Below are positions 1-64,000 of a stretch of DNA of 64,000 nucleotides, piece by piece. The translations under genes were made by a program, and so were the position numbers. Numbering within the stretch: the stretch's first letter is position 1; each line of letters starts with the position of its first letter. The stretch comes from Halorubrum sodomense (GTDB taxonomy: Archaea; Halobacteriota; Halobacteria; Halobacteriales; Haloferacaceae). The stretch is taken from positions 372,001-436,000 of the forward strand of contig NZ_FOYN01000001.1 of assembly GCF_900111935.1 (NCBI RefSeq), read 5' to 3'. The notes under the pieces were generated by a model that was not told the DNA's origin, searched no databases, and worked only from the letters and a program-made list of their open reading frames with translations.

Positions 1-9
1 AGGCGTAAT

Positions 10-1491
10 ATGAGCTGGAAGGAGGCCGCCGAACCGGTGCTCTCGCGGATGCCCGTCGTGGAGCGGCCCGCGGGACACGTCCCGTTCAGACGGAAGCTCA
101 CGTGGACGGCCGGAATCCTGATCGTCTACTTCTTCCTGACCAACATCAACCCGTTCGGGTTGGCCGTCGGTCAGGGCTCTGACTTCTTCGGGCAGTTCCG
201 GTCGGTGCTCGCCGGGTCGTCCGGGTCGCTGTTACAGGTCGGTATCGGACCGATCGTCACGGCGTCCATCGTCCTCCAGCTGTTGGGCGGTGCGAACCTC
301 CTCGGGCTCGACACGGAGAACGACCCGCGCGACCAGGTCCTCTATCAGGGCCTCCAGAAGCTCCTCGTCATCATCATCGCCGCCCTGACGGCGGCGCCGA
401 TGGTGTTCACCGGTAGCTTCCTTCCGGCCGACGACGCGGTCGCGAGCGCGCTCGGGATCGGCACCTTCGGCGTCCAGCTGTTGATATTCGCGCAGATATT
501 CGTCGGCGGTATCCTCATCCTGTTCATGGACGAGATCGTGAGCAAGTGGGGGGTCGGCTCCGGCGTCGGGCTGTTCATCATCGCGTCGGTGAGCCAGCAG
601 ATCGTCGGCGGCTTCTTCAGTTTCTCCGCGCTCGGCGCGTCCGGCTTCTTCGCGAACTGGTACGGCGTCATCGTCGGTAGCGTGCCGGCGTCGATGTCGC
701 CGTTTACCGCGGAGGGGCTCCAGAACCTACTCTTCGATCCCGGGAACATTCTGGCGCTTTTCACCACGGTGTTCATCTTCGGGATCGTCGTGTACGCGGA
801 GTCGGTCCGCGTCGAGATCCCGCTGTCGCACGCCCGCGTGAAAGGCGCTCGCGGACGCTTCCCGGTGAAGCTCATCTACGCGTCCGTCCTGCCGATGATC
901 CTCGTTCGCGCGCTGCAGGCGAACATCCAGTTCCTCGGTCAGATCCTCTCCTCGCAGTGGGCGGGGATGCCGGCGTTCCTGGGCGAGTACAGCGCGCAGG
1001 GCCAGCCCATCTCCGGGCTGTTCTACTACCTGAACCCCATCCAGAGCCGCAGCCAGTGGATGTGGTTCCTTGGGGAGATCCCGGCCTCGGTCGAGCCGTG
1101 GATGATCGCGGTCCGGCTCGGTGTCGACCTCACGTTCATGATCGTCGGCGGCGCCATCTTCGCGATCTTCTGGGTCGAAACCACCGGTATGGGGCCGGAG
1201 GCGACCGCGAAACAGATCCAGAACTCCGGGATGCAGATCCCCGGATTCCGCCGGAACCCGCAGGTCGTCGAGAAGGTGATGGAGCGGTACATCCCGCAGG
1301 TGACCGTCATCGGCGGCGCCCTCGTCGGGTTCCTCGCCGTGATGGCGAACCTGCTCGGCACTATCGGCGGCGTCTCCGGGACCGGGCTGCTGCTGGCCGT
1401 CTCTATCACGTACAAGCTGTACGAGGAGATCGCCGAAGAGCAGCTGATGGAGATGCATCCGATGATGCGCCAGATGTTCGGGAACGAGTAA
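10..1491 (+). CDS. secY: Preprotein translocase subunit SecY
   Basis: This is the central channel subunit of the Sec translocon in the cytoplasmic membrane, working with SecE and Sec61-beta, neither of which lies in this window. The 493-residue product has about ten hydrophobic helices, an N-terminal amphipathic stretch containing MPVVERPAGHVPFRRK, and a VEIPLSHARVKGARG loop typical of archaeal SecY. Its length is normal for haloarchaea. The ATG at 10 follows a TAA at 6-8, which is probably the end of the preceding gene. In archaea secY usually closes the ribosomal protein operon after L15, so the left flank is probably that operon; this is inferred. A T-rich stretch follows the stop. Confidence 0.97.
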   Translation: MSWKEAAEPVLSRMPVVERPAGHVPFRRKLTWTAGILIVYFFLTNINPFGLAVGQGSDFFGQFRSVLAGSSGSLLQVGIGPIVTASIVLQLLGGANLLGLDTENDPRDQVLYQGLQKLLVIIIAALTAAPMVFTGSFLPADDAVASALGIGTFGVQLLIFAQIFVGGILILFMDEIVSKWGVGSGVGLFIIASVSQQIVGGFFSFSALGASGFFANWYGVIVGSVPASMSPFTAEGLQNLLFDPGNILALFTTVFIFGIVVYAESVRVEIPLSHARVKGARGRFPVKLIYASVLPMILVRALQANIQFLGQILSSQWAGMPAFLGEYSAQGQPISGLFYYLNPIQSRSQWMWFLGEIPASVEPWMIAVRLGVDLTFMIVGGAIFAIFWVETTGMGPEATAKQIQNSGMQIPGFRRNPQVVEKVMERYIPQVTVIGGALVGFLAVMANLLGTIGGVSGTGLLLAVSITYKLYEEIAEEQLMEMHPMMRQMFGNE

Positions 1492-1504
1492 CGAACATCG
1501 ACGC

Positions 1505-1523
1505 CCCTTTCAATTCTTTTTCG
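1505..1523 (+). terminator. Probable T-rich terminator after secY
   Basis: Two T-runs, of three and five residues, lie 15-30 nt after the secY stop codon. Archaeal RNA polymerase terminates at such T-rich stretches without needing a hairpin. The position suggests the end of the secY transcript. Confidence 0.45.
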
Positions 1524-1575
1524 ACCCTGAGCGACCGCTCCGTCCTCTGTTGGCTCCCATCTGGGGGTGGTCGCA

Positions 1576-1758
1576 GTGACCGACCCGGACGACCTCTTCA
1601 GGCAGCTCGACGAGGCCGAGGCGGTCACCGACGATCGGCCTCAGTCGATCCAGCCATCGGCTGAGCAGACGGAAGCCGACGGTCTCCGGCCGAGTGCGGA
1701 TACGCCACTCGACGCAACTGCGTCTACAGAGGGAACGAGGCGAGCGCCCCGAAGCGGT
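1576..1758 (+). pseudogene. Possible truncated 5' end of a lost gene
   Basis: A GTG at 1576 opens a frame starting [17 protein letters not shown], with the acidic composition and codon use of a real haloarchaeal N-terminus. After about 60 residues the frame runs into the antisense of the tetrapeptide-repeat gene, where its residues look meaningless. I read this as a remnant whose 3' part was lost or replaced. No TATA box is obvious upstream. It could also be a chance open frame, because GC-rich DNA has few stops. No function can be given. Confidence 0.25.
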
Positions 1759-2592
1759 TCACGACTCTCGTCCGTCCGCGCCGTTGCCCTGCCCCGTAAC
1801 GGTTTCTTCGACCTTTTCGTCTACTTTCTCGTCGACCGCCTCCTCCACCGTCTCGCTGACCGTCTCCTCAACTTTCTCGCCGACTGTCTCCTCGACCGTC
1901 TCTTCCACTTTCTCGCCGACTGTCTCCTCGACCGTCTCTTCCACCGTCTCCTCGACCGTCTCTTCCACTTTCTCACCGACTGTCTTCTCGACGGTCTCCT
2001 CAACGGTCTTCTCGACCGTCTCGCCGACTGTCTCCTCCACGGTCTCCTCGACGGTTTCACCGACTTTTTCCTCGACGGTTTCTCCGACTTTTTCCTCAAC
2101 GGTTTCACCGACTTTTTCCTCAACGGTCTTCTCGACCGTCTCGCCGACGGTCTCCTCGACTTTCCCCGTTACCTCTTCGCTGACGGTGTTGCTGACGTCG
2201 TCGGCGACCCCGCTGACCTCCTTGTTGACGGTCTCGCCGACGCTCTTTTCGACTTCCTTGCTCACCTGCTCGCCGACGGTTTCCTCGACGGTCTTCTCGA
2301 CCTCCTTGCTGACCGTTTCGCCGACGCTCTTTTCCACCTCTTTGTCGACGGTCTCGCCGACGCTCTCCTCGACCTGTTTGCCGACCTGGTCTGCGACCTC
2401 GCGGGTCATCCAGTCCGGGTCGAACCGCGCCATCTTCCAGACGACGTGGACCACGTAGGAGGCGAACACGCCGACCCCGAACGCAATCCCCACGTTACTC
2501 ACTTGAAGCGTCGCGATGAGCACGATCGAGAGCGCGATCAGTGCGCCGTACGCGATGTCGGTGGCTCCGTCGATCCGCGCCGGACTCACCAT
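1759..2592 (-). CDS. Membrane-anchored protein with long tetrapeptide-repeat tail
   Basis: I do not recognise a characterised family for this 277-residue protein. Residues about 10-29 and 32-51 form two hydrophobic helices. From about residue 66 to 263 it is almost entirely four-residue steps of the type [12 protein letters not shown] and VEKT, with valine at every fourth position and Glu, Thr or Lys between. This predicts a long, strongly acidic rod attached to the membrane. A GGAGG motif lies 7 nt before the ATG, and a TATA-like box at 2655-2664 would give a leader of about 40 nt. That is unusual here, since most neighbours look leaderless. The gene converges on the remnant after secY and is divergent from trm1. 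Confidence 0.75.
1800..2400. repeat. 12-bp-based tandem repeat inside the tetrapeptide-repeat gene
   Basis: The DNA consists of many imperfect 12-bp units, such as gtctcctcgacc and its variants, encoding the VEET-type tetrapeptides of the minus-strand gene. The most regular part is about 1810-2150. The repeat leaves several frames open on both strands, which produces spurious long ORFs. Such tracts are prone to length change by slippage or recombination. Confidence 0.85.
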
Positions 2593-2784
2593 CGTCGTCC
2601 CTCCGTCTCGGCGTCGGCCGCGTCACGTCGCTGTTGCGTGGCTTCTCCGTTCATACTTTTATATCGGGCTCGCGGCGTAAAAGCCTCTCATTGTCGTCGC
2701 CGTCGACGGCCGCGCTCGACCGTGTCTCGGTTCGTCGGTGTTCGGGAGCGAGGCCCTTTTAGTTCGGATAGCCGAATCGGCGGT

Positions 2785-3915
2785 ATGGACATCGAGGAGG
2801 GCGGACTCACCGTCTCCGTCCCGGAGGCCCGCGACGGCGCCAGCGAGGGCACCGGCGGCGGCGTCTTCTTCAACCCGACCCAGGAGCTGAACCGCGACGT
2901 GACGGTCGCGACGCTGCGCGCCTACCGCGACCGCGAGCCGCGCGCGGCCTCGTACCTCGACGCGATGGCGGCCTCGGGGATCCGGGGCGTCCGCGCCGCC
3001 GCGGAGGGGTATCAGGTCACCTGCGCCGACGTCGACGCGGACGCGGTCGAGCTCGCCGCTTCGAACCTCGACGCCAACGGCCTCGACGGCGAGGCGGTCC
3101 ACCGCGACGTCAACGCCCTGCTGTACGACGAGGGGCCGTTCGACGTGGTCGATCTCGACCCGTACGGCACGCCGATCCCCTTCGCGGACGCGGCGTTCGC
3201 GAACGGCCGAAACCTGGTCTGCGTCACCGCCACCGACACCGCGCCGCTGTGTGGCGCCCACCTCAACAGCGGGATCCGGAAGTACGGCGCGGTCCCACGC
3301 AACACGGATTACCACCCGGAGATGGGGCTTCGAACGCTGATCTCGGCGCTCGTCCGGACCGCCGCGCGCTACGACAAGGCGGCGACGCCGATCCTCTCGC
3401 ACGTCTCCCGTCACTACGCGCGGACCTACCTCGAACTGGAGTCGGGCGCCCGCGCGGCCGACGACTGCCTCGAGGCCGTAGGCCACGTCGACGGCTGCGA
3501 GGACTGCCTCTGGCGCGCGGCGACGCGCGGGCACATCGCCGACCCGGTCGACGCCTGCCCGGAGTGCGGGAGCGACCGCGTCCTCACGGCGGGCCCGATC
3601 TGGCTCGGTCCGATCGCGGACCCCGACTTCGCGCGCGCGGTCCGCCGCGAGGTGACGGACGACATGGGCGAGGCGAAGCGCGCCCGCAAGCTGCTCGGGA
3701 CCGTCGCGCGCGAACTCGACACGCCGACGCACTACGACCAACACCGCCTGTACAAGGAGTGGGGCGAGCCCGCGATCGGGATGGACGAGTTCGTCGAGCG
3801 CCTGCGCGGCGCCGGTCACGAGGCCAGCCGCGCGCACTACCGCGGGACCGCGGTGAAGAGCACGGCGTCGGTCCCCGAGATGCGCGAGGCGGTCCTCGGC
3901 GACGACGCGAGCTGA
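2785..3915 (+). CDS. trm1: tRNA (guanine-26 N2)-dimethyltransferase Trm1
   Basis: Trm1 uses S-adenosylmethionine to dimethylate G26 of tRNAs. The 376-residue product starts [16 protein letters not shown] and has the early [11 protein letters not shown] segment, a Rossmann-like methyltransferase core ([14 protein letters not shown]), the catalytic DLDPYGTP motif, and a Cys-rich zinc segment near residues 230-265 (CEDCLW, then CPECGS). Length and motif order match archaeal Trm1. I chose the ATG at 2785 because a cccttttag box lies about 26 nt upstream. The longer open frame that begins upstream only reads antisense of the repeat gene. Confidence 0.96.
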
Positions 3916-3977
3916 GGGCGTTTCCTTCCGTCTCCGTACCCGACCGGTTTTTGTCCTCATCGACCGAACCGCGGAGC

Positions 3978-5303
3978 GTGCTCCGACACTCGCGTTCCGC
4001 GTTCGGCACGGTTCGGCGCGTCGCAGACCTCGCGATCGACCGACAGGTGACGTTTCTCGCCGCCGCCATCGCCTACTACGCGTTCGTTTCGCTCGTCCCC
4101 GCGCTCCTGCTGCTCGTCGTCGTCGCGACCGCCGTCTTCGGCGAGACGATCGCCGCCGAGCTGGTCGCGTCGACCGGGGAGTTCCTCACGCCGGCCGGCG
4201 AGGAGGCGGTCGTCGCCGCGGTCTCCTCGGCCGGCGGCCGGACCGGCGCGAGCCTGCTCGGCCTCGGCGTGCTGCTCTGGTCGACGCTGAAGGTGTTCCG
4301 CGGGCTCGACACCGCCTTCGTCTCCCTGTACGGCGGCGACGAGACGCCCGGATTCCTCAGGCAGGTCGCCGACGCCGCGTCCGTCGTCGTCGCCGTCGGC
4401 GTCGGTATCGGCGTGATGGTCGTCGTCGGCGCGTTCGTCGCGGCCGCGGACGCGGTCCCGCTGGTCGAGACGGCGAGCGTCCTCGCGTTGCCCGCGTTCC
4501 TCGCCGCAGTCTTCCTCCCTATGTACTACCTCCTCCCGCAGCCGACGCTCACCGTCCGCGATGCCCTCCCGGGCGCGGTGTTCGCGGCGGTCTGCTGGAC
4601 GCTGCTCCAGGCGGGGTTTCAGGTATACGCCGCGGGCGCCGCGCAGTATCAGGTGTACGGCGTCATCGGCGGGATCCTGCTCCTGGTCACGTGGCTGTAC
4701 CTCGCGGCCGTCGTCGTCGTCCTCGGCGGCGTCGTCAACGTGGTGTTCGCGGGACGGGTCGACGCTCCCGACGACGGCGCCGACGACACTCGGGACGGGG
4801 GAAGCGCCGGCGTGGTCGGTTCCCGGGACGACGCCGCAGACCGGCAGTTACAACAGGACCGCGGCCGACCCACGGGTATGAACGGCGAGTCGGACCGCGA
4901 CGAGGGGGACGACGAACGGCCGCGGGGCGCGCCGGACGTCGCCGCCCTCGAAGCGGAGGTCCGGGAGCTGCGGTCACAGCTCGAGGAGTTCGAAGGCGAC
5001 GTGGAACGCCGCACGGTCGACAAGCCGGAGGTCGAGTCGGAGCTGAAGCGGTACGTCCGATCGCGGATGCGCCGCGGCCACGCCCGCGGCTGGGGGCCGT
5101 ACCTCGTGCTGCTGTACGGGACCGTGCTGACGCTCGCCGCGCTGACCTCGCTCGACGGGATCTACGCGGTCGGCGCCATCGTCGTCCTCGGGCTGTCGAC
5201 GCTCGGCCTGTACACGATCTTCGTCGTCGTCGGCATCGGCCTCAACCTGATCGAGACGCCCGGCAAGGCGCTCGACTACGCCCGCCGCCGCGGCGATGAC
5301 TAA
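3978..5303 (+). CDS. YihY/BrkB-family membrane protein with extra C-terminal membrane domain
   Basis: Residues about 1-265 match the YihY/virulence factor BrkB family: VTFLAAAIAYYAFVSLVPAL near the start, six hydrophobic segments and a YGVIGGILLLVTWLYLAA signature. Family members are integral membrane proteins of uncertain role and the old name RNase BN is not valid. An acidic linker is followed by a second part of about 140 residues from an internal ATG at 4878, with a short coiled coil and two more membrane helices. The GTG at 3978 was chosen because a tttttgtcc box lies about 26 nt upstream. The two parts are in one frame with no stop, so this is a fusion or a gene with an internal start. 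Confidence 0.85.
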   Translation: MLRHSRSAFGTVRRVADLAIDRQVTFLAAAIAYYAFVSLVPALLLLVVVATAVFGETIAAELVASTGEFLTPAGEEAVVAAVSSAGGRTGASLLGLGVLLWSTLKVFRGLDTAFVSLYGGDETPGFLRQVADAASVVVAVGVGIGVMVVVGAFVAAADAVPLVETASVLALPAFLAAVFLPMYYLLPQPTLTVRDALPGAVFAAVCWTLLQAGFQVYAAGAAQYQVYGVIGGILLLVTWLYLAAVVVVLGGVVNVVFAGRVDAPDDGADDTRDGGSAGVVGSRDDAADRQLQQDRGRPTGMNGESDRDEGDDERPRGAPDVAALEAEVRELRSQLEEFEGDVERRTVDKPEVESELKRYVRSRMRRGHARGWGPYLVLLYGTVLTLAALTSLDGIYAVGAIVVLGLSTLGLYTIFVVVGIGLNLIETPGKALDYARRRGDD

Positions 5304-5381
5304 CGCGGCGACCTCCGCGTCGGCACCGCTCGGACCGACGGGAACCTCCGCGCCGGCGACGGCTCCCGAGGCGGTCGACGC

Positions 5382-6389
5382 GTGACCGGGCTCGTCGGCG
5401 CCGAGCGCGGCCTCGGCGAGACCGCGTTCGTCGACGCGCTCCCGGAGTTCGTCGTCGTCCTCTTCGCGGCCGTCACCCACCTCGCGGACCCCTGGTTCCT
5501 CTTCGGGCTGCTCGCGGTCGGCTACTGGTTCGCGAGCGAGGGCGCCGCGGGGTCGCCGCGCCGCGCCGGCGCGACGGCGGTCGCGGCCGTCACCTGCGCG
5601 TACGCCGCGACGGCGCTCGGCAAGGCGTGGTTCGCGGTCCCACGCCCGCCCGGCGCGATGCCCCCCGCCGACGTCCCGGCGTGGCTCCCCGCGCTCCTGA
5701 CGGGGTGGTACGAGGCGCAGGTGCTCTCGGACGGCTTCGGCTTCCCGAGCGGCCACGCGACCGGCGGCGCGGCGGCGTACCTCGCGCTGGCGCTGCTGTA
5801 CGACCGGTTCTGGACCGACCGCGCCCGCTACCTCGCGGCCGGAGCGGTCGCCGTCGCCGTCGCGGTCTCGCGGGTCGTCATCCAGGTCCACTACCTCGTC
5901 GACGTGTTCGCGGGGCTGATCGTTGGCGGCGGCGTCGTGGTCGGCGCGCTGTGGCTCGCGGGCGATCCGCGAGTTCGGCGGTCAGCGGTCTCGGAGTCGG
6001 CGGCCTCGGACCCGGCGTCCGATCCGACCGCCGAACTGAACCCCGAGCCGGCGTTCCTGTTCGCGGCCGTCGTCTCGGCCGGCGCGCTGGCCGTCGCCGT
6101 CGCGGGCGGGCACACCGGCGAGGTCGTCGAGGCGGGGATCGGGATCGCCACCGGCGCCGGCGGCGCGGTCGGCTGGCGGCTCGTCGACGGCGACGAGCCG
6201 GCGGTCCCCGTCCGAATCGCGGTCCCCGCGCTCGCGGTCACCGGCGGGCTCTGGGTCGGCGCGTACGCGCTCGCGGGAACGCTTCCGGTGACGCTGGTCG
6301 CGACGACCGCCGCCGTCGTCGCCGTCGTCGCGCTGCCGGCGCTGGCGGAACGGGTCCAGCCGGCGCTCGGCGGGTCGCGCGGCGCGTAA
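5382..6389 (+). CDS. PAP2-superfamily membrane phosphatase
   Basis: This is a membrane phosphatase of the PAP2/phosphatidic acid phosphatase type, probably acting on lipid phosphates or isoprenyl pyrophosphates at the outer face; the substrate cannot be told from sequence. The three family motifs are in order: KAWFAVPRP near residue 86, PSGHATGG near 123, and SRVVIQVHYLVD near 163 with the catalytic His and Asp. The 335-residue protein continues past the core with further hydrophobic helices. The start is GTG, 78 bp after the YihY-type gene on the same strand, so co-transcription is possible. It converges on glnA. Confidence 0.92.
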   Translation: MTGLVGAERGLGETAFVDALPEFVVVLFAAVTHLADPWFLFGLLAVGYWFASEGAAGSPRRAGATAVAAVTCAYAATALGKAWFAVPRPPGAMPPADVPAWLPALLTGWYEAQVLSDGFGFPSGHATGGAAAYLALALLYDRFWTDRARYLAAGAVAVAVAVSRVVIQVHYLVDVFAGLIVGGGVVVGALWLAGDPRVRRSAVSESAASDPASDPTAELNPEPAFLFAAVVSAGALAVAVAGGHTGEVVEAGIGIATGAGGAVGWRLVDGDEPAVPVRIAVPALAVTGGLWVGAYALAGTLPVTLVATTAAVVAVVALPALAERVQPALGGSRGA

Positions 6390-6396
6390 AAAAAGC
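6387..6396 (-). terminator. Poly-T terminator of glnA overlapping the PAP2 stop
   Basis: An A-run of seven on the plus strand (T-run in glnA mRNA) lies 30-38 nt beyond the glnA stop codon. Its first bases are part of the TAA stop codon of the convergent PAP2 gene, so both 3' ends share these few bases. Confidence 0.5.
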
Positions 6397-6425
6397 GGTC
6401 GCGGACCGTCCGCCTCGGGCCGGAC

Positions 6426-7793
6426 TCAGAACGTCTCCAGGTAGCGGTCCTCCTCCCACTGCGACACCTGGGTGAGGTACTCGCTGAACTCCTGGGACTT
6501 CGCCTCGGGGAACTTCTCCGAGACGTGCGGCCCGAGCGCGCCGGAGATGACCTCGTCCGCCTCCAGCTCTTCGACCGCGGCGCCGAGGTTCGGCGGCAGC
6601 GTCTCGATGCCGTACTCCTCGCGCTTCTCGTCGTCGAACTCGTAGATGTCCTCCTGGACCGGGTCGCCGGGGTCGGCGTCCGTCTCGATCCCGTGGAGCC
6701 CGGCGGCGATGAGCGCCGCGTAGGCGAGGTAGGGGTTACAGGACGGGTCGGGGCTGCGGACCTCGAAGCGCGCGGAGACGCCCGCGGCGTCGGGAACGCG
6801 AACGAGCGCCGAGCGGTTCGTGTCGGACCACGCGACGTAGATCGGCGCCTCGTAGCCGGGAACGAGGCGCTTGTAGGAGTTCACCGTCGGGTTGGTGACG
6901 GCCGTGAACGCCTCCGCGTGATTCAGGACGCCGCCCATGAACTGGTAGGCGGTCTCGCTCAGGTTGAACTCGTCCGAGTCGTCGGCGAAGGCGTTGTTCC
7001 CGTCCTCGTCGAACAGCGAGATGTGGCTGTGCATCCCCGAGCCGTTTATCTCGGCGATCGGCTTGGGCATGAACGTCGCGTGGAGGTCGTGCTGCTCGGC
7101 GACCGCGCGGACGACGGCGCGGAACGTGGCGATGTTGTCCGCCGTGCCGAGCGCGTCGTCGTACTTGAAATTGATCTCGTGTTGGCCCTCGGCGACCTCG
7201 TGGTGCGAGGCCTCGATCTCGAAGCCCATCTCCTCGAGGGTGAAGATGATCTCCTTGCGCACGTCGGATGCGAGGTCCTTCGGCGCGAGATCGAAGTAGC
7301 CGCCGTTGTCGTGCGGGATGGTGGTCGCGTTGCCCTCGTCGTCCTTCTCGAACAGGAAGAACTCCGGTTCCGGACCGATCGAAACGGAGTAGCCCATCTC
7401 TTCGGCGTCATCGAGGACGCTTTTCAAGACCTGGCGCGGACCGCCGATGAACGGCTCGCCGTCGGTGTCGACGATGTCACAGATGAGCCGCGCCGCACCG
7501 GAGTCACCGTCGTTACGCCACGGGAGCACCGCGAACGTGTCGGGATCGGGGACGAGCCGCATGTCCGACTCCTGGATGCGCACGAACCCCTCGATGGAGG
7601 AGCCGTCGAAGTAGATGCCCTCGGTGAACGCCTTCTCCGCTTGGTGGGCGGGGACGGAGACGTTCTTCACGACGCCGAGGATGTCGGTGAACTGGAGCCG
7701 CAGGAAATCGACGTTCTGCTCTTCGATCTCGTCGAGTACCGCCTGTTCCTCGGCCGTGAGGCCGCCGTCCGGTTTCGCGTGTTCGTCCGTCAT
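6426..7793 (-). CDS. glnA: Glutamine synthetase
   Basis: GlnA makes glutamine from glutamate, ammonia and ATP and is the main ammonium-assimilating enzyme. The 455-residue protein has the expected sites: the DGSSIEGF metal and substrate region near residue 64, EPEFFLF in the active site, INGSGMHSH with the catalytic loop His, and [16 protein letters not shown] near residue 345. Length fits archaeal type I enzymes. A tataaa box at 7824-7829 lies about 33 nt upstream of the ATG. The gene is divergent from an Lrp-type regulator, a conserved haloarchaeal arrangement which suggests that the regulator controls glnA. Confidence 0.98.
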
Positions 7794-7823
7794 GTTCTGG
7801 ACGCTTCATTCGTTATCTGCCAG

Positions 7824-7829
7824 TATAAA
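7824..7829 (-). promoter_or_regulatory. glnA TATA box
   Basis: A tataaa hexamer lies 31-36 nt upstream of the glnA start. With a start site about 25 nt downstream it gives a leader of a few bases at most. The divergent lrp gene has a ttctaaag box at 7889-7896, so the two promoters are about 65 bp apart and could share a regulator. Confidence 0.6.
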
Positions 7830-7919
7830 GGCCTTATCGCTTGGCGCATGAACCGCCGGACGGGGAAAACTGCTGGACGTTCGTAAAATTCTAAAGCCCC
7901 GAAAGCGTGGTTAGGTGTG

Positions 7920-8378
7920 ATGACGTACGAAAACCTCGACGCGAAGCTCATCAACTCCTTGCTCAGCAACGGACGCGCGAGCCTCCGAAGTCTCGGCGAC
8001 GAACTCGACGTCTCGGTGACGACGGTTTCGAACCACCTCCGCGATCTCGAAGAAGGCGGCGTGATAGACGGGTACACCCCCGTCGTCGACTACGACAAGC
8101 TCGGCTACGACGTGACGGCCGTGCTCCAGCTCAAGGTCGAGGGGAGCGCCCTGCCGGACGTCACCGAGAAGCTCCGTCAGGAGAAACAGATGGTGAGCGT
8201 CTACGAGGTCACGGGCGACTACGACGTGATCGCCATCGGGAAGTTCACCGACACGGACGGGATGAACGACCAGATCAAATCGATCCTCACGGACGCGGAT
8301 ATCCGCGAGTCGAACACGAGCGTCGTCCTGAACGCGGTCACGGAGAACGAGCAGTTCGACCTCGACGTCGAGGAGTAG
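7920..8378 (+). CDS. lrp: Lrp/AsnC-family transcriptional regulator beside glnA
   Basis: This 152-residue protein has an N-terminal winged helix-turn-helix ([20 protein letters not shown] near residues 19-38) and a C-terminal RAM ligand-binding domain ([15 protein letters not shown] near 100). Lrp/AsnC proteins form dimers or octamers and respond to amino acids. Its divergent position next to glnA suggests control of nitrogen assimilation, probably through glutamine. I took the ATG at 7920 rather than the GTG just before it, because a TATA-like ttctaaag is centred about 28 nt upstream. Confidence 0.93.
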
Positions 8379-8432
8379 GACCTGTCACTCTCGGCCGCTC
8401 GGATCCGGTCGCCGCCGCTCAGATCCCCCGCT

Positions 8433-9659
8433 CTACCGCCGCCGCTCCGCTGCCGCCGTCAGGACCTCTACCGCCGGGAGCGGCTCGCCAGTCAGCGCGC
8501 GGATGTACGCGCCGCCCGCGATGGAGACGTGCGAGAAGTCGTCCTCGTCGAGCCCGTACATCTCGATCGCCCGCGAGGTGTCGCCGCCGCCGACCACCGA
8601 GAAGCAGTCGGTCTCCGCGATGGCCTCTAAGACGCCCACGGTGCCGTCCGCGAACCGCTCGTCCTCGAAGACGCCGAGCGCGCCCTTCACGAAGACCGCG
8701 TCGGACTCGCGGATCGCCGGCTCGTAGTCGGCGACCGTCGCCGAGCCGACGTCGAGGTACCCCGTCTCCTTTTCGTCGATGGCGTCGACGGCGACCTCCG
8801 CGCGGGCGCCGTCTTCCCCCTCGTACGCGAGGTCGGTCGCGAGCCGGATCGCGTCCCCCCGCTCGTCGAGGACCGACTCGATCAGCTCGCGGTTCGCCGC
8901 CCACTGCTCGTCGAACAGGTCCATTCCCTCCAAGTCGTGACCGACCGGGTGGCCCGCGGCGCGCAGGAACAGTTCGCCCGCGACGCCGCCGAGGAGGAAG
9001 CGGTCGACGCGGTCGTCGAGGGCGTCCATCACGCCGATCACGTCGGTCGCCTTGGTGCCGCCGACGACCATGGTGACAGGGCCGTCGAACTCGCGGGTCG
9101 CGATGGCGGTGTTCGCCTCGTACTCCGTCTCCATCACGCGGCCCGCGTACGCGGGAAGGACGATCGGGAAGCCGACGAGCGAGGCGTGCTTCCGGTGTGC
9201 CGCCGAGTAGGCGTCGTTGACGTACGCATCGAAGCGCGGCGCCAACGCCCGAACGAACTCGGTCTCGGCCTTCGCCTCCGGCGACTCCTCCGGGAGTTCG
9301 TCGTCGCACATCCGGGTGTTCTCCAACAGGAGGACCTCGCCCGCGCCGAGCGCGTCGACGGCCGCCAGCGCCTCGTCGCCGTACGTGTCGGCCACGAACG
9401 CCACGTCGCGGCCGACGTGGCCGGCGAGGATCTCGGCGTGGCCGGCGAGCGACGTGAAGTCGTCGCGGCCGGGTCGCCCCTGGTGAGCCAGCAGCGCGAC
9501 GCGGTGACCGGCGTCTGCCAGTTCGCGAACGGTCTCCGCGTGACGCTCGAAGCGGCGGTTGTCCTGCGGTTCGCCGTTCTCGATCGGGGAGTTGAGGTCC
9601 AGTCGGACGAGGACCCGCGAGTCGGCCGGGAGGTCGTCGATGGTGTCGAACGTGGGCAT
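8433..9659 (-). CDS. pgk: Phosphoglycerate kinase
   Basis: Pgk interconverts 1,3-bisphosphoglycerate and 3-phosphoglycerate with ADP/ATP in glycolysis and gluconeogenesis. The 408-residue sequence has the substrate-binding VLVRLDLNSPI segment near residue 15, RRFERHAETV near 37, HQGRPGRDD near 59, and the glycine-rich VVGGGDTSRAIE nucleotide site near 357. The preceding gene on the same strand is gap, whose product makes the Pgk substrate. A gttaag box (reverse strand) about 26 nt before the ATG suggests that pgk also has its own promoter. Confidence 0.98.
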   Translation of the reverse strand: MPTFDTIDDLPADSRVLVRLDLNSPIENGEPQDNRRFERHAETVRELADAGHRVALLAHQGRPGRDDFTSLAGHAEILAGHVGRDVAFVADTYGDEALAAVDALGAGEVLLLENTRMCDDELPEESPEAKAETEFVRALAPRFDAYVNDAYSAAHRKHASLVGFPIVLPAYAGRVMETEYEANTAIATREFDGPVTMVVGGTKATDVIGVMDALDDRVDRFLLGGVAGELFLRAAGHPVGHDLEGMDLFDEQWAANRELIESVLDERGDAIRLATDLAYEGEDGARAEVAVDAIDEKETGYLDVGSATVADYEPAIRESDAVFVKGALGVFEDERFADGTVGVLEAIAETDCFSVVGGGDTSRAIEMYGLDEDDFSHVSIAGGAYIRALTGEPLPAVEVLTAAAERRR

Positions 9660-9760
9660 GAGTGAGTGGTCGTCGATGAGATAGTTAAGCGGTGGCGCTC
9701 CGGGGGAACGTTGCCGCCGGGGGTCTGGTCCGGCGTCGTCCGTCGGTCGCGGTCAGGCGT

Positions 9761-10813
9761 TCAGGCTTCGTCGTGAACGTACGCGGCGGTGTCGAGCATC
9801 CGGTTCGAGAAGCCGTACTCGTTGTCGTACCAGGTGAGGATCTTCAGCAGCTTCCCGCCGGCGATGACGTTCGTCGACCGGAGGTCGACGTAGCTGGAGA
9901 ACGGAAGTCCGACGATGTCCGAGGAGACGACCTCCTCGTCGGTGTAGCCGAGCACGCCCGCGAGCGGACCGGAGTCGGCGGCGTCGCGGAAGGCGGCGTT
10001 GACTTCCTCCTCGGTGACGTCCTCGTCGAGGCTGACGACGAACTCGGTGATGGAGCCGGTCGGGACCGGCACGCGCATCGCCATCCCGTCGATTTTCCCC
10101 TCCAGCTGCGGGAGGACCTCTTGGGCGGCGCCCGCGGCGCCGGTGGAGGTGGGGACGATGTTCTCGGCGGCCGCGCGGCCGCGGCGGCGCTTGCTCATCG
10201 GGCCGTCGATGAGGCTCTGGGAGCCGGTGTACGCGTGGACGGTCGTGAGGGTACCGGCGTCGATGCCGAACTCGGCGTCGAGCACCTTCGCGACCGGCGT
10301 GATGGAGTTCGTCGTACAGGAGGCGTTCGAGATCACGTCGTCGCCCTCGTACTCGTCGTGGTTGACGCCGTAGACGAGCTGTTTGACCGGCTTCTCGCCC
10401 TTCGGGGGCGCCGAGATGATCACGGTGTCCGCGCCGCCGTCGAGGTGCGCGCTCGCGTCGTCGCGGGTGCGGAAGATGCCCGTACACTCCAAGGCGACGT
10501 CGACGTCGAGTTCGTCCCACGGGAGGTCGGCGGGATCCTGAACGTTGAACAGGGGAACGGCGGTGCCGCCGATCGTTAGCTCTTCGCCGTCGCGCTCGAC
10601 GCCGTCGAGCCGGCCCATGACGGTGTCGTACTTCGCGAGGTACCCCATGTCGTCGAAGTCCATCACGTCGTTGATGCCGACGAGTTCGATCCGCGGGCTC
10701 TCCAGCACCGCGCGGAACACGTTGCGCCCGATGCGCCCGAAGCCGTTGAGCCCCACCCGCACGACCTCGTCGTCGCTCACGTCGTCGCCGGCGGCCAGAT
10801 ACGATTTACTCAT
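9761..10813 (-). CDS. gap: Glyceraldehyde-3-phosphate dehydrogenase (type I)
   Basis: This NAD(P)-dependent enzyme oxidises glyceraldehyde 3-phosphate to 1,3-bisphosphoglycerate. The 350-residue protein has the dinucleotide fold GLNGFGRIGRNVFRA near residue 20, the catalytic cysteine in SNASCTTNS near 162, and HAYTGSQ near 190. It is the bacterial-like class I enzyme rather than the typical archaeal class. The start MSKSYLAAG was chosen because a TATA-like ttaaat element lies about 27-30 nt upstream (10838-10846); the longer frame upstream lacks acidic composition. The gap-pgk order suggests regulation together as central sugar genes. Confidence 0.97.
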   Translation of the reverse strand: MSKSYLAAGDDVSDDEVVRVGLNGFGRIGRNVFRAVLESPRIELVGINDVMDFDDMGYLAKYDTVMGRLDGVERDGEELTIGGTAVPLFNVQDPADLPWDELDVDVALECTGIFRTRDDASAHLDGGADTVIISAPPKGEKPVKQLVYGVNHDEYEGDDVISNASCTTNSITPVAKVLDAEFGIDAGTLTTVHAYTGSQSLIDGPMSKRRRGRAAAENIVPTSTGAAGAAQEVLPQLEGKIDGMAMRVPVPTGSITEFVVSLDEDVTEEEVNAAFRDAADSGPLAGVLGYTDEEVVSSDIVGLPFSSYVDLRSTNVIAGGKLLKILTWYDNEYGFSNRMLDTAAYVHDEA

Positions 10814-11041
10814 ATTCGAAAAAGACGAGCCCCAACTACTTAAATCCGGCTCAGTCGCCGCGAGATAGTCATAATCGTTCGAATTTGTTACGGGCGGTGT
10901 CGTCGAGCGCGGGCGGTTCCGAGTCGAGTTCGGGCGGTCGCCGTCTCGCACCGCCGTTCGTCGTCCCCGCGGCGCTGGGGGATACCGGCCGATACGGGGA
11001 CCGACAGAAGGCTTATCGGGATCACCGACCTCACGGGAGGT

Positions 11042-11422
11042 ATGGACAGAGACGACCGCGACGATCCGTTCGGAGACTTCTTCGAGGAGATCGAGCGGAT
11101 GATGAACGAGATGGCCACCGGCGACGCCCCGTCGGCCGACGACGCGGGATTCGGCTCCGACACCCACGTCGACGCGTACACCACCGAGGAGTCGGTGCGC
11201 CTCGTCGCCGATCTCCCCGCCGTCTCGAAGGACGACCTCTCGCTGCGCTGCGACGGCGACGCGCTCACCATCTCCGCGGTCTCCGACCGGCGCGAGTACG
11301 ACGAGACGGTCGACCTCCCCGCGCCCGTCGACGAGCGCTCCGCGGACGCGACGTTCAACAACGGCGTCCTCGAGGTCACGTTCGACCGCGCAGACGACAG
11401 CGCGTCGATCGATCTGGCCTGA
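11042..11422 (+). CDS. Hsp20/alpha-crystallin-type small heat shock protein
   Basis: The 126-residue protein has an acidic N-terminal arm followed by an alpha-crystallin-like beta sandwich (THVDAYTTEESVRLVADLPA, then CDGDALTISA and FNNGVLEVTF). Such proteins hold unfolding proteins in an ATP-independent way. The C-terminal IXI motif that links dimers is not obvious; the end reads SASIDLA. The ATG at 11042 lies about 28 nt after a cttatcg box, which fits a leaderless transcript. The gene is divergent from gap and is one of three Hsp20-like genes in this window. Confidence 0.88.
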   Translation: MDRDDRDDPFGDFFEEIERMMNEMATGDAPSADDAGFGSDTHVDAYTTEESVRLVADLPAVSKDDLSLRCDGDALTISAVSDRREYDETVDLPAPVDERSADATFNNGVLEVTFDRADDSASIDLA

Positions 11423-11461
11423 GTCCGCAGGCCGGTCTCGGCCCCCTCCCGGTTCCTCTCC

Positions 11462-12373
11462 TCATTCCCCCTCGTCGGTTCGCCGGATCAGCCCCGCGAC
11501 CCGGTCGTAGAAGTCGTCCTCATACTTCGTCGCGGCGTCGACGGTCGGCCGGGCGTTCGTCTCGTTGACGACGAGTCGGTCGCCCGTCGCGAGCAGATCG
11601 ACGCCGAGGTAGTCGATACCGAGCGCCTCGGCCGCGCGCTCCGCTAGGTCGCGCGCCTCGGGGTCGAGGTCAACGCCGCGGGCCGTCGCGCCGCGGTGGA
11701 CGTTGTGTTTCCACCGCCCGGCTTCGAGCGCCTCGGCGTCGAGTTCGCGTTCCACCGCCCCGGCGTACGCGCCGTCGACGACCATCGCGCGGTAGTCGCG
11801 TGCGTCCGACAGGAACTCCTGGATGAGGAACGACTTGTCGCCGGTGGCGCGGTAGTCGTGGATCAGGTTCAGGTAGTCGACGACGCCCAGGAGCGAGTCG
11901 AGGTCGGTCGCGGTCGCGACGCCGACGCCGCGGGTCGCGGAGTTCGGCTTCACGACGACGGGGTACGAGAACCCCTCGGCGGCGTCGACGACCACCGACT
12001 CGTCGACGGGGTTCGAGACGAGCGTCGTCTTCGGCGTCGGCAGGCCCGCCGCCGACAGTCTCGCCAGCACCCCCGCCTTGTTCCGCGAGGCGACGACCGC
12101 GTCGCGGCCGTTCACCCACGGGACGCCGAGGCGCTCGTCGACCACCGCGCCCTCCATCAGGCGGGTGGGGTAGACGAGACCGACGTCGAAGCCGGCGAAC
12201 TCGTCCGGGTCGGCCGCGGGCGAGTCCGGTCCCGATCCGGGCGACTCCCCGCCCGAGACGCGCAGCGCCCGCTCTTTCGCCCGGACGTGGCCGACGTCGA
12301 TGCCGCGGTCCCCGAGCGGCCCGCGCACGCGTTCGAACGTCTCAGCGTCGGTGGTCATCGCGAGCCGGAGCAT
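11462..12373 (-). CDS. RimK-like ATP-grasp ligase
   Basis: This 303-residue ATP-grasp protein probably joins an amino acid, often glutamate, to a protein or small-molecule carboxylate using ATP; the acceptor is unknown. The core is visible: SYPVVVKPNSATRGVGVATA near residue 145 (ATP-binding lysine), FLIQEFLSDARDYRAMVVDG near 190, and DRLVVNETNARPTVDA near 270 with the Mg-binding Glu and Asn. An acidic, low-complexity loop near residues 45-58 is a typical halophilic insert. It resembles haloarchaeal RimK/LysX-like paralogues, but no lysine or arginine biosynthesis genes are adjacent. Confidence 0.85.
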   Translation of the reverse strand: MLRLAMTTDAETFERVRGPLGDRGIDVGHVRAKERALRVSGGESPGSGPDSPAADPDEFAGFDVGLVYPTRLMEGAVVDERLGVPWVNGRDAVVASRNKAGVLARLSAAGLPTPKTTLVSNPVDESVVVDAAEGFSYPVVVKPNSATRGVGVATATDLDSLLGVVDYLNLIHDYRATGDKSFLIQEFLSDARDYRAMVVDGAYAGAVERELDAEALEAGRWKHNVHRGATARGVDLDPEARDLAERAAEALGIDYLGVDLLATGDRLVVNETNARPTVDAATKYEDDFYDRVAGLIRRTDEGE

Positions 12374-12450
12374 ACGCTCGCTGGGGCCCGTTCGGACTTA
12401 AAAACCGCGTGGGCGGTTGACGACGGCGACACCAACGCGACACGAGACGC

Positions 12451-12804
12451 CGTGGCGCGTGCCTGCGAGCGGCCGCCTCCGGCGGCCGCGAGACAGCACG
12501 CGCGAGGGAGTCGCCGGCTCCCGAAGCGAAGCGGAGGGTGCCGGCGACGAGGCCGGGGAGGCGTGAGGTGCTGTGCGGTGCCGTGCGGGGCGGGACTCAA
12601 AGGGGCAGTCGCCGGCGGCTTCGCCGCCGGCTGCCCGTGGCGCGTCGCGCCACGCTGCCGCGAGGACGAAGACGGGCGACGTAAGGACCGCAGGAGCGAA
12701 CGTAGTGAGCGACGAGGACCGCAGCGAGCCCATCGAGCCCTCGCGGCTGGGGCTTTGGCAGTGTTCACCACCGATTCGCGGCCGGTTATTTATTTATAAA
12801 TGGT
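12451..12804. repeat. Modular hairpin repeat, copy A (reverse orientation)
   Basis: This fills most of the space between the RimK-like gene and aIF1A. Read on the minus strand it has a tttataaat box, a single 57-bp-type unit (ggtgaacactgccaaagccc), a slot with two perfect hairpins (arms 12612-12620/12624-12632 and 12638-12644/12648-12654), the conserved core ending gcctcgtc, a second slot with 9-bp perfect arms (12511-12519/12541-12549), and a terminal block rich in cggccgc. Blocks match copies C and D in the same order; the slot contents differ. No protein can be supported here. Confidence 0.85.
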
Positions 12805-12846
12805 CCGACACCCGAAGGATTCAATCGCCAACTCACTCTCGACGAC

Positions 12847-13137
12847 TTACTGTAAGTGGCCTTCCTCGCGAAGCTGCTCCGCCTCGCTCTTCTCGTAGCG
12901 CCACGAGATGTCGGCCTTCTCGTCCTGCCAGTCCCACGGCTCGACGAGGACGATGTCGTCTTCGCGGATCCACACGCGCTTTTGCATCCGACCGGGAATG
13001 CGAGCGGTCCGCTGTTTCCCGTCCGCACAGCGGACCTTGACGCGGTTCGCGCCGAGCATCTCGAGGACCTCCGCGAACACCTCGTCGTCGTCGGGCATCC
13101 GGAGGTCGTTCCGACCGCCGCCGTCTCCGTTGCTCAT
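12847..13137 (-). CDS. eif1a: Translation initiation factor aIF1A
   Basis: aIF1A binds the A-site region of the 30S subunit and helps start-codon selection together with aIF1 and aIF2. The 96-residue OB-fold protein has the expected core [20 protein letters not shown] and [20 protein letters not shown]. The start [17 protein letters not shown] matches the family N-terminus; the longer open frame upstream adds non-conserved residues. The stop codon lies about 40 bp from the boundary of repeat copy A. Confidence 0.97.
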
Positions 13138-13259
13138 GCGTACGCGGTGATACGCGCTCCCGAAAATAAAAGGGCCGCTCTCAGTCGGGGTGCCCCGCGT
13201 CGCCGGCGGCCCGCGGCGCATCCGCCCCTTTTAACCACGACCGACGACCACCCGACGAC

Positions 13260-13439
13260 ATGCGTGACACGCTCGGACTCGAAGGCATCGCCGGCCTCCT
13301 CGCCGTCGTCGCCGCCGTCGGTATCATCGCCGTTCGCGACCCCGTCATCGCCGGCGCCGTGATGGTGCTCCTCGCCGGCCTCGCGCTGATCGCGAAGGGG
13401 CTCGTCGACACCGCCATGCGGTCGTTCGGACTGAAGTGA
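13260..13439 (+). CDS. Small two-helix membrane protein
   Basis: This 59-residue ORF starts MRDTLGLEGIAGLLAVVAAV and contains two hydrophobic helices separated by a short VRDP turn, ending TAMRSFGLK. Size and pattern resemble a conserved haloarchaeal family of small membrane proteins of unknown function (DUF7470-like, from memory). The ttttaac element about 28 nt upstream supports the ATG and a leaderless transcript. It is divergent from aIF1A. No function can be assigned. Confidence 0.75.
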   Translation: MRDTLGLEGIAGLLAVVAAVGIIAVRDPVIAGAVMVLLAGLALIAKGLVDTAMRSFGLK

Positions 13440-13535
13440 CCGGGCGCGACCCGAGCGCCCTCGCCGTCGTCGGCGCCCGCTCGACGTTCACCGTTCTCCC
13501 GAAAGAGTCATAATCGCCGGCCGTTCCCCTCGAGT

Positions 13536-13781
13536 ATGGTCGAAGTACCCGCCGTCGCAGTCGAACTCGTGGAACTCCTCGCCGTCACCCTCGGGGCCGG
13601 CGCGGCCGCCGCGGTCGGCGTCGTCCTCGAACGCTTCGGACTCTCCGCGGTCTCGGGCGGCGACCTCGTCCTCGGCGCCTGGGCCGTCGGCATGGGGCTG
13701 CTCGCGCTGTACGTCGGGGTCGTCGGGCTGGGCTACGAGCAGGCGCTCCCGCGGCTGCGCCGACTCGCGAGCGGCGAGTAG
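13536..13781 (+). CDS. Small hydrophobic membrane protein of unknown function
   Basis: This is an 81-residue protein with two predicted membrane helices (about residues 12-31 and 44-67) and a short basic C-terminal tail (LPRLRRLASGE). Codon use is like its neighbours. I do not recognise a family. It lies 96 bp after another small membrane protein on the same strand and converges on the photolyase-like gene. A cataatcg element about 28 nt upstream could be its TATA box. Confidence 0.65.
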   Translation: MVEVPAVAVELVELLAVTLGAGAAAAVGVVLERFGLSAVSGGDLVLGAWAVGMGLLALYVGVVGLGYEQALPRLRRLASGE

Positions 13782-13800
13782 GACGGGGAGCCCCCGACCC

Positions 13801-15543
13801 TTACAGCTCTCCCTCGGCCGCTCGTTCGCGCACCCGGGCCGCGCGCTCGCGGATCGCCCTCCACTCCTCGTCGTCTTTCCCGTCGACGTGCGAGTACATC
13901 AGCCCCATCCGCCCGGTGCCCCGCAGCGTCTTCTCGTTCTCCTTTAAGAAGTCCCAGTAGAGCGCGTTGAACGGGCAGGCGCCCTCGCCGGTCGTCCGCG
14001 AGACGGCGTACCGGCAGTCCGCGCAGTGGTCGCTCATCCGGTTGACGTAGCTCCCCGAGGAGGCGTACGGCTTCGAGGAGAGCACGTCGGTGCCGAACGA
14101 CCCCATCGCGACGACGTTCGGCGTCGTCACCCAGTGGTACGCGTCGACGAAGCCGAGGTGGAACCACTCGTTCAGCTCGGCCGGGTCGGCGCCGTACACT
14201 AACGCGAAGTTCGACAACACCATCAGCCGCTCGATGTGGTGAGCGTAGCCGTACTCACGGACGTGGCCGACCGCCTCCGAGAGACACCGCATGTCGGTGT
14301 CGCCGTCCCAGTAGGCGGGCGGCAGGTCCCGCGACTGCGCCAACTGATTCGCGTCGGCCAGCTCGGGCATCGCCTCGCGGTAGACGTGGCGCACGAACTC
14401 CCGCCAGCCGATCACCTGCCTGACGAACCCCTCCGCGGCGTTCAGCGGGACTGGGGCGGGATCCGCCGCCGCTTCCGCCCTCGCCTCGCCGCCGTCACCC
14501 CCGTCGCCGCCGAAATCGTCGAGCGAGGTCGCCTCCGCACCCGCGCCGACCTCGCCGTGCTCGGCGGGGTCGTACCCGCCCGGCTCGACCCCGCGCTCCG
14601 CGTAGGCGCGTTCGACCGCCCGGACGGGCTCGCGCGGGTCGAGCAGCCCGAGGTTGATCGCGGGCGAGAGCAGCGAGTGCGACAGGAACGGCTCACCGCC
14701 GACCATCGCGTCCTGGTACCGGCCGAACGCGGGGAGCCCCTCGCGGACGAATTGCTCGAGCGACTCGCGCGCCTCCTCGCGCGTGACCGGCCACGCGAAC
14801 CCGTCGAGCGAGTCGCTCCCCCACGTGTCGAACCGCTCGCGGACCCACGCGTGCGTCTCGCGCGTCAGCCCGTCCGGCTCGAACGTCGGCCGCCCGGGCG
14901 GTTCCCAGTCGTCCGGCGGCGTCGCCTGGTTCAGGTCGTCGTAGTTCCACTCCCCGCCGACCGGCTCGCCGTCGTCCATCAACACGCCCGTCTCGCGGCG
15001 GACGTGGCGGTACCAGTGTTCCTGTCGGTAGGTGCGCTCGGCGGCGTCGTCCGGACCGATCTCCGTCTCCTCCTCGCCGGCCCACGCGCGCCAGTCGGTC
15101 GGGGTCGTCCAGAACAGTTCGTTGTCGACGAGTTCGAGGCTCCCGCCGCGCTCGGCGACGAGCTCCCGGAGCCGCTTGCCTGTGCCGTGGCTCGCCGGGC
15201 GCATGAGTCGCAGGCGCGGCCCCTCGTCGTCGCTGTCGCCGTCGTCCCCCTGCCTCCCGCGTTCCGCGAGGAACTCGTCGAGCCCTTCGCCGAACGACTC
15301 GGCCCGCAGGTACGTCACGTCGTGGCCCCGCTCGCGAAGTTCGTCGCGGAAGTGCCGCATCGCCGAGAACACGAGCGTCAGCTTGTGGGCGTGGTACGGC
15401 TTCCGGTCGGCGAAGCCGTGCGCCTCGATCAGCAGCACGTCGTCGGCGTCGTCGAGGACGTCGAGGTCGGGGTTGAGCTGGTCGCCGAGCAGCCAGCAAG
15501 TGGTCCGGTCGCTCACGTCCCGAATCAGGGGTGCGAGCGCCAT
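13801..15543 (-). CDS. Cryptochrome/photolyase-family protein of the iron-sulfur (CryB/PhrB) type
   Basis: The protein belongs to the group also called FeS-BCP, whose studied bacterial members repair (6-4) photoproducts in light using FAD and carry a 4Fe-4S cluster. The 580-residue sequence starts with the antenna-domain motif TTCWLLGDQLN. The C-terminal FAD domain (GYAHHIERLMVLSNFALV) carries four cysteines in the expected places: one in DMRCLSEAV, two in DHCADC and one in GACPFN. The loop near residues 340-370 is an acidic halophilic insert. Repair function is inferred from family and from the sunlit habitat of such organisms. Confidence 0.93.
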   Translation of the reverse strand: MALAPLIRDVSDRTTCWLLGDQLNPDLDVLDDADDVLLIEAHGFADRKPYHAHKLTLVFSAMRHFRDELRERGHDVTYLRAESFGEGLDEFLAERGRQGDDGDSDDEGPRLRLMRPASHGTGKRLRELVAERGGSLELVDNELFWTTPTDWRAWAGEEETEIGPDDAAERTYRQEHWYRHVRRETGVLMDDGEPVGGEWNYDDLNQATPPDDWEPPGRPTFEPDGLTRETHAWVRERFDTWGSDSLDGFAWPVTREEARESLEQFVREGLPAFGRYQDAMVGGEPFLSHSLLSPAINLGLLDPREPVRAVERAYAERGVEPGGYDPAEHGEVGAGAEATSLDDFGGDGGDGGEARAEAAADPAPVPLNAAEGFVRQVIGWREFVRHVYREAMPELADANQLAQSRDLPPAYWDGDTDMRCLSEAVGHVREYGYAHHIERLMVLSNFALVYGADPAELNEWFHLGFVDAYHWVTTPNVVAMGSFGTDVLSSKPYASSGSYVNRMSDHCADCRYAVSRTTGEGACPFNALYWDFLKENEKTLRGTGRMGLMYSHVDGKDDEEWRAIRERAARVRERAAEGEL

Positions 15544-15648
15544 AGCTCCGGCGGCGCCCCGCGCGGCCGCGGCCCCGACCGCCGCCGCTCTCCCGCGCGT
15601 CGCTGCCGCATCCGCGGCTTTTTGTCGCCCCCGCGTGACGGGCGAGCC

Positions 15649-15846
15649 ATGGACGACATTCTCACGAACTGGCTGCTCGGCCTGATCGCCGCCCTCCTCG
15701 CAGTGCTGGTACTCGACTCGACCGGCGAGCCCTTCCTCGCCCCGCTCGCGCCGGTCGCGAACGTGCTCGCGCTCGTCACCTTCCTCGCGTTCGTCATCCT
15801 CACCGGGGCGTTCCTCGTGTACACGGCGTCGTTCCGGGACCTGTGA
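15649..15846 (+). CDS. Small two-helix membrane protein
   Basis: The 65-residue ORF starts MDDILTNWLLGLIAALLAVL, has two membrane helices and ends in YTASFRDL. A ctttttgtc box about 28 nt upstream of the ATG at 15649 fixes the start; the much longer open frame upstream is antisense to the photolyase-like gene. I recognise no family beyond small haloarchaeal membrane proteins. It lies just before the aldo/keto reductase on the same strand. Confidence 0.75.
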   Translation: MDDILTNWLLGLIAALLAVLVLDSTGEPFLAPLAPVANVLALVTFLAFVILTGAFLVYTASFRDL

Positions 15847-15926
15847 CCCTCCCGGTCCGAGACGTCCACCCCCGCGATCCCCGCCGCCGCGCGTAGCTTT
15901 TTGTCCCGCCTCGAACTGGTACGAGT

Positions 15927-16904
15927 ATGGAGTACACGACGCTCGGGAACACCGGTACCACCGTCTCGAAGATCTGTCTCGGCTGTATGAGCTTCGGCGA
16001 CTCCGACTGGCGCGAGTGGGTCCTCGACGAGGAGGAGGGCAGGGAGCTCGTCGAGCGCGCGATCGACCTCGGCGTGAACTTCTTCGACACCGCCAACATG
16101 TACTCGAACGGCGAGAGCGAGCGCGTCCTCGGCGAGGCGCTCGACGGGTACGACCGCGACGAGTTCGTCGTCGCCACGAAGGGGTACTTCCAGATGGACG
16201 AGTCGAACCCGAACTCGGGCGGGCTCTCGCGGAAGGCGATCGAACAGGAGCTCGAAAACTCGCTCGACCGGCTCGGGACGGACACGATCGACCTCTACCA
16301 GATCCACCGCTGGGACGACGAGACGCCGATCGAGGAGACGCTCGCCGCGCTCGACGACGCGGTGCGGCGCGGCGACGTACGCTACATCGGCGCCTCGTCG
16401 ATGTGGGCCCACCAGTTCGCGGAGTCGCTCCACGTCAGCGACCGCGAGGGATACGAGCGGTTCGCCACGATGCAGAACCACTACAACCTCGCCTACCGCG
16501 AGGAGGAACGGGAGATGCTTCCGCTGTGCGAGAAGGAGGGAGTCGGCGTGATGCCGTGGAGCCCTCTCGCGCGCGGGTACCTGACGCGCCCGCACGAGGA
16601 CGTCGACGCGACCCTTCGAGGACGGACCGAAGACCACCTCTACGCCCATCCGTATCGCGAGGGCGGCGGCCGGGCGATCAACGAGCGCGTCGAGGAGCTC
16701 GCCGCCGAGAAGGGGGTCAAGATGGCGCAGATCGCGCTCGCGTGGCTGTTCCACAAGGACTCGGTCGACACGCCAATCGTCGGCACGACGAGCGTCGACC
16801 ACCTCGAAGACGCGGTCGAGGCGCTCGATATCGACCTCTCTGATTCGGACATCGAGTGGCTCGAAGCGCCCTACGAACCGGTCCGCGTCTCCGGCCACGA
16901 GTGA
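15927..16904 (+). CDS. Aldo/keto reductase
   Basis: This NADPH-type oxidoreductase has a TIM-barrel fold; the physiological substrate is unknown. The 325-residue protein begins MEYTTLGNTGTTVSKICLG, as in the Tas/YajO-like group. The catalytic tetrad is visible: Asp and Tyr in FFDTANMYSNGESE near residue 55, Lys in VVATKGYF near 84, and His in LYQIHRWDDE near 128. The TPIVGTTSVDHLEDAV segment near 280 binds the cofactor phosphate. A ctttttgtcc box about 28 nt before the ATG indicates its own promoter. Confidence 0.94.
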   Translation: MEYTTLGNTGTTVSKICLGCMSFGDSDWREWVLDEEEGRELVERAIDLGVNFFDTANMYSNGESERVLGEALDGYDRDEFVVATKGYFQMDESNPNSGGLSRKAIEQELENSLDRLGTDTIDLYQIHRWDDETPIEETLAALDDAVRRGDVRYIGASSMWAHQFAESLHVSDREGYERFATMQNHYNLAYREEEREMLPLCEKEGVGVMPWSPLARGYLTRPHEDVDATLRGRTEDHLYAHPYREGGGRAINERVEELAAEKGVKMAQIALAWLFHKDSVDTPIVGTTSVDHLEDAVEALDIDLSDSDIEWLEAPYEPVRVSGHE

Positions 16905-16998
16905 GGCCGGCGCGCGGACGGCCCGCGCTCGACGCTCTAAGTCGTGTTTTAGGGATATATCGGTAACCTATTTGTATGCTAAACAATAACAACCGCAT

Positions 16999-17154
16999 AT
17001 GAGTGACGACACCGACCGCTCCGCGGTCCGGTCGCGTACCGAGTACGCGCGCACCCGGACGCGCTGTCCGAACTGCGGTGACCGCGTACCGGCGGCCGGC
17101 GGCGACGGGGAGCCCGCGGAGTGTCCGAACTGCCACCGCATGGTTCGGACCTGA
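16999..17154 (+). CDS. Small zinc-ribbon protein
   Basis: This 51-residue ORF has two CPxC motifs, CPNCG and CPNCH, spaced for one zinc ribbon, after a basic N-terminal half (RTEYARTRTR). The sequence upstream is strikingly AT-rich for this genome (atatatcgg, ctatttgtatgc), which supports a strong promoter. Such zinc microproteins are common in haloarchaea and mostly unstudied. No partner is suggested by the neighbours. Confidence 0.8.
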   Translation: MSDDTDRSAVRSRTEYARTRTRCPNCGDRVPAAGGDGEPAECPNCHRMVRT

Positions 17155-17257
17155 CGCCGGCGGGGGAGAACCGGGCCGCCGCTCTCTCCCGACTTATAAA
17201 CCCTCCGTCGCGGGCCCCACGACAACCCTTTTCGGCCGCGCCGCCGAATCGTGGCCC

Positions 17258-17707
17258 ATGCCAGACGACGACGTCACCGACCCCGAGAACGGCGAGGCCG
17301 GCGAACAGGGCGACTCCCCGGACGGCGACGACGGCGAAGAGAAGTCCTTCCGCGAGCGCGTCGAGGAGATTCGCGAGCGACGCGAGGAGGAGCGCGAGGA
17401 GGGCGACCGGCCCGACCCCGAAGAGATGATGGGCGGCGGCGGCCCGCCGGGAATGGGCGGCGGTGGCGGCGGCGGCAACCCCTTCGCGCAGATGATGTCC
17501 GGCATGATGGGCGGCGGCGGCCCCGGCGGCGCGGGCGGCCCGCCCGGCATGGGCGGCGGCGGTCCCGGCGCGCAGGGGGAGCAGGGCGGCCGCGGCGACG
17601 ACGGCGGCAACGAGGAGCTCGTCCGCGAGGTGCGCCAGCTCCGCGACGAGGTCCGCGACGCGACCCGCCAGCTCCAGCGCATCGCGCAGGCGCTCGAAGA
17701 CGACTGA
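17258..17707 (+). CDS. Gly/Met-rich low-complexity protein with C-terminal coiled coil
   Basis: This 149-residue protein has three zones. Residues 1-55 are highly charged and include an RERVEEIRERREEEREEGD helix. Residues about 57-112 are almost only Gly, Met and Pro with a few Ala and Gln. Residues 118-149 form an amphipathic helix (LVREVRQLRDEVRDATRQL). No catalytic domain is present. The middle is probably disordered and the ends probably oligomerise. Start at ATG 17258, about 28 nt after an acccttttcg box. It is conserved-looking in codon use, but I cannot assign a function. Confidence 0.7.
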   Translation: MPDDDVTDPENGEAGEQGDSPDGDDGEEKSFRERVEEIRERREEEREEGDRPDPEEMMGGGGPPGMGGGGGGGNPFAQMMSGMMGGGGPGGAGGPPGMGGGGPGAQGEQGGRGDDGGNEELVREVRQLRDEVRDATRQLQRIAQALEDD

Positions 17708-17818
17708 CTCGCCGGTCGCTCTCCGCGGCGGCTCCCTCCAGTTTTCCGACTCGAACAGCGGCGCGTCCGTCCGTCTCCCACGCAGCGATGAGCGCGCGTG
17801 ACGGCATCCGCGTCCCGC

Positions 17819-17825
17819 AAAAAAA
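17819..17825 (-). terminator. Poly-T terminator of nrdJ
   Basis: Seven A residues on the plus strand (T-run in the transcript) lie 28-34 nt beyond the nrdJ stop codon, a usual distance for intrinsic termination in haloarchaea. Confidence 0.5.
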
Positions 17826-17852
17826 CCGCGTCGTCGGTCGCTCGCTACCCGT

Positions 17853-20800
17853 CTAACACTCCGACCAGCCGCACGACTCGCACGTCTTGCAGCCCTCGGA
17901 GTAGTAGAGGTTCATGCCGCCGCAGTCGGGGCACTCGGGCGACTCGCCCGCCGCGATGAGCTCCTGCGTCGAGTCGTCGGCGCCGGCGGCGTCGTCCTTC
18001 GCCGCCGGACCGGAGCCGTCCGCGCTCGGGGCGTCGGTCGCCGGGCCGGCGTCGACCGCGCCGCCGTCGGTCTGACTCGGACGGCTCGCGCCCGACGCGG
18101 TCTCCTCGACGTCGTCGAGGCTCTGCTGTTGGGGGATCCCCTTGTCGACGTCGTCGTCGAGGTAGCGGCGCAGCGCCGTGCCGATCGCGTCCGGGATCGA
18201 CTGGATCTGCTCGCCCTTGTCCCACGCGACCTTCGGGCTCCGGGTGCCCTGTAGCTCGTCGACGATCTCCTCGGGGTCGACGCCCGAGCGGAGCGCCGTC
18301 GAGATGACCTTCGCGAGCGCCTCGGTGAAGGAGTTGGTGTAGCCGCCGGAGTGACCGATGTTCGCGAACAGCTCGAACGGCAGGCCGTTGTCGTCTTCGT
18401 TGATCGTGACGTACAGCTTTCCGTAGCCCGTCTCGACGCGCTGTGTGACGCCGTTCAGAGAGTCGGGGCGGGGACTGCGCTCGCTGTAGTCGATACGAGG
18501 CTGCTCGCTGGCTTCGAGCAGGTCCGAAATCTCCGCGTCGATCGCCGCCTGGACGTCCTCGTTGTCGAGGAACGACTCGATGCCGCCGAACACCTCGCCG
18601 ATCTGCTCGACGATCGCCTCGGCCGCCTCGCTCTCGTCGGCGAACTCCGTGTTCTTCGCGCGGGTCGTGAGCACCTGCTTCGAGCGGGTGCCGTCGCGGT
18701 AGACGGTGACGCCCTTGCCGCCGTGGTCGTAGATGTAGCGGTACACCTCTTCCATCTCCTCGGCGGTGGCGTCGTTCGGGAAGTTACACGTCTTCGAGAT
18801 GGCGGAGTCGACGCCCTCCTGGCAGGCGCACTGGACCGCCGCGTGCTGCTTGCCCGAGAGGTCGCCGGTGACGACGAACAGCTCGCCGATGGCCTCCGGG
18901 ACCGTCTCTAACCCGTCCACGCCGTCGAACTCGTTTTGCGCCATCTGCTCTTGGGCCTCCTGTTTGACGGCGTCGACGTCGACGTCGTTCGCCTCTAAGG
19001 TGCGCAGGAAGTAGTCGTCGAACTCGACGAGCATCTCGTCGCCCTGGACGTCGTCGGAGACGTTCTTGTAGAAGGCGACGTTGTAGATGGGCTCACAGCC
19101 GCCCGTCGTGTTCCCGATCATCGACGTCGTGCCCGTGGGCGCGATCGTCGTCGTGTTGTGGTTGCGGACCGGGAAGCCGTCCGCCCACTCGTCGGCGTCG
19201 AGGCCGGTGTAGTGCTCGAACCAGTCGCGGTACTCGGTGGGGTTCGCGTACTTCGAGTCCTCCCAGTCGTTGAACGTCCCGCGCTCCGTCGCGAGCTCGT
19301 GGGAGGTCTGTTTCGACGCGTGGTTGATGTGGGTCATCAGCTGGCGGGCGACCTCGTGGCCCGGCTCGGTGCCGTACTGGATCCCGAGCTGGATGTACAG
19401 CTGCGCGAGCCCCATGACCCCCAGCCCGATCTTCCGCATGTCGCGGACCTTCTCTTCGATCTTGTCGACCGGGAAGTCCGACATCGTCACGACGTTCTCG
19501 AGGAAGCGCGTGCCGTACTCGATCCGCTCGTCGAACTCCTCGAAGTCGATCGCCTCCTCGAGGAAGGCCTCGATCGCCGCCGCCTGTGAGTCGTACTCGT
19601 CGGCGTGTTCGTCCGACCAGACCCGCCAGTCCGGCGCGTCCTGCGACGCCAGCGTCGAGAGGTTGATGTGGCCGAGGTTACAGGCCTCGTACTCCTCCAA
19701 CGGCTGCTCGCCGCAGGGGTTCGTCGCGAGGATCCGGTGGTCCGGGTGCTCCTCGACGTCGAAGGAGTGCTCTTTGTTCACCCGTTCGAGGTAGATGACG
19801 CCGGGCTCGCCGTTCTCGTGGGCGCCCTCGATCATGTCGTCCCAGAGCTCCTGCGCCGGGATCGAGAGCTCCTCGCCGACCTCGACGTGCTCGCCGAGAC
19901 CGAACATGTCGTAGATCTCCTTCGTCTCCGGCGTCGCGACGTGCGGCTCCTCCGTGCGCGGGTTCGTGAAGGTGAACTCCTCGTCGTTGTACAGCGCCTC
20001 CATGAAGTCGTCGGTGACGCCGACGCTGATGTTGAAGTTCGAGAGGTGGCCCTCGACCGCGTTCCGGAGGTGCTCGGGCACCTTCCCGTCCTCGTCGATG
20101 AGGTCGCGCGCCTCCTCCAGCGCGTCCGCGAAGGAGTTGTGCGTGAAGTCGTCGGGGTCGTTCAGGCGCAGCGAGTGCGCCAGCGAGACGTCCTTGTTCT
20201 TCGCGTGGATGAACTGGATCACGTCCGGGTGCGAGACGCGCATGACGCCCATCTGGGCGCCGCGCCGCGCGCCGCCCTGCGCGATCGTCTCGCACATCTG
20301 GTCGAACGTCCGCATGAACGTGATCGGGCCGGAGGCGATGCCGCCCGTCGAGCCGACGGCGTCGCCGTAGGGGCGGAGCTTCCAGAACGCGTACCCCATC
20401 CCGCCGCCGGACTGGAACACCTCGGCCGCCTCCTTAGCGGTCTGGTGGATGTCGGTGATGTCGTCGTCGGGGGAGTCGACGAAGCAGGCGGAGAGCTGCT
20501 GCAGCTCGTCGCCCGCGTTCATCAGCGTCGGGGAGTTCGGCATGAACGAAAGCGACTCCATCCCGTCGCGGAACGTCTCGGTGGTCGTCTCGACGTGGTC
20601 GCGGACGCCCTCGGGCAGTTCGGGAACGACCGTGTCGTACGCGAACTTGTTGACGTTGCGGGCGGTGAGCGTCGTCTCGACGTCGTCGTCGACCGTCGTC
20701 CCCGCGCCGAAGACCTCCTCGGCGAGCTCGTCTCGGCGCGGGTGGTCGGGCTTGACCTGGTCGGGCGTGACCGTGATCTCGACGCCCCGCTTTTCGGCCT

Positions 20801-21008
20801 CGAAGACCGCCTCCGCGAGCGCGACGTTGCGCGCGACGCGGTCGAACAGCTCCTCGGGATCTTCGATCGGCTCCCCGTCCGCGTTCTTCCGGAGGTAGCG
20901 CGCGGGCAGGATGTTGTGGTAGGCGTTGGCCGTGAGGCGCTCCTCCATGGTGTCGCCCGTGGTGCGTTTGATCGGCAGTTCGAGGTTGTCGGCGGTGACA
21001 CCGCTCAT
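17853..21008 (-). CDS. nrdJ: Adenosylcobalamin-dependent ribonucleotide reductase (class II)
   Basis: NrdJ makes deoxyribonucleotides from ribonucleotides using a cobalamin-generated thiyl radical, without oxygen. The 1051-residue protein has the large-subunit core: SACFV near residue 173, FQSGGGMGYAFWKLRPYG near 198, the active-site NPCGEQPLEEYEACNLGHIN near 420, and the PTGTTSMIGNTTGG phosphate-binding loop near 623. The C-terminus carries the four-cysteine redox segment (CPDCG, then CKTCESCG) that re-reduces the active site. No intein interrupts it, although haloarchaeal nrdJ genes sometimes have them. A stretch near 945-1015 is low-complexity linker. Confidence 0.97.
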   Translation of the reverse strand: MSGVTADNLELPIKRTTGDTMEERLTANAYHNILPARYLRKNADGEPIEDPEELFDRVARNVALAEAVFEAEKRGVEITVTPDQVKPDHPRRDELAEEVFGAGTTVDDDVETTLTARNVNKFAYDTVVPELPEGVRDHVETTTETFRDGMESLSFMPNSPTLMNAGDELQQLSACFVDSPDDDITDIHQTAKEAAEVFQSGGGMGYAFWKLRPYGDAVGSTGGIASGPITFMRTFDQMCETIAQGGARRGAQMGVMRVSHPDVIQFIHAKNKDVSLAHSLRLNDPDDFTHNSFADALEEARDLIDEDGKVPEHLRNAVEGHLSNFNISVGVTDDFMEALYNDEEFTFTNPRTEEPHVATPETKEIYDMFGLGEHVEVGEELSIPAQELWDDMIEGAHENGEPGVIYLERVNKEHSFDVEEHPDHRILATNPCGEQPLEEYEACNLGHINLSTLASQDAPDWRVWSDEHADEYDSQAAAIEAFLEEAIDFEEFDERIEYGTRFLENVVTMSDFPVDKIEEKVRDMRKIGLGVMGLAQLYIQLGIQYGTEPGHEVARQLMTHINHASKQTSHELATERGTFNDWEDSKYANPTEYRDWFEHYTGLDADEWADGFPVRNHNTTTIAPTGTTSMIGNTTGGCEPIYNVAFYKNVSDDVQGDEMLVEFDDYFLRTLEANDVDVDAVKQEAQEQMAQNEFDGVDGLETVPEAIGELFVVTGDLSGKQHAAVQCACQEGVDSAISKTCNFPNDATAEEMEEVYRYIYDHGGKGVTVYRDGTRSKQVLTTRAKNTEFADESEAAEAIVEQIGEVFGGIESFLDNEDVQAAIDAEISDLLEASEQPRIDYSERSPRPDSLNGVTQRVETGYGKLYVTINEDDNGLPFELFANIGHSGGYTNSFTEALAKVISTALRSGVDPEEIVDELQGTRSPKVAWDKGEQIQSIPDAIGTALRRYLDDDVDKGIPQQQSLDDVEETASGASRPSQTDGGAVDAGPATDAPSADGSGPAAKDDAAGADDSTQELIAAGESPECPDCGGMNLYYSEGCKTCESCGWSEC

Positions 21009-21458
21009 TCGGCGGCCACCCCGCTCGGTTGGCGTGGAATATGGATCATCTGTAGTGTTGGTGTACTGGTGAGGCGGGCCCTTGTACGTTCGGATGTCGG
21101 GACCCGACCGGCTTTACGTGTCCGATCTGCTATGTAACGTCGATGCGGCGCGTCTGACGTTGAATCCGGTACGTCGGTGAAGAACGGACTCTGTACACAT
21201 AAGCGTAGGTAGACCGGAGTGAAACTGATCTTTGACCGAGCAAACCGCGGTACGAAGGCGGTTTCCCACCGGAACAGAAGGGGGGTTACCGGGCGGTGAT
21301 TCCACCCGTGATACCGGGCACTAGCCGCCCTACGCTTGTCGCCTTGACGAGCACACGTCCGGAGTCGACGCGGTTCTTGCCGCAGACATATCAAGAATCA
21401 ATAACCGGGATCGGTCTCGTCCCACAAGCTTATGCCCGGCGTCGCCGTGGCCCCGAAT
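21009..21458. other. Gene-free region upstream of nrdJ
   Basis: About 450 bp between divergent genes hold no convincing ORF. GC content is lower than in the flanks. A short hairpin, aaacc gc paired with gcggttt (21242-21264, 7-bp stem), is the only clear dyad. I searched both strands for the conserved cobalamin riboswitch boxes, because nrdJ is B12-dependent, and did not find them. An AT-rich segment at 21385-21435 holds the promoter of the small plus-strand gene; the rest is probably the regulatory region or leader of nrdJ. Confidence 0.5.
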
Positions 21459-21674
21459 ATGACCGCAACGTCGCTCGCACTCGCGGGGCTCGTCGCGCCG
21501 GCACAGGCCGCGCTGCTGGGCAGTCAGGTGGGGCAGCTGTTGGTGGCCCTCGTCGCCGTCGCGCTGATCATCGTCGTCGGCAAGTTCGTGTTGAAGCTCG
21601 CCTGGCGGCTGGTCACGATCGGTATCGTCCTCGTCGCGGCGTTCTACCTGCTGTCGACGCTCGGATTAATATAA
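21459..21674 (+). CDS. Small membrane protein
   Basis: This 71-residue protein has an alanine-rich start (MTATSLALAGLVAPAQAALL) that could be a signal-like helix, and two further hydrophobic segments ending FYLLSTLGLI. An agcttatgc box about 28 nt upstream selects the ATG at 21459 over the upstream in-frame ATG at 21432. It converges on cdc48. I do not recognise a function. Confidence 0.7.
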   Translation: MTATSLALAGLVAPAQAALLGSQVGQLLVALVAVALIIVVGKFVLKLAWRLVTIGIVLVAAFYLLSTLGLI

Positions 21675-21699
21675 AAACTCGTTCGGCCGCGCCGTCCGC

Positions 21700-23967
21700 T
21701 TACTGGAACGCGGCGCCCGGCTCGGCCTCGGTGCGGTCGACCTCGGACCGCTTGAACTGCTTTTCTATCTCCTCGTACCGCTCGCGCGTCTCGGGGGTGA
21801 CGCTGGGGTTCACCTCGTTCAGCGCGTTCTCGAAGTGCGCCATCGTCACGCGGATGTTGCCGACGGACTCGCCGACCTCCTCGCGCGTGACGCTGCCGAT
21901 GAACTCCCGGGAGGCGTTCATCGACGCCTCGCGGGCGACCGCCTCGATGTCGGCGCCCACGTACCCGTCGGTCTTGCGCGCCAGCGCGTCGAGGTCGACG
22001 TCGTCGGCCAGCGGCTTGTTCCGCGTGTGGACCTCGAAGATCCGGCGGCGCGCCGTCTCGTCGGGGACGGGCACGTGGACGTGCCGGTCCAGGCGCCCGG
22101 GGCGCAGCAGCGCCGAGTCGATGAGGTCCGGGCGGTTGGTCGTCGCGATGACGACCACGTCCTCCAGCGACTCGAGCCCGTCGAGCTCCGTCAGCAGCTG
22201 GGAGACGACGCGCTCGCCGACGCCGGAGTCGCCGGAGTTCTTGCCGCGCTCGGTCGCGATCGAGTCGATCTCGTCGAAGAACACGATCGTCGGCGCGTTC
22301 TCGCGGGCCTTGCTGAACACCTCGCGGACGCCCTTCTCGGACTCGCCCACGTACTTGTTCAGCAGCTCCGGCCCCTTGATCGAGATGAAGTTCGACTCGC
22401 TCTCGTTGGCGACCGCCTTCGCGAGCAGGGTCTTCCCCGTGCCCGGCGGGCCGTACATCAGGACGCCCTTCGCGGCCTGTATGTCCAGCTCCTCGAACAC
22501 CTCGGGGTACTCCAGCGGCCACTGGATCGTCTCGCGGAGCCGCTCTTTGGTGTCCTCGAGGCCGCCCACGTCCTCCCAGGTGGTGTCGGGGACCTCGACG
22601 AACACCTCGCGGAGTGCGGAGGGTTCGATCCCCTTGATCGCCTCCTTGAAGTCCGACTCAGTCACCTGGATGGAGTTCAACACGTCGGCGTCGATCTCGT
22701 CGCTCTCGAGGTCTATCTCCGGGCGGATGCGCCGCAGCGCGTGCATCGCGGACTCCTTCGCGAGCGACTCGAGGTCGGCTCCGACGAAGCCGTGGGTGTT
22801 CTCGGCGTACTCGTCGAGGTCGACCCCCTCGGTCAGCGGCATGTTCCGCGTGTGGACTTGGAGGATCTCCTTGCGCCCGTCGCGGTCGGGGACGCCGACC
22901 TCGATCTCGCGGTCGAAGCGACCGCCCCGTCGGAGCGCCTGATCGATGGCGTCGACCCGGTTCGTCGCCCCGATGACGACGACCTCGCCGCGCTCTTCGA
23001 GCCCGTCCATCAGCGAGAGGAGCTGGGCCACGACGCGGCGTTCAACGTCGCCGCCGGCCTCCTCGCGCTTGGGCGCGATGGAGTCCAGCTCGTCCATGAA
23101 GATGATCGACGGCGACTCCTCGGACGCCTCCTCGAACACCTCGCGGAGCTGCTCTTCGCTCTCGCCGTAGTACTTCGACATGATCTCCGGGCCGGAGATC
23201 GTGTGGAAGTTCGCGTCGATCTCGTTGGCGACCGCCTTCGCGATCAGCGTCTTCCCCGTGCCCGGCGGGCCGTGGAGCAGGACGCCCTTCGGCGGGTCGA
23301 TCCCGAGGCGCTTGAACAGCTCCGGGTGGCGCATCGGCAGCTCGATCATCTCGCGGACCTGCTCGAGCTCGTCGTCGAGCCCGCCGATGTCCTCGTAGGT
23401 GACGTCCGGCCCCTCGCCGGTCCCGCCCGCGGCCTCGCCGCGGTCGGCGATCTCCTCGGCGGAGATCTCGGAGATGCTGATCTCCGTCTCGTCGGTGATG
23501 ACGACCGTGCCGCCGGGGCTCGTCTCGGCGATCTTCATCGGGACCGCCTGCGACTGACCGCCCATCAGCCCGAAGCCGAGCGACGTGCGGATGGTCTGTC
23601 CCTCCGTCACCGGCTGGCCGGAGAGCTTGTCGCGGATGAACGGGGCGATCTGGCCCCGCACCCGCAGCTGGCTCGGGAAGGCGATCGTGACCGCGTCCGC
23701 CCGCGAGACGTCCACGTCTTCGACGGTCACGCGGTCGTCGATCCCCACGTCGGCCTCCTGACGGAGCCGGCCGTCGATCCGGATCACGCCGGTGCCGTCG
23801 TCCTCGGGGTAGCCGGGCCAGACGCGGGCGATCGCCGCCCTGTCGGCGCCCTCGACGCGGACGATGTCCCCGCCGGAGAGCCCGAGCTCGTCGGCCGCGA
23901 CGCGGTCGATCGCCGCGAGGCGCCGACCGGCGTCCTTCTGTTTCAGCGGCTTGACGGTGAGCTTCAT
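21700..23967 (-). CDS. cdc48: CDC48/VAT-type AAA+ ATPase
   Basis: This is a hexameric unfoldase that extracts and unfolds proteins, feeding the archaeal proteasome. The 755-residue protein has the double-psi-barrel N domain ([19 protein letters not shown]), then two AAA modules, each with Walker A GPPGTGKT (about residues 234 and 508) and Walker B ([14 protein letters not shown] and [14 protein letters not shown]). Length matches VAT. The start codon overlaps by 4 bp the stop of a small Hsp20-like gene, so the two are translationally coupled. The order suggests a protein-quality-control operon. Confidence 0.98.
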
Positions 23968-24215
23968 CGCTCGCCCTCCACGGTGATCACGCCGTTGTTC
24001 ACGGCCGCGGACGCGGCCGTTCCGGGCAGATCGAACTCCGATTCGACCGGCTCTTCCGGTCCCTCGACGACGACGATCGCCGTTTCACCGACGGTGTCGA
24101 CGCTGACGTCCTCGTCGTCGACGCCGAGATCGGCGGCGACGATCCAGGCGTCGTCGTACTCGTACCGGCGCAGCAGCGCGCCGTCCCCGGTCGATCGGGT
24201 CTGTATGTGATTCAT
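23964..24215 (-). CDS. Small Hsp20-like protein co-transcribed with cdc48
   Basis: This 83-residue protein has the strand pattern of a minimal alpha-crystallin domain: [20 protein letters not shown], then AIVVVEGP, then [11 protein letters not shown], the last resembling the NGVL signature of Hsp20. It matches a haloarchaeal family of unknown function often next to cdc48 (DUF7127, from memory). Its stop overlaps the cdc48 start by 4 bp. The position suggests an adaptor or substrate-holding role for the CDC48 machine; this is inference from context. Confidence 0.8.
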
Positions 24216-24216
24216 C

Positions 24217-24250
24217 CTAACTACGAGTTAGTCGCACAAGTATATAAATA
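24217..24250 (-). promoter_or_regulatory. Promoter of the cdc48 operon with adjacent dyad
   Basis: On the minus strand a tatttatata box (24241-24250) lies about 26-35 nt before the first ATG. Between it and the start codon is a perfect inverted repeat, ctaact-acg-agttag (24217-24231), at the expected transcription start. A protein bound there would block initiation, so this is a candidate operator for stress or proteostasis control. Confidence 0.65.
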
Positions 24251-24416
24251 TGTCCCTCAAAATCGCAAGACGTGAGTGATTCTCTTTCCTAACGGTAGTG
24301 TAGCGGTTCGAGCGATTCGGCCGCCGTCGCGCGGTCGGAGTCGCGGCGTCGGTCGGGCCGCCGAGCGCGCGACGGTCCCGCCGCCGTTTATTCCGATCGG
24401 CGCCGAACCGTCGGGT

Positions 24417-25187
24417 ATGGAACGGGTCACTCACGACGGCCGCGAGACCGCGTACCGCCGCTTCGACCGCGGCGGCGACGGGCCGACGGTCTGTTTCGTC
24501 CACGGCAGCGGCGGCACGAAAGACGTCTGGAAGTCGCAGGCGCGGCTCGCCGACCGGTTCCCGGGCGTCGCGGTCGACCTCTCCGGGCACGGCGCCAGCG
24601 ACGACGTCGCGACGCCCGCGGGCCCGGAGACCCTCGACGCGTACGCGGACGACGTCGTCGCCGTCGCGGAGGCGACGGACGCGGCCGCCCTCTGCGGGAA
24701 CTCGCTCGGCGGCGCGGTCGCGTTGCGGATCGCCCTCGAGCACGACCTCGCGCTCGACGGGCTCGTCCTCGCGGGCACGGGCGCGAAGCTCGCGGTGGCC
24801 GAGCCGCTCCGCGACGCGCTCGCGACCGACTTCGACCGGGCGGTCTCGCTGCTCCACGAGCCGGACCGGCTGTTCCGCGACGCGCCCGCCGAGTACGTCG
24901 AGCTCTCGGCGGCGGCGATGCGCGCGTGCGGGCGGGCGGTCACCGAACGGGACTTCCTGACGTGCCACCGCTTCGACGTGCGCGACCGCCTCGGCGAGGT
25001 CCAGGTCCCGGCGCTCGCGGTCGTGGGCGCGCGCGACGGGCTCACCCCGCCGGCGTACCACGAGTACCTCGCGACGGAGATCCCGGCGGGGGAGTGGACC
25101 GAGATACCGGACGCTGCCCACCTCGCGATGCTCGAACGCCCGGCCGCGTTCAACGAGGCGCTCGCGGCGTTCCTCGGTCGACTGTAG
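24417..25187 (+). CDS. Alpha/beta hydrolase
   Basis: This 256-residue alpha/beta-hydrolase-fold protein has the oxyanion region VCFVHGSGGTKDVW near residue 26, the nucleophile elbow CGNSLGG near 100 (Ser), the acid in GARDGLTPP near 206, and the catalytic His in DAAHLAMLERP near 234. It could be an esterase, lipase or C-C hydrolase; the substrate is not shown. The ATG at 24417 was chosen because a gtttattcc box lies about 28 nt upstream. Confidence 0.9.
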   Translation: MERVTHDGRETAYRRFDRGGDGPTVCFVHGSGGTKDVWKSQARLADRFPGVAVDLSGHGASDDVATPAGPETLDAYADDVVAVAEATDAAALCGNSLGGAVALRIALEHDLALDGLVLAGTGAKLAVAEPLRDALATDFDRAVSLLHEPDRLFRDAPAEYVELSAAAMRACGRAVTERDFLTCHRFDVRDRLGEVQVPALAVVGARDGLTPPAYHEYLATEIPAGEWTEIPDAAHLAMLERPAAFNEALAAFLGRL

Positions 25188-25277
25188 GCCGCCGCGGCGG
25201 CCGGGTCGACCGCCCTCTCCGCGCGCGGCGGCGGTCCCGAAGGTACCCTTTTAGGTCGCTCGCGCGTCGCGGGGGAC

Positions 25278-25973
25278 ATGGTCGACAGCGACGAACGGGA
25301 CCCGAACACGGGTCGGGCGGACAGCTCCGGGGGGCGGACGGAGGCCGCAAGCCCCCCCGCGGAGCCCGACATCGACGACCTGCTCGCGAAGCTCGACGCC
25401 CTGCGCGACACCGTCGACGAGGGACACGAGCGCGAGAAGGTCAGACAGACGATCTCGCTCGTCGAGCGGATGCCCGGGACCGGCGCGCTCGCCGAGCGGA
25501 TCACCAAGTACACCTCCCGGGACCTGGCCGAGTCGTTCGTGGGGGCGGTGCTGTTCGCGCTCCCCCTGCTCGTTGAGGGCGGCGTCTTCGAGATCGCGGC
25601 CTGGTTCGCGGCGACGACCGTCGCCGGCGTCCCGGTCCTCCTGATCGCGCACGTCGGGTTCATCTTCCTCGCGACCGCCGGGCTCCTCTACTTCGCTGAC
25701 TTCCGACAGATCGCGATCAGACACCCGATCTTCGGGGTCATCCCCCGCCGGTACGCCGGCGTGCTCCTCGTCTCGCTGACCACGTCGGCGGCCATGCTGC
25801 TGTTCTGGGGCCGGCTCCACGAGGGCGACCCGACCGCGCTCGAACGGTTCGGGCGGATCGCGGTCGTCTGGGCCGCGGCCGCGTTCGGCGCGGGGCTGGG
25901 CGACATCCTCCCCGGCGAATCGCAGGGCGAAGACCTCGGGAAGTTCGACCTCGACATCGGCGACGACGACTGA
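25278..25973 (+). CDS. DUF2391-type integral membrane protein
   Basis: The 231-residue protein has a disordered acidic N-terminus, a coiled segment around LLAKLDALRDTVDEGHE, and four or five membrane helices from about residue 88. The features GAVLFALPLLVEGG, FADFRQIAIRHPIFGVIPRR and GAGLGDILPGE match the DUF2391 family of uncharacterised membrane proteins. The start lies about 28 nt after an acccttttagg box. No catalytic residues are evident. Confidence 0.8.
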   Translation: MVDSDERDPNTGRADSSGGRTEAASPPAEPDIDDLLAKLDALRDTVDEGHEREKVRQTISLVERMPGTGALAERITKYTSRDLAESFVGAVLFALPLLVEGGVFEIAAWFAATTVAGVPVLLIAHVGFIFLATAGLLYFADFRQIAIRHPIFGVIPRRYAGVLLVSLTTSAAMLLFWGRLHEGDPTALERFGRIAVVWAAAAFGAGLGDILPGESQGEDLGKFDLDIGDDD

Positions 25974-26071
25974 TCCGCCGTCGCTGACCGCGGCCGATCG
26001 ACCGTCTCGCGTCCCCCGACCGGACCCGCCCTTTCCACAGGTTTTTCGCCGCGGCGACCCTACCAACGGTT

Positions 26072-26446
26072 ATGTCAGCCCTACGCGACGCGCTCCGCGA
26101 TCTCCCGGACGCGGTGTTTGCGGACCTACTCGAGTCCGACGACGGGTACGTCCTCGTCGTCGACCTCCCGGGCGCGACCCCCGAGACGACCGAGGTGCTC
26201 GTCGAGGACGGGCGCATCGACATCGAGGGGCGCCGCGAGAAGGCCGTCCCCGACGGGTTCGAGTACGTCCGCGAGGACCGCCCGCTGTTCCTCGACGCGG
26301 AACTCCCGATCCCGAACGACGCCGACGGCGCGGGCGCCGACGCCGAGATCGACCGCGGCGTCCTCGAGATCTCGCTGCCCAAGCGCGCGAGCGAAGTCTC
26401 CCGGACCATCCCCGTCGACGGCGCGGACGACGAGGGCGACGCCTGA
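26072..26446 (+). CDS. Hsp20-type small heat shock protein
   Basis: The 124-residue protein is a compact alpha-crystallin domain (YVLVVDLPGATPETTEVLVE, then RIDIEGRREK, then RGVLEISLPKR) with a conserved FEYVREDRP loop and a C-terminal SRTIPVDG that resembles the IXI anchor. It probably acts as an ATP-independent holdase. It ends 3 bp before the GTG of the UbiB-type kinase gene, so the two are almost certainly one transcription unit. Confidence 0.92.
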   Translation: MSALRDALRDLPDAVFADLLESDDGYVLVVDLPGATPETTEVLVEDGRIDIEGRREKAVPDGFEYVREDRPLFLDAELPIPNDADGAGADAEIDRGVLEISLPKRASEVSRTIPVDGADDEGDA

Positions 26447-26449
26447 CGG

Positions 26450-28123
26450 GTGGTCACGCTGGTCAACCTTCGCGCCTACTGGCGGTTCGTCGTCGTTCTC
26501 CGGCAGTTCTCGCCGCTCATCGTCGCCTACTGGCGTGACAGCCGCCGATACTTCCTGTTCGGCGGGAGCCGCGAGGTCGACGTCGAGACCCAGCGCGAGC
26601 GCGCCGCGGTGCTGCTCGACATCCTGCTCACGCTCGGCCCGACGTTCATCAAGCTCGGCCAGATCCTCTCGACGCGCCCCGACATCCTCCCGCCGGCGTA
26701 CATCGACGTGCTGGAGGGGCTCCAAGACGACGTCCCGCCTGCGCCGTGGGAGGAGTCGAAGGCCGTTCTCGAAGACGAGTTCGGTCCGGTCGACCGGACG
26801 TTCGACGACTTCGACCGCGACCCGATAAGCGGCGCGAGCCTCGGCCAAGTGTACACCGCGAAGTACGAGGGCGACCCGGTCGCGGTGAAGGTGCGCCGCC
26901 CGGGGATCGAGTCGCTCGTCGAGGCCGACCTCCGGACGATCCGCTGGTCGATCCCGCTGATCAAGCGGTTCACCGGCGCCGGCAGAGCGTTCTCGCTGGA
27001 GAACCTCGCCGACGAGTTCGCGAAGACGATCCGCGAGGAGATGGACTACGACCGCGAGCGGACGATGCTCGAGGAGATCCGCGGCAACTTCGCGGACGAG
27101 GACCGGATCCGGATCCCGGAGACGTACGAGGCGGTCTCGGGGCCCCGGGTGCTCACCATGGAGTACGTGCCGGGCACGAAGATCAGCGACATCGACGCGC
27201 TCGACGAGGCGGGACACGACCGGACCGCGATCGCGGAGACGCTTCAGGAGGTGTACCTCCAGATGATCATCGAGGACGGCGTGTTCCACGCCGACCCGCA
27301 CCCGGGAAACCTCGCCGTCGCGGACGACGGCACCGTGATCTTCTACGATTTCGGGATGGCGGGCCGAGTGGACCCGTTCATCCAAGAGAAGATCGTCGAG
27401 TTCTACGTCGCGGTCGCGCGCCAGGACATCGACGCCATCCTCGACACGCTGATCTCGATGGGAACGCTCTCGCCGGAGGCCGACCGCGAGGTGATGGGCA
27501 ACGTGATGGAGCTGGCCATCGCCGACGCCAGCGGCGAGGACATCGAGCAGTACCAGGTGAACCAGATCATCGAGCAGGTGGAGTCGACCATCTACGAGTT
27601 CCCGCTGCGGCTCCCGCCGAACCTCGCCTTGGTCCTCCGCGTCGCCACCGTCGTCGAGGGGGTCTGCGTCACGCTCGACCCCGAGTTCGACTTCATCTCG
27701 ACGGCGACCGACTACCTCCGCGAGGAGGGGTACTACGAACAGACCGCCCGCGACCTCGCGGAGGACGCCGGGAGACAGGTCCAGAAGACCACCGAGGCGC
27801 TGTTCACGGTTCCACCGAAGGCCGACGAGTTCCTCGACCGCGCCAACCGCGACGACCTGACGGTGAACGTCGTGTTGGAGGACGAGACGAAGGTCTTAGA
27901 GAAGCTGGCGATGCGGATCGCCTACTCGGTGCTGCTCGCGGTCGGCGTCCTCTCGGCGACGATCCTCTACTCGTTCGCGAACGACTGGCGGCTCGCGGCG
28001 GTCGTCCTCGTTCTGGCCGCGCCGCTCGCTATCGCCCTGTACCGGTCGTTCCGGAAGAAGCGCGGGCTCCGGGCCACGCCGCAGTTCACCCGACAGGGCA
28101 TGAAACAGCGACGCGACGACTGA
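26450..28123 (+). CDS. UbiB/AarF/ABC1 atypical kinase family protein
   Basis: Members of this family support isoprenoid quinone biosynthesis as ATP-binding, membrane-associated proteins. The 557-residue sequence has the KLGQILSTRPDILP extension near residue 65, the Ala/Gly-rich SGASLGQVY loop near 126, the HADPHPGN catalytic loop near 281, and DFGMAG near 302. Two hydrophobic helices near residues 490-530 anchor it in the membrane. It starts with GTG 3 bp after an Hsp20 gene. A role in menaquinone supply is inferred from the family. Confidence 0.93.
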   Translation: MVTLVNLRAYWRFVVVLRQFSPLIVAYWRDSRRYFLFGGSREVDVETQRERAAVLLDILLTLGPTFIKLGQILSTRPDILPPAYIDVLEGLQDDVPPAPWEESKAVLEDEFGPVDRTFDDFDRDPISGASLGQVYTAKYEGDPVAVKVRRPGIESLVEADLRTIRWSIPLIKRFTGAGRAFSLENLADEFAKTIREEMDYDRERTMLEEIRGNFADEDRIRIPETYEAVSGPRVLTMEYVPGTKISDIDALDEAGHDRTAIAETLQEVYLQMIIEDGVFHADPHPGNLAVADDGTVIFYDFGMAGRVDPFIQEKIVEFYVAVARQDIDAILDTLISMGTLSPEADREVMGNVMELAIADASGEDIEQYQVNQIIEQVESTIYEFPLRLPPNLALVLRVATVVEGVCVTLDPEFDFISTATDYLREEGYYEQTARDLAEDAGRQVQKTTEALFTVPPKADEFLDRANRDDLTVNVVLEDETKVLEKLAMRIAYSVLLAVGVLSATILYSFANDWRLAAVVLVLAAPLAIALYRSFRKKRGLRATPQFTRQGMKQRRDD

Positions 28124-28140
28124 GGGCGGCCGCGCGCCGC

Positions 28141-28968
28141 TCACGCCTCGGGGGGCGCGCTGTCCCGCGGCCGGCAGATCCACACGTCGTCCGCCTCCTC
28201 GACCGCGTAGCCCCGCGCGTCCAGCCACTCGCGGAGGTCGGTGGGCCCGGAGTCCGACGCGGTCTCCTCCGGCGAGTCCCCGCCCGCCGCTCCCGCCTCG
28301 TGGACCTCCACGACGAGCAGCGGTCGATGGGCCGCGAGCGTTTCCGTCGCGCCCCGGAGCGCCGCGGCCTCGTGCCCCTCGACGTCGACCTTGAACGCGT
28401 CCGGCGGCGGGACGGGGTCCACCTCGTCCGACCGCCCGTCGCCGGCTCCCTCGACGAGGTCGTCGAGCCGCCGGACCGGGACGGACTCCGTGCCCGCGAC
28501 GCTCGCGCCCCACCTCGTCGCTGACTCGCGGTCGAACGCGGAGCACTTCGAGAACGTCGACCGGTAGAACGTCAGCGTCGCGCTCGCGTCCCCGAGGCCG
28601 ACCCGCCTGAGATCGACCCGGCTGCCGACTCCGTTTCGCTCGGTGTTCCGGGCTAACCGATCCGCGCTCTCGCCGTTCGGTTCGAACGCGATCACTCGCC
28701 GGTCGGTGTCGCGCGCAAGCGGGATCGCGTGTTCGCCGGCGTGAGCGCCCGCGTCGAAGATCACCGCGTCGTTCGGAAGCCGGTCGAGCGCGGCCAGCCC
28801 GGGGTCGTCGCCGTGGGGGTTCGTCGGCTCGTAGCTCCAGTAGGTCCCCGCGACCGTCCGCTTCGGGGTCGCGACGCCGAGCGCGTACGTCAGGTCCGCG
28901 AGCCGGTACAGCGCCCGGAAGCCGAGGCGCTCGACTCGCGCGCGTATTCGGGAGAGGAGTCCGGCCAT
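28141..28968 (-). CDS. FkbM-family methyltransferase
   Basis: This 275-residue SAM-dependent methyltransferase has the FkbM pattern: VIFDAGAHAGEHAIPLARD near residue 69 (SAM loop), RRVIAFEPNGESADRLARN near 91 (acidic ribose-binding residue), and PPDAFKVDVEGHEAAALRGA near 190. FkbM proteins often methylate hydroxyls of sugars or lipids. Its end is 17 bp from the convergent UbiB gene. It is close to a site-2 protease gene on the same strand, without an obvious functional link. Confidence 0.88.
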   Translation of the reverse strand: MAGLLSRIRARVERLGFRALYRLADLTYALGVATPKRTVAGTYWSYEPTNPHGDDPGLAALDRLPNDAVIFDAGAHAGEHAIPLARDTDRRVIAFEPNGESADRLARNTERNGVGSRVDLRRVGLGDASATLTFYRSTFSKCSAFDRESATRWGASVAGTESVPVRRLDDLVEGAGDGRSDEVDPVPPPDAFKVDVEGHEAAALRGATETLAAHRPLLVVEVHEAGAAGGDSPEETASDSGPTDLREWLDARGYAVEEADDVWICRPRDSAPPEA

Positions 28969-28975
28969 CGCGGCG

Positions 28976-30124
28976 TCACGCCCCGACGACCTGGATCGGC
29001 ACGAGCAGGAAACAGAGCGCCCCGACGGCGAACGTGGCGGCGCCGACCGCGAGCCGAGGGAGCCCCAGCCGCTCCTCGTCGGTCGGATTCGCCGGGCCGT
29101 TGTACGCGATCACCGTCGCGAACACGCCCCAGAACGCCCACAGCCCGACCGACTCGTTCAGGCCGAGCCCCCGCCAGAAGTGGAGGTAGGCGGCGATACC
29201 GAACAGCGCGCCGGGGACGAGCGCCGCCACCGTCTCCTGTCGCGGCCCGAGCATCGCCCGGACCATGTGGCCGCCGTCGAGCTGGCCGACCGGCAGGAGG
29301 TTCAGGAGCGTGAAGAACATCCCGACCCACCCGCCGATCACGACCGGGTGGGCGGTGAGCGCCGAGTCGCCGTAGCTCGTTCGCTCGCCGAGAACCCGGG
29401 CGATGAGGTCCAAGAGCGGCGGATTGTTGAAACGGATCATCGTCCCGGACGCGTTCGCCAGTTCCGCGGGCACCCGGATCGGGTCGAGCGAGAGCCCGAT
29501 CGCGGTCACGACGAGCGTCGCGATCAGTCCCGCGATCGGCCCCGCGGCGCCGATGTCGAAGAGGACCTTCCGCGAGGGCATTCGCCCCCGGATCCGGATC
29601 ACCGCACCGAGCGTGCCGAACGGGAAGATGAAGGGGATGACGTACGGCAGCGAGACGGGGACGCCGTGGTAGCGCCCGGCGGCGTAGTGGCCGAGCTCGT
29701 GGGTCATTAGGACCCCGAGGACGGCGGCGGTGAACGGCCACGCCCGGAGCAGCGCCAGCGGGTTCGACTGGATCTCCGCGAGCGGGACGTAGTACCAGCC
29801 GTACGCGCCGACGAACAGCGTCGACAGCACGGTGGCCGCGAACATGGCGACGTTCACCCAGGGGATCCCGTCGCGGCCGCGGTCGAACGGCGTCGCGACG
29901 ACGACGTGACCGCCGTCGACGACCTCGATGTCGACCTCGTAGCCCGCCTCTCGGAAGTGCGGGGTCAGCTTGCGTAACAGCGTTCGCTCCGGGACGTACG
30001 ACTCGCCGCGGTACCGCACGCGACCGTCTTCGCGACGGACCTCGTCGATCCGGAAGAACGTCCGGAGCGGCTCCGGACGCGGCGCGCCGTCGCCGGCCGC
30101 CGCCGCGTCCTCGTGTTCAGGCAT
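28976..30124 (-). CDS. Site-2-type intramembrane metalloprotease
   Basis: This 382-residue protein has a cytosolic N-terminal domain of about 95 residues and then six or more membrane helices. The zinc site is clear: HELGH (HExxH) near residue 167 and the LLPVGQLDGGH motif near 298. Family members cleave membrane-bound anti-sigma or regulatory proteins; in haloarchaea the substrates are mostly unknown. The ATG at 30124 was preferred because a tttatac box lies about 25 nt upstream. The stop is 7 bp before the FkbM gene, so the two may be co-transcribed. Confidence 0.93.
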   Translation of the reverse strand: MPEHEDAAAAGDGAPRPEPLRTFFRIDEVRREDGRVRYRGESYVPERTLLRKLTPHFREAGYEVDIEVVDGGHVVVATPFDRGRDGIPWVNVAMFAATVLSTLFVGAYGWYYVPLAEIQSNPLALLRAWPFTAAVLGVLMTHELGHYAAGRYHGVPVSLPYVIPFIFPFGTLGAVIRIRGRMPSRKVLFDIGAAGPIAGLIATLVVTAIGLSLDPIRVPAELANASGTMIRFNNPPLLDLIARVLGERTSYGDSALTAHPVVIGGWVGMFFTLLNLLPVGQLDGGHMVRAMLGPRQETVAALVPGALFGIAAYLHFWRGLGLNESVGLWAFWGVFATVIAYNGPANPTDEERLGLPRLAVGAATFAVGALCFLLVPIQVVGA

Positions 30125-30335
30125 CGTCACGTCGTAACTGGTCGGCGAGTATAAACCCCGCGTCGGCGGGTGCGCGAACCGGAACCGAGAAACGGGGGGA
30201 CCGGTCATTCGCTCGCCTCGGGCGGCGGACGCGTGTGCGGTCAGAAAGCGCGAGTCGGGGACCGAACCGCGGGATCCGGTGTGGCGGTGCGCGTCGCGGG
30301 CGGTGCTGCGAGCGTCGGTCGGCGGAACGGGGCCC

Positions 30336-30596
30336 TCAGGCGGGCTCGACGCGCCAGGTCGTCGCGCCCGTGTACGACCACTTCTCGACGGTGAGCTCCG
30401 TCGCGGAGTCGCGGAGCTTCACCATCAGGGCGCCGATCTCCTTCGGCGAGAGGTCGACGTCCTCCGAGATGAACTTCCCCTTGAAGTACATCTCACCGTC
30501 CTGCGCCCGGTCGAGCAGGTACTGCTTCAGCCGCTCTTCCTTGCTGCGGTCGTCGTTCGCGCTCGTGTTCGTGGAGGGATTCGCTGTCGCGCTCAT
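30336..30596 (-). CDS. Small winged-helix-like protein
   Basis: The 86-residue protein has a short disordered N-terminus, then helices resembling a winged helix (KQYLLDRAQDGEMYFKGKFI, then VDLSPKEIGALMVKLRD) and an end, TVEKWSYTGATTWRVEPA, that recalls the wing. It matches a widely conserved haloarchaeal family of unknown function (DUF7123, from memory). DNA binding is plausible but not shown. I chose the ATG at 30596 over a GTG two codons earlier. Confidence 0.82.
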   Translation of the reverse strand: MSATANPSTNTSANDDRSKEERLKQYLLDRAQDGEMYFKGKFISEDVDLSPKEIGALMVKLRDSATELTVEKWSYTGATTWRVEPA

Positions 30597-30953
30597 GTAC
30601 ACCCCACGCTTGCTGCCGGAGGATGTTATAAAGGTAACACCGTTGGGCGACGTTCAGGGGGTTTCAGGGCGTTTCACTGATCCTACCGAGCTAAAACGTG
30701 TCTGACGGACTCTTTACAACGATTTCAAAACGTCGTAGATATTTTATAATCGAATCTGAGGGCGTTTCTGCCGCCGATAACTCGGTACGCGAGTAACCCG
30801 CCCCCGCCGCGCTCGTCGGACGATTAGCGGCAAAATATCCCGATTAACACCGCCTCGGAGCGCCGGCGCGCCCCTCGCGTCGGGCCGTCCGCGGTCGCGA
30901 TCCGGGTCTCGAATCTCCGCGGCGCACCGACTCGGACTCTCTCCGCGGGCCGT
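30597..30953. other. Intergenic region with AT-rich promoter elements
   Basis: This stretch is clearly more AT-rich than the genes around it and has no supported ORF. A ttataaa box at 30626-30632 serves the minus-strand winged-helix-like gene. A second AT-rich block (attttataat, 30741-30750) has no gene within leaderless range on either strand, so it could drive an unannotated RNA or be a distal element. The remainder shows nothing recognisable. Confidence 0.5.
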
Positions 30954-31826
30954 TCAGTCCCGGCGGTGGACCCAGAACGTCTCCGACTCCGTCGCCTCCT
31001 TCTTGAATATCGGCACCTCGTCTTTCAGGCGGTCGATCCCGTCCTCGACCGTCCGGAACGCCTCCCGGCGGTGCCCGGCGAGGACGACGACGAACACGAT
31101 GTCCTCGCCCGCCTCGATCACGCCGGTGCGGTGGTGCATCCGCACGTCGAAGACGCCGTCGCGCCCCGCGAGCTCCTCCGCGATGGCGTCCATCCGCTCC
31201 GCGGCGACTCCCTCGTACTTCTCGAACGCGAGGTGCGTCGTCCGGTCGTCGTCCGGGGCGTCGCGGGCGCGCACGCGCCCGGTGAACGTCGCGATCGCAC
31301 CCGACCGGTCCGCGTCCGCAGACGCCTCGACGCGGTCCACCAGCGTCTCGCGGGTGATCCACGGCTCCGCCGCGTCGAGGTCGACGACGAGGTCGTCGAG
31401 GTCGACCGCGTCCGGGTGTTCCGCGGTCGCGAGGACCGTTCCCGGTACGCTTTCGGGATCCGGATCGGCGCCGAGGAGGACCGCCGACACGCGCAGTCGC
31501 GACTCCCCGACGGCCAGCAGATAGTCGTGATCCGGCGCGAGTCTGTCGAGCAGGTCGTCGAAGCCGTCGACGCTCCCTCGGCCGCTCCAGTTCCCGTCCG
31601 CGTCGAACGCGAGTTCGGTGTCGGCGTCCGGTCGCTGTACGGGGTCGGTGACTCCGCCGTCGACGACCCCGCCGTCGGCGGCCGGGTCGCTCCCGTCCGG
31701 CTCGCTCCGAGCCTCCCGGCCCGAACCGCCCTCCCGCTCGACGACGGCGACCCGGCCGTCGAGCCGCGCCGCGAGCCGGCGAGCCAGCTCCGGGGCCCCG
31801 TCGCCGACGATCGATATCGGTCGCAT
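30954..31826 (-). CDS. moaE: Molybdopterin synthase catalytic subunit (MoaE) with degenerate MobB-like N-terminus
   Basis: The C-terminal 130 residues are MoaE: GAIATFTGRVRARD near residue 168, the THLAFEKYEGVAAERMD segment, MHHRTGVIEAGEDIVFVVVL, and the KDEVPIFKKE lysine region near 275. MoaE adds the dithiolene sulfurs to precursor Z with MoaD. The N-terminal half resembles MobB, which binds guanine nucleotides, but the usual glycine-lysine P-loop is replaced by GDGAPELARRL, so nucleotide binding is probably lost. Between them lies an acidic insert. Molybdenum cofactor function is well supported; the role of the N-terminal half is not. Confidence 0.9.
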   Translation of the reverse strand: MRPISIVGDGAPELARRLAARLDGRVAVVEREGGSGREARSEPDGSDPAADGGVVDGGVTDPVQRPDADTELAFDADGNWSGRGSVDGFDDLLDRLAPDHDYLLAVGESRLRVSAVLLGADPDPESVPGTVLATAEHPDAVDLDDLVVDLDAAEPWITRETLVDRVEASADADRSGAIATFTGRVRARDAPDDDRTTHLAFEKYEGVAAERMDAIAEELAGRDGVFDVRMHHRTGVIEAGEDIVFVVVLAGHRREAFRTVEDGIDRLKDEVPIFKKEATESETFWVHRRD

Positions 31827-31958
31827 ACCCGAGGGCGGGGCGCGACGGGCTTAGGCGTTTCCCGGTCGGCCCGTCGTCCCCGATCGGCGTCCCGGCGCCG
31901 GCTCGGTCGCGGCCGGGCTTGACAATCCTTAAGACCGCGACAGGGATACTCGTCGGCA

Positions 31959-32678
31959 ATGAGAGTCGTCGTTTCCGTGGGCGGGAGCGTGCTCGCGCCG
32001 GACCTCGACCCCGAGCGCGTGGCCGCGTACGCCGAGGCGATCGAACGGCTGGCCGCCGCCGGCTGCGAGGTCGGGGTCGTCGTCGGCGGCGGCGGCGTCG
32101 CCCGCGAGTACATCCAGACGGCCCGCGACATCGGGGCCAACGAGGTCGAGCTCGACCGGCTCGGCATCGGGACGACCCGGCTCAACGCCCGGCTCCTGAT
32201 CGCCGCGCTCGGCGACCACGCGAGCCTCGCGCCCGCGACCGACTACGAGGAGGCGGCGGCCGCCCTCCGCCGCGACGAGGTGGCGGTCATGGGCGGGGTG
32301 ACGCCGGGACAGACCACCGACGCGGTCGCGGCCGCCTTCGCCGAGTCGGTCGACGCCGACCTGCTCGTCTACGCCACGAGCGCCGACGGCGTGTACGACG
32401 CCGACCCCAACGCCGACCCCGACGCGACCCAGTTCGCGTCGCTGTCGCCGGCCGAACTCGTCGAGGTCGTCCTCCCGATGAGCCGCGACGCCGGCGCGTC
32501 CGCGCCAGTCGACCTGCTCGCGGCGAAGCTGATCGACCGGGCCGGAATACGCTCGATCGTCCTCGACGGGACCGACCCGACCGCCGTCGTCGACGCCGTG
32601 TTGCGCGGCGACCACACGGGGACCGACGTGGTCCCGGTCGACGGCGACGAACCGAGCGACTGGGCGGGGGAGCGATGA
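31959..32678 (+). CDS. pyrH: UMP kinase
   Basis: PyrH phosphorylates UMP to UDP in pyrimidine nucleotide synthesis. The 239-residue amino-acid-kinase-fold protein starts MRVVVSVGGSVLAPD and has VVVGGGGVAREYIQTARD near residue 45 and VMGGVTPGQTTDAVAA near 109, typical of archaeal UMP kinases. A ccttaag box about 30 nt before the ATG fits its own promoter. Its TGA overlaps the ATG of lysS (ATGA), so both are made from one transcript. Confidence 0.97.
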   Translation: MRVVVSVGGSVLAPDLDPERVAAYAEAIERLAAAGCEVGVVVGGGGVAREYIQTARDIGANEVELDRLGIGTTRLNARLLIAALGDHASLAPATDYEEAAAALRRDEVAVMGGVTPGQTTDAVAAAFAESVDADLLVYATSADGVYDADPNADPDATQFASLSPAELVEVVLPMSRDAGASAPVDLLAAKLIDRAGIRSIVLDGTDPTAVVDAVLRGDHTGTDVVPVDGDEPSDWAGER

Positions 32679-34456
32679 GCGCGGACGGCGCGGCCGACGA
32701 GCCGACCGAGTCCGGGACTGACGACGCGCCCGCCGCCGACTCCCCGCACATCCTCTCCGAGCAGTCCGCGCTCGGGGATGGACCGACCGGCGGGGGCGAG
32801 GGCGCGTCCGACGACCGGGAGGAGGCGGCCGACGGGTCCGCGGAGGCGTTCCACGCCTTCTGGGCGGACGTGGTCGCCGACAAGATCGAGGCGCGCGACC
32901 CCGAGGAACCGATCGTGATCAAGGGCGGCGTCTCCCCCTCCGGCGTCGCTCACCTCGGCAACTTCAACGAGATCATGCGCGGCTACTTCGTCGCCGAGGT
33001 GCTCCGCGATCGGGGCCGCGAGGTCCGGCAGGTGTTCACTTCCGACGACAAGGATCCCCTGCGGAAGGTGCCGCGGAAGCTGGCGAACGCGGACGGCGAG
33101 ATCGTCGGGCTCGGCGAGGTCGACGCGGGCGCGCTCGGCCGCAACCTCGGGGTGCCGTACACGTCGATTCCGGACCCGTTCGGGGAGGCGGAGTCGTACG
33201 CGGCCCACTTCGCGGGGCTGCTGAAGGCCGACGCCGACCGCCTGAACGTCCCGGTCGAGATGCTCTCGAACACCGACCTGTACGCCGACGGCGCGTTCGA
33301 CGACGCGGTCCGGACGGTCCTCGGTGACCTCGACCGCGTCCGAGACGTGCTCTCGCCGTATCAGGACAAGGTCGACGACGAGTACGTCCCCTTCAACCCG
33401 GTCTGTGAGGCGTGCGGGAAGATTACGGAGACGGTGACGGGGATCGACCTCGAAACCGAGACCGTCGACTACGTCTGTACCGACATGGACGCCGGCGGCA
33501 ACACCATCGAGGGCTGCGGCCACGAGGGCACCGCGACGTTCCGCGAGGGGAAGCTCCCGTGGCGGCTGGAGTGGCCCGCCCAGTGGGGCGTCCTCGGGGT
33601 CGATTTCGAGCCGTTCGGGAAGGACCACGCGGAGGGGTCGTGGCCCTCGGGCGTCGACGTCGCGCGGAACGTCTTCGGCGAGGAGCCGCCCGTGCCGATG
33701 GTGTACGAGTGGTTCACGCTCAACGGCGAGGCGTTCTCCTCCTCCGAGGGGAACGTCGTCACGGTGCAGGAGCTGTTAGAGCTGCTCGAGCCCGCGGTGT
33801 TGCGCTACTTCTTCGCGCTCCACCCGAAGAAGGCCCGCGACCTCGATATCGAGCGGCTCGACCAGTTGGTCGACCGGTTCGACCGGTTCGAGCGCGCCTA
33901 CTTCGGCGAGGTCGACGACCCGGACCTCACGGCCTTCGCCGAGCGCGCCTACCCGTTCGTCGTCGGGCGCGCGGACGACCCGCCGACCGAGAAGCCGATC
34001 CGGCTCCCGTACACGTTCGCGGCGGTCCTCGGCATGGTCGACGACCCCGACTTCCGCGAGCGGCTCGCCCGCGACGAGGGGCACATCCCCGAGGACGCCT
34101 CCCCCGAGGCGGTCGACGCCGCGCTCGCCCGCGTGGACCAGGCTCGAAACTGGGCCGAGCGGACCGAAAACGAGTACGACTACCGCCTTCAGACCGACCT
34201 CCCGGCGGTCGAGTTCGACGACGAGGTCGCGGCCGCGCTCGACGACCTCGCGGAGTTCGTCGCCGCGGGCCACGACGGCGAGGCGATTCAGGGGGCGATG
34301 TACGAGACCGCCCGCGACCACGACGTCGAGGTGAGCGAGTTCTTCGCGGCGGGCTACCGGCTGTTCTTCGACGACACGCAGGGGCCGCGGCTCGGGGAGT
34401 TCCTCGGCGAACTGGAGCGCGACTACGTCGTCGACCGGCTCCGCCGGGAGGCGTAG
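32675..34456 (+). CDS. lysS: Lysyl-tRNA synthetase, class I
   Basis: This is the archaeal-type class I LysRS that charges tRNA-Lys. The 593-residue protein has an acidic N-terminal extension of about 60 residues, the HIGH-like SGVAHLGNFNE near residue 93, a zinc segment beginning CEACGKI near 246, and the KMSKS-equivalent FSSSEGNVVT near 355. The C-terminal helical anticodon-binding region follows. It is translationally coupled to pyrH and followed directly by a small zinc protein. The N-terminal extension is typical of halophiles. Confidence 0.97.
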   Translation: MSADGAADEPTESGTDDAPAADSPHILSEQSALGDGPTGGGEGASDDREEAADGSAEAFHAFWADVVADKIEARDPEEPIVIKGGVSPSGVAHLGNFNEIMRGYFVAEVLRDRGREVRQVFTSDDKDPLRKVPRKLANADGEIVGLGEVDAGALGRNLGVPYTSIPDPFGEAESYAAHFAGLLKADADRLNVPVEMLSNTDLYADGAFDDAVRTVLGDLDRVRDVLSPYQDKVDDEYVPFNPVCEACGKITETVTGIDLETETVDYVCTDMDAGGNTIEGCGHEGTATFREGKLPWRLEWPAQWGVLGVDFEPFGKDHAEGSWPSGVDVARNVFGEEPPVPMVYEWFTLNGEAFSSSEGNVVTVQELLELLEPAVLRYFFALHPKKARDLDIERLDQLVDRFDRFERAYFGEVDDPDLTAFAERAYPFVVGRADDPPTEKPIRLPYTFAAVLGMVDDPDFRERLARDEGHIPEDASPEAVDAALARVDQARNWAERTENEYDYRLQTDLPAVEFDDEVAAALDDLAEFVAAGHDGEAIQGAMYETARDHDVEVSEFFAAGYRLFFDDTQGPRLGEFLGELERDYVVDRLRREA

Positions 34457-34711
34457 ATGCCGGAGGACCGTTCCCTCGACGACTTCGCCGAGGCGGACGA
34501 CGCCAGCGGCGAGGCGCCGACGGACGGGTCGGTCGGCGCTGACGGCGATACCACGGAGTCCGGTCCCGACGATTCCGACGAAGTCGAGCCCGCGACCGCC
34601 ACCTCGACGTGGCACGGCGACGGCGCGGCGTGTGCCGAGTGCGGTCAGCGGGTCGAGCGTCGCTGGCGCGACGGCGACGACTTCGTCTGTGCCGACTGCG
34701 CCTCGTGGTGA
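34457..34711 (+). CDS. Small zinc-ribbon protein after lysS
   Basis: The ATG follows the lysS stop without a gap, so this is the last gene of the pyrH-lysS unit. The 84-residue product has a long acidic, disordered N-terminus and a zinc ribbon at the end (CAECGQ about residue 59 and CADC near 79). It resembles a conserved haloarchaeal family (DUF7573, from memory). Its operon position hints at a role in translation or tRNA charging, which is untested. Confidence 0.8.
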   Translation: MPEDRSLDDFAEADDASGEAPTDGSVGADGDTTESGPDDSDEVEPATATSTWHGDGAACAECGQRVERRWRDGDDFVCADCASW

Positions 34712-34816
34712 GTCCGACATCGGCGCTCCAGCGGAGTCCGGCGGTCAAAATTTAAGCCATCGGCCGTCGAGGTGTTCAGCGAGAGGAAAATCCGTCGGAT
34801 GTTGAGTTAAATATAA

Positions 34817-35728
34817 ATGAAGGATATCTCGGAACACCTCTACGGACGGTCGGCGGCAGCGATCACGGCGGTGTACGTCCTCGTCGGGGCGCTGCTCGCG
34901 GTGGGCATCGACTTCGCCGTCGCGTCCGCGGGCGGATCCGCGGCCGTCTGGACCCCGACGCGTCTCGTCAGTGACTGGCTGCTCGTCGCCGGCTCCGGCG
35001 GACTGCTTTACGGCGCGGTCACGCACCACCGGAACCGGGCGGAGACCGCTCGACGGGACCTCGAAACCTCTAACCAGCAGCTCCAGGTGTTGAGCCGCGT
35101 GTTCCGGCACAACGTCCGCAACGACCTCAACGTGATTCAGGGGTACACCGACCTGCTGTCCGATCGGGTCGACGACGAGCGGAGCCGACAGTGCCTGGAG
35201 ACGATCCGGGAGACCACCGACGACGTCGTCGCCATCAGCGAGAAACTCCGGGTGATCGAGGACGCGTCGCCCGAGCGTCCGGACGGTCACGTCGACCTCG
35301 TCGCCGCGGTCCACGAGGCGATCGGGGTCGTCGACGCCGAGGGCGCCGCGGTCACCGTCGAGACGCCCTCGGAGGCGTGGATCCGTGCGGACGACTCCGT
35401 GGAGTTCCCGATCCGCGAGGTGTTCGAGAACGCGGTCACCCACAACGACGGTTCGACCCGCCGCGTGGAGGCGACGATCCGCGAGAACGGAACGACCACC
35501 TGTCTGGAGGTCACCGACAACGGACCGGGGATCCCGCCGGACGAGCGCGCGGTGTTACAGGCCGAAGAGGAGACGCCGCTCTCGCACGCGAGCAGCATCG
35601 GGCTGTGGCTCGTCAAGTGGATGTGTGAGACGCAGGGCGGCACCGTCCGGTTCGAGACGGACGACGACGGCACCACGGTCCGCCTCCGGTTCGAGTCGGC
35701 GGGCCAGCCGGCTAGTCCAACTCGGTGA
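34817..35728 (+). CDS. Membrane-bound sensor histidine kinase
   Basis: The 303-residue protein has two N-terminal membrane helices with a short loop (residues 13-70), a linker coiled coil, the phospho-acceptor box VFRHNVRNDLNVIQGY near residue 95, and the HATPase domain with FPIREVFENAVTHND (N box) near 196 and DNGPGIPPDE (G1) near 235. There is no PAS or response-regulator domain and no regulator gene nearby, so its partner is unknown. A ttaaatataaatg block touches the ATG; if it is the TATA box, the transcript would start inside the ORF and a start further in would be used. Confidence 0.88.
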   Translation: MKDISEHLYGRSAAAITAVYVLVGALLAVGIDFAVASAGGSAAVWTPTRLVSDWLLVAGSGGLLYGAVTHHRNRAETARRDLETSNQQLQVLSRVFRHNVRNDLNVIQGYTDLLSDRVDDERSRQCLETIRETTDDVVAISEKLRVIEDASPERPDGHVDLVAAVHEAIGVVDAEGAAVTVETPSEAWIRADDSVEFPIREVFENAVTHNDGSTRRVEATIRENGTTTCLEVTDNGPGIPPDERAVLQAEEETPLSHASSIGLWLVKWMCETQGGTVRFETDDDGTTVRLRFESAGQPASPTR

Positions 35729-35846
35729 TCGTCACGGCGTACACCGCGCCGCAGTTCCCGCATTCGACGTGGACCCCGCGGCTGGTCTCGCCGCGGGTGA
35801 ACTCGGAGATCTCCTCCGAACACGAGCACTCGAACTGGACTTCCAT
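35712..35846 (-). CDS. Small zinc protein overlapping the kinase 3' end
   Basis: The 44-residue protein starts MEVQFECSCSEEISEF and has Cys pairs CSC and CGNC, fitting one zinc site, and ends VYAVTITELD. A ttaaat element about 27 nt upstream supports the ATG at 35846 and excludes the longer frame. Its last 17 bp overlap the end of the histidine kinase gene on the other strand. I know it only as a haloarchaeal zinc protein of unknown function. Confidence 0.78.
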   Translation of the reverse strand: MEVQFECSCSEEISEFTRGETSRGVHVECGNCGAVYAVTITELD

Positions 35847-35957
35847 TACCGGACGTATGTACTTCTGATATTTAAAAGAAACCGACGAGGAATCACCGCT
35901 GAAACTCGGTTCCCGTGCTATCACGGCCCACGGATTCCGGCCCGGTCGCCGGCGCCG

Positions 35958-36257
35958 TCAGTCGTCGTCGACGATCACTTCGACGGGGCCGTCGTCGTCC
36001 TCCGCGGCCTCCTCGTCGGCGTCGCCGGCCGGGGCGCCCCCGGCGGACTGCTGCTGGTAGTAGAGCCCGCCCGCGACCGCGAGGACGATCCACGACCGCC
36101 AGTTGGCGAGGTTCAGGGTGTAGCCGATGCCGAACGGCTTCTCGACGAGCATTCCCTTGTCGGGCTGCCAGTACGACGAAAGCAGCCGCCCGAGGCTCGG
36201 ACGCTCGAAGTTGTACGGAATCCCGAGGATCTCTCCGGACGACGGTTTGTCTGCCAT
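35958..36257 (-). CDS. DUF5808-type membrane-associated protein
   Basis: The 99-residue protein has a conserved N-terminal half (SSGEILGIPYNFERPSLG, then WQPDKGMLVEKPFGIGYT) that matches DUF5808, then one hydrophobic helix (WIVLAVAGGLYY) and an acidic tail. The GIPYNFERPS and FGIGYTLNLAN motifs are the family hallmark. Function is unknown. Confidence 0.85.
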   Translation of the reverse strand: MADKPSSGEILGIPYNFERPSLGRLLSSYWQPDKGMLVEKPFGIGYTLNLANWRSWIVLAVAGGLYYQQQSAGGAPAGDADEEAAEDDDGPVEVIVDDD

Positions 36258-36352
36258 ACCCGCTCCTCTGTCCGCCGGCACCATAAATCGTGGCGCAATC
36301 GCTCTCCGATTTCGCCGCGGAGCCCGACTGCCGTCGTCGACCGCGACCGTCG

Positions 36353-38188
36353 TCAGCGATAGCGACCGCGGTCCGCCACGTCTCGAAGCCGGTCGAGGAC
36401 CTCGCCGTCGCCGGCCGCGTCGTATCCGGCCTCGAACGCCGCTATCAGCGGCTCCGGATCGGTCGCGGTCGCTCGGATCGACCCCTCGAACACGTGGAGG
36501 TCCATCGCGTGGTCCTCGACGTGCCCGGTGTGGTAGCCGAGCCCGAAGTCGATGAGGTACGTCTCCGGCGTCGCCTCCGGCCCTCCCACGGACCGCCCCA
36601 CCTTCTCGCCGCCGGGCGACACCCGCACGTTCCGAGTGGTCGGGTCGCCGTGGACGATCCCGGCGCCGTGAAGCCGTGCGAGGTAGCGGCCGACCGCCTC
36701 GATCGGGCGCTCGTCGAGGGCGGCCGCGAGGTCGCGCTCCCCGACGTACCCGAGGGTCAGCGTCGCGTCCGAGAGGTCGACGTCGTACACGAGCGGGGTC
36801 GGGACCCCCGCGCGCCGCGCCTCGCTCGTCAGCCGCGCCTCCGCGACGGTCCGGTCGCGCCTGAGCGTCCGGTCCAGTTCCGGGTGTCGGTACGCCTTCT
36901 CCACGCGCCGCTTGATCACGCGGCGCTCGTCGCCGGTCCCGGTGACCGTGACGGTCGCCTCCGCGCCGCGTCGGTCCGCCTCCGGGTCGCGCTCGGCACC
37001 GTCCGGTTCGCTCCCCCCGCGTTCCCGTGCCACCGACTCGCCCGACCGCCACGTCACCGGCACCTGATCCGGCCGGAAGTCCGGGTCGACCCTCGACTCC
37101 GCGATCGGGATCGTGTCTCCGGAAGCGGCCATCTTCGCGCCCAACACGGCGATCATGCCCGCGTTGTCGCGGAGGAAGCGCGGCTCCGGCGCGTGGAATT
37201 CGGCGCCGCGTGCCTCGCACATCGCGGCCAGCATCTCGCGGAGCCGGTCGTTCTGCGCGACGCCGCCGCCCAACACGAGTTCGTCGGCGCCCGTCAGCGA
37301 CAGCGCGCGCTCCGACACCTCCGTGAGCATCGCGAAGACGTGTTCTTGGAGCGAAAAGCAGATCTCCTCGACGGGGACGCCGTCGTCCGCGGCGTCGTTG
37401 GCGGCCGAGCTGATTCCGGAAAAGGAGAAGTCCATCCCCTTGACGACGTACGGCAGATCGAGGAGGTCGGCGGCGGCGACCGAGCCGGAATTTCCGTTCC
37501 CGTCCCCGTCTCCGACTCTGCTCTCGTCTCCGTCCCCGTCTCTGCTCCTATCCTCGTCCCCGTCTCCGACTCTGCTCCCGTCTCCGTCCCCGTCTCTGCT
37601 CCCGTCCCCGCGTCCGCCCGCGGCCGCCGCGAACTCCGCGGCCGCCGCCTCGACCTTCGGTCCGCCGGGGTGGCTCCACCCGACGTGGCGGGTGAACTTA
37701 TCGAGCGCGTTGCCCACGCCGGCGTCCATCGTCTCACCGAGCACGCGGTATCGACCGTCGTGGTAGCCGAGCAGGTGCGCGTTCGCCCCCGAGGCGTTCA
37801 GACACACGGGGTTGTCGAAGCCGGAGCGGTGGCGACCGATCTCTAAGTGCGCCACCATGTGGTTGACGCCGACGAGCGGCACCGACAGCGTCCCGGCGAG
37901 CGCCCGCGCCGCTGTCCCGACGATTCGGAGGCAGGGCCCGAGTCCCGGGCCGCGAGAGAAGGCGACCGCGTCGACCGCGTTCGGGCCGTATTCCGCCTCG
38001 GCCGCGGTCAACACGTCGTCGACGACTTCGGGGATCGCCTCCGACATGTGTTCGGCGGCCTCTCGCGGGTGAATGCCGCCGCTGTCCGGTTCGTATGGGT
38101 CGGATTCGATGAGAACTGCGTCGGTCTCGGCGTCGTACAGCGCGGCGCTCGCGCACCACGCGGTACCCTCGATGCCGAGAACGCGCAT
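36353..38188 (-). CDS. kae1-bud32: Kae1-Bud32 fusion: tRNA threonylcarbamoyladenosine synthase and its kinase
   Basis: This fused KEOPS component makes t6A37 in tRNAs reading ANN codons. Residues 1-390 are Kae1, with the metal-binding HMVAHLE near 110, CLNASGANAH near 129 and DFSFSGISSA near 254. Residues from about 430 are Bud32, with HGDPTTRN near 522 and IDFGLGYHTGH near 553. The 611 residues exceed the usual 520-550 because of an Asp/Gly-rich insert at about 191-236 and a long acidic linker between domains. S24e precedes it by 9 bp on the same strand. Confidence 0.97.
   Translation of the reverse strand: MRVLGIEGTAWCASAALYDAETDAVLIESDPYEPDSGGIHPREAAEHMSEAIPEVVDDVLTAAEAEYGPNAVDAVAFSRGPGLGPCLRIVGTAARALAGTLSVPLVGVNHMVAHLEIGRHRSGFDNPVCLNASGANAHLLGYHDGRYRVLGETMDAGVGNALDKFTRHVGWSHPGGPKVEAAAAEFAAAAGGRGDGSRDGDGDGSRVGDGDEDRSRDGDGDESRVGDGDGNGNSGSVAAADLLDLPYVVKGMDFSFSGISSAANDAADDGVPVEEICFSLQEHVFAMLTEVSERALSLTGADELVLGGGVAQNDRLREMLAAMCEARGAEFHAPEPRFLRDNAGMIAVLGAKMAASGDTIPIAESRVDPDFRPDQVPVTWRSGESVARERGGSEPDGAERDPEADRRGAEATVTVTGTGDERRVIKRRVEKAYRHPELDRTLRRDRTVAEARLTSEARRAGVPTPLVYDVDLSDATLTLGYVGERDLAAALDERPIEAVGRYLARLHGAGIVHGDPTTRNVRVSPGGEKVGRSVGGPEATPETYLIDFGLGYHTGHVEDHAMDLHVFEGSIRATATDPEPLIAAFEAGYDAAGDGEVLDRLRDVADRGRYR
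37481..37618. repeat. In-frame 54-bp duplication inside kae1
   Basis: The tract encodes about 46 residues of Asp, Gly, Ser and Arg. Within it a 54-bp unit (18 residues, SRDGDGDGSRVGDGDEDR) is repeated, the two copies starting near 37511 and 37565, and each unit is itself made of cgtctc- and cgtccc-type hexamers. Because 54 is a multiple of three the frame is kept. It lies between the KVEAAAAEF helix and the YVVKGMDFSFSG active-site segment. Confidence 0.85.
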
Positions 38189-38197
38189 CCGGCGGCG

Positions 38198-38506
38198 TCA
38201 GGCCTCTTCGGCGTCCGCGTCGGCCTCGTCGCCGATCTTGTTGCGTTCGAGCATGTGGTCCTGCTCGACGTCCAGCGCGTCGGCGGCCGAGTCGTACACC
38301 TTCGCGTAGCCGACCGTCTTGCGCATCCCGAACTTCGTGTCGAGCTCGTGGACGACGACCTCCTCGGAGTCCTTGTCGAGCTTGGCCGCCAGCGAGTCGC
38401 GGACCGACAGCCGCGAGGGAGTGGCCTCCTCGTGCGTCGTCTCGAAACGGATGTCCGTTCGGTGCAACATCGGGTTCTCGTCCTCGGAGATGATATCGAC
38501 GTCCAT
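38198..38506 (-). CDS. rps24e: 30S ribosomal protein S24e
   Basis: The 102-residue protein starts MDVDIISEDENPMLHR and has RDSLAAKLDKDSEEVVVHEL and TKFGMRKTVGYAKVYDSA, as in archaeal S24e, plus a typical acidic tail. A gatatac box about 25 nt upstream marks the promoter of the S24e-kae1 unit. In most archaea the next gene is S27ae; here kae1 follows after only 9 bp. Confidence 0.97.
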   Translation of the reverse strand: MDVDIISEDENPMLHRTDIRFETTHEEATPSRLSVRDSLAAKLDKDSEEVVVHELDTKFGMRKTVGYAKVYDSAADALDVEQDHMLERNKIGDEADADAEEA

Positions 38507-38655
38507 GGTTCAGTTGGGCGTATATCCCCCCGAAAGCTGTAAAAGGATTTCGAAGCGGGGGTGTCGCCGCCGAACCGTCCGCCGACCGTCGACCGAACGC
38601 CCCGTTCGGCGTCAGGGTTTCACTTCTCCGGGCCGTGGGTTGCGTTACCACGTGG

Positions 38656-39240
38656 ATGTCCGACGACCCCCGATTCGACCCGACCGAGCGCTCGGAGTAC
38701 GAGCTCACCAGGTCGGCCAACGTCATCGTCCCGATGCCGCCGCTCCGAAAGGCTCGGATCTGCGGCGCGCTGGCGCTCCTCGGCTCGCTCGCCGCCCCGG
38801 TCGTCGCGACCCTCCCCGCGGCCGTCCGGGAGGCGAACTTCGCGGGGCCGCCGGTCACGACCTCTCTCGGCGTCGCGGCCGTCGCGCTCGCCGGCACCGT
38901 CGCGGCCGGCCTCGCCGGCCTCGGGCTCGTCGCGCTCCACCGGCGCCTCGCGCGCGGCCCCGAGCCGACGGACGACGCGGTCTGGTCGTTCCTCGCGATG
39001 GAGGACGCGCTCACGGGGGTCGGGTTCGTCACCGGCGGCCTCGGTGTCGGCGTCGGCCTCGCCCTGCTGGCGAGTGGGCACTGGGGCGTCGAGGCGCTCG
39101 CCGGGCTCCGGCGCAGCGGCGTCGAGCCGTACCTCTCCGTCTCGACGGTCCCGGTGACGCCGCGGCTGGTGACCGGGGTCGGGCTGGTGGCCGGGCTCGC
39201 CGTCCTCGCGGCGACCGTCGTCGCCGTCGACCGCGAGTGA
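38656..39240 (+). CDS. Four-helix membrane protein of unknown function
   Basis: This 194-residue protein has a soluble start (MSDDPRFDPTERSEYELTRS) and four hydrophobic helices, about residues 35-54, 65-93, 112-140 and 170-192. I recognise no family. It sits on the plus strand in the middle of a minus-strand archaeal gene cluster, between S24e and the dephospho-CoA kinase, so it looks inserted relative to the usual order. Codon use is like its neighbours. Confidence 0.75.
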   Translation: MSDDPRFDPTERSEYELTRSANVIVPMPPLRKARICGALALLGSLAAPVVATLPAAVREANFAGPPVTTSLGVAAVALAGTVAAGLAGLGLVALHRRLARGPEPTDDAVWSFLAMEDALTGVGFVTGGLGVGVGLALLASGHWGVEALAGLRRSGVEPYLSVSTVPVTPRLVTGVGLVAGLAVLAATVVAVDRE

Positions 39241-39257
39241 CGCCGACCGGCCGTCCC

Positions 39258-39881
39258 CTACTCCCCGTCGCCGTCGTCGAACCCGTCCGGGTCGACGCCG
39301 AGAACGTCGTACGCGGCCGCCGTGTCGCCTGCCAGCCCCTCGAACAGGTCCCGCGCCCGCCGACGGGCCTCGGACGTGACCGCGACCCGGACCATCCCCT
39401 CGCCGGGCTGGCCGTAGACGACCGTCGACCCGAGCGGCGCCGCCAGCATCGCCGGCAGCGCCGCCAGGTCCTCCTCGCCGGCCACCTCGATCGTCACCGG
39501 CTCGTCCGTCGCGAGCGCCTCGGCGAGCGCGCCGAGCAGCGCCGCCGACAGCGCGGCAGCCGGGTTCCCGACGGGAATGCGCCGCTCCTCCGTGGCCGCG
39601 AGCGCGGTCTCGATCTCCTCGCGAACCGCCTCGCGCTCCGTCTTCCCGTCGACCAGCGCGACGTCCGGGACGCGACCGGCCTCCCGGAGGTGGTAGGTGA
39701 CCACGTCGCCGACCGCGATCAGCTGTGGGGGCCCCTCCTCCGGCGAGCCGTGTCGCTCGCGGGTCTCGTCGACGCCATCTAGAAGGGCGGCGGCGTCCGT
39801 CGTCACCGGTCCCAGCGGCTCCTTGAATGCGTCGCGCAGCGATTCGGGCAGCGTGACAAGCGGGTCAGGTGCGTCGGTCAT
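39258..39881 (-). CDS. GTP-dependent dephospho-CoA kinase (DUF359 family)
   Basis: This archaeal enzyme makes the last step of coenzyme A synthesis with GTP. The 207-residue protein has LPESLRDAFKEPLG near residue 10, LIAVGDVVTYHLRE near 53, DVALVDGKTERE near 73 and RIPVGNPAAALS near 100, matching the DUF359 family, in which the Asp of the VDGK motif is catalytic. It follows spt4 in the same direction, as in many archaea. Confidence 0.93.
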   Translation of the reverse strand: MTDAPDPLVTLPESLRDAFKEPLGPVTTDAAALLDGVDETRERHGSPEEGPPQLIAVGDVVTYHLREAGRVPDVALVDGKTEREAVREEIETALAATEERRIPVGNPAAALSAALLGALAEALATDEPVTIEVAGEEDLAALPAMLAAPLGSTVVYGQPGEGMVRVAVTSEARRRARDLFEGLAGDTAAAYDVLGVDPDGFDDGDGE

Positions 39882-39907
39882 CGGTTCCTCCGGCGTCGCC
39901 GCGTGGG

Positions 39908-40105
39908 TTACCGGACCTTGAGCGCGTACGCGCCCGCCTCGGAGACGTTCATCTCCTCGGCGATCTGGCTGTCCGCGGGCTTGGTGATGATGACGTAGCC
40001 CGCCCAGTCCTCCGTCAGCGACGACGACCCGCAGAGCGCGCAGGTCTGGGCGTCCGGGTCGTTGACGTGGTGACACTCGCGACACGCCAGGCGGTCCTCG
40101 GCCAT
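39908..40105 (-). CDS. spt4: Transcription elongation factor Spt4
   Basis: Spt4 pairs with Spt5 on RNA polymerase and promotes elongation. The 65-residue zinc protein has CRECHHVND and CALCGSSSLTEDWAGYV, with the SQIAEEM helix near the end. Its start codon overlaps the rpo7 stop by one base, so both are in one transcript. Confidence 0.96.
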   Translation of the reverse strand: MAEDRLACRECHHVNDPDAQTCALCGSSSLTEDWAGYVIITKPADSQIAEEMNVSEAGAYALKVR

Positions 40106-40680
40106 CAGTCGGCCTCCTCACCGGTCTGTTCGCGGTGTTTCCGCTGCCCCTCGAGCCAGTCGTGTTTGCCGAGGCCCGGCTGTTTCGCCGTGAGCCCGAT
40201 CTTCGAGTCGCGCGGGTTGCGCTCGTCGATGCTCTTGGTGACGACGCGGACGCGCACGGCGTCGTCGACGCCGAGCGTCTTGTCCGAGTCCGACGAGGCG
40301 AGCTGCTGGTTCGCGCCGTCGAACGTGAGGTACTCGTCGGTGATCTGCGAGACGTGGAGCAGCCCGTCCACCGGGCCGATCCCGACGAAGGCCCCGAACT
40401 CCACCGTCTCGACGACGGTGCCGTCCGCGACCTCCTGCATGTCGGGGTCGTAAGTGAGCGCGTCGAACTCCGCCTCGTAGTAGACGCCGGGGCGGTTGTG
40501 TAACACCGCGCCATCGCCGATGTCGTGAACCTCGATGACGCTCACGACGCTGCCGACGTCCTCGTCCATCCGTCCTTCCAGCTTGTCTTGAAGCAGCGCT
40601 TTCACCCGCTCGTCGGTGACGTCCGCCAGGTGCTTCGGCGGGACCTCGACCGTGTCCTTGAGTCGAACTCGTTTGTACAT
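40105..40680 (-). CDS. rpo7: RNA polymerase subunit Rpo7 (RpoE')
   Basis: Rpo7 forms the RNA polymerase stalk with Rpo4 and binds nascent RNA. The 191-residue protein has the N-terminal tip domain (MYKRVRLKDTVEVPPKHL) and an S1/OB domain (GTVVETVEFGAFVGIGPVDG near residue 83). The C-terminus is basic and hydrophilic. Rpo4 is not in this window. Confidence 0.97.
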   Translation of the reverse strand: MYKRVRLKDTVEVPPKHLADVTDERVKALLQDKLEGRMDEDVGSVVSVIEVHDIGDGAVLHNRPGVYYEAEFDALTYDPDMQEVADGTVVETVEFGAFVGIGPVDGLLHVSQITDEYLTFDGANQQLASSDSDKTLGVDDAVRVRVVTKSIDERNPRDSKIGLTAKQPGLGKHDWLEGQRKHREQTGEEAD

Positions 40681-40701
40681 GTTGTTGGTTGTCCGCGGCC
40701 G

Positions 40702-41172
40702 CTAGGGTTCCGTTATCGCCAGTGTGTTCCGACCCCTTAAACCGATTACTGGTGCGTCCGCGGCCAGCACCCGGTTCGCGAGGGGTCCGTCGACCGTGAC
40801 GACGGCGTCGACCCGGCCGGCCGCGGCCAGGGCGACGAGCGCGTCGTCGGCGTACGATTCGTTCGTTGCCACCGTCTCCGCCCGCTCCGCGAGGTCCGCG
40901 CCCACGCTCGCGGCGGTCGCCGCCGCGCCGTTGCCGCCCTGGAGGCCGTCGAGTTCCGCGATCACCGCCGCCGGAACGACGACTTCGTAGCCCCCGAGGA
41001 GCCGATCCAACTCCTCGAACAGTCGGAGATCGGCCTCGACCGGGGCCATCAGGGCGCTCGCGTCGAGCGCGATGACCGGAATTCCCTCGGAGCCGTCTCC
41101 CGCGAGGCCCTCGGCGCGCGCGTCGCCCGCGGGGCTCGACTCCGGACGGTCCGCGCGGGCGTCGTCGGCCAC
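40702..41172 (-). CDS. PIN-domain protein of the archaeal rRNA-maturation type
   Basis: The 156-residue protein has a disordered start and then a PIN nuclease fold: VIALDASALMAP (first acidic residue), VVVPAAVIAELDGL (second), NESYADDALVALA (third) and AVVTVDGPLANRV (fourth). The acidic quartet is complete, so it is probably an active RNase. Its conserved place between aIF2-gamma and rpo7 and its likeness to Fcf1/Utp24-like proteins suggest a role in rRNA processing; this is inference. Confidence 0.88.
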   Translation of the reverse strand: MADDARADRPESSPAGDARAEGLAGDGSEGIPVIALDASALMAPVEADLRLFEELDRLLGGYEVVVPAAVIAELDGLQGGNGAAATAASVGADLAERAETVATNESYADDALVALAAAGRVDAVVTVDGPLANRVLAADAPVIGLRGRNTLAITEP

Positions 41173-41173
41173 G

Positions 41174-42418
41174 CTACGTCAGCGTCCCGACGCCGATGAG
41201 TCGCCAGCGCGCGCCGACGCGCCGGTTGATCGCGATCTGGGCGCCCGCCTCCGCGCAGACCGGCCGTTTGAGGCTCACTTCGCACTCGCCGTCGCGCGCG
41301 CTCGTCACGGCGCCGACCGTCGTCGCCGTGCCCACCGTGAGCATCAGGGGCTCTCCGGTGCTGATCTCCTCGATGTCGCTCTCGCCGCTCTCGTCGTCCT
41401 CCTTGCCGACGACGCGGTCGAGGAGGTCGACCGTCATCTCGAACTCCTCGCGAGTCGGCGGGAGCGTCCCCGGTTCGCCGGCGACCTGGCCGGCGAGGGC
41501 GTCGCCCTTCGTCAGGCTCGGGTCGAGCCCCGTTCCGACGCCCAAGAGTCCGCCGGGGCGGGCGGTCTCGACGTCGTTGCTGCCGGCCTGGAGCGACCGG
41601 ACGGTCGTCTCCAGCGGCCGCCACTCGGTCTGGCCCTCCTCGTCGACCTCGCGCCCCGGTCGGATCTCCAGCCCGTCGCCGACCGACAGCTCGCCGCGGA
41701 CCAGCGAGCCGCCGACGACGCCGCCCTTGAGGTCCTCGGCGCTCGCGCCCGGACGGTTGATGTCGAACGAGCGGGCCGCGTACATCCGGGCGCTCTCGTC
41801 CGGGTCGCGGTCCGGGGTCGGGATCTCGGACTCGACCGCGTCGATGAGGAGGTCCATGTTGACCTCCTGTTGGGCCGACACGGGGACGATCGGCGCGTCC
41901 TCCGCGACGGTGCCCTCGACGAACTCCCGGATCTGCTCGTAGTTGTCGACGGCGCGGTCGCGGTCGACCAGGTCGACCTTGTTCTGCGCGATGACGATGT
42001 TCTCGATCCCGATGAGATCGAGCGCCATCAGGTGTTCTTCCGTCTGGGCCTGCGGGACGTCCTCGGTCGCGCTCACGACGAGGACCGCCCCGTCCATGAT
42101 CGAGGCGCCCGAGAGCATCGTCGCCATCAGCGTCTCGTGGCCGGGCGCGTCGACGAACGACACCGTGCGGACCGGCTCGCTCGCGGAGCCGTCCTCGCAC
42201 TCCTCGTCGACGGTGTAACACTCGGGCTCGTCGACGCCGGGACAGCGGCGGAACGTCGCATCCGCGTACCCCAGCCGGATCGAGATGCCGCGTTTCATCT
42301 CCTCGCTGTGCTGGTCGGTCCACGAGCCGGACAACGCCTGTACCAGCGTGGTCTTCCCGTGGTCGACGTGACCGACGAGACCGATGTTCACCTCCGGTTG
42401 TGTGTTGGCTTCAGTCAC
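41174..42418 (-). CDS. eif2g: Translation initiation factor aIF2 subunit gamma
   Basis: This GTPase carries initiator Met-tRNA to the 30S subunit. The 414-residue protein has G1 [10 protein letters not shown] near residue 15, the zinc segment ([16 protein letters not shown]) near 59, G3 DAPGHE near 92 and NKVDL near 146, followed by two beta-barrel domains. The start is GTG. A GGAGG motif lies 7 nt upstream, and it starts the conserved eif2g-PIN-rpo7-spt4-DUF359 block. Confidence 0.98.
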
Positions 42419-42425
42419 TGTTGAA

Positions 42426-42430
42426 CCTCC
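42426..42430 (-). promoter_or_regulatory. Shine-Dalgarno motif of eif2g
   Basis: On the minus strand a GGAGG lies 7 nt before the GTG start. A TATA-like box at 42470-42476 would give a leader of about 30 nt that includes it, whereas a closer box at 42443-42447 would make the transcript leaderless. The motif supports the GTG as start. Confidence 0.5.
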
Positions 42431-42560
42431 TAACGGAGCAGTCTTATGCGAATTTCGCCCCGTGCGAGTGATAAAGTTGCTGTTATCGTAGCGTCAGCGT
42501 CGCCGGTGACGGCGGCCGTCTGAGCGGCGCGCCCGCGAGGAGCCGGCCCCGCGCCGACTC

Positions 42561-42652
42561 CGCGGCGCGGCCCCGCCTCGACGCGTTACCGTGCCGACCC
42601 CGCGGCGCGGTCCCGCCTCGACGCGTTACCGTGTCGGTCCCGCCTCGACGCG
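42561..42652. repeat. 40-bp tandem repeat across the 3' end of a membrane-protein gene
   Basis: Two near-identical 40-bp copies begin at 42561 and 42601 (ccgcctcgacgcgttaccgt is shared), and a partial third copy of 15 bp begins at 42638. The repeat covers the last codons and the stop codon (42626-42628) of the minus-strand gene and the space after it. Confidence 0.85.
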
Positions 42653-43456
42653 TCCGTGCCGATCGAGGCGCGGCAGGAACTCGCCGAGCCCTTCGAGGAG
42701 CGCGTCCTCGTCGCTGATCCGTTCCCGCTCGAAGGTCCGGGCGGGGAGGTACCACCGCGAGCGGACGAGTTCGATCCGCTCGTCGGTCACCCGGTACCCG
42801 TCGAGGTCGTCCCAGCCCGTGACCGCCCGGTCGACGCGGAGCCCCTCGTCGGTCACGGCCACCTCCGAACCGTCGTCTCCGAAGAGGAGGAGGAACGTCG
42901 TCGAGACGCCGCCGAACGCCGGCCAGACCGCTTCGAAGCCGCCGTCGACCGTCACCGCGAGGAACGCGGCGACGGCCACGAGCGAGCCGGCGAGGACCGC
43001 GCCGCCGGCGAGGACCGGCCAGTCCCGCCCCTCGTCGTCGGTCCCGCCGACGGTGACGACCGCCACCTCCGTCGCGGCCTCGCGGACGCGCCGGCTCCGA
43101 AGGACCGCGCCGCCCACCGGAACGCCGATCCCGGGGAGCACGGCGAGGAGCCCGACCGCGGCGACGCGCGCCGCGGCGGACCCGGGAGTCGTCGCCAAGA
43201 CCATGTACGGTAGGTAGGCGAGCGCCGGGACGACCGAGGCGACCGCCACGGGTAGCGTCGCGGCGGCGCCCGCGATGTCGTCGATCCGCCGAGCGGCGAC
43301 CGCGACGACGACGGCGACGACGGCGCCGGCCGCGGCGAGCGCGGGAATCCGTGTCACACTCAGCGCGGGCGACCGGCCCGACAGCGCGAGGGCTGGCGTC
43401 GCGACCGTCGCGACGTACGTCCCGATGAGGGCTTCGAGGGCCCGTCGCTCTCGCAT
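42626..43456 (-). CDS. Membrane protein of unknown function with C-terminal PH-like domain
   Basis: The 276-residue protein has about five hydrophobic segments up to residue 175, then a soluble part (TDEGLRVDRAVTGWDDLDGY and RIELVRSRWYLPARTF) whose strand pattern recalls bacterial PH-like (YdbT/YcxB) domains; this is a weak resemblance. The ATG at 43456 excludes the longer frame upstream. The final residues are encoded by the 40-bp repeat. Function is unknown. Confidence 0.72.
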   Translation of the reverse strand: MRERRALEALIGTYVATVATPALALSGRSPALSVTRIPALAAAGAVVAVVVAVAARRIDDIAGAAATLPVAVASVVPALAYLPYMVLATTPGSAAARVAAVGLLAVLPGIGVPVGGAVLRSRRVREAATEVAVVTVGGTDDEGRDWPVLAGGAVLAGSLVAVAAFLAVTVDGGFEAVWPAFGGVSTTFLLLFGDDGSEVAVTDEGLRVDRAVTGWDDLDGYRVTDERIELVRSRWYLPARTFERERISDEDALLEGLGEFLPRLDRHGRVEAGPTR

Positions 43457-43593
43457 ACCGCCCCGTTCGGGCGCGACCGCAAAAAATCGTCCCGTCGGCG
43501 CCGAACGCGCGCGAGGCCCGGCAGGACCCGTCGCCCGGAAGAGAGCGCACGTCCGACGCGACTTTACACCCCACTCGCCTACCACCGCTCGAC

Positions 43594-44085
43594 ATGGGAT
43601 ACGCGTGCCCCGTCTGCGACACGCCGCAGCGCGACGGCGAACACCTCGCGCACCACCTCGCGTTCACGGCGATGCTCCACGGCGGCGACCACGAGTCGTG
43701 GCTCGACGAGCGCGTCGACGACTGGAGCGAGCGGGAACCGACGGCGCTCGCCGCCGAGGTGACGCCGCACGCCGAGGACGCCGAGTACGACGAGGTGTTC
43801 GAGGACACCGTCCCGCGCGGCCGCCCGGACGTGGGGATGGGCTCGGGCGGAGAGGCGGCCTCCTCGGACCACGGCCACGACCACGGTCGCGGCTCCGCTC
43901 ACGACCACGGCGCCGACCCGGATCCCGCCCCCGACGCGGGCGTCCCGGACCCCGACGCGGTCGACGACCCGACCGTCGCCGAGGCGCTCCGCGAAGCGCG
44001 CGAGCTGACCCGGGAGGGGGCCGCGGACGACGGCGACGCGGGCGCGGAAGACGAAGCGGACGACGCCGACGCCCCCGACTCGTAG
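43594..44085 (+). CDS. DUF5810-type protein with zinc-binding start
   Basis: The 163-residue protein begins with MGYACPVCDTPQRDGEHLAHHL, a CPVC plus two His that look like a zinc site, then HESWLDERVDDW. The rest is acidic and His-rich (DHGHDHGRGSAHDHG near residue 92), probably disordered. It matches the haloarchaeal DUF5810 family and is followed 36 bp later by its usual companion, a DUF5809-type gene. The His-rich tract could bind metal. Confidence 0.82.
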   Translation: MGYACPVCDTPQRDGEHLAHHLAFTAMLHGGDHESWLDERVDDWSEREPTALAAEVTPHAEDAEYDEVFEDTVPRGRPDVGMGSGGEAASSDHGHDHGRGSAHDHGADPDPAPDAGVPDPDAVDDPTVAEALREARELTREGAADDGDAGAEDEADDADAPDS

Positions 44086-44121
44086 CGGAACGCCCTTCCC
44101 GCCCCTCGGCCAACTCCGGGC

Positions 44122-44559
44122 ATGGAGACCAGAGGCACGTTCGCCCCGGAGACCCGCGCCGACGCGCTCGAACGGTACGAGGAGGTCGGGCCCGTCGCGC
44201 AGGTGGTCGTCCGCGAGGCGACGAAGGCGATGTCGTTCGACGCCGACGAGTACGACGAGCGCGTCACGCCCGAGGTGATCCGGACCGCCCGCGACGCGAC
44301 GTTCGCCGAACTGCTCGCGGTCCACGTCGGTGAGGGCGACGAGTTCGACGAGTGGCTCGCGGCCAGCGAGTTCGACGACGAGGACGTGGTGCGGATCGGC
44401 TCCGACAACGTCGACAACGTCGTCTGGCATCCGGTCCCCTTCGCGGACGCGGTGATCGCGGCCACGTATCAGGAGGAGCCGGACGCGGCGGCCAGCACCC
44501 TGCGCCGCAACGCTTTCGGGCGCGTGTACCGCGAGGAGTTCTACGAGTCGGGCCGGTAG
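44122..44559 (+). CDS. DUF5809-type protein
   Basis: The 145-residue acidic soluble protein (METRGTFAPETRADALERYE, then NVVWHPVPFADAVIAATYQE) matches the haloarchaeal DUF5809 family. It follows the DUF5810 gene on the same strand with 36 bp between them. The pairing is conserved in my memory of haloarchaeal genomes, so the two probably act together, but no function is known. Confidence 0.82.
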   Translation: METRGTFAPETRADALERYEEVGPVAQVVVREATKAMSFDADEYDERVTPEVIRTARDATFAELLAVHVGEGDEFDEWLAASEFDDEDVVRIGSDNVDNVVWHPVPFADAVIAATYQEEPDAAASTLRRNAFGRVYREEFYESGR

Positions 44560-44685
44560 CCGGCCGACGGCAGCGTCACGGCGACGGGCCGGTCGCGAAC
44601 GCCGGAGCGGCCGCTCTCCGAGACGAACGAAGCCGCAGAATCGGACCGCGAGCGTCGCTGACGGCGACGCGCTAGCGTCGGCGCT

Positions 44686-44952
44686 CTACAGGCGACCGAC
44701 GTTCTCGACCGCGACGGATTCGACCTTCTCGACCTGCGAGAACGCCTCCTCGACGGCTTCCGTGCCGCCCGCGCCGTCGGGGACGATGACGGTCGGGAGG
44801 AGCGCGACCAGCCCGAACGCGACGTCGTCGCGCTCGAAGCCGCGGATCTTCGCGCCCTCGGGGAGGACCTCTTCCAGACGGTCCTGGAGGTCGTCGAGGT
44901 CGACCTCGGGGCTGTTCGGCATGACCTTGATCTTGGCGGCGACGTCGCCCAT
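44686..44952 (-). CDS. ef1b: Translation elongation factor aEF1B
   Basis: aEF1B exchanges GDP for GTP on aEF1A. The 88-residue protein starts [19 protein letters not shown] and has [20 protein letters not shown] and a final [18 protein letters not shown], the standard archaeal form. The gene upstream on the same strand is a four-motif zinc protein separated by one base, a conserved pairing. Confidence 0.96.
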
Positions 44953-44953
44953 C

Positions 44954-45133
44954 TTACGGCCCCCGGAAGCCGCAGTCGTGGCACTCGTAGAGGTTGCTCT
45001 GCTTCCGGCACTTCGAGCACCGGTAGATGGTGGCGCCGCAGTCCGGACAGGAGAACCGCGCGGCGTTCATGCCGGACACCTGGATCCCACAGGAGACGCA
45101 CTGCGGGGTACCCTGAGAGTCGCTCTGGCTCAT
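44954..45133 (-). CDS. Zinc protein with four CxxC motifs (HVO_2753-like)
   Basis: The 59-residue protein has CVSCG, CPDCG, CSKCR and CHDCG, making two zinc fingers, with an ending [11 protein letters not shown]. Length and motif count match the studied Haloferax volcanii protein HVO_2753, reported (from memory) to affect swarming and biofilm formation. I preferred the ATG at 45133 over the GTG at 45145. It lies one base before aEF1B, suggesting co-transcription and a translation-linked role. Confidence 0.9.
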
Positions 45134-45256
45134 ACGTCTACTCACCAGCGCGCGACTTTTAACCGTTGTTCTTTGCCCCGCGAGCGGCGTGCGCCTCGAT
45201 ACCGCACCGCTCGATAGGCGCGCTCACGGCGGACCGTCGCGGTCCCGTGGGGAGTC

Positions 45257-46492
45257 TCACCCGACGATCAGCGGTCCGATCAACACGCCCATGAGATGGA
45301 CGCGGCGCGCTCCGACCCGCGGCGGAACGAGCCCCAGTGCGCCGGCGACGAGGAGGACGCCGACGCCGAACATCCCGGCGAACGCGTACGAGAGGAGCGC
45401 GAGCAGCCCCAACACCCCGACCGAGAGCCGGGTGTAGTCGGCGTTCCCGACGATCCGCAGGTACGGGTCACCGACCAGCACGACCAGCGCGAACCCGAAG
45501 CAGGCGGCCGTCGCGGCCGCGACGAGCAGTATCGGCAGCGCGAACGGCACGCCGGCCCGGTCGAGCGCGACGGTCACGCCCGTCCGCGGTGTCTCGAGCG
45601 CGACCAGCGCGAACAGTGCGAATATCGTGTTCGCCGTGCTCGCGCCGCTCGTCGCCACGACGAACCCGCGGTCGGCCGACGCGCGCGGCACCGCGGGCAT
45701 CGCGGCCACGGCGGCGATGGCGGCCGACACGCCCGGGACGTACCCGACCAGGGCTCCCGCGAGCGATCCGGCTCCCGCGCTCGTCCCGAGGTCGCGGGCG
45801 TCCATCGCGATCCGCGGGTCCGCCTGCGGCGGAACCCCCTCCCCGCCGAGCGCGTCGACGAGGACCGGGACGCCGAACAGCCCGGCGAAAAGCGGCGCCA
45901 GGACGCCCCCGGTCGACAGCGGCGCCGCGGGGTCGGCGTCGAGCGTCGCCAGTCCGAGCGCGGCGCTCGCGAGGAACGCGACGAGGCCGCCGACCGCGGC
46001 CCGCCGCGACGACTCCGTGAGCACGAGCAGGGCGACGACGCCGGCGAGCAGCAGCGGCAGGTGCGCGCGCAGCGTCGGGTACCCCCGAACCATGAGCCAC
46101 GTGATCGGGACCGCCAGCGGGACCGCGAGCGCGACCGCCAGCCCGGAGCCGACCGCGGAGAGACGGACCGCCTCGCGCCCCCGGCCCGCGATCACCAACC
46201 GGTGCCCGGGGAGGGCGGCGACCGCGGTCGCGGCGTCCGGCACGCCGAGCGCGAGCGCGGGAACGATGTCGAGGAACGAGTGGACGACGCCGGCGCCGAG
46301 CATCGCGACGCCGACGAACAGCGGGTCCGCGGGCACTGACGGGGCGAACCCGGCCAGGAGGAGCGCGAAGTTGTTGGCGTGGAGCCCGGGGACCAGCCCG
46401 CTCGCGGTCCCGAGTGCGACGCCGCCGAGCAGAAACGCGAGCGCGCCGGCCGCGAACGTCGGATCGACCACCGGCCGCACGAGCGCGTCCAT
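45257..46492 (-). CDS. TctA/DUF112-type membrane permease
   Basis: The 411-residue protein has about eleven membrane helices. GTASGLVPGLHANNFALLLAG near residue 30 and LVGYVPGVSAAIAAVAAM near 250 are the paired glycine-proline motifs of the tripartite tricarboxylate transporter TctA family (PG loops in two repeats). The binding-protein (TctC) and small subunit (TctB) genes are not adjacent, as is usual in archaea with this form. The substrate is unknown. Confidence 0.85.
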   Translation of the reverse strand: MDALVRPVVDPTFAAGALAFLLGGVALGTASGLVPGLHANNFALLLAGFAPSVPADPLFVGVAMLGAGVVHSFLDIVPALALGVPDAATAVAALPGHRLVIAGRGREAVRLSAVGSGLAVALAVPLAVPITWLMVRGYPTLRAHLPLLLAGVVALLVLTESSRRAAVGGLVAFLASAALGLATLDADPAAPLSTGGVLAPLFAGLFGVPVLVDALGGEGVPPQADPRIAMDARDLGTSAGAGSLAGALVGYVPGVSAAIAAVAAMPAVPRASADRGFVVATSGASTANTIFALFALVALETPRTGVTVALDRAGVPFALPILLVAAATAACFGFALVVLVGDPYLRIVGNADYTRLSVGVLGLLALLSYAFAGMFGVGVLLVAGALGLVPPRVGARRVHLMGVLIGPLIVG

Positions 46493-46578
46493 CGAGGTGG
46501 GGTGGCCGCGGCTCCTGACTTAACGTGTCGGCCGACGCCGCCCGTCAGCGGAACCTGTCTCGGCTCGAATCCGAACGG

Positions 46579-46773
46579 TTAGGCGTGGTTCGCCGCCTGC
46601 GCCTTCTTCTGCGTGACGTAGCCGGCGATGCGGTTGCGGACGCCCTTCGACTCGACGGTGGTCAGGGCGGTGACGCTCTCCTTGTTCGTCTCGAAGTCGG
46701 TGTTGAACGAGTCGGGGTACCGCTCCAGCAGGACGGTCCCGAGCTGCTTGATGTACTTGGGTTTGATGGCCAT
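46579..46773 (-). CDS. rps17e: 30S ribosomal protein S17e
   Basis: The 64-residue protein starts MAIKPKYIKQLGTVLLERYP and has DFETNKESVTALTTVESKGV and RNRIAGYVTQKK, the full S17e sequence. It stands alone between a permease and the DUF447 gene. Confidence 0.97.
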   Translation of the reverse strand: MAIKPKYIKQLGTVLLERYPDSFNTDFETNKESVTALTTVESKGVRNRIAGYVTQKKAQAANHA

Positions 46774-46881
46774 ACCGAGCGGTACCGGCGGCCCGAACTA
46801 AAAGGGTTCGTTCCGCCGTGAGCGGCCGCGAGCCCCGGTCACCGCGGCTCGGGTCCGGCTCGCCGCGCCGCCCCCGCGCCG

Positions 46882-47514
46882 TCAGGACCGGTCGCGCTCC
46901 CGCCAGCCGGTCGCCTCGTCGATCCGCGCGAACGCCTCGCGCTCGGCCGGTCCGCCGCAGCGTTCCACCACGTCCGCGAAGTACTCCAGTCGCTCCAGTA
47001 GCTCGTCGGCGTCGAACGCCGGCACGTCTAGCCGCGAGGCGGCCACCGTGGCGTCGACGACCGCGCCGAACCCGCGGTTCACCGTCGGCACGCGCTCGGT
47101 CACGACCTCCGACTCGACCGGCGACAGCGCCCACGTCCGGACCGTGGTGTCGCCCTCGGTCTCGACCGCGACCTCTCCGACATCGACCTCGACCCACGCG
47201 TCGGCGCTCGGGAGGACCGCCGCGTCGACTTCCCGGACCGTCAGCGCTGCGTCGACGAACGTCCGCGGGTCGACGGTGAACTGGACCACGCCGCCGCCGC
47301 GCTCGGTGAAGTTCCGCCACGTGCGAGTGCGTCCGTAGGTTCGCGCGGTGACGGGACCGTCGGGGTCGTCCGGCGCGTGAAGTCCCAGCGCCGCGACGTT
47401 CCACCGGTCGTTCGGGCCGCGCGTCGTCACGACGGATTCGGTGACGCCGCGGAGCGGGACCGGCCAGCCGTCGGGGACGACGCCGGAGGGGTCTGCCCCC
47501 CGTTCGTCGCTCAC
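46882..47514 (-). CDS. DUF447-family flavoprotein-like protein
   Basis: The 210-residue protein has GVTESVVTTRGPNDRWNVAALG near the start, TYGRTRTWRNF and AVLPSADAWVEV, as in the DUF447 family, which has an FMN-binding split-barrel-like fold. Its GTG start overlaps the stop of the CitG-type gene by 4 bp, so it is the last gene of a coupled four-gene unit with cofD. In methylotrophs DUF447 and CitG homologues are linked to methanofuran and tetrahydromethanopterin genes (from memory). The reaction here is unknown. Confidence 0.87.
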   Translation of the reverse strand: MSDERGADPSGVVPDGWPVPLRGVTESVVTTRGPNDRWNVAALGLHAPDDPDGPVTARTYGRTRTWRNFTERGGGVVQFTVDPRTFVDAALTVREVDAAVLPSADAWVEVDVGEVAVETEGDTTVRTWALSPVESEVVTERVPTVNRGFGAVVDATVAASRLDVPAFDADELLERLEYFADVVERCGGPAEREAFARIDEATGWRERDRS

Positions 47515-48521
47515 GGCGCCACCTCCGCGCCCCGTCGGAGCGCGACGAACAGCGCCGCGCAGGTGAGGTCGGCGGTCGTCCCGGGGTTTATTCCCTCGTC
47601 GACGAACGCCTCCGCGAGCACCTCCGCGGCGGCGAGGTCGGCCCCGTGAACGGCCTCTGCCGGGACCGCGTCGACGCCGCCGATGCCGTCCGGTCCCGCC
47701 GACTCCACTCCCAGCAGCGCCGCCGCCCGCGCGCTCGCCTCGCGGGCCGTCTCCGCCCCCTGCGTCGACGCGACCAGCGTGTCGGGCCCCGCCGCGAGCA
47801 GTCCCAGGAACGCCCGCGCGGCCCGGTCCGCGAGGGGCCCCTCGTCGGTCAGGATCCACTCGGCCGCGCGGAACGTCCGCGGGAACCCCTCGGTCCACTC
47901 CGCGGCGTTGCGGTCTGGGACGCGGTTCGCCTCCGCCGAATCGGTCGCCTCCGCCGAATCACTCGGCGCCGCGGACAGCGCCAGCACGTCGCGCAGGGTC
48001 ATCTCGCGCTCGCAGACGGCGGGCTCGGCGTCGCCTCCGCGGCGCACGTCGAGGTCGTCGGCGCCCGGCGGCGGGTCGTCGACCGCGACGTCGACGACCT
48101 CGAACGCGCGGTAGAAGGCGACCGCGTCGTCGACGGTCGTCGCCCGGCAGACCGCGTCGACGCCGGCGGGCGAGAGTTCGCGGTCGGAGTCCGCTGCCGC
48201 CCGTACCAACGGGACCAGGAGCAGCAGACAGCCGAACTGCGTGTTCGTGCGCGCGCGCTCGGCCATCCCGGAGACGGCGCGCTCGAAGGCGCCGCCGACC
48301 GATGCGACCTCGTCTCCGGGACCCTCGCCCGCCGCCAGTTCGAGCCCCTCTCGGGCGCCGACCGCGCCGCCGAGGAACGACTCGAACCGCAGGTCGTCGA
48401 GGTCGCGACGCCGGTCGACGTTCCCCGGCTTCGGCGTGCCGGCCACCTCTACCAGGAGCGCCAGCGTCGCGTCGTCGACGGGGTCGGTGGGTCGCCGGCC
48501 CCCTCGCGCGTCCCGGCTCAC
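47511..48521 (-). CDS. CitG-type (triphosphoribosyl-dephospho-CoA synthase-like) protein
   Basis: The 336-residue protein matches the CitG/MdcB fold: VEVAGTPKPGNVDRRRDLDD near residue 25, FGCLLLLVPLV near 97 and NPGTTADLTCAALFVALR near the end, with binding residues kept. Studied CitG makes the prosthetic-group precursor of citrate lyase, but no lyase genes are present, so the archaeal form probably has another product. The GTG start overlaps the upstream gene by 4 bp. Two short acidic inserts lie near residues 185-200. Confidence 0.88.
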   Translation of the reverse strand: MSRDARGGRRPTDPVDDATLALLVEVAGTPKPGNVDRRRDLDDLRFESFLGGAVGAREGLELAAGEGPGDEVASVGGAFERAVSGMAERARTNTQFGCLLLLVPLVRAAADSDRELSPAGVDAVCRATTVDDAVAFYRAFEVVDVAVDDPPPGADDLDVRRGGDAEPAVCEREMTLRDVLALSAAPSDSAEATDSAEANRVPDRNAAEWTEGFPRTFRAAEWILTDEGPLADRAARAFLGLLAAGPDTLVASTQGAETAREASARAAALLGVESAGPDGIGGVDAVPAEAVHGADLAAAEVLAEAFVDEGINPGTTADLTCAALFVALRRGAEVAP

Positions 48522-49345
48522 GGTCTCGCCTCCCGTTCGGGATCCGCCTTGTCGCCGCCCCTCGACACCGTCCCCGAACGCCACGCCTCGACCGCGTCAC
48601 CGACGCGCGCGAGGGCGGGCGGGTCCTCCGTCGGGCGGCCGACGCTCACCGCGTCCGCGCCGTACGCGGCGTACTCCGCGACGGTCTCCCGGCCGCGAAC
48701 GCCGTTGTTGGCGACGAGCGTCAGGTCAGCGAGGCCGTCCCCGTCGCCCCTCTCGGGCGCCGCGTCGACCGCCGTCGCGATATCGGCGATCACCGCCTCC
48801 GAGTCCATCGCGTCGACGTGGAGCCAGTCCGCGCCGGCGTCCGCGGCGGTCTCCGCGACCGCGACGAGGTCGACACCGGGGACCTCGGCGCGGACCTTCA
48901 CGCTCGTCGTCGCGTCCGTCTCGGCCGCGGCGGCGACGTACCGCGCGAGGCGACCGGGATCGCGGAGGAGGGACTCGCCGCAGCCGACCGCGCGCAGTTC
49001 GGGCTGCCGGCAGTGGGCGTTGATCTCACAGACCGCGCCGCGGTCGGCGCAGACCTTCGCCGCTTCGCGGACCGGACCCCGGGTCGCGCTCCGGACGTTG
49101 ATCCCGGGTCGAACCGGCGCGTCCGCGAGCGCGTCGAGCTGATCGGCGGCGAAGGCGAGCGGGTCGGCGGGGAGGAACTCGTCTCGCCCGCGCGAGACGA
49201 GGTCCCGGGCGGCCGCCCGGCTCACCGGGTCGATCGCGACCCCGCCGAGGAGCGCGACGTCGACGTGGTCGGCCGCGGCGCGGGCCCACTCGGCGTCCGC
49301 GGCCCCGCTGAGGCTCGCGGCGACGAGGAGGGGTCCCCGGGTCAC
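48518..49345 (-). CDS. Dihydrouridine-synthase-like TIM-barrel flavoprotein
   Basis: The 275-residue protein has a TIM barrel with the Dus-type motif [20 protein letters not shown] near residue 125 and a phosphate-binding [20 protein letters not shown] near 215. In tRNA dihydrouridine synthases the active-site Cys lies in the NAHCRQ segment and is kept. It may act on tRNA or be an archaeal relative with another substrate. It overlaps cofD (upstream) and the CitG gene by 4 bp each. Confidence 0.82.
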
Positions 49346-50394
49346 TTCCCACCCCCCCGCGGAGCCCGGGAAGCCGGCGCGTCGCCGGCGACCGCTTCCA
49401 GGGCGCGCTCGCAGGCCAGAGCGACGCGCTCGGCGTCGTCCGCGTCGTCGATCCGCGTGTCTGTGCGCTCGACGTGGCGGTCGAGGTCGGTCCGGTCCGC
49501 CTCGTCGAGGACGAACGCGTCCGCGAAGGGGTACGCCTCCGCGACGCCCGCCGTCGACGGTTCGCGGCCGACGCCCGACATCAGCTCCGCCGCCGGCCCG
49601 GAGAACACCTCGTCGCCGACGAACGGCGAGACGGCGACCACCGGCGTCTCCCGGAGCGCGCGCTCGAAGCCGGGCAGCGCCAGCATCGGCCCGAGGCTCG
49701 TCACGGGGTTCGAGGGACCGATCACGACCGGGTCCGCGAGCGCCTCGACGACCGCGTCGGTCGGCTCGGCGTCGTCCGCGCCTCGGAACTCCACGTCGGC
49801 GACCGGCGGCTCGCCGCGGCGCGCGACCCAGTACGCCTGGAAGTGGAGCGTCTCGCCGCCCTCGGTGTGGATCAGCGTCGCGACCGGCTCGTCGGACATC
49901 GGGAGGAGGTCGACGTCGAGGTCGAACGCGTCCGCGAGGACTCGGACCGCTTCGGTGAGCGACTTCCCCTCGTCGAGCAGGCTCGTGCGCGTGAGGTGGA
50001 CCGCGCGGTCGCGGTCGCCGATCTCCATGAACTCACCGACCGCCGAGAACCGCCGCCAGCGGGCGAGCTCGCGGCCCGCGGTCTGTACCGCGTCGTCGAG
50101 GTAGCGGGGAGCGCCCGGCTCGCCCTCGATCGCGTCCCCGGCCGCGGCCGCGAGTCGGGAGAGCTCCTCGTGGGTCGCGGTCGTGTCGCCGTCGATCCCC
50201 CACCACGTCTCGCGGTCGAGGACGCCGCCGCCCGCGAACAGCACGGTGTCGACGTCGGGGCAGACGAGGTGGCCGCCGATCTCGACGTCGTCGCCCGTGT
50301 TGGCGACGACCGCGGTCTCGGCCGGGTCCCACACCCGAGCCGCGCCGTCGAGGAGCTTCGGCGTGCCCGTCCCCCCGGCGAGGAAGGTTACCAT
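49342..50394 (-). CDS. cofD: 2-phospho-L-lactate transferase
   Basis: CofD joins a phospholactyl-type group to the deazaflavin Fo to make F420-0. The 350-residue protein begins [20 protein letters not shown] and has [19 protein letters not shown] near residue 222 and [18 protein letters not shown] near 38. It is the first gene of a four-gene overlapping operon. Other F420 genes (CofC, CofE, CofG/H) are elsewhere. Confidence 0.95.
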
Positions 50395-50508
50395 ACCGGC
50401 GCAAGGCGGCCGCCGGATTTGTATCCTCGCCTCCGCGGGCGTCCCGGTGAACCGGGATCGAGCCGCGAATTTGTCTGTCAGCGATCGACGACGCTCAATC
50501 GATCCTCA

Positions 50509-50660
50509 CGACCGGCGCGTGCCCGCGAGCGGCCGCCTTCGGGGCCGCGAGTCGCGCAAGCCCTCGCCGGGTCTGTAGGCGGAGCAGGCCGAGTGCCTCG
50601 GGGCTTGACCCCGAGGCGGTTCACCGCCGGACACGGTTTCCAACGAGCGGCCGGCGCTTC
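50509..50660. repeat. Repeat copy B: partial hairpin repeat joined to an IS605-like stem-loop
   Basis: The left part (50509-50576) matches the terminal block of copy A, with gcgagcggccgcc and a cggccgcgag return arm. The right part is a separate structure with a perfect 9-bp hairpin, gcctcgggg-cttga-ccccgaggc (50595-50617), followed by ggttcac. This resembles right ends of haloarchaeal IS200/IS605-type elements; no transposase remains. It fills the gap between cofD and the isoaspartyl peptidase. Confidence 0.6.
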
Positions 50661-50689
50661 GGAAGCTCACGCCGCCAGTCCGCTGTCAG

Positions 50690-51595
50690 CTACGTATCAG
50701 CGACGCTCGTCTGCATTCCCTCGGTGTTGAACGCGCTCCCCGCCCCTTCGTCGCCGAGGACGATGACGCCCGCCCCCGACCCGGTGATCTCCTCGAACTC
50801 CTCGATCGCGCGGTCGGCCGCCTGTTGGGCGTCGAGTCCGTCGTCGAGGTGGTCGACGGCGCGCCGCGAGAGCGTCACGCGGGCGATGTCCTCGCCGGCC
50901 CCCGTCGCGCTCGCGCCGCCCGCCTCGGTGCAGAAGAAGCCCGAGCCGACCTGCGGCACGTCGCCGACGCGGCCGGCGAGCGCGAACGACCGGCCGCCGG
51001 TGGAGGTCACCGCCGCGAACGCCTCGCCGTCGGTCGCCACCGCGCCGACCGTGTCGTGGTCGGGCGCGTCGCCCTTCGCGCCGTCTTCCGACCCTCCGCC
51101 CGCCTGGTCGTCGCCCGAGCCGAACCGCGAGGCGAGCCAGCCGAGGTGCTCGCGGGGACCGCCCCGCGGCGGGTCCTCGGCCTCGTAGCGCTCCCGCGTC
51201 TCGTCGGTGAGCAGGTCGACGCCCGTCTCGACGCCGAATTCGTCCGCGAGATCGACGGCGTGGCCGCCCGAGACGAAGATATGGGGCGTCTCCGTGTGGA
51301 CGACGCGGGCGACGCTCGCCGCGCGTTCGACGCCGGGCATCGAGCAGGCCGCGCCGATCTCGCGGTCCGAGGTCATCACCCCGGCGTCCGTACGGACGGC
51401 GCCGTCCGACTGTATTGCGCCGCCGACGCCCGCGTTGAACCGCGGATCCGCTTCGAGGACGCCGACCGCGGACTCCACCGCGTCGAGCGGCGTCACGGCG
51501 TCGGCGCCGCGAGCGGCCGCCTCGTCGAGGACCGCCTGTCTGGGCTCCGGGTCGTCTGGAGTGCCGCCGGCGCCGCCGTGGACGATGACTCGCAT
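50690..51595 (-). CDS. Isoaspartyl peptidase/L-asparaginase (Ntn hydrolase)
   Basis: This self-cleaving enzyme hydrolyses asparagine or beta-aspartyl dipeptides. The 301-residue sequence has IVHGGAGGTPDDPE at the start, NAGVGGAIQSDGAVRTDAGVM near residue 53, and the cleavage site HDTVGAVATDGEAFA near 182, in which the Thr becomes the nucleophile. The acidic loop before it is a halophilic insert. The ATG at 51595 was taken because upstream residues are basic and unlike the family. Confidence 0.92.
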   Translation of the reverse strand: MRVIVHGGAGGTPDDPEPRQAVLDEAAARGADAVTPLDAVESAVGVLEADPRFNAGVGGAIQSDGAVRTDAGVMTSDREIGAACSMPGVERAASVARVVHTETPHIFVSGGHAVDLADEFGVETGVDLLTDETRERYEAEDPPRGGPREHLGWLASRFGSGDDQAGGGSEDGAKGDAPDHDTVGAVATDGEAFAAVTSTGGRSFALAGRVGDVPQVGSGFFCTEAGGASATGAGEDIARVTLSRRAVDHLDDGLDAQQAADRAIEEFEEITGSGAGVIVLGDEGAGSAFNTEGMQTSVADT

Positions 51596-51720
51596 ACGGG
51601 GGGCTGCCGCGGCGGCCACATAAGCGCCCGGAACCCGGCGGCGACCGCGGGGAGTCGCCCGGCGTCCGCGCGTCGACGCCGCAAGACCTATTCCCGCCGC
51701 TGGGCGATCCGACGGCAACC

Positions 51721-53298
51721 GTGACGACCGCCGATTCCGCCGGCGCCGGGAGGTCAACGAGCCGCGAGCGCCTCGCCCCGCGACTCCGCGCCGCGATCCG
51801 ACGCCGCCTCGGGATCGACCCGCGCGCGCTCGCCGCGTTCCGAATCGCGCTCGGCGTCGTCCTCCTCGTCGACCTCGCGCTCCGCGCGCGGAACCTCACC
51901 GCCTTCTACACCGACGCGGGCGTACTCCCGCGGGCGACACTCGCCGAGGCGCGCCCGCTCGGCGCCCGCCTCTCGCTCCACGCCCTCTCTGGCGACCCGC
52001 GGGTCGTCTCCCTGCTGTTCGCCCTCGCCGCGGTCGTCGCCGTCGCGCTCGCGGTCGGGTATCGGACCCGCGTCGCGACCGCGGTCTCTCTGCTCCTGCT
52101 CGCGTCGCTTCAGGCGCGGAACCCGTTCGTCCTCAACGCCGGCGACACCCTCCTCCTCCAGCTGCTCGGCGCCGGGCTGTTGTGTCCGCTCGGCGCGCGC
52201 TGGTCGCTCGACGCGGTCCGACGCAGCGGCGCCGAGATCGCGGACTCGACGACCGACTCGCCGGAGTCGACGGCGGCCACCCCGGCCGACCGCGTCGCTG
52301 TCGCGGCCGACCGCGTCGCCGGTCCCGCCTCGGCGCTCCTCCTGTCCCTCGCGGTCGTGGTGTACGTCTCCAACGCGGTCGCGAAGTTCCGCGGGACGAC
52401 CTGGCCCGCGGGCGAGGCCGTCGGGCTCGTCTTCCGGCTCACCTACCTCCACGGCCCGCTCGGGGGGCTCGTCCCCGAGTGGCCAGTCCTGCTTTCGGCG
52501 GCCACCTACGGTTGGCTCGCGCTCCTCGTCGCGTCCCCGCTGCTGATCGCGGCCGCCGGCCGGATCCGGGCGGCGCTCGCGGGGACGCTCCTCGCGGCGC
52601 ACCTCTCGATGGCCCTCACGCTCCAGATCGGCGTCTTCTCCGTCGTCTCCGCGACCGCGCTGGTCCCCTTCTTCCCGCCGTTCGTCTGGGACCGGGTCGA
52701 GCGCGCGGTCGCTCCGGCGGCCGAGCGACTTCGTCGCCTTCCGGGCCCGTCCGGGACCGCCGGTCCGCCGATCGGAGACGGACCGATCCGGGTCCTCCGC
52801 GGGTGGGCCGCGGCCGCGGTCCCGGCCCTGGCCGCGGTCCTCCTCGTCGCGCTCGTCGCGTGGAACGGGATGGCGCTCGGGCTCGTCGAGGCGCCCGGGC
52901 CGGTCGCGTCGGTGTCGGACCCGACCGAGAGGGGTTGGGACATGTTCGCGCCCGATCCCCCCTCGACCGACGCGCTCGTCCTGGCGACCGCGACGACCGC
53001 CGACGGCGACCGGATCGACGCCCTCTACGGCGACCGGGTCGCACGCGACCGGCCGCCGTCCGACGCCCGCGCCTACCCGACCGCGCGCTGGCGGAAGTTC
53101 CTCACCCGGCTCGCGGACGATCCCGGCCCGAACCGCGTCGGGCCGGTGCTCGCACACTTCTGCGACCGCGCGGCTGAGTTCGCGGGCGAGGACGGCGCTC
53201 CGATCCGGTCGGTCACGGTCTCGGCGGTCGACGTCGACGTCGAGACCGGTGAGACCCGCGTCGACGAGCTCGGGACGCGCTCGTGTTCGACGCCGTGA
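51721..53298 (+). CDS. HTTM-domain membrane protein
   Basis: The 525-residue protein has a basic start and about ten membrane helices. The first part (IDPRALAAFRIALGVVLLVDL, then FYTDAGVLPRATLAEARPL) matches HTTM proteins, related to the membrane part of vitamin-K-dependent gamma-carboxylase. The C-terminal 120 residues are soluble (WDMFAPDPPSTD, then RWRKFLTRLADDP). Start is GTG, divergent from the peptidase. Function in prokaryotes is unknown. Confidence 0.85.
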   Translation: MTTADSAGAGRSTSRERLAPRLRAAIRRRLGIDPRALAAFRIALGVVLLVDLALRARNLTAFYTDAGVLPRATLAEARPLGARLSLHALSGDPRVVSLLFALAAVVAVALAVGYRTRVATAVSLLLLASLQARNPFVLNAGDTLLLQLLGAGLLCPLGARWSLDAVRRSGAEIADSTTDSPESTAATPADRVAVAADRVAGPASALLLSLAVVVYVSNAVAKFRGTTWPAGEAVGLVFRLTYLHGPLGGLVPEWPVLLSAATYGWLALLVASPLLIAAAGRIRAALAGTLLAAHLSMALTLQIGVFSVVSATALVPFFPPFVWDRVERAVAPAAERLRRLPGPSGTAGPPIGDGPIRVLRGWAAAAVPALAAVLLVALVAWNGMALGLVEAPGPVASVSDPTERGWDMFAPDPPSTDALVLATATTADGDRIDALYGDRVARDRPPSDARAYPTARWRKFLTRLADDPGPNRVGPVLAHFCDRAAEFAGEDGAPIRSVTVSAVDVDVETGETRVDELGTRSCSTP

Positions 53299-53330
53299 CC
53301 GTTTAGCCCTCGCCGCGCGAACGGATCGGC

Positions 53331-54305
53331 GTGACCGATTCGGATCCGACCGCGGCGGCGAGTCCGACGCCCGTGTCGGTGCTGCTGCCGACCGTCCGCT
53401 GGACCGACGCCTGCGACGAGGTCGCAGCACAGCTCCGGGGCCCGGGGGCGTTCCACGCCGAGGGCAGCGACGAGCTCCTCGTGATCTGCGACTCCCCGGA
53501 CGACCCCGTCGCGGACCGGCGCGGCGACCTCCCCGACCGGGTCCGCGTCCTGATCGCGGGCGAGCCCGAAGGGTGCTCCGGGAAGGCGAACGCGATAGCG
53601 GTCGGGATGGCGGCGGCCGCGAACGATCGGATCGCCTGGACCGACGACGACTTCCACCACCCGCCGGACTGGGTGGCGACGCTCGACGACGACTACGACC
53701 GGCAGGGGCCCACGACGGAGCTCCCGGTGTTCGTCGGGCCGGACCCGCTCGCCCGGCTGTTCGAGCCGGCGTACGTCATCGGCGGGACGCTCGCGGTGTT
53801 CGCGGCCGGGGTCGCGTGGGGCGGCGCGGTGATATTCGAGCGCGGCGACCTCCGCGACGGCGAGGCGGCGTTCCGCCGAGACCTCAGGCGGACGGTCAGC
53901 GACGACGGGACGCTCAGCGAGCACCTCGACGTGACCGCGGTCGACCGGACGCGACGCGTCCGAGCCGGCGGTTCGCTCCGCGGATCGCTGGAGCGGTTCG
54001 TCCGCTTCCTGTCGATCACCCGGCACCACGCGCCGGCGGCGACCGCGTTCAACGTCCTCTTCGGCGTCGTCATGGCCGCGATCTGTCTATTCGCACCGGT
54101 CGCCGGCGTGACCCTCGTCACGGCGCTCGCCGGCGTCGCCTACGCCCGGTTCGGGGTCCGGCGCGCGACGTTCCTGCTCGCGGCGCCCGGCGTGTTGATC
54201 GCCCCGCCGCTGATGGCGTACGCGTTCGCGCGCCGGACGTTCGTCTGGGGCGGCCGCCGCTACCGCTGGCGGTCGATGTTCGACGTCGAGGTCGAGCCGG
54301 TCTGA
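53331..54305 (+). CDS. GT2-type membrane glycosyltransferase
   Basis: The 324-residue protein has a GT-A fold start (SVLLPTVRWTDACDE), the GCSGKANAIAVGMAAA segment near residue 84 and the metal-binding DDDFHHPPDWVATLDDDYD near 104, then three membrane helices. It is like ceramide-glucosyltransferase-type GT2/GT21 proteins. The canonical QxxRW motif is not present; SITRHH near 226 may occupy the place. The GTG start is 32 bp after the HTTM gene, so a shared role in envelope glycolipids is possible. Confidence 0.8.
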   Translation: MTDSDPTAAASPTPVSVLLPTVRWTDACDEVAAQLRGPGAFHAEGSDELLVICDSPDDPVADRRGDLPDRVRVLIAGEPEGCSGKANAIAVGMAAAANDRIAWTDDDFHHPPDWVATLDDDYDRQGPTTELPVFVGPDPLARLFEPAYVIGGTLAVFAAGVAWGGAVIFERGDLRDGEAAFRRDLRRTVSDDGTLSEHLDVTAVDRTRRVRAGGSLRGSLERFVRFLSITRHHAPAATAFNVLFGVVMAAICLFAPVAGVTLVTALAGVAYARFGVRRATFLLAAPGVLIAPPLMAYAFARRTFVWGGRRYRWRSMFDVEVEPV

Positions 54306-54433
54306 GTCGGGGGACGATCGAGGCGGTCAGACGCGGCGGCGAGCGCGCGCCGAAACCGGCAAACGCTGCGAGCGCGACGCTCACGCCGAAAACGGCAGGC
54401 ACTTTAGGGGCCCAACTGAATCGGCGGACGTTC

Positions 54434-55696
54434 ATGAGCTACGATAAGGTCGACGTCCCCGACGACGGCGAAGCCATCACGCTCGCCGACGAGGAGACCG
54501 GCGAGCTGAACGTTCCGTCCAACCCGATCATCCCGATCATCCACGGCGACGGAATCGGCACCGACGTCGGGCCGGCCGCACAGCGGGTACTCGACGCAGC
54601 CGCCGAGGCGACGGGTCGATCCATCGCGTGGATGCGCGTCTACGCCGGCGGGAGCGCCCGCGAGATGTACGACGAGAACCTCCCCGAGGACACCGTCTCG
54701 GCCATCCGCGACCACCGCGTCGCGATCAAGGGCCCGCTGACGACGCCGGTCGGCGCCGGCTTCCGCTCGCTGAACGTCGCGCTCCGAAAGACGCTCGACC
54801 TCTACGCGAACGTCCGCCCGACGTACTACATCGAGGGCGTTCCGTCGCCGGTCAAGAGCCCGGAGGAGATGGACATGATCACCTTCCGTGAGAACACGGA
54901 GGACGTCTACGCCGGCATCGAGTGGGAGGCCGGCACCGACGAGGTCGAGGCGGTACGCGAGTTCCTCGAAGACGACATGGAGGTCGCCGACGTCATCCAC
55001 GACGGCCCGGTCGGCATCGGCGTCAAACCCATCTCCGAGTTCGGCTCGAAGCGCCTCATCCGCGAGGCGATCGACTACGCGGTCGCCAACGACCGCGACT
55101 CGGTCACCCTCGTCCACAAGGGGAACATCATGAAGTTCACCGAGGGCGCCTTCCGCGACTGGGGCTACGAGGTCGCCGAGGAGGAGTACGGCGAGGACGT
55201 GATCACGGAGGACCAGCTCTGGGACGAGTACGACGGCGAGCAGCCCGAGGGCACCGTCGTCGTCAACGACCGCATCGCGGACAACATGCTCCAGCAGCTG
55301 TTGACCCGCACCGACGAGTACTCGGTCATCGCGACGATGAACCTCAACGGCGATTACATGTCCGACGCCGCCGGCGCGCAGATCGGCGGGCTCGGCATCG
55401 CGCCCGGCATCAACCGCGGTCACGGTCGCTGTCTCGCCGAGCCCGTCCACGGCTCTGCGCCCAAGTACGCCGGCGAGGACAAGGTGAACCCCACCGCGAT
55501 GATCCTCTCGGGCCGCGAGATGCTCGACTACATCGGCTGGTCCGACGCCGCGGACCTCGTGCGCGACGCCGTCGAGGAGACGATCGCGTCCGGCCAGGTC
55601 ACCTACGACCTCCACCGGCAGATCGAGGGCGGCGAGAAGCTCGCGACGAGCGAGTTCGCGGACGCCGTCGTCGAGCAGATCGACGAGCTGGCGTAA
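54434..55696 (+). CDS. icd: Isocitrate dehydrogenase (NADP+)
   Basis: Icd oxidises isocitrate to 2-oxoglutarate and CO2 in the citric acid cycle. The 420-residue protein has IPIIHGDGIGTDVG near residue 33, KGPLTTPVGAGFRSLNVALRK near 99, TFRENTEDVYAG near 152 (isocitrate binding) and NLNGDYMSDAAGAQIGGLG near 305. Length is typical. The ATG at 54434 is supported by a ctttaggg box about 28 nt upstream. Confidence 0.98.
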   Translation: MSYDKVDVPDDGEAITLADEETGELNVPSNPIIPIIHGDGIGTDVGPAAQRVLDAAAEATGRSIAWMRVYAGGSAREMYDENLPEDTVSAIRDHRVAIKGPLTTPVGAGFRSLNVALRKTLDLYANVRPTYYIEGVPSPVKSPEEMDMITFRENTEDVYAGIEWEAGTDEVEAVREFLEDDMEVADVIHDGPVGIGVKPISEFGSKRLIREAIDYAVANDRDSVTLVHKGNIMKFTEGAFRDWGYEVAEEEYGEDVITEDQLWDEYDGEQPEGTVVVNDRIADNMLQQLLTRTDEYSVIATMNLNGDYMSDAAGAQIGGLGIAPGINRGHGRCLAEPVHGSAPKYAGEDKVNPTAMILSGREMLDYIGWSDAADLVRDAVEETIASGQVTYDLHRQIEGGEKLATSEFADAVVEQIDELA

Positions 55697-55737
55697 GCCT
55701 CGGCCGGCGGCGTCGACCTCGCGTTCAGCGACTTCCC

Positions 55738-55746
55738 TCGTTTTTC
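55738..55746 (+). terminator. T-rich terminator of icd
   Basis: A cgtttttcg run of five T lies about 43 nt after the icd stop codon and just before repeat copy C. Confidence 0.45.
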
Positions 55747-55772
55747 GACTGCGAGCGCGAGCGGCGTCTGTA

Positions 55773-56028
55773 CTTATAAACGGCAGTTGTCCGTAGATCG
55801 ACGGTGAACACCGCCGAAGCCCCTTTGAGCCCCGCCCAGCCGCACCGCACCGTACCTCACGCCTCCCCAGCCTCGTCACCGGACTACGTCCGGTTTCAAG
55901 CGAGAGCGAAGCTCTCGCCCTGTCGGTGGTTCGGAGCGGAGCGACGGACCACCGACTCCCTCGCGGGCTGGCTCGCGGCCGCCGCCGGCGGCCGCTCGCA
56001 GGCGCGCCGCCGCGGAGTTACATGTAAA
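55773..56028. repeat. Modular hairpin repeat, copy C
   Basis: This copy lies between the convergent icd and AsnC-type genes. It starts with cttataaac, then a 57-bp-type unit (cggtgaacaccgccgaagcc) fused directly to the core block, with no first slot. The second slot holds a perfect 7-bp hairpin (55878-55884/55888-55894), a perfect 8-bp hairpin (55900-55907/55911-55918) and an outer pair (55923-55930/55948-55955). The terminal block ends near tacatgtaa. It is in the same orientation as copy D. Confidence 0.85.
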
Positions 56029-56042
56029 CGGTCGCCGCTCGC

Positions 56043-56456
56043 CTACCCCAGCCGCTCGTCGAGGATGAGCCGCGTCTTCGTCGACTTGACCTCGTCCATC
56101 TCGCGGGCCTGCGTGATCAGCTCGTTGACCGCGCGGGTGTCGACCGCGTCGACGACGAGGACCACGTCCTCCTCGCCCGACACCTGCCAGACGAAGTCGA
56201 CCTCCTCCCACTCCACCATCCGCTGGCCGACCTCGTCGGTGTTGACGTTCATCTCCACCGAGATCTCGATCATCGCTTTCACGTTCCCGGTGCGGGTCGT
56301 GACCGTGAACCGCTCGATCACGCCCTCTTCGGTCATGCGGTCGACGCGGTTGCGCACGGTCCCCTCGGAGGTCCCCACCCGGTCCGCGATCTCCGTGTAG
56401 GGGGTCCGCGCGTCCCGTCGCAGGATCGAGAGGATCCGTCGGTCGAGGTCGTCCAT
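56043..56456 (-). CDS. AsnC/Lrp-family regulator divergent from carA
   Basis: The 137-residue protein has a winged helix-turn-helix (DLDRRILSILRRDARTPYTE, then IADRVGTSEGTVRNRVDRM) and a RAM domain (VDFVWQVSGEEDVVLVVDAV). The ATG at 56456 matches the family start MDDLDRRIL; the longer frame upstream is not. The divergent carA and two matching dyads in between suggest it controls carA and itself. Ligand is likely an amino acid or pyrimidine-pathway metabolite. Confidence 0.93.
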   Translation of the reverse strand: MDDLDRRILSILRRDARTPYTEIADRVGTSEGTVRNRVDRMTEEGVIERFTVTTRTGNVKAMIEISVEMNVNTDEVGQRMVEWEEVDFVWQVSGEEDVVLVVDAVDTRAVNELITQAREMDEVKSTKTRLILDERLG

Positions 56457-56489
56457 ACCCGATCCTCTCTCACCCGCCGCCTTACCCGT

Positions 56490-56553
56490 TACGAATATCG
56501 TAACGAACCTTCGAACGACGCATTTATTATCCACTACACGTACGTATCTCGTA
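56490..56553. promoter_or_regulatory. Paired 13-bp dyads flanking the carA promoter
   Basis: Site 1, TACGAATATCGTA (56490-56502), and site 2, TACGTATCTCGTA (56541-56553), share 11 of 13 positions and each has TACG/CGTA ends. Their centres are 51 bp apart, about five helical turns, with the carA TATA-like tttatta (56523-56529) between. Site 2 touches the carA ATG. This is the layout expected for cooperative binding by an Lrp-type protein, whose gene starts 34 bp from site 1. Confidence 0.7.
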
Positions 56554-57621
56554 ATGTCGGACGCCTACATCGCGCTGGCCGACGGACGCGTGCTCGAAGC
56601 GCGCGCCCGTGCGCCGGGGCGGACCCGCGGCGAACTGGTGTTCACGACCGCGTACACCGGCTACGAGGAGTCGCTCACCGACCCCTCCTACGCCGAACAG
56701 ATCCTCACCTTCTCGTACCCTCTCATCGGGAACTACGGCGTCCGAACCGAGCGGTTCGAGTCCGAGTCGGTCCAGCCGAACGCGGCGATCGCCCGCGAGC
56801 TGACCGACGATGTCGCCGAGTGGCTCACTGAGGAGGGCGCGCCCGCCGTCGACCACGTCGACACCCGCGAGATCGTCACCACGGTCCGCGAGGAGGGCGC
56901 GATGGCCTGCGGGATCGCCGCCGGCCCGGACGCGACCCCCGAGGACGCGGTCGAGGAGATGGAGGCGTGCGAGCCGATGAGCGACCACGTCGACATCGGC
57001 GCGCAGGTGTCCGTGACGGAGCCGACCGCCTACGAGGGGGACGGCGACGCCGACGTCGACGTGGCCCTGCTCGACTGCGGCGCGAAGGGCTCGATCGTCT
57101 CCTCGCTCACCGACCGCGGCGCGGACGTCCACGTCCTCCCGTACGACGCGACTCCCGAGGACGTGGCCGCCGTCGACCCCGACGTGCTCTTCGTCTCGAA
57201 CGGCCCCGGCGACCCGGAGAACTTCGTCGCCGCGCAGGACGTGGTCGACGAGTTCGCGGGCGAGGTGCCGCTGGCCGGCATCTGCCTCGGCCAGCAGGTG
57301 ATCACGAGCGCGCTCGGCGGCTCGACCGAGAAGATGGCGTTCGGCCACCGCGGCGTCAACCAGCCGGTCAAGGACCTCCGGACGGACAGAGTCGTGATGA
57401 CCACCCAAAACCACGGTTACACGGTCGACGACACCGGACCGTTGGAGGTGACGCAGGTGAACGTCAACGACGACACCGTCGAGGGGCTCGACAGCGAGGA
57501 ACTCGACGTGATCACCCGCCAGTACCACCCCGAGGCGAACCCCGGCCCGCACGACTCGCTCGGCTTCTTCGACGAGGTGCTCGATCTGGCCACCTCGTCG
57601 CGTCGAGTCGCGGCCGACTGA
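56554..57621 (+). CDS. carA: Carbamoyl-phosphate synthase small subunit
   Basis: CarA hydrolyses glutamine and passes ammonia to CarB for carbamoyl phosphate, used for arginine and pyrimidines. The 355-residue protein has GYEESLTDPSYAEQIL near residue 36, SNGPGDPEN near 212, the nucleophile Cys in AGICLGQQV near 243, and HPEANPGPHDS with the catalytic His and Glu near 325. CarB is not adjacent. The ATG at 56554 follows the second dyad directly. Confidence 0.97.
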   Translation: MSDAYIALADGRVLEARARAPGRTRGELVFTTAYTGYEESLTDPSYAEQILTFSYPLIGNYGVRTERFESESVQPNAAIARELTDDVAEWLTEEGAPAVDHVDTREIVTTVREEGAMACGIAAGPDATPEDAVEEMEACEPMSDHVDIGAQVSVTEPTAYEGDGDADVDVALLDCGAKGSIVSSLTDRGADVHVLPYDATPEDVAAVDPDVLFVSNGPGDPENFVAAQDVVDEFAGEVPLAGICLGQQVITSALGGSTEKMAFGHRGVNQPVKDLRTDRVVMTTQNHGYTVDDTGPLEVTQVNVNDDTVEGLDSEELDVITRQYHPEANPGPHDSLGFFDEVLDLATSSRRVAAD

Positions 57622-57771
57622 TCCCCGGCTGATCCCCGCTTCTACTCCCCGAGCCCTCCGACTGACCACTCGGAGTACCACCCGGCCGACGCCTGCGATG
57701 CCGTCTCCGTCCGCGTTCCGCGTTCGCTCCGGACCGGCGACGTTTTCTCCCGCCGCCTCGCACGGTGACGC

Positions 57772-58671
57772 GTGACAACCGAGATCCTGCTCACCAACGA
57801 CGACGGGATCGACGCCGTCGGGATCCGGGCGCTCGCGGACGCGCTCTCTCGCGACTACGACGTGACGGTCGTCGCGCCCGCGACGAACCAGTCCGGCGTC
57901 GGCGGCGCGCGCTCGTGGTGGGAAACGACGGTCGACTACACCGAGACGGACCGCGGCTACGCGGTCGAGGGGACCCCCGCTGACTGCGTCGCGGTCGCGG
58001 ACGTGGCGCTCGGGCTCGATCCCGACGCCGTCGTCTCCGGCTGCAACCACGGGCCGAACATCGGCGCGCACATCCTCGGCCAGTCCGGTACCGTCGGCGC
58101 CGCGATGGAGGCCTCCTTCCTCGGCACGCCCGCGATCGCAGTCTCGCTGTACGACCGCGGCAACCTCCCCGTGCCGCCGACGCTCGACAACGACGACTTC
58201 GCGGTCGCCGGCGAGGCGGTCGTCGACCTGCTCGACCGCGCGGAACGCGACGCCGGCGACGGAGCGGGCGGCGGCGACCTCGAACTTCCGTTCGGCGCCG
58301 ACGTGTTGAACGTCAACGTCCCCGCTGCCGACGACGAGGCGGCGGAGAATCCGACCTACCGGCTGACCGAGCCCGCTCGCGGCTTCGACGTGATCGAGTT
58401 CCGCCCGGGCGAGGAGGGGCCGGACGAGGAGAACGTCCCCGAGGGCTGGGAGTTCGGCGAGCGGCGCGGCGAGATGGGGATGGAGCTGCGCGACCGCTTC
58501 TGGCGCGAGTTCCTGCGGGGAAACGTCCAGGACGATCCCGGTTCGGACCGCCGCGCGGCCGTCGAGGGCGAGGTGAGCGTCTCACCGCTGTCGAGTTCAC
58601 GCGCCGTCGCGGGCGAGAAGACCGGATCCCTCATCGAACCGGCCCGCGGCGCCGAGCGAAGCGCCGACTGA
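57772..58671 (+). CDS. surE: 5'/3'-nucleotidase SurE
   Basis: SurE removes phosphate from nucleoside monophosphates. The 299-residue protein has ILLTNDDGIDAVGI at the start (metal-binding Asp pair), VVAPATNQSGVG near residue 39, and VVSGCNHGPNIGAHILGQSGTVGAA near 83. The C-terminus is longer than bacterial SurE. GTG start, since upstream in-frame residues are not conserved; a cgttttctc box lies about 28 nt before it. Confidence 0.95.
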   Translation: MTTEILLTNDDGIDAVGIRALADALSRDYDVTVVAPATNQSGVGGARSWWETTVDYTETDRGYAVEGTPADCVAVADVALGLDPDAVVSGCNHGPNIGAHILGQSGTVGAAMEASFLGTPAIAVSLYDRGNLPVPPTLDNDDFAVAGEAVVDLLDRAERDAGDGAGGGDLELPFGADVLNVNVPAADDEAAENPTYRLTEPARGFDVIEFRPGEEGPDEENVPEGWEFGERRGEMGMELRDRFWREFLRGNVQDDPGSDRRAAVEGEVSVSPLSSSRAVAGEKTGSLIEPARGAERSAD

Positions 58672-58680
58672 CGGATCGGC

Positions 58681-58731
58681 GTCGGCGGAAGGAGCGCGGT
58701 CGACTCGGTCGGCGGAAGGAGCGCGGTCGAC
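58681..58731. repeat. 24-bp direct repeat between convergent genes
   Basis: The 24-bp sequence starting gtcggcggaaggagcg occurs perfectly at 58681-58704 and 58708-58731, separated by 3 bp. It fills the space between the surE stop and the next, convergent, stop codon at 58733. Confidence 0.9.
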
Positions 58732-58732
58732 C

Positions 58733-58972
58733 TCAGCGCCGTCGCCGCGGCCGCCGCCCGCTGCCGGCGAACTCCGCCGCGAGCCGCCCGAGGTACCAGA
58801 CGACCACGAGACCGAGGAGGAACCCGGCCCCGGCCGCGGCCAGGAGCTGGACCGGCGTCGGGTCCAACTGGAGGGCGATAAGCGGCGGCGTGACCGTGAC
58901 GATCGCGAGCAGCACGAGCTTGACCTTCCGGTTCCCGGCCTCCCGCTCCGCCTCGGAGATGGGTCCTACCAC
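58733..58972 (-). CDS. Small two-helix membrane protein
   Basis: The 79-residue protein has a charged start, two membrane helices (about residues 17-36 and 42-63) and a basic end (GSGRRPRRRR). It resembles a family of small haloarchaeal membrane proteins without known function. The stop follows a direct repeat by one base. Confidence 0.7.
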   Translation of the reverse strand: MVGPISEAEREAGNRKVKLVLLAIVTVTPPLIALQLDPTPVQLLAAAGAGFLLGLVVVWYLGRLAAEFAGSGRRPRRRR

Positions 58973-59376
58973 CGCGCTCCCCCTCGCGTTCCGACGGCTC
59001 CCGGCGCGACGCTCATGCGTCTACCACGCCCCCGGCGACTATCAAGGCGACGAACCGGTTCGGTCCGTCCGGCGTCGACGCCCGCTTACCGCGGCGACCG
59101 ACCGTGCCTGTCGGGCCCGGTCGGTAAAAAGCGTCTCGACCGTTCACGGCGGTATCGGGGCGTTACCGGCGTGAACGGTCTCGGTCGTTTAAGCCCGTCC
59201 GACCGCTCGTGTCGAGTGCCCCTACCCGCCGTCCCGGGCCGACGCGGCGCGCCGCCGCGGCCGCCGCCCGCGCTCCGAGCGTGGCCCGCGGTGCCCGCCT
59301 CGCCCGCGCCGCTCCGGGACCAGCCCCTCCCCGCCGTTTCGCGGCGCTTTTGACCCGACCCCGACAAGCGACGCGC
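58973..59376. other. Long intergenic region before gltX
   Basis: The 404 bp hold no independent gene I can support. Notable items are the 43-bp inverted repeat at 59138-59180, a gtttaag TATA-like element at 59187-59193, and a very GC-rich segment (59215-59345) that is open in the gltX frame. A ctttt run at 59347-59351 lies about 28 nt before the gltX ATG and may be its closer promoter. Confidence 0.6.
59138..59180. promoter_or_regulatory. Large inverted repeat upstream of gltX
   Basis: Two 17-bp arms (59138-59154 and 59164-59180) are complementary except for one G-G position at 59149/59169, around a 9-nt loop. The outer 11 bp, gaccgttcacg paired with cgtgaacggtc, are perfect. It ends 7 bp before a gtttaag promoter element, a place suited to an operator. 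If transcribed it would form a strong hairpin. Confidence 0.75.
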
Positions 59377-61149
59377 ATGGACGACGAACTCCGCGAGCGC
59401 GTCGCGGCGGCCGGCGAGGCCGCGGCGCTTTACAACGCGCTCAAGCACGGCAGCGACCCGGACGTGGGCGCGATCATGGGCCCGATCATGGGCGAGAACC
59501 CCGAGTTCCGCCCGCACGGCGACGAGATTCCGGGCGTCCTCGCGCCGGTCGTCGACCGGGTCGGCGAGATGGACGAGGCCGAGCGACGGGAGCGGCTCGG
59601 CGAGCTCGCCCCAGAGAAGCTCGCGGAGCTGGAGATCGACGACGAGGCGGACGAGCACGTCCTCCCCGACCTCCCGAACGCCGAGGCCGGCGAGGTCGTG
59701 ATGCGCGCCGCGCCGAACCCGAACGGCCCGTGGCACGTCGGCCACGCGCGGATGCCCGCCGTCATCGGGACGTACAAGGAGCGCTACGACGGCGAGTTCA
59801 TCTGCCGGTTCGACGACACCGACCCGGAGACGAAGCGGCCCGACCTCGACGCGTACGACGCCATCTTGGAGGACATCGAGTACCTCGGCTTCGAGCCCGA
59901 CCGCGTGATTCGGGCCTCGGACCGGCTGGAGACGTACTACGACCACGCCCGCGAGCTGATCGACCTCGGGGGCGCGTACACCTGCTCGTGTTCCGGCGAG
60001 GCGTTCTCCGAGCTGAAGAACGCGGGCGAGGCGTGCCCGCACCGCGACAAGGACGTCGAGACGGTCCGCGAGGAGTTCGCGGCGATGGTCGACGGCGAGT
60101 ACGGCTCCGGGGAGATGGTCCTCCGCGTGAAGACCGACATCGAGCACAAGAACCCCGCGCTTCGCGACTGGGTCGCGTTCCGGATGATCGACACGCCGCA
60201 CCCGCGCGAGGAAGCCAGCGAGTACCGCTGCTGGCCCATGCTCGACTTCCAGTCCGGCGTCGACGACCACCTCACGGGCGTCACGCACATCATCCGCGGC
60301 ATCGACCTCCAGGACTCCGCGAAGCGCCAGCGGTTCGTCTACGACTACTTCGGCTGGGAGTACCCCGAGGTGCTCCACTGGGGTCACGTCCAGGTCGACG
60401 AGTACGACGTGAAGCTGTCGACGTCGACGATCAAGGAACTCATCGAGGACGGCGAGCTGACCGGCTGGGACGACCCCCGCGCGCCGACCATTCAATCGAT
60501 GCGTCGCCGCGGGATTCAGGGGCGGGCGCTCGTCGACTCGATGACCGATCTCGGGATGTCCACCTCCGACGTCGACCTCGCGATGTCGTCCGTCTACGCG
60601 AACAACCGCGACCTGGTCGACGACGGGGCGAACCGCTACTTCCTCGTGCGCGACCGCGAGGACGACCCCGCCGTGGAGCTGCCGATCGTCGACGGCGACG
60701 CGCCCGCGCCCGAGGCCGGCCACCCGCGGTTCCACCCCGAACACCCGGACCGGGGCGAGCGCGAGGTGCCAGCCGGCCGCGTCGTCGTCGAGTCCTCCGA
60801 CCTCCCGCCCGAGGGCGAGCGCGTCTGGCTGAAGGGGTACGGCCCCGTCCGCTACGAGGGCGACGAACTGGCCTTCCTCGACGCCGACATCGAGATCGTC
60901 CGCGAGGGCGACGTGGACGTGATCCACTGGGCGCCGGCCGAGGAGGGGCTCGACACCCTCCTGCGGACGGTCGACGGCGACGTGCGCGGGATCGCTGAGC
61001 CCGCGCTCGCGGACGTGGACCCCGATACGGTCGTCCAGTTCGTCCGCGTCGGCTTCGCCCGGATCGACGCGTTGGACTCTGAGGCGACCGACGAGGACGA
61101 CGGCCCGCACGGCTCCGAGGACCTCGTGGCGTACTACGCGCACCCGTAG
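59377..61149 (+). CDS. gltX: Glutamyl-tRNA synthetase, archaeal type
   Basis: This non-discriminating GluRS charges tRNA-Glu and probably tRNA-Gln, which is then amidated by GatDE. The 590-residue protein has an archaeal N-terminal domain, the HIGH motif NPNGPWHVGHARMP near residue 116, YTCSCSGEAFSELK near 205, and the KMSKS-equivalent DVKLSTSTIKEL near 345. The ATG at 59377 gives the usual start (MDDELRERVAAAGEAA). An in-frame GTG at 59209 would add 56 Arg/Ala/Pro-rich residues unlike the family. Confidence 0.96.
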   Translation: MDDELRERVAAAGEAAALYNALKHGSDPDVGAIMGPIMGENPEFRPHGDEIPGVLAPVVDRVGEMDEAERRERLGELAPEKLAELEIDDEADEHVLPDLPNAEAGEVVMRAAPNPNGPWHVGHARMPAVIGTYKERYDGEFICRFDDTDPETKRPDLDAYDAILEDIEYLGFEPDRVIRASDRLETYYDHARELIDLGGAYTCSCSGEAFSELKNAGEACPHRDKDVETVREEFAAMVDGEYGSGEMVLRVKTDIEHKNPALRDWVAFRMIDTPHPREEASEYRCWPMLDFQSGVDDHLTGVTHIIRGIDLQDSAKRQRFVYDYFGWEYPEVLHWGHVQVDEYDVKLSTSTIKELIEDGELTGWDDPRAPTIQSMRRRGIQGRALVDSMTDLGMSTSDVDLAMSSVYANNRDLVDDGANRYFLVRDREDDPAVELPIVDGDAPAPEAGHPRFHPEHPDRGEREVPAGRVVVESSDLPPEGERVWLKGYGPVRYEGDELAFLDADIEIVREGDVDVIHWAPAEEGLDTLLRTVDGDVRGIAEPALADVDPDTVVQFVRVGFARIDALDSEATDEDDGPHGSEDLVAYYAHP

Positions 61150-62046
<897 letters not shown>

Positions 62047-62062
62047 GTCGTCGTCTGCCCGC

Positions 62063-64000
62063 TCACTCGGTTATAAATCGCTCCCGCTCTTTGCGCGCGA
62101 ACTCGGTCCCGTACCGCTCCACGAGCGGGGCGTAGGCGTCGCCGAGCGCGCGCATACACGCGCTCGTCGAGACGAAGTCCAGTTCGTCGGCGACCTCGTC
62201 CCACGGGCGGCCCTGAAGCACCTTCCGGACGAGCAGGCGCTCCGCGCGGTCGTCGAGGTCGGTCCCCTCGACCAGCGCCGCGAGCGCGAGGTCCCGGAAC
62301 GCGCCGGGCGCGGTGTCGTACATCCCCGGGCCGACGGAGGCGCCGACGACCGAGCGCCACTCGGTCTCGGTGAGGTCGACCGGGACCGGGGCGGAACAGG
62401 CCCGGAGCGCGCCGCGGACCACGTCCGGGTCGACGTCGCGGTGCGCGTCCGAGAGGCCGTCGCGCTCGCGGTCCCGGAGGGCGACCGCGTGGCGGTCCAG
62501 GAGGCCGCGGCCGGCCTCGGTCTCCGGGCGGAGCATGACCGCGGAGTACTCGCCCGAGGCGTCGTTCCGGCTCGTCGAGAAGTGAACGGTCCGGTAGCCT
62601 GCCCGACGCCAGAAGCGGAGCAGGCGCGGCGTCGCGCCGTAGCCGACCGAGAAGTAGTCGAGGCCGCCGTCGCCGTCGTCCTCGCTCCCGGCCCCCCGCT
62701 CGCCGCCGAACTCCGCGTGGACCTCGTCGAGCAGCCGCGAGCCGAACCCCGCGTCCCGGAGCGCGTGGTGGGTCGCGATCCGAACCGTCCGCAGGCCGCG
62801 CGGCGCGGCGGCCGCCTCGTCCCGCAGTTGGCTCGTGAGCACGTCCGGCACCATGTTCCCCCGCACGCGCTCGCCCTCGTACATCCCTCGGCGGGTCGCG
62901 GCGTCGAGCCCGCCCTCCCGTGCGAGCAGCGCCACCGCGACGACCCGGCCGTCCGCGACGAGCGCCCGCGCGACGAGGTTCGGCGCGTCCAGCAGCCGCG
63001 CCAGGTCGTTCGGCTCGGTCCGGTAGTGCGCGGCGACGAGCAGCCCGAACGCCTCCGAGAGCAGCGTCTCGTCCGCGAGCAGGTCGGCGGGGTCGAGCGC
63101 TCGGTAGGTCGCCTCGTCGACCGACGCGTCCGCGACTGCCGCGTCGACCGCCGGCCGGGCGTCGAGCAGGAGCGCGCGCGACGCCCACGCCTCGACGGGG
63201 TCGTTTCGCGCGTACCGGATCGGCTCGTCGAGCCGCACGTCGCTGACCGCGAACCGCGAGTCGAGCAGCCGCTCCCGGAACCGGACCGCGAACCCCCGGC
63301 CCGCGCCCTCGTAGCCGTGAACCGTCGTACAGAACGCGACCGCGGGCGCGTCGAGGAACCCCTCCAGCAGCCGCACCGGGAGCGCCGCCGCCTCGTCGAC
63401 GACCGCGGCGTCCGCCTCGGCCGCGGCTTCCGCCGCGGCGGCGGGCGGGAGGAACCGGACGCGGCCGCCGGAGGGCGTTCGGAGGTCGCGCTCGTCGCGG
63501 TCGCGGTCGCCGTCGAGACCGCCCCCGTCGTCCCGCTCGCTCGCGGTGGCGTCTCCCCCCGTCTCCGCCGCGATCAGTTCTCGCGCCCGGGCGAACACCT
63601 CCGCGGCGTTCCGGAACGCGGGCGCGGTGACGAGCACGTCGGCGCCGTCGAGCGCGAGCGCGCCGGCCGCGAGCCCGGCCGCGCTCGACTTCCCGCGCCC
63701 CCGGTCCGACTCGACGACGACGGCCGAGCCGGGGGCGGCGAGCGATTCGAACGCCCGAAGCGCCCGCGCCTGATCGCCCGTGAGACAGGCTCGGTACGCG
63801 GCCGCGGGGAACGTCGCGTCAGGCGGCGCGCTCGGGGGACCGACGGGCTCGCCGCGCCCCTCGCCCGCGCTCCCGGTGAGTCCGTCGCGCTCGAGCGCGT
63901 CACCGTCGGGTCCCTCGCCGAGCGCGACGACCGCGATTCCGGGATGCGTCCGGAGCGTCGAAACCAGGCGTTCGCGGAACCGCCCCGTCACATCGTCGAC
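62063..64000 (-). CDS. tmcA: tRNA(Met) cytidine acetyltransferase TmcA (5' part outside window)
   Basis: TmcA acetylates cytidine, in bacteria C34 of elongator tRNA-Met, using ATP or GTP and acetyl-CoA. The visible 645 residues include the helicase-like domain with Walker A ESDRGRGKSSAAGLAAG, the acidic VVDEAAALPVRLLEGFL, and a GNAT domain (RIATHHALRDAGFGSRLLDEV, then DYFSVGYGATPRLLRFWRRAGY). The frame stays open to base 64000, so the N-terminal domain and start lie beyond the edge. The stop at 62063 is next to repeat copy D. Confidence 0.95.
   Translation of the reverse strand, partial: VDDVTGRFRERLVSTLRTHPGIAVVALGEGPDGDALERDGLTGSAGEGRGEPVGPPSAPPDATFPAAAYRACLTGDQARALRAFESLAAPGSAVVVESDRGRGKSSAAGLAAGALALDGADVLVTAPAFRNAAEVFARARELIAAETGGDATASERDDGGGLDGDRDRDERDLRTPSGGRVRFLPPAAAAEAAAEADAAVVDEAAALPVRLLEGFLDAPAVAFCTTVHGYEGAGRGFAVRFRERLLDSRFAVSDVRLDEPIRYARNDPVEAWASRALLLDARPAVDAAVADASVDEATYRALDPADLLADETLLSEAFGLLVAAHYRTEPNDLARLLDAPNLVARALVADGRVVAVALLAREGGLDAATRRGMYEGERVRGNMVPDVLTSQLRDEAAAAPRGLRTVRIATHHALRDAGFGSRLLDEVHAEFGGERGAGSEDDGDGGLDYFSVGYGATPRLLRFWRRAGYRTVHFSTSRNDASGEYSAVMLRPETEAGRGLLDRHAVALRDRERDGLSDAHRDVDPDVVRGALRACSAPVPVDLTETEWRSVVGASVGPGMYDTAPGAFRDLALAALVEGTDLDDRAERLLVRKVLQGRPWDEVADELDFVSTSACMRALGDAYAPLVERYGTEFARKERERFITE

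Follow-up and report, generated by a model that had tools for sequence, protein, structure and literature searches.

A CitG-DUF447 gene pair next to cofD in Halorubrum sodomense probably belongs to a methanopterin-type pterin pathway kept by most haloarchaea

Why should cofD, a gene of coenzyme F420 synthesis, overlap in a single unit with a Dus-like gene, a citG-like gene and a gene for a DUF447 protein? This question is raised by a locus in the window studied here, the whole 64,000-nucleotide stretch of Halorubrum sodomense DNA that was analysed. On the minus strand the gene order is cofD (49342..50394), the Dus-like gene (48518..49345), citG (47511..48521) and the DUF447 gene (46882..47514), followed downstream by a gene for the 64-residue ribosomal protein S17e (46579..46773), which was recognised by its reading frame, start codon and synteny. 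Each of the three junctions within the unit (49342..49345, 48518..48521 and 47511..47514, all on the minus strand) consists of exactly GTGA, with the start codon of one gene overlapping the stop codon of the gene before it. The coordinates and junction letters bear out the four-gene unit with three 4-bp overlaps described in a first-pass annotation of this DNA. The arrangement is not a product of chance.

The four products were assigned to families by profile scores. CofD, the 2-phospho-L-lactate transferase of F420 synthesis, passed the cut-off of its equivalog model TIGR01819 (381.5 bits against 257.45). The Dus-like protein, a TIM-barrel protein of the MJ0144 type, narrowly met the Pfam Dus cut-off (24.6 against 20.4) and missed that of the curated model TIGR00736 (124.3 against 218.7). 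The CitG-like protein, which is of the methanopterin (MptG-associated) type, matched PF01874 with 180.3 bits against a cut-off of 27. The last product is a DUF447 flavoprotein with an FMN split barrel, and it exceeded the cut-offs of both DUF447_N (80.4 bits) and DUF447_C (63 bits).

The distribution of the four genes separates them into parts. Family tables place DUF447 in 114 and CitG in 113 of 119 Halobacteriota genomes; by a count from two tables, 98 of the 111 genomes that hold both have the two genes side by side and in the same direction, the exceptions being 12 genomes of family f10 and one of family f18. Nine loci outside the haloarchaea were opened, and CofD lies at most 3 kb upstream of CitG in four of them (L073, L075, L076 and L077), so the linkage to cofD, whose occurrence beyond this lineage had been proposed as a check, is not confined to haloarchaea. 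Dus precedes CitG in the non-haloarchaeal loci L071, L072, L074, L077 and L079. Within one haloarchaeal family, CofD was found in 23/23 genomes, including three without CitG (G008, G049 and G099). These three genomes also lack DUF447, yet cofD, dus and S17e are kept in order. The site is empty in G008 and G049, where S17e directly follows dus, and in G099 the gap between dus and S17e, in which tblastn found no citG or DUF447 remnants, holds an ORF that resembles deoxyhypusine synthase by eye. The Dus-like gene stays beside cofD in all three genomes, and an intact cofD-citG-DUF447 locus elsewhere (L200) has no Dus-like gene between cofD and citG; the Dus-like protein probably has no part in the citG-DUF447 module. 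CitG and DUF447 form a pair, and the four-gene unit is not a single pathway. Because the pair is lost jointly while CofD and Dus stay, the single shared product that had been suggested for all four genes is unsupported.

The CitG-like protein has the PF01874 fold and core conserved residues (K31-P-G, N93-T, D247, G314 and A317-D318) in common with the CitG/MdcB triphosphoribosyl-dephospho-CoA synthases. It differs from them in its gene partners and in its scores on the equivalog models TIGR03125, TIGR03132 and NF002315, which at 14.6-16.9 bits fall far under the cut-offs of 272-282. Haloarchaeal, methanogen and bacterial tetrahydromethanopterin (H4MPT)-cluster CitG were also split from citrate-lyase CitG/MdcB at a 100/100 branch of the CitG tree, in which deep branches are long and the order inside the H4MPT/archaeal group is unsure. 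No citD/E/F/X-like gene was seen beside citG. Scores and tree agree with the earlier view that this CitG is not the citrate-lyase enzyme, and on both grounds the citrate-lyase prosthetic group was rejected as its product.

MptG, the beta-RFAP synthase, catalyses the first committed step of methanopterin synthesis. Its gene in the window's genome lies away from the cofD-citG locus (G000 C9:679668-680663). The encoded protein met the cut-off of the subfamily model TIGR00144 (162.7 bits against 113.5) and missed that of the equivalog NF040726 (172.3 against 328). Haloarchaeal MptG and MptG from bacterial H4MPT clusters score alike on both NCBI models (158-175 and 164-177 bits, respectively, on NF040726); since the bacterial proteins fail the equivalog cut-off equally, this failure is not evidence against the haloarchaeal assignment. 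MptG was present in 142/145 haloarchaea, and the genomes without it were exactly G008, G049 and G099. CitG was missing from nine of 391 haloarchaea, six of which have no MptG (the same three, G401, G457 and G481) and three of which retain it (G404, G440 and G394). No CitG-positive genome among 145 checked lacked MptG. The resulting tally (both, 145; neither, 6; MptG only, 3; CitG only, 0) gives a Fisher p of 5e-9 with phylogeny ignored. These absence calls rest on assemblies that are mostly 98-100% complete, and the genome sizes of three CitG losers are ordinary (3.2-3.9 Mb). Because the losers are spread over four genera, two of which (g7 and g2) also include genomes with the full set, the losses probably happened independently at least four times.

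Mer is an F420-dependent methylene reductase, and its distribution follows that of MptG. Among the 23 genomes of the family described above, four had no Mer scoring over the cut-off: G008, G049, G099 and G242, the last being a highly fragmented assembly that is 92% complete. Mer was found in 9/9 MptG-positive and 0/6 MptG-negative genomes tested, as had been forecast beforehand for six further CitG losers, with three of the six MptG-negative genomes already known. The catalytic subunit of split MetE was absent over its cut-off only from G008, G049 and G099 among the 23 genomes; G008 and G049 keep a divergent relative (324-327 bits against a cut-off of 406), and G099 lacks a close MetE (43 bits). 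Mch was present in 23/23 genomes of this family and does not track the module, because the CitG losers retain it. A role for Mch as the partner of a carrier made by these genes is unsupported on the same count. Split MetE is the sole methionine synthase in nearly all Halobacteria examined by Price et al. (2021), who predicted its donor to be methyl-tetrahydrofolate or another methyl pterin (PMC7857596). The enzyme discussed here is the same two-subunit enzyme of the same haloarchaeal order; that study left the methyl pterin open, and the present analysis ties split MetE to MptG, CitG, DUF447 and Mer.

The same families are also joined physically. In genus g96, two genomes hold three clusters, located away from cofD, in which the two split MetE genes run divergently from Mer-CitG-DUF447-MptG. 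A plasmid of Halobellus limi carries npdG-Mer-DUF447-MptG-MetE-MetE, and this order recurs in G404. The other two CitG-less, MptG-positive genomes have Mer-DUF447-MptG-MetE-MetE (G394) and Mer-DUF447-MptG (G440), and in G017 MptG is close to cofE-mer. By gene calling only, the CitG-less clusters held no obvious substitute for CitG. These clusters join the proposed carrier-making genes to an F420 reductase, the F420-dependent methylene reductase and methionine synthase.

The closest parallels to this module come from bacterial methylotroph-type clusters and from methanogens. Plasmids of Azospirillum brasilense and Phyllobacterium zundukense carry annotated H4MPT/methylofuran clusters with MptG, mtdB, mch, a RimK ligase, CitG, fae and DUF447, and plasmids of Cupriavidus, Paraburkholderia and Sinorhizobium hold MptG, CitG and DUF447 inside about 10 kb. 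These bacterial loci were taken from plasmids, while the DUF447 profile search of genome contigs matched only Methanosarcinales and their relatives and no bacteria. The first-pass annotation had stated that CitG and DUF447 homologues accompany methanopterin genes in clusters of the methylotroph type, as is seen here. The dephospho-H4MPT clusters of methylotrophs such as Methylosinus and Methylorubrum (mch-orf5-orf7-fae and orf19-orf20; gene order from PMC3615186) likewise bring MptG, a CitG-like protein and DUF447 together, as in haloarchaea; by matching that gene order to the bacterial clusters, we infer that orf7 is CitG and orf20 is DUF447. The haloarchaeal clusters that were opened differ in that fae, fhc and mtdB were not recognised in them, and in that the module's partners are F420-dependent Mer and split MetE. 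The tetrahydromethanopterin pathway of methanogens (Methanosarcina, Methanocaldococcus) contains the same MptG, CitG and DUF447 families, with CitG and DUF447 adjacent and often beside Dus and cofD, whereas haloarchaea are without methanogenesis and are reported as folate users.

The AlphaFold2 model of the window's DUF447 protein (pLDDT 90) matched the FMN-bound DUF447 structures 2IML (E 7.7e-15), 2NR4 and 2PTF in Foldseek. FMN is bound in the structures of the Archaeoglobus, Methanosarcina and Methanothermobacter DUF447 proteins, and since they share the modelled fold, the window's protein is probably a flavin reductase, with a proposed place in the side-chain pathway. A dedicated dihydromethanopterin reductase, DmrA, is present in methylotrophs such as M. 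extorquens (PMC6193120). Because DUF447 is still found in bacterial H4MPT clusters although DmrA exists, its reaction would be ring opening rather than reduction of the pterin. Among the papers searched, none ties DUF447 to tetrahydromethanopterin.

In methanopterin synthesis, the MptG product, a ribofuranose, has to undergo reductive opening to ribitol before it gains a ribosyl phosphate. The latter step calls for a bond of the kind that CitG enzymes form when they make a ribosyl O-glycoside from ATP. In the scheme that we propose, MptG would make the aryl-ribofuranose precursor, and DUF447, with its FMN, would carry out a reduction on the MptG product, most likely the opening of the ribofuranose to ribitol. 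For CitG we propose the role of a ribosyl transferase that would attach ribosyl phosphate to the carrier's ribitol, through the same kind of bond as is formed by its citrate-lyase relatives. Once complete, the carrier would accept a methylene group, Mer would reduce this to a methyl group with F420H2, and split MetE would pass the methyl group from the carrier to homocysteine. CofD is proposed to supply the electron carrier of Mer while standing outside the pterin module itself; as Mer, the presumed user of the carrier, is F420-dependent, the linkage to cofD has an indirect explanation. The module does not strictly need CitG, because G404, G440 and G394 have Mer-DUF447-MptG without it, and the carrier could function even if it lacked its last sugar, which would fit these genomes. 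One point against the scheme is that the loading of methylene onto the carrier has no explanation in it. We consider it likely that citG and DUF447 encode two enzymes in the synthesis of a methanopterin-type pterin, a pathway that is kept by most haloarchaea and feeds Mer and split MetE for the methionine methyl group. What supports this reading directly is the assignment of the families, their co-loss, the physical association with Mer, MptG and split MetE, and the CitG tree; from these we infer that the carrier is a methanopterin-like pterin, which step each enzyme catalyses and that the module serves methionine synthesis. A C1 carrier, which had been thought plausible from the window, is the best reading here in view of the co-loss, the clusters and the bacterial H4MPT relatives.

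The overlap with cofD in haloarchaea, together with the proximity of cofD to citG in several other archaea, could instead mean that CitG and DUF447 act with CofD in modifying or maturing coenzyme F420, in line with the modified F420 that had also been suggested. We regard this as highly improbable, since genomes that have lost CitG and DUF447 still have CofD, the annotated bacterial H4MPT clusters contain no cofD, and Sulfolobus acidocaldarius, included as a control, has CitG, DUF447 and MptG and yielded no CofD, Mch or Mer matches. CitG and DUF447 are not lost and kept together with CofD, and they were rejected as members of F420 biosynthesis. That CitG makes the triphosphoribosyl-dephospho-CoA prosthetic group known from citrate lyase and malonate decarboxylase is scarcely credible: the fold and the conserved residues listed above would allow it, but the equivalog scores, the position outside the CitG/MdcB clade, the lack of any citD/E/F/X-like neighbour seen and the tracking of MptG by CitG all speak against it.

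Two further explanations concern the set of families as a whole. The product of MptG-family enzymes is an aryl-C-ribofuranoside, which takes the place of p-aminobenzoylglutamate and would replace the tail of folate rather than decorate it. This argues against the proposal, which we hold to be unlikely, that MptG, DUF447 and CitG put a ribosyl-type decoration on a folate-based carrier that serves Mer and split MetE alone, with no full methanopterin being made. Such a decoration would nevertheless suit the report that haloarchaea use tetrahydrofolate (PMC8305020), the persistence of Mch without the module and the FolD relative near one cluster (L194). The losers may also be methionine auxotrophs that dropped several pathways in parallel, and the absence of a close MetE from G099 is compatible with methionine auxotrophy. 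That CitG, DUF447, MptG, Mer and split MetE are altogether separate pathways, shed in parallel by lineages on amino-acid-rich media, is nonetheless distinctly improbable, as it would leave unexplained both the tight clusters of the same families in unrelated haloarchaea and the sparing of CofD and Mch, and three losers have genomes of ordinary size.

The proposed methanopterin-type pathway contradicts current accounts of haloarchaeal C1 metabolism. Pfeiffer and Dyall-Smith (2021), the only source on methanopterin in haloarchaea found in a literature search, concluded that methanopterin-specific enzymes are absent and tetrahydrofolate is used, that HVO_2628 is probably not a true MptG and that Mer uses folate (PMC8305020). 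On the basis of genome evidence, our proposal departs from that account with respect to both the absence of methanopterin-specific enzymes and a folate-using Mer. If it is true, the methyl pterin predicted for split MetE (PMC7857596) would be supplied, and the annotation of CitG proteins of the MptG-associated type as triphosphoribosyl-dephospho-CoA synthases, which is likely wrong, would be corrected. CitG and DUF447 would gain concrete, testable roles in synthesis of the methanopterin side chain, and they could be studied in Haloferax volcanii, a genetically tractable aerobe, rather than in strict anaerobes. The chances appear about even that most haloarchaea use tetrahydrofolate for purines and thymidylate alongside an undescribed methanopterin-type pterin devoted solely to the methionine methyl group, via F420-dependent Mer and split MetE, and that G404, G440 and G394 use a shortened form of this pterin without the ribosyl group added by CitG.

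The module genes were also found on plasmids. The 987-kb Natrinema thermotolerans plasmid CP031304.1 carries cofD-dus together with citG-DUF447-S17e (644664-661191), and MptG lies on the same replicon at 486253-487275. On the Halobellus limi plasmid NZ_CP031312.1, a cluster lacking CitG was detected in the order npdG-Mer-DUF447-MptG-MetE-MetE (18369-24005). Its Mer-DUF447-MptG order recurs in three haloarchaeal genomes (G404, G440 and G394) from which CitG is missing genome-wide. The Halobellus cluster looks like a mobile version of the module without CitG.

In genome G017, MptG, a YfcE-type phosphodiesterase, cofE and mer are located within 4.3 kb (locus L199, 7817-12050). This arrangement is a second physical tie of the module to F420 genes.

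Among the module-less genomes, two members of one genus, G008 and G049, encode divergent relatives of the MetE catalytic subunit (C1:805396-806394 and C1:1839645-1840643, respectively), which scored 324-327 bits versus the cut-off of 406. In a third, G099, a deoxyhypusine-synthase-like open reading frame (L067, 5764-6864) was observed between dus and S17e, where citG-DUF447 would sit.

Compared with its relatives, the window CitG has approximately 50 extra residues, which appear to come from a low-complexity, acidic insertion containing a DSAEA repeat (window 47880-48110). Matches to PF01874 are split in several genomes of the same genus as the window.

A 2026 paper attributed cannulae formation in Pyrodictiaceae to DUF447 proteins (PMC13140500). 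This role is doubtful, since the family is here FMN-binding and methanopterin-associated.
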